A stretch of DNA of 10,156 nucleotides from an uncultured Anaerolineales bacterium (GTDB lineage Bacteria > Chloroflexota > Anaerolineae > Anaerolineales > Villigracilaceae): the NCBI GenBank assembly GCA_937928015.1, contig CALFXA010000209.1:1-10156 (forward strand), read 5' to 3'. Below the pieces are notes generated by a model that was not told the origin of the DNA, searched no databases, and was given only the letters and a program-made list of their open reading frames with translations. Below are positions 1 to 10,156 of the stretch, piece by piece (within the stretch, counting starts at the first letter, position 1; each line of letters opens with the position of its first letter). Made by a program: the position numbers and the translations under genes.

Positions 1-1125
1 GCCAGCCGCGGCTTCTGGCAGTTTCATCACGTGCTGGAGACGGGCGAGTCCTCGCCGTACAAGAACTGGTTCCACTTCAATCCCGAATTTTTGGCGGGCA
101 AGAAATCCTGGGGAGCCTATCCCACTCATCACCAGCAGCAGTCCATCAACAACGAAGGCAGTTTCAAGGCCATCGGCTATCAGGGCTGGTGGAATCTGCC
201 CGCCCTGCCCAAGTTCAACACGGATACACCCGCCGTACGCGAATTTCTCTTCGGCGTGGCCGAGTATTGGATCCGTTTCGGCATCGACGGCTGGCGACTG
301 GACGTGGCGGGCGAAATCAACGACGACTCCTTCTGGCAGGAATTTCGCCGCCGCGTGCGCGCCATCAATCCCGAGGCTTACATCGTGGGTGAGATCTGGC
401 ATGAGGCCCAGCGCTGGTTGCAGGGCGACCAGTTCGACGCGACCATGAACTACCTGATCACCGCCGCCGCCCTGTCCTTCTTCGGCGGCCCGCACCTCGA
501 CATGGGCGTGGTCAACCACGCGGGCGGATTGCAGGGCCGCGTCTACCCGATGGACGCCTACGCCTTTGCCAACGAAGTGGACCGCGTTTTCCACTTGTAC
601 CAGCCCGAGTTCACCTACTCGCAGCTCAACCTGCTCGACAGTCACGACATGCCGCGCTTCCTCTCGTGCGTGAGCGGCCAAAAGGTGGCCCTCAAACAGG
701 CCCTGCTCTTCCTGCTCACCTACCCTGGCGCCCCGTCCATCTACTACGGCGACGAAATCGGCGTGGACGGCAGGCACGACCCTGAATGCCGCAAATCCTT
801 CCCGTGGAACGAGGAGCGTTGGGATACTGACCTTCTTGCTTATACGAAAGCCTGCGTCAAACTCCGCAGGGATCACCCCTCGCTGCGAAGTGGCTCGTTC
901 CAACGGCTCCACGCCGAGGGTCAGGTATACGTCTTTGCGCGGACCTTCGAGCGGGAACAGATCCTTGTGGCGATCAACGCGGGCGACGCGGCGGCCCAGG
1001 TCGAGGTCCAGGCCCAGGGGGTGTATGTCTCCATCTTCGGCAAAGCCCAGGTCGAATCCGCTGGAACGGGTCTGCGGCTGAAACTTGAGCCGCGCGGGAG
1101 TGTTGTACTAAAAAGAACAAACTAA
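1..1125 (+). CDS. GH13 alpha-amylase family enzyme, neopullulanase/cyclomaltodextrinase type (5' partial)
   Basis: This is the last 374 residues of a glycoside hydrolase family 13 enzyme; the frame is open to the left edge, so the true start is outside. It should hydrolyse alpha-1,4 (and some alpha-1,6) bonds in cyclodextrins, pullulan or malto-oligosaccharides. Visible GH13 motifs, numbered from base 1, are LPKFN (the region V 'MPKLN' signature of the neopullulanase group), GWRLDV with nucleophile Asp101, VGEIW with acid/base Glu131, and LLDSHDMPR with transition-state Asp216. The YYGDEIG segment and a C-terminal beta domain (about residues 300-374) complete the fold. Family members are usually about 580 residues, so roughly 200 residues (N-terminal carbohydrate-binding domain, conserved region I) are missing to the left. 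There is no signal peptide information. The family is secure; exact specificity among neopullulanase, maltogenic amylase and cyclomaltodextrinase is not. Confidence 0.93.
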   Translation, partial: ASRGFWQFHHVLETGESSPYKNWFHFNPEFLAGKKSWGAYPTHHQQQSINNEGSFKAIGYQGWWNLPALPKFNTDTPAVREFLFGVAEYWIRFGIDGWRLDVAGEINDDSFWQEFRRRVRAINPEAYIVGEIWHEAQRWLQGDQFDATMNYLITAAALSFFGGPHLDMGVVNHAGGLQGRVYPMDAYAFANEVDRVFHLYQPEFTYSQLNLLDSHDMPRFLSCVSGQKVALKQALLFLLTYPGAPSIYYGDEIGVDGRHDPECRKSFPWNEERWDTDLLAYTKACVKLRRDHPSLRSGSFQRLHAEGQVYVFARTFEREQILVAINAGDAAAQVEVQAQGVYVSIFGKAQVESAGTGLRLKLEPRGSVVLKRTN

Positions 1126-1135
1126 TTTCGGATGA

Positions 1136-1155
1136 CCGCCGCCGTTGGGCGGCGG
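1136..1155 (+). terminator. GC-rich hairpin between the GH13 gene and the giant membrane protein gene
   Basis: An 8-bp perfect stem (1136-1143 with 1148-1155) closes a 4-nt loop, 11 bases after the GH13 stop. It is followed by a pyrimidine-rich stretch (ctccatttctc) rather than a clean T-run. It may be a weak intrinsic terminator for the GH13 gene or a structure in the leader of the next gene. The simple CCG/CGG content means such a stem could also arise by chance. Confidence 0.35.
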
Positions 1156-1170
1156 CTCCATTTCTCACAT

Positions 1171-1175
1171 AGGAG
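1171..1175 (+). promoter_or_regulatory. Shine-Dalgarno AGGAG that fixes the start of the giant membrane protein
   Basis: AGGAG lies 5 bases before the ATG at 1181. The frame is open further upstream to a TTG at 1145, but that start lies inside the hairpin region and has no ribosome binding site, so 1181 is preferred. Confidence 0.8.
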
Positions 1176-1180
1176 CCTTG

Positions 1181-4100
1181 ATGGGAGACACCACAGGCAA
1201 GCCCGAAAGCTACGCAGACACCCTCGACCGATTGCTGGCGGCGCTGAAAAGCGGCGACCCGCAAGCCCAACGCGCCGCTCTGAAAGAATTGGACGGCCTG
1301 ACCTTCAGCAGCGCCGCCATCGTGGCCGCGCTGGAGCAGATCGCCCTGAATCAGGAGGAGTTGCGCCCGCTGGCCCTGGCAGCGTTGACCAGCCCCGCCA
1401 GCCGCGCCGTATATCGCAGGGGCGCGTCGCTGGACGCTCCCAAACGGGAGATCATCCTGAGTGAGATCGTGGGCTGGCAGAAGAGCGGCCTGCTGGATGA
1501 GACCCGTACGGCGGTTCTAAAAGGCCGCTACGGCTTCGACCTTATCCCCACGCCGACGCCCAAACCTGCTCCCGTTCCCCAGGCGGCCCCAACTCCTCGC
1601 CCTGAACCCGTCCAACACGCGCCACAAGTCCAACCCGCACCCGCGATGGTCTCCCCTGCTCCCCAGGCGGCACCTGCCCCGTTGCCCACGCCCCTGGCGC
1701 CTCCTGTCTCCCCCGCCCCGCAGCGGACCTTCCTGCAGGCCATCCTGAGCGAAACCAGCATCAAGATCTTTCTGTACCTGGGCGCCTTCTTCGTAATTGC
1801 CTCCGCCATCATCCTGGCCGCGCTGGTGGAAATGACCCGCCTGCCCGTGTTGGGCCTCGCCACTCTGATCTTCGGCGGGGCGGCGCTCGGGCTGCGCAAA
1901 CGCCTGCCACAACCGAGTTTTACGCTGTTCATCGTCTTCTCGTTCCTGTTGCCGATCACAGCCTCGGTCCTGCGACAGACCTTGTCCATCACGGGCCAGG
2001 CGGCGGACCTTTATTGGCTGGCCGTGTTGCTGATCATGGCGGGCATCTGGACGGTCAGCACATGGATATACGAATCCCGCCTGTTCAGCCTGACGGCCTT
2101 CGGCGCGCTGACCCTGGCCTTCCTGCGCGTGGGCAATCTGCTCGACGCCGAGACCGAGTTATACGGCGTGCTGGCGGGACTGTCGGTCCTGATCGGGCTG
2201 GCGGGTGTCTGGGCGCTAAAACGCTGGAAAGGTCCAAAGTTCGCGCTAGGCCTGTTCCTCGCGGCACAGGCGGTACAAGGCGGCGCACTCCTCCTGACGC
2301 TGGTGGTGGGCATCATGCGCCTGTTCAGCCAGGATGTGTCTGCCAACTGGCATTTTGCCTCCGCGCTGACCTGGCTGCTGGCCTTCGGCTTCTACGCCCT
2401 GTCTGACGTTCTGTTCCCCACCTTCTTCTTCTCCTGGCTGGCCGCCGCAACGTTGATTCCCGTGCCGTGGTTCGTGAACGCGGCCCTGCAATGGGAAGGA
2501 GCGCGCACGACCTGGTTGTTCCTAGCCTGGGGTGTGGTCCCTTCGCTGATGAGCGAGGCCCTCCAGCGGGTGGAGTCGATCCGCAAGTACAGTCTGCCAG
2601 TTTTACTAACGTCCATGCCCAGCTTGATCATCGCGCTGGCTTTCGGCTTCAACGTGGATGCGCTGAACGGTTTTGGCGTGGCAGTGATCGTAGCCGCCAC
2701 CTATACGTTATTACACCTGTTGCGCGAACGTGAATGGCTATGGACGCTGGCGCTGTTGTACTTCATCACTGCTTACTTTGCCTTCTTCAACCTGCCCTTC
2801 ATCGAGAACACAGACGTGTTCTGGGGCTATCGCATGTTGGGCCTCAGCTTACTCTCTCTGCTGCCCGACCTGGTTTTGAAACCCGATTTCAAAGATGCCC
2901 TGCCCTGGCGACGTCCGCTGCGATTGTTCGGCGCGCTGTTTACAGGGGTGAACATCCTGCTACTGGCGCTGTTCCGCGAGGATCCGCTCGGGAACGCGGC
3001 CATCATCTTCGGGGTATACGCAATCCTGTGTGCCGCCTATGCCTGGCGGTATCAGCGCCCCCTGATCGGCTATGTCTCTACGCTGACCCTGGCGCTGGCG
3101 ACGCTGTTCGCACTCCAGCACTTCGACCTTGACCTGTGGATGCCCGTGTTGACGTCTCTGAGCGTCCTGTACTATCTGGCGACCCTGGCTTTGCGCGGAG
3201 GCGAATCCTTCGCGGGCTGGCGGCGGATGCTGGCAGTCAGTGCATTGGCGCTTGGGAGTATTGTTTCGCTGGTAGCACTAGTCACCCTCAAACTGCATGG
3301 TGGATGGTTCATCGCCATCGTCGGAGCGCTGTTTATCGCCGAAATGTATCTCTCGAAACGGGACCTGTTCGAGGTCGGCGCGCACCTGTTGTTCCCTGCC
3401 GCGGCTTTTCTGTTGCTGCGCGACTTCCATGTGGACCAAGCCTTCTACTTTCTGTTAACGTTCGGCTTGACCTGGCTGGCACTGGACCTGGCCTTCTCAC
3501 ACACGTTCCCAGGCAAACGATCCTTCGAGACCATCGTCCAAATCGTGGGAGCCGTAAGTGTTTTGCTCAGCACAGCCCTGGTCCTGCTTCAAGGGGATCC
3601 AGCCGAGGCGGCTATTTGCTTCGGCATCTCGACCATCTTCTTCCTGGTCTATGCCGCCGTCCAAAACAAGGCATTCTACGGGTATGTTCCTGCGGCGTAC
3701 CTGCCACTGACATTCTATTTCACACTCAAGCACTTCGACCTCGACCTGTGGGTGCCCGTATTGACAGCGGTGGGCGTTCTATACTACGCAGCCTCACTGG
3801 CCCTGCGCCGAGACGAATCCCGCGCGGATTGGCAGCGGATGTGGATGGTCAGCGCGCTTACGCTGGGAAGCGTCATTTCGATATTTGCGTTGGCCACATT
3901 CAAGGCGCACAGCGGATGGTTCGTGGCGATCATCGGGGGCTTGTTCATCGCTGAAATGTATCTCTCGAAACGGAGCCCGTTCGAGGTCGGCGCGCACCTG
4001 CTGTTCCCCGCCGCGACCTTTTTGCTGCTGCGTGACTTCCATGTGGACCAGGCTTTCTACATCTGGCTGGCCCTCGGCCTGGCCTGGTTGACACTGGACC

Positions 4101-5695
4101 TGGTCTTCTCGCGCACCTTCCCAGACAAACGTGACTTCGGGTACATCGTCAAGATTGTGGGCTTTGTGAGCGTTCTGCTTGGCACAGCCCTGGTCCTGAT
4201 GCAGGGAGATGCCGCCGAGGCCGCCATCTGTTTCGGCATCTCGACCATCTTCTTCCTGATCTACACGGTGGGACAGGGCCAGGCCATATATGGCTACGCG
4301 CCCGCGCTGTACCTGCCGCTGACGGTTTATTTCACGCTCCAGCATTTCGACATCGACGCCTGGCTGCCGTCCATCATGGGGCTGGCGGTGACGTATTTTG
4401 CGGTCGGGACGCTGCTCCGCGCCAGGGCGGACTGGGGCAGGATGCTGCGCCGCAGCGGATTGATCGTCGGCGCGGCGCTTTCGCTCGGGGCCTTCGTCGC
4501 CCTCAAGGAAACGGGCGGATGGTACATCCTGGTCATCGGGTTATTGTTCGCGGCGGAAATGTATCTATCCCGCGACAGCCGCTTCGAGATCGGGCTGCCA
4601 ATCCTGTTCAACCTCGGCGCGACCCTGTTGCTGCGTGACTTCGACGTGCATGAGATTGCCTATTTCCTGCTGGCCTACAGCCTGACCTGGCTGTTGACCG
4701 ACCTGCTCGCCCACCTGACCTTTGCCCAGCCGCGCCTGCTCGAAATCCCCGTGCGCGTCATCGGCGGATTGTTGACCGCGGGAACCTACGGCTACCTGCT
4801 GCTCAACTCCACTGACGCTCCCCTGCCCGCTGCCGTCAGCTTTGGGATGTACTCGCTGGTGGCGGTGGGTTTCATCCTGGCGTATCGTCAGCCCTGGTTG
4901 GTCTACACATTGACGGGCACGCTGCCGCTTTTCGTCGCTTATTTCTTTCGCATCTATGGAATCACGCAGTGGATCCACCCTGCCGCCATGCTTGCGGCGG
5001 GATACTATGTAGCGGGGTATATCCTGCGCCGCTCGGGTCAGTCCCCGCGTTGGGATACGGCCTGGCTGACCAGCGGCCTCGGGCTGGGAGTCATCCTCTC
5101 GGCTGCGGCGGTCCTGCTCGGCGGGTTGGACGCGGCCATCCCTGTGGCAATCGCCGCCACGCTATGGGCCGTGGAAGCCTTCGCGCGCAGGAACGTCTGG
5201 CTGGGATTCCCCGCCAACGCGCTCTACCTCCTGGCGTATTTCATCGTCCTGTTCGAGTTGAAGGTGGACGAGCCTCAATTCTTCTCGATGGGCGCCGCCC
5301 TGCTGGGGCTGATCCAGCACTACTTCCTGACGCGCGCCACCAGCAAGACCGCCACCTTCATCACGGGTATGGTCTCGCAATTGATCCTGCTGGGCGCCAC
5401 CTACATCCAGATGTTCAACACACAGGAGTTGGTCTACTTCGCCATGTTGTTCTTCCAGGGACTGGTTGTGCTGTTCTATGGAATCGTCATCCGCTCGCGC
5501 AGCCTGGTCATCACGCCGATCCTCTTCGTGGTGTTGGGCGTAGTCACGGTGGTGTACAGCACCCTGCAGGGAATCTCCACCATCCTGATCGTCGGATGCA
5601 CGGGCATCTTCATGATCCTGCTGGGGACGCTGGCCGTCATTCAGCGCGAACGGCTGATGCGCATCAGCGAACGCTTCAGCGATTGGAACGCATAG
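1181..5695 (+). CDS. Giant repeat-built polytopic membrane protein, function unknown
   Basis: This 1504-residue protein has three parts. Residues 1-120 are soluble: an alpha-helical, HEAT-like stretch, then a segment (IVGWQKSGLLDETRTAVL) resembling the short N-terminal motif of DUF2157-type membrane proteins. Residues 122-181 are a Pro/Ala-rich linker. From about residue 194 to the end I count roughly 50 hydrophobic segments with short loops. The membrane part from about residue 439 to 1463 consists of five tandem units of 203-208 residues, each with about eight helices. No catalytic motif, ATP-binding site or substrate-specific loop is recognisable. Large proteins of this style, such as the SCO7613-like family of actinobacteria and DUF2339 proteins, are described only as predicted membrane proteins; relation to either is my inference. 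The start is fixed by AGGAG at 1171. The 168-residue gene 11 bases downstream is probably co-transcribed. Confidence 0.88.
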   Translation: MGDTTGKPESYADTLDRLLAALKSGDPQAQRAALKELDGLTFSSAAIVAALEQIALNQEELRPLALAALTSPASRAVYRRGASLDAPKREIILSEIVGWQKSGLLDETRTAVLKGRYGFDLIPTPTPKPAPVPQAAPTPRPEPVQHAPQVQPAPAMVSPAPQAAPAPLPTPLAPPVSPAPQRTFLQAILSETSIKIFLYLGAFFVIASAIILAALVEMTRLPVLGLATLIFGGAALGLRKRLPQPSFTLFIVFSFLLPITASVLRQTLSITGQAADLYWLAVLLIMAGIWTVSTWIYESRLFSLTAFGALTLAFLRVGNLLDAETELYGVLAGLSVLIGLAGVWALKRWKGPKFALGLFLAAQAVQGGALLLTLVVGIMRLFSQDVSANWHFASALTWLLAFGFYALSDVLFPTFFFSWLAAATLIPVPWFVNAALQWEGARTTWLFLAWGVVPSLMSEALQRVESIRKYSLPVLLTSMPSLIIALAFGFNVDALNGFGVAVIVAATYTLLHLLREREWLWTLALLYFITAYFAFFNLPFIENTDVFWGYRMLGLSLLSLLPDLVLKPDFKDALPWRRPLRLFGALFTGVNILLLALFREDPLGNAAIIFGVYAILCAAYAWRYQRPLIGYVSTLTLALATLFALQHFDLDLWMPVLTSLSVLYYLATLALRGGESFAGWRRMLAVSALALGSIVSLVALVTLKLHGGWFIAIVGALFIAEMYLSKRDLFEVGAHLLFPAAAFLLLRDFHVDQAFYFLLTFGLTWLALDLAFSHTFPGKRSFETIVQIVGAVSVLLSTALVLLQGDPAEAAICFGISTIFFLVYAAVQNKAFYGYVPAAYLPLTFYFTLKHFDLDLWVPVLTAVGVLYYAASLALRRDESRADWQRMWMVSALTLGSVISIFALATFKAHSGWFVAIIGGLFIAEMYLSKRSPFEVGAHLLFPAATFLLLRDFHVDQAFYIWLALGLAWLTLDLVFSRTFPDKRDFGYIVKIVGFVSVLLGTALVLMQGDAAEAAICFGISTIFFLIYTVGQGQAIYGYAPALYLPLTVYFTLQHFDIDAWLPSIMGLAVTYFAVGTLLRARADWGRMLRRSGLIVGAALSLGAFVALKETGGWYILVIGLLFAAEMYLSRDSRFEIGLPILFNLGATLLLRDFDVHEIAYFLLAYSLTWLLTDLLAHLTFAQPRLLEIPVRVIGGLLTAGTYGYLLLNSTDAPLPAAVSFGMYSLVAVGFILAYRQPWLVYTLTGTLPLFVAYFFRIYGITQWIHPAAMLAAGYYVAGYILRRSGQSPRWDTAWLTSGLGLGVILSAAAVLLGGLDAAIPVAIAATLWAVEAFARRNVWLGFPANALYLLAYFIVLFELKVDEPQFFSMGAALLGLIQHYFLTRATSKTATFITGMVSQLILLGATYIQMFNTQELVYFAMLFFQGLVVLFYGIVIRSRSLVITPILFVVLGVVTVVYSTLQGISTILIVGCTGIFMILLGTLAVIQRERLMRISERFSDWNA
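2495..5569 (+). repeat. Five tandem coding repeats of about 612 bp in the giant membrane protein
   Basis: Anchoring on the recurring HFDxDxW motif or its divergent equivalents gives units at 2495-3118, 3119-3730, 3731-4342, 4343-4951 and 4952-5569 (208, 204, 204, 203 and 206 residues). Each unit carries the same succession of about eight hydrophobic segments. In the three middle units these include GGW/SGW-F-x-AI, the AEMYLS motif, LLLRDF and a YGY/LPLT segment. Units 1 and 5 are divergent and were placed by hand alignment of the hydrophobic pattern, so their outer boundaries are approximate. Confidence 0.8.
3119..4342 (+). repeat. Nearly identical adjacent repeat units, exact 612-bp period
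   Basis: Units 2 and 3 align without gaps over 204 residues; I count about 148 identical positions (about 73%). Identity is patchy and includes long exact DNA matches, for example 27 bases at 3620-3646 matching 4232-4258, and 21 bases around 3369-3389 matching 3981-4001. This pattern fits a later duplication, or gene conversion, within an older repeat array. Unit 4 keeps the same register but is more divergent. Confidence 0.85.
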
Positions 5696-5702
5696 AAAAG
5701 GA
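5696..5702 (+). promoter_or_regulatory. Ribosome binding site of the 168-residue membrane protein
   Basis: AAAAGGA starts directly after the TAG stop of the giant membrane protein gene and lies 4 bases before the ATG at 5707. This fixes the start of a gene whose frame is open far upstream, and supports co-transcription with the preceding gene. Confidence 0.65.
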
Positions 5703-5706
5703 AAGC

Positions 5707-6213
5707 ATGAAAACCACTGATACCACCAAGCGCGTGGTCAACGTCCTGAGCTACGGCATCCTCATCGCCATGACAGTGATGATCTTCTACTGGATCATCA
5801 CCAACAGCCTCGAAGATATCGAGACCATCTTCATCGCCATCTTCCTCTCGGCGCTCATGGGGGCGAACATCGTCCTGTCCAACCGCGGGCGGACCCGCCT
5901 GGCGGCCTGGCTGGTGATCGGGTTGATGCTGGTCTTGAACGCGGCCAATATCATCTGGTATGGCATCGGCACCACGTCCACGGCGGCGCTGCTCATCCCA
6001 ATCGCGGCGGCCTTCATCGGGCTGGGCCTGATCGCGGGAGGAATCGTCACAGGCATCTCACTGGCGGTCGTGTGGGGCACAGTCCTGGCGCAGAGCGCGG
6101 GCCAGTTGCTGACGGAAATTCCCTACCAGGTCTCCAACCTGACCTTCGACGCCCCCATGCTCACCATCCTGTTCGTCTTCGTGGCAGTCATCACGGCGCA
6201 AGCCAAACGCTGA
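5707..6213 (+). CDS. Small six-helix membrane protein resembling an orphan sensor input domain
   Basis: This 168-residue protein has six predicted membrane helices at about residues 12-32, 40-57, 65-86, 91-109, 111-128 and 150-164, and very short cytoplasmic ends. The helix order, the 'NRGRTRLAAWLVI' segment after helix 2 and the 'TFDAPMLTI' entry to the last helix resemble the membrane input domains that precede GAF, histidine kinase or cyclase modules in Chloroflexota signalling proteins. Here the protein stops directly after the last helix (TAQAKR, then stop), so no output domain is present. It follows the giant membrane protein by 11 bases with its own ribosome binding site, so the two may act together in the membrane. 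The sensor resemblance is recalled pattern similarity, not proof. The reading frame is open far upstream, but that part is antisense-frame shadow within the preceding gene. Confidence 0.82.
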   Translation: MKTTDTTKRVVNVLSYGILIAMTVMIFYWIITNSLEDIETIFIAIFLSALMGANIVLSNRGRTRLAAWLVIGLMLVLNAANIIWYGIGTTSTAALLIPIAAAFIGLGLIAGGIVTGISLAVVWGTVLAQSAGQLLTEIPYQVSNLTFDAPMLTILFVFVAVITAQAKR

Positions 6214-6214
6214 C

Positions 6215-6982
6215 CTATCCCCACACCGCCTGCACCAACGCTGGCAACGCCTCGCCCGATTTGCCCTGAAGGAAAAAGTCAACTTTGGGCGTGAGCGGCG
6301 TCGGCTCCATATTGACCTCAACCACCAGCGCGCCGCGGTTGTGTGCCGCGAATCCCAGCGATGCGGCAGGCTGGACCACGCCCGAGGTCCCGACGGAAAA
6401 GAAGGCGTCACACCCGCGGGCGGATTCCACTGCCGCTTCCAGCGCGGACCTCGGCAGGGCCTCGCCAAACCAGACCACATCGGGCCTGAGCAGCCCTCCG
6501 CACCCCGCGCAGCGCGGCACGGACTCCGAGTCGTCGCCCCACTCGTCGGTGAAGGTCCCGCACTCCGAACAGCGCACACGCTGGATGTTCCCATGCAGTT
6601 CGAGAATCGAATAATCCCTAAAGGTCTGTGTGGCCTTTAGGGATTCATGTTTAACGAACTCGTGCAAGCCGTCCACGTTCTGGGTGATGAGCGTGAAGTG
6701 CGGCGCGCGCTGCGCCATCTCGTGCAGGGCGTAATGCCCAGCATTCGGCCGCACCGACTTGATCGCTTCACGCCGCCAGGTGTACCAGTCCCAGACCAGT
6801 TTGGGGTCGCGGGCAAAAGCCTCGGGCGAGGCCAGGTCGGTCGGCTTGTACTGCGCCCATAGTCCCGCCTGGGCATCGCGGAAGGTGCGCAGTCCGCTCT
6901 CCTGCGAGGCACCCGCCCCCGTCAACACGGCAATGCGCTGCGCCTTCCGCAGGTATTGGATCAGTTCAGGGGCGAAATCCAT
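6215..6982 (-). CDS. Sir2-family NAD-dependent protein deacylase (CobB-type sirtuin)
   Basis: This 255-residue sirtuin removes acyl groups from lysines using NAD+, giving nicotinamide and O-acyl-ADP-ribose in the cytoplasm. NAD-binding motifs are GAGAS (22-26), TFRD (33-36), TQNVDGLH (100-107) and VGTSGVVQPA near the C-terminus. The catalytic His is H130 in ELHGN, and a zinc site is formed by C138, C141, C158 and C161. RPDVVWFGE (166-174) is also typical. Tyr67 and Arg70 form the YxxR pair that marks SIRT5/CobB-like enzymes acting on succinyl or malonyl lysine. Between LH (106-107) and HG (130-131) it has 22 residues, where E. coli CobB as I recall it has 11; the extra part coincides with a 33-bp palindrome. 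The ATG is 6 bases after the lipoprotein stop with no clear Shine-Dalgarno, suggesting translational coupling. Its stop is 1 base from that of the convergent gene. Confidence 0.95.
   Translation of the reverse strand: MDFAPELIQYLRKAQRIAVLTGAGASQESGLRTFRDAQAGLWAQYKPTDLASPEAFARDPKLVWDWYTWRREAIKSVRPNAGHYALHEMAQRAPHFTLITQNVDGLHEFVKHESLKATQTFRDYSILELHGNIQRVRCSECGTFTDEWGDDSESVPRCAGCGGLLRPDVVWFGEALPRSALEAAVESARGCDAFFSVGTSGVVQPAASLGFAAHNRGALVVEVNMEPTPLTPKVDFFLQGKSGEALPALVQAVWG
6613..6645. repeat. Perfect 12-bp inverted repeat with 9-nt loop inside the sirtuin gene
   Basis: AATCCCTAAAGG (6613-6624) and CCTTTAGGGATT (6634-6645) are exact reverse complements separated by 9 bases. The whole element is 33 bp, exactly 11 codons, and runs from the second base of codon 113 to the first base of codon 124 of the sirtuin. 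It is AT-richer than its surroundings. It looks like a small palindromic element inserted in frame. There is no T-run on either side, so it is not an intrinsic terminator. Confidence 0.85.
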
Positions 6983-6988
6983 GAAGGG

Positions 6989-7657
6989 TCACGGGCACTT
7001 ATCGAGGGTCAGGTCCTGGGAAAAGACGAGCGAACGGGCCACCTCGTTGGTGTTCTTGTCAGTGGCTACGATCTGGAAGATGACCCAGTTGGGCTGGGGA
7101 TCATACATACCCATCTGACGGCCGTCCAGTGTGATGGAGTAGGTCCCACCGCCCATGTCTTCCAGCGAAAAGCCCTGGTTCCAACCCGTCTCGCCGCCCG
7201 TCCCGCGGTTGCGAAACTTGAAGAAGAGCACCACACTGACGACGCGCTCAGGCTCCGCCATCTGCACGGTGATCTTAGCCAGGTATGGATCACACGATCC
7301 CCAATGAAACAGGTCCGTGGATTGTTCCATGCTGAGGAAGCCCTCACCAAGCGCACGCGGGGTGGGCGTGTCCGTGGGAAGGAGCGGCAACGCCGTGGAC
7401 GTGGCAGGCGTGATGAACAGGATTTGGTCGGTGGGGATGGGCGTCTCGCTCGGCGGGAGGGTTGGCTTGGCCCCGATCAAGGTCGGTGTGGACGTGAAGG
7501 TGGGCGGGATCTCGGGCGTGAACGTCGAGGTGGGCAGCGGCGTGAACGTCTCGGTCGGCGGAAGGGGGGTCGCCGCCATCCCTGGCAGGGGCAGGTCAGA
7601 CATCGAACAGGCCAGCAGAAATACAACAAGCAGTGAAAGGGGAAGGAGTTTTCTCAT
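6989..7657 (-). CDS. Secreted lipoprotein with Pro/Thr-rich linker and C-terminal beta-rich domain
   Basis: This 222-residue protein begins with a lipoprotein signal peptide: positive MRK, a hydrophobic core, and lipobox LLAC with Cys17 as the predicted lipidated residue. Residues 30-100 are a low-complexity Pro/Thr/Ser linker (TPT, TETFTP, TSTPT), the kind of spacer that Chloroflexota surface proteins often carry. Residues 103-222 form a compact, probably beta-sandwich domain with two cysteines (C122 in GSCDPY and C221 in DKCP) placed to form a disulfide linking its ends. I do not recognise this domain. The ATG at 7657 is chosen over the in-frame ATG at 7675 because GAGG (7663-7666) lies 5 bases before it and the signal peptide starts properly there. 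The sirtuin gene begins 6 bases after its stop, so the two are probably co-transcribed. The protein should be anchored outside the cell and bind something, but no ligand can be named. Confidence 0.87.
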   Translation of the reverse strand: MRKLLPLSLLVVFLLACSMSDLPLPGMAATPLPPTETFTPLPTSTFTPEIPPTFTSTPTLIGAKPTLPPSETPIPTDQILFITPATSTALPLLPTDTPTPRALGEGFLSMEQSTDLFHWGSCDPYLAKITVQMAEPERVVSVVLFFKFRNRGTGGETGWNQGFSLEDMGGGTYSITLDGRQMGMYDPQPNWVIFQIVATDKNTNEVARSLVFSQDLTLDKCP

Positions 7658-7662
7658 GGTCG

Positions 7663-7666
7663 CCTC
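7663..7666 (-). promoter_or_regulatory. Shine-Dalgarno GAGG that fixes the lipoprotein start
   Basis: Reading the minus strand, GAGG lies 5 bases before the ATG at 7657. The alternative ATG at 7675 has only AT-rich sequence in front of it and would add six residues before the signal peptide. Confidence 0.65.
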
Positions 7667-7673
7667 GCAACCC

Positions 7674-7679
7674 ATTTTA
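7674..7679 (-). promoter_or_regulatory. Possible -10 box (TAAAAT) of the lipoprotein-sirtuin transcript
   Basis: On the minus strand TAAAAT matches the -10 consensus at five of six positions, in an otherwise GC-rich gap. Transcription would start near 7667, directly before the Shine-Dalgarno. No convincing -35 box is visible at 16-18 bases upstream, so this is tentative. Confidence 0.3.
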
Positions 7680-7750
7680 ACGCAAACCCCGCCCTCTCCA
7701 CTGACCCGTTCCTCCCAATCTCATCTCTCTTTGGCAAGGACGAGGTTACG

Positions 7751-8128
7751 TCAGGGTTTTGTCTCCACCTGCATAGGACGAATACTTCCTCGCCAGAGCC
7801 AGCCCGCCAAAAACAGCAAACCGATCAAGGCAGGGATGCCCGCGACAATCACATACACCGACCAGTGAAATCCGCGCGCCGCGATCAGATACCAGACGGG
7901 CCATCCCAAAAAGGCCAGAGCGCCGACCCACTCCCATTTCCACGCCAGGGCCAGAGCGATGGTCAAAATGATGGAAGGGATCAAGTGCATGAACAGGGCC
8001 AGCAAGGTCTCCCAGAAGCCAAGTCCCATGTCAAAGACATCGAGGGCAAACAGGCTCAGGAATAGAATGAACAGGATACCCGCAATGCGCGGCGTCCAAA
8101 GCAAAATCGAGCGGAGATTTTTATTCAT
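7751..8128 (-). CDS. Small four-helix membrane protein, uncharacterised (DUF7670-like)
   Basis: This 125-residue protein has about four membrane helices: residues 12-32, 38-62, 68-84 and 90-112, with aromatic residues at the borders (WKWEW at 63-67, FHW at 87-89). The first helix (ILFILFLSLFALDVF) and the following FWETLLALFMHLIP segment match a small membrane protein family I have often seen in Chloroflexota and other environmental genomes, which I believe is named DUF7670; the function is unknown. A strong GGGAGG (8134-8139) stands 5 bases before the ATG at 8128. This rejects an in-frame ATG at 8194, which would add 22 residues without a ribosome binding site. It is divergent from the glycosyltransferase gene with a 98-base shared upstream region. 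It lies 93 bases before the lipoprotein gene on the same strand, which may be a separate transcript. Confidence 0.85.
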   Translation of the reverse strand: MNKNLRSILLWTPRIAGILFILFLSLFALDVFDMGLGFWETLLALFMHLIPSIILTIALALAWKWEWVGALAFLGWPVWYLIAARGFHWSVYVIVAGIPALIGLLFLAGWLWRGSIRPMQVETKP

Positions 8129-8133
8129 AGCAG

Positions 8134-8139
8134 CCTCCC
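8134..8139 (-). promoter_or_regulatory. Strong Shine-Dalgarno GGGAGG of the four-helix membrane protein
   Basis: On the minus strand GGGAGG is 5 bases before the ATG at 8128 and decides that start against the longer in-frame option at 8194. Confidence 0.75.
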
Positions 8140-8211
8140 ATCTCATCCTAACACGCGCACAGATTAATGCAAGAGGTCCAACAGCGCATCCCAACGAATA
8201 TCCTTTTCGTT

Positions 8212-8217
8212 TATAAT
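8212..8217 (+). promoter_or_regulatory. Consensus -10 box TATAAT directly before the glycosyltransferase start
   Basis: TATAAT matches the sigma-70 -10 consensus at all six positions. Only 9 bases separate it from the ATG at 8227, so transcription should start at about 8224-8226 and leave 0-3 untranslated bases. No good -35 box is seen near 8189-8195, and there is no extended -10 TG. No Shine-Dalgarno lies between the box and the ATG. Confidence 0.65.
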
Positions 8218-8226
8218 CCCGTCACC

Positions 8227-8910
8227 ATGAAACTTTCAGTCATCATTCCCGTGTACAACGAAAAGAACAGCATCGAGGAGATCGTCAAGCGCGTCCATGC
8301 GACAGGCCTGGCCGATGAGATCATCCTCGTGGACGACGGCTCGGTGGACGGCACGCGCGATATCCTGCCCACCCTGGACGGCAAGGATGGCGTACGCGTC
8401 ATCCTGCACGAGAAGAATCAGGGCAAGGGCGGGGCCCTGCGTACGGGTATGAGCGCCGCCCGAGGCGAGATCATGCTCATTCAGGACGCAGACCTGGAAT
8501 ATGATCCGCGTGATTACCCGACCCTGCTCAAGCCGCTCGACGAGGGCATCGCAGACGTGGTGTACGGGTCCCGTTTTCTGGGCGGACCGCGCCGAGTAGC
8601 CATGTTCTGGCACATGATCGCCAACTACATGTTGACCTTCATGACCAACATCCTGTACGACACCATCCTGACCGACATGGAAACGGGCTACAAGGTCTTC
8701 CGCAGCAAGGTGGTGGAGGGTATGCCCATCCACGCCAAACGCTTCGACTTCGAGCCCGAGTTCACGGCCAAGGTGCTCAAACGTCATTACCGCATCTACG
8801 AAGTGCCGATTTCGTTCAACCCGCGCGATTACACCGAGGGCAAGAAGATCAAGTTGAAGGATGCCTTCGAGGCGGTCTGGACGCTGCTGAAATATAGATT
8901 TGTGGATTAA
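8227..8910 (+). CDS. Family 2 glycosyltransferase, polyprenol-phosphate (dolichol-phosphate mannose synthase) type
   Basis: This 227-residue GT-A fold enzyme probably transfers a sugar from a nucleotide sugar to polyprenyl phosphate on the cytoplasmic face of the membrane, supplying lipid-linked sugar for glycan or protein glycosylation. Motifs are SVIIPVYNE (4-12), the nucleotide-binding ILVDDGS with D36-D37, NQGKGGALRTG (64-74), the metal-binding DAD at 87-89, YGSRFLGG (113-120) and DMETGYKVFR (150-159). The VPISFNPRDYTEGKKI segment (193-208) is typical of DPM1-like enzymes. It ends there with no C-terminal membrane helices, so it is the short soluble form. The start at 8227 is chosen because family homology begins at MKLSVIIP; it has no ribosome binding site and sits 9 bases after TATAAT, suggesting a leaderless mRNA. 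The gene is followed by an intrinsic terminator. The exact sugar donor cannot be told. Confidence 0.94.
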   Translation: MKLSVIIPVYNEKNSIEEIVKRVHATGLADEIILVDDGSVDGTRDILPTLDGKDGVRVILHEKNQGKGGALRTGMSAARGEIMLIQDADLEYDPRDYPTLLKPLDEGIADVVYGSRFLGGPRRVAMFWHMIANYMLTFMTNILYDTILTDMETGYKVFRSKVVEGMPIHAKRFDFEPEFTAKVLKRHYRIYEVPISFNPRDYTEGKKIKLKDAFEAVWTLLKYRFVD

Positions 8911-8915
8911 AACGC

Positions 8916-8947
8916 AAACGGGCTGACTGATTGTCAGCCCGTTTTTT
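8916..8947 (+). terminator. Strong intrinsic terminator of the glycosyltransferase gene
   Basis: A perfect 12-bp stem (8916-8927 with 8933-8944) closes a 5-nt loop. A six-T run (8942-8947) overlaps the stem base and continues as CTT. It begins 6 bases after the glycosyltransferase stop. On the minus strand the stem is followed only by a short T-run (TTTGCGTTTT), so it could act weakly on the convergent S41 peptidase gene as well. Confidence 0.92.
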
Positions 8948-8961
8948 CTTGTCACTTTCCC

Positions 8962-10156
8962 TTACGGCCCAACATACACCGTGTAATCGAGGATGTAATC
9001 GCCCGCTGCGAAATCCGCTGTGCCATCGTTGAGCGTGGATGTAAATGTGGCGGCGGTCGAGAGGTGATGCTCGCCTGCGGGCCAGTCGCTCAGGGCAGTG
9101 TAGAGCATGCGGCAGCTCTTCCCACTGGCATCCGTGTTGAAGACGGCGAACTGTTCTGGCAGGATTTCCTTTCCGTCCAGCATGAACTGGAGCGAGATGT
9201 TCGCCCAGTTTTGCTCCAGCGTGGCGGTATCCTTGGCACACCAAGCGTAGGCCCAGACCAGGGTCTGCGGCTGGTTCAACGGGATGGTGAATTTCAACGT
9301 GCCAGGCTGCTTGTACTCGTCGGCGGCGTGAGTTTCACGTGCGGCCCCTTCCAGGAAGGAGGCACCACCCGACAGGGCCGACAAGGCTTCTTCCGCGGTG
9401 GCAATTTTCGGGGCGCCCGAGGGAGTCTGTCCCTGGCCGAGCGGCCGAAGGATGGAATCCAGACCCGCTTGCAGGACCAGGTCATCGGTCGAGGTTGCGG
9501 TGGATTCATCCACGGGCACACGCAGGGTGGGGACCACGCCCGTCCCTTCGAGGAAGATACTGCCGTCAGGCAGGATGAAACGTCCCGTGGGGATCTGCAG
9601 CGAGAAGCCTTCGGGCAGGGCGAACTGTCCACGTGCGACCTCGGCCTCCACGCCCGCCGTCGGATACTGGCCGACCGTCAACATGCCTGGCACCTGGCTG
9701 AAGCCATAGGCCTCGATCTCGCAGGCGCTGTAACAGGCCTGACCGACCAGCAGGACCAGCTTGTCAAAGCGATATTGATTCGTGTTCGGGTGGACTTTCT
9801 CGCGCACGCCCTCGGGCTCGAACTTGCCCGTGGTCTCGCTGTAATATTCCAATTGCCCAAGCGGAATTTCCTTGTCCGTCAGAAAGCCTGCCAGGCCGAG
9901 TGGTGCGCCGCCGTTGTTGGTGCGCATGTCGATGATCAGGCCCGCCACCTTGCGCGCCTCGAACTCCTTGAGGGCGCGCTCGAACAGGCGGATGATCAGA
10001 TTGAGGTCGTCGCTGTTGCTGTTGACGCGGATGTAGCCGACCTGGGCGTTGCCCTGGGTGATCAGCCGCGAGTCGACGGGCAACAGCGGGTCGGTCTCCG
10101 CGCCGAAATAGACCGAGGTGCGGCTAAAGGAGTCTCGCTCCTCGATGGCGATCAGT
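8962..10156 (-). CDS. S41-family serine peptidase with extra C-terminal domain (5' partial)
   Basis: The frame stays open to the right edge, giving 398 visible residues; the N-terminus, including any signal peptide and PDZ domain, lies outside. The S41 (C-terminal processing peptidase/tail-specific protease-like) core is shown by VGYIRV, LIIDMRTNNGG, and ACYSACE, whose Ser (codon 9729-9727) is the likely nucleophile. GQYPTAG and GTGVVPTLRVPV, followed by the closing LVLQAGLDSIL helix, complete it. The Lys found about 25 residues after the Ser in CtpA/Tsp enzymes is absent; this region reads GQYPTAG, as in S41 members thought to use a different base. After the core, about 125 residues form a beta-rich domain with AYAWCAKD, LEQNW, SCRML and a terminal YTVYVGP. 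I recall similar 'WCA' domains in Chloroflexota secreted proteins but know no function. The TTG at 10083 is internal, not a start. Confidence 0.9.
   Translation of the reverse strand, partial: LIAIEERDSFSRTSVYFGAETDPLLPVDSRLITQGNAQVGYIRVNSNSDDLNLIIRLFERALKEFEARKVAGLIIDMRTNNGGAPLGLAGFLTDKEIPLGQLEYYSETTGKFEPEGVREKVHPNTNQYRFDKLVLLVGQACYSACEIEAYGFSQVPGMLTVGQYPTAGVEAEVARGQFALPEGFSLQIPTGRFILPDGSIFLEGTGVVPTLRVPVDESTATSTDDLVLQAGLDSILRPLGQGQTPSGAPKIATAEEALSALSGGASFLEGAARETHAADEYKQPGTLKFTIPLNQPQTLVWAYAWCAKDTATLEQNWANISLQFMLDGKEILPEQFAVFNTDASGKSCRMLYTALSDWPAGEHHLSTAATFTSTLNDGTADFAAGDYILDYTVYVGP

Follow-up and report, generated by a model that had tools for sequence, protein, structure and literature searches.

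A 33-bp REP-like palindrome, probably mobilised by a RAYT, in frame within a sirtuin gene of an uncultured Anaerolineales bacterium

The window, i.e. the whole stretch of DNA analysed (10,156 nucleotides; contig CALFXA010000209.1 of an uncultured Anaerolineales bacterium), carries the gene for a 255-residue sirtuin (Pfam SIR2, E 1.3e-45), and within its coding sequence there is a palindromic element (Table 1). A search for inverted repeats with arms of at least 11 nt, no more than 60 nt apart, detected two in the window, this element and one at 8916-8944. The latter is also a perfect 12-bp inverted repeat, with a 5-nt loop, located between converging glycosyltransferase and S41 peptidase genes, and it is probably a terminator. 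Positions 1145-5695 encode a 1516-aa protein that appears membrane-like and to have repeated internal units as judged by eye, and for which no Pfam match was obtained at E 0.001. The Rfam search of the window gave no match.

Table 1. The sirtuin gene and its palindromic element, in window coordinates
Feature	Position	Strand	Basis
33-bp REP-like palindrome (two 15-nt arms separated by NNN; perfect over the outer 12 nt)	6613..6645	.	repeat search, family counts
left perfect arm AATCCCTAAAGG	6613..6624	+	inverted-repeat search
right perfect arm CCTTTAGGGATT	6634..6645	+	inverted-repeat search
sirtuin (SIR2, NAD-dependent protein deacylase) gene, element in frame = residues 113-124	6215..6982	-	ORF, profile match

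As described in the earlier note, the perfect arms are 12 nt each, 100% complementary and spaced by 9 nt, and the 33 nt of the element correspond to 11 codons such that the reading frame is kept, with gaA TCC CTA AAG GCC ACA CAG ACC TTT AGG GAT Tat being read as E-SLKATQTFRD-Y. The same note had equated a surplus of 11 residues in the protein with the length of the element, and our comparison bears this out: 22 residues separate LH107 from H130-G131 in the window sirtuin vs 11 in element-free orthologues. Counted between LH and LHG, all 94 element-free database proteins (94/94) have 10 residues (e.g. RMAGSQNVLE), as do the element-free loci compared at the DNA level, and the window sirtuin and that of the nearest locus have 21, exactly 11 more, corresponding to a net gain of 33 bp. 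The AG that follows LH in element-free sirtuins is missing in the window's clade, and in a 43-row sirtuin alignment N102, D104, H130, C138, C141, C158 and C161 are invariant. In the AlphaFold model (mean pLDDT 86; residues 111-120 average 75) the insert is predicted to form the end of helix 106-115 and the loop ahead of strand 125-128, a few residues before H130. The nearest solved folds are the Sir2 homologues 1m2h and 1ici (40-41% identity), followed by SIRT5.

The nearest locus (L001, in the nearest relative, G001) encodes a sirtuin that is 87% identical, in a conserved neighbourhood (78% over 6215-7689), and has AGTCCCTAAAGGTTT-CTG-AAACCTTTAGGGACT at the same codon site. Two other loci, L002 and L003, carry AGACCCTGAAGGTCT-TCG-AGACCTTCAGGGTCT in the same sirtuin loop, with 17 residues between LH and LHG and a net gain of 21 bp, and at a fifth locus, L045, the palindrome is a different and shorter one, with 19 residues in between. 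A palindrome is hence present in each insert-bearing sirtuin for which the DNA was examined (5/31: the window, L001, L002, L003 and L045). Among 129 sirtuins in a protein tree, from whose alignment the loop was left out, 31 have an insert and 98 are without, and the idea that all orthologues have the extra residues with no palindrome beneath them can be dropped. On this tree, whose bootstrap support has not stabilised and where L045 forms a long branch, the insert state requires 10 changes, at least 7 of them forced by well-supported branches, which suggests that the loop was entered, or the insert lost, several times. The window's clade comprises 12 rows, 11 with insert, and the element-free protein P0018 sits within it, so that loss or exchange is possible.

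Element-free sirtuins of the kind that the earlier note had proposed to look for thus exist, and at the window's site no target duplication, which the note had also envisaged, is needed to explain the gain. Its picture of a clean insertion fits the window's site (+33 bp) but not L002 (+21 bp), nor a ceramidase-like protein gene (PF04734; L084), where the palindrome is in frame, the orthologues in G006 and G010 are without it and the net gain is 18 bp. Net gains other than 33 bp suggest that insertions sometimes replace a few target bases, or that the flanks were trimmed later.

The note's further reservation, that the arms might occur nowhere else, does not hold, as they are found many times in related genomes. 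The element belongs to a dispersed, length-constrained family of palindromes in Chloroflexi genomes, built of two 15-nt arms (AGACCCTAAAGGTYT and its complement) round a variable 3-nt loop, which we surveyed in relatives of the window organism. In G001 the pattern CCCTRAAGG-loop-CCTTYAGGG has 19 copies and the reversed pattern none; although the spacer was left free, 17 of the 19 are 33 bp long, and 41 of 49 exact arm pairs lying within 160 bp likewise measure 33 bp. Allowing 0-3 mismatches of 26 specified positions the family is present in 16 of 20 related genomes (reversed control 0), with 19 copies in G002 and 17 in G003, and a sister family with the core CTGACAGG was also found in 16/20 (control 0). 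From the class of G001, 52 of 298 genomes drawn have the first family (at most 2 mismatches; control 0), the richest, G240, with 60 copies. Moreover, 800 kb of the nearest relative hold 214 inverted repeats with at least 11 matched pairs vs 21 after Markov shuffling (one 800-kb shuffle), and together with the reversed-pattern controls this rules out chance or coding constraint as the source of the palindromes. Several other dispersed palindrome families occur on contig C25 of G001 (L096-L135), e.g. CGAAGCAATCTC...GAGATTGCTTCG, CGGTCACAAATTGCGC... and CCTCCCCAAAT...ATTTGGGGAGG.

Quasi-palindromes are prone to inverted duplication and template switching, and the net insert length differs between loci, both of which would agree with a palindrome born on the spot in the sirtuin gene. 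That the arm sequence is shared, within the mismatches and with the empty control given above, by dispersed copies across genomes makes such a local origin extremely improbable.

The arms are themselves near-palindromic: of the 22 arms listed, among which one appears twice, 20 form 5 or more of 7 Watson-Crick pairs vs a shuffle mean of about 1.9, and the 33-bp unit looks like two mini-hairpins placed head to head. Among 74 copies with the CCTAAAGG core the arms are nearly invariant, with either T or C at position 14, and the loop (positions 16-18) varies. Most copies have AGAC and GTCT, or close variants. Of 160 copies, selected with a pattern that demands A[AG]...[CT]T, 140 end in AG...CT, while a GT[AG]G foot is present in 3/160 vs 2.5 expected. 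No strong target-site preference was seen in the outward flanks of the 33- and 34-bp copies covered by the regular expression, and a DNA search in G003 for the empty site of one G002 copy gave 70% partial matches only.

As the earlier note had suggested, genic copies and their frames were counted in relatives. The copies were scored by a codon model for which G001 alone served as training set. Of the 52 scored in G001, G002 and G003 (for G001, the 16 of 19 that fitted the pattern), 12 were called as in frame inside genes and 40 were not. The 12 include three occurrences in the sirtuin itself and one pair of mutually orthologous copies; 11/12 are read in the frame that gives x[TS]LKV..TFR[VD]x. 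One G002 gene for a type I restriction R subunit has two in-frame copies, and one of these places is occupied in G005 too. The G002 R subunit with a palindrome also holds a GIY-YIG domain. Taken together, the recurrence of the arms and the existence of element-free orthologues support the view that a small mobile palindrome was inserted into the sirtuin gene with no loss of frame.

Alternatively, instead of being a settled mobile element, the hairpin could be maintained because it serves the sirtuin gene at the RNA or DNA level (translation pausing, mRNA stability or protein binding). The 81-nt region folds as RNA 3.8 SD below shuffles, and seven orthologous pairs (the window/L001 sirtuins and six G002/G003 sites) show 15 arm differences in all, 8 of which make up 4 complementary pairs, as would be expected if pairing were maintained. 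However, template-switch repair of quasi-palindromes can also give paired changes, and the pattern fits template-directed correction of quasi-palindromes and replacement by new copies as well as hairpin selection. With 98/129 sirtuins lacking the element and the same arms present in unrelated genes and outside genes, we regard a hairpin function as very unlikely. We next consider the preferred reading, i.e. a mobile palindrome, and the enzyme that may move it.

In related genomes a divergent gene for a RAYT (HUH/Y1 REP-associated tyrosine transposase) is flanked by palindromes of this kind. In G005 and G002 clusters of copies flank a RAYT-like gene located in type I restriction-modification loci, and palindromes also flank the RAYT in G010, G004 and G014. 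The flanking palindromes comprise 33-bp forms and REPIN-like forms of about 95 bp with the same arms, and their core varies from RAYT to RAYT: that of G010 is surrounded by CCTAAAGG palindromes, those of G004 and G014 by CTGACAGG palindromes. At least one exact arm pair lies within 700 bp, outside the coding part, at 33 of 34 RAYT loci, with some listed pairs being of other sequence. At L241 and L242, where the RAYT genes lie inside type I restriction-modification loci, the R subunit gene has an in-frame palindrome at the same place in both genomes. Long tandem arrays of AGGACTGAC.GTCCT palindromes stand beside the RAYT gene at L332 and L335.

The RAYTs of G005 and G002 score 50 and 43 bits against NCBIfam NF047646 (REP-associated tyrosine transposase), and all scores shown for RAYTs (43-52 bits) are below its curated cut-off of 80; all 30 aligned members (30/30) match NF047646 (REP_Tyr_transpos) at E<=0.001. 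Against Pfam, the RAYT of L241 reaches 18.5 bits (cut-off 23) and that of L242 has no Y1_Tnp match. A profile of the 30 members finds TnpArep (PDB 4er8; E 1.2e-4), and H58, H60, Y88, Y124 and Y146 are invariant in the 30 rows. Judged from these matches, the partner protein appears to be a member of the HUH/Y1 TnpA_REP family. At E<=1e-30 a RAYT is present in 51 of 298 genomes of the class, 20 of them among the 52 element genomes vs 31 among the 246 others (Fisher p 5e-5, kinship ignored). The 32 element genomes with no RAYT at this threshold include the nearest relative G001 (19 copies) and the richest genome, G240 (60).

We also considered PF01797 genes, which are present in all 15 genomes tried (51 hits), as mobilisers, and rejected them: among 43 stretches, which take in 44 of these hits, none holds a perfect-arm CCCTAAAGG palindrome. 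A lone half-site occurs in two of the stretches, and L240 has a related 33-bp palindrome with another core 506 bp upstream. At L286 (G001:C25 near 288418-288918; PF01797 hit C25:288583) a different RAYT has AGGTGACAGTCACCT palindromes on both sides, which are of the same 15-3-15 build with one arm imperfect, and the PF01797 gene C25:561691 is flanked by GTAG...CTAC palindromes.

The RAYT genes themselves hold copies. We read 34 RAYT loci of 67 hits (those of G002, G004, G005, G010 and G014 and 29 new ones), and in 26 of the 34 genes an in-frame palindrome, degenerate in the case of L281, lies after the HUH motif and ahead of the next conserved helix. A first pass with a narrower anchor pattern gave 24/34, and a control segment of the same length, taken further along the gene, has a palindrome in 1/34. 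In 23 of the 25 RAYT genes compared (L333 has no flanking pair and was dropped) the in-gene core differs from that of a flanking copy at no more than one of 11 positions, the mean distance being 0.52 vs 3.07 permuted (0 of 5000 permutations as low). The exceptions are L331 (distance 2) and L322 (distance 4), the latter since arm complements are not considered by this measure. The frame and offset at which a given core is read vary from one RAYT gene to another, which makes several independent insertions likely.

These data bear on whether the palindrome, like the Rickettsia palindromic elements (RPEs) to which the earlier note compared it, is moved by a non-RAYT enzyme, the link to RAYTs reflecting only insertion beside or into those genes. 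The 32 element genomes with no close RAYT and the missing canonical foot agree with such a mover, and a section of PMC3733652 describes CGTC REPs, including RPE-4 and RPE-6, as apparently having no dedicated transposase. Yet the flanking core varies by RAYT and the in-gene core tracks it, which is the pattern of cognate pairs, and we consider a non-RAYT mover unlikely. The likeness to RPEs stands as regards behaviour, in that the palindrome enters genes in frame and the frame stays open. The sequence is different, however, the CGTC end that this section (PMC3733652) ascribes to RPE-4 and RPE-6 being absent, with AG...CT ends instead, and a candidate transposase is known here. The nearer match is to REP-like palindromes tied to a RAYT gene.

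As in REP/REPIN-RAYT systems, short multi-copy palindromes flank an HUH/Y1-type gene, most are not in frame in genes (40/52), and inverted-pair forms of about 95 bp coexist with short ones. The size lies within the 20-40 bp of dispersed, multi-copy REP palindromes, and RAYT genes with cognate flanking copies are present in relatives, though not in close form in all element genomes. Unlike REPs, the short form here is symmetric, 33 bp long and has near-palindromic arms, and it lacks the GT[AG]G tetranucleotide foot; in part of PMC8266576 the tetranucleotide is thought to govern REP recognition and the choice of cleavage site. For this reason the element is best called a REP-like variant, although it works like a REP. 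Excerpts of PMC6006769 describe, for TnpA_Y1 subclass 2.4 (RAYT group 4), in-frame REPs inside tnpA_REP between HuH and Y, and "double foot" REPs that bear GT[AG]G and C[TC]AC and could stem from central deletion of an inverted REP pair. Going by this published description, the in-frame palindromes after the HUH motif resemble those of subclass 2.4, but most palindromes here have AGAC/GTCT or close variants in place of the GT[AG]G/C[TC]AC of that account (PMC6006769). Miniature elements (MITEs) of DDE insertion sequences are likewise non-autonomous and have inverted-repeat ends; in contrast, the partner gene here is HUH/Y1-like. As for a target duplication, none is needed in the window's clade (+33 bp exactly), and other sites have net gains of 21 and 18 bp. 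REP sequences have been counted in genomes including that of Anaerolinea thermolimosa, according to a passage of PMC12306157. Among the matches listed from open-licence PMC papers there was no report of this palindrome family, nor of a palindrome in a sirtuin.

We therefore favour, with a probability of about 0.82, the reading in which the 33-bp palindrome represents a short mobile element of REP-like type, probably mobilised by a RAYT, that became fixed in frame in a sirtuin loop which most orthologues have without it. The RAYT would cut and move the hairpin as single-stranded DNA, probably cutting at the CT ends; TnpA_REP proteins cut at CT according to a passage of PMC8266576. The 33-bp form may derive from the 95-bp inverted pair through deletion of its centre, or it may be copied as such. 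Some insertions into gene loops would be tolerated, as 33 is divisible by three and the arms contain no stops in one of their frames, and a single insertion in an ancestor of the window's sirtuin clade would have hit the loop between LH and HG and been kept, adding 11 residues.

In-frame REPs, also within RAYT genes, are already published, and a section of PMC3733652 covers both intragenic REPs in host genes and RPEs. A wider interpretation, which we put forward as doubtful, is that of a RAYT-palindrome lineage lacking GT[AG]G whose frame-neutral, stop-poor 33-bp unit repeatedly enters the same permissive loops, with the in-gene RAYT copy being no accident but a resident master copy, or one for self-regulation, whose evolution is coupled to the specificity of the enzyme, and with repeated entry next to the active site of the sirtuin having changed the activity or partner choice of that enzyme, i.e. 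protein evolution by mobile palindromes. The sirtuins offer, in a single conserved enzyme loop, a natural series of sites with and without the insert, whose arms belong to a known family. It becomes directly testable how well proteins tolerate mobile palindromes and what part the RAYT copy plays within its own gene. Finally, our data extend REP-RAYT biology to hairpins that lack the tetranucleotide to which recognition and cleavage are ascribed in part of PMC8266576, and raise the question of how such enzymes choose where to cut.
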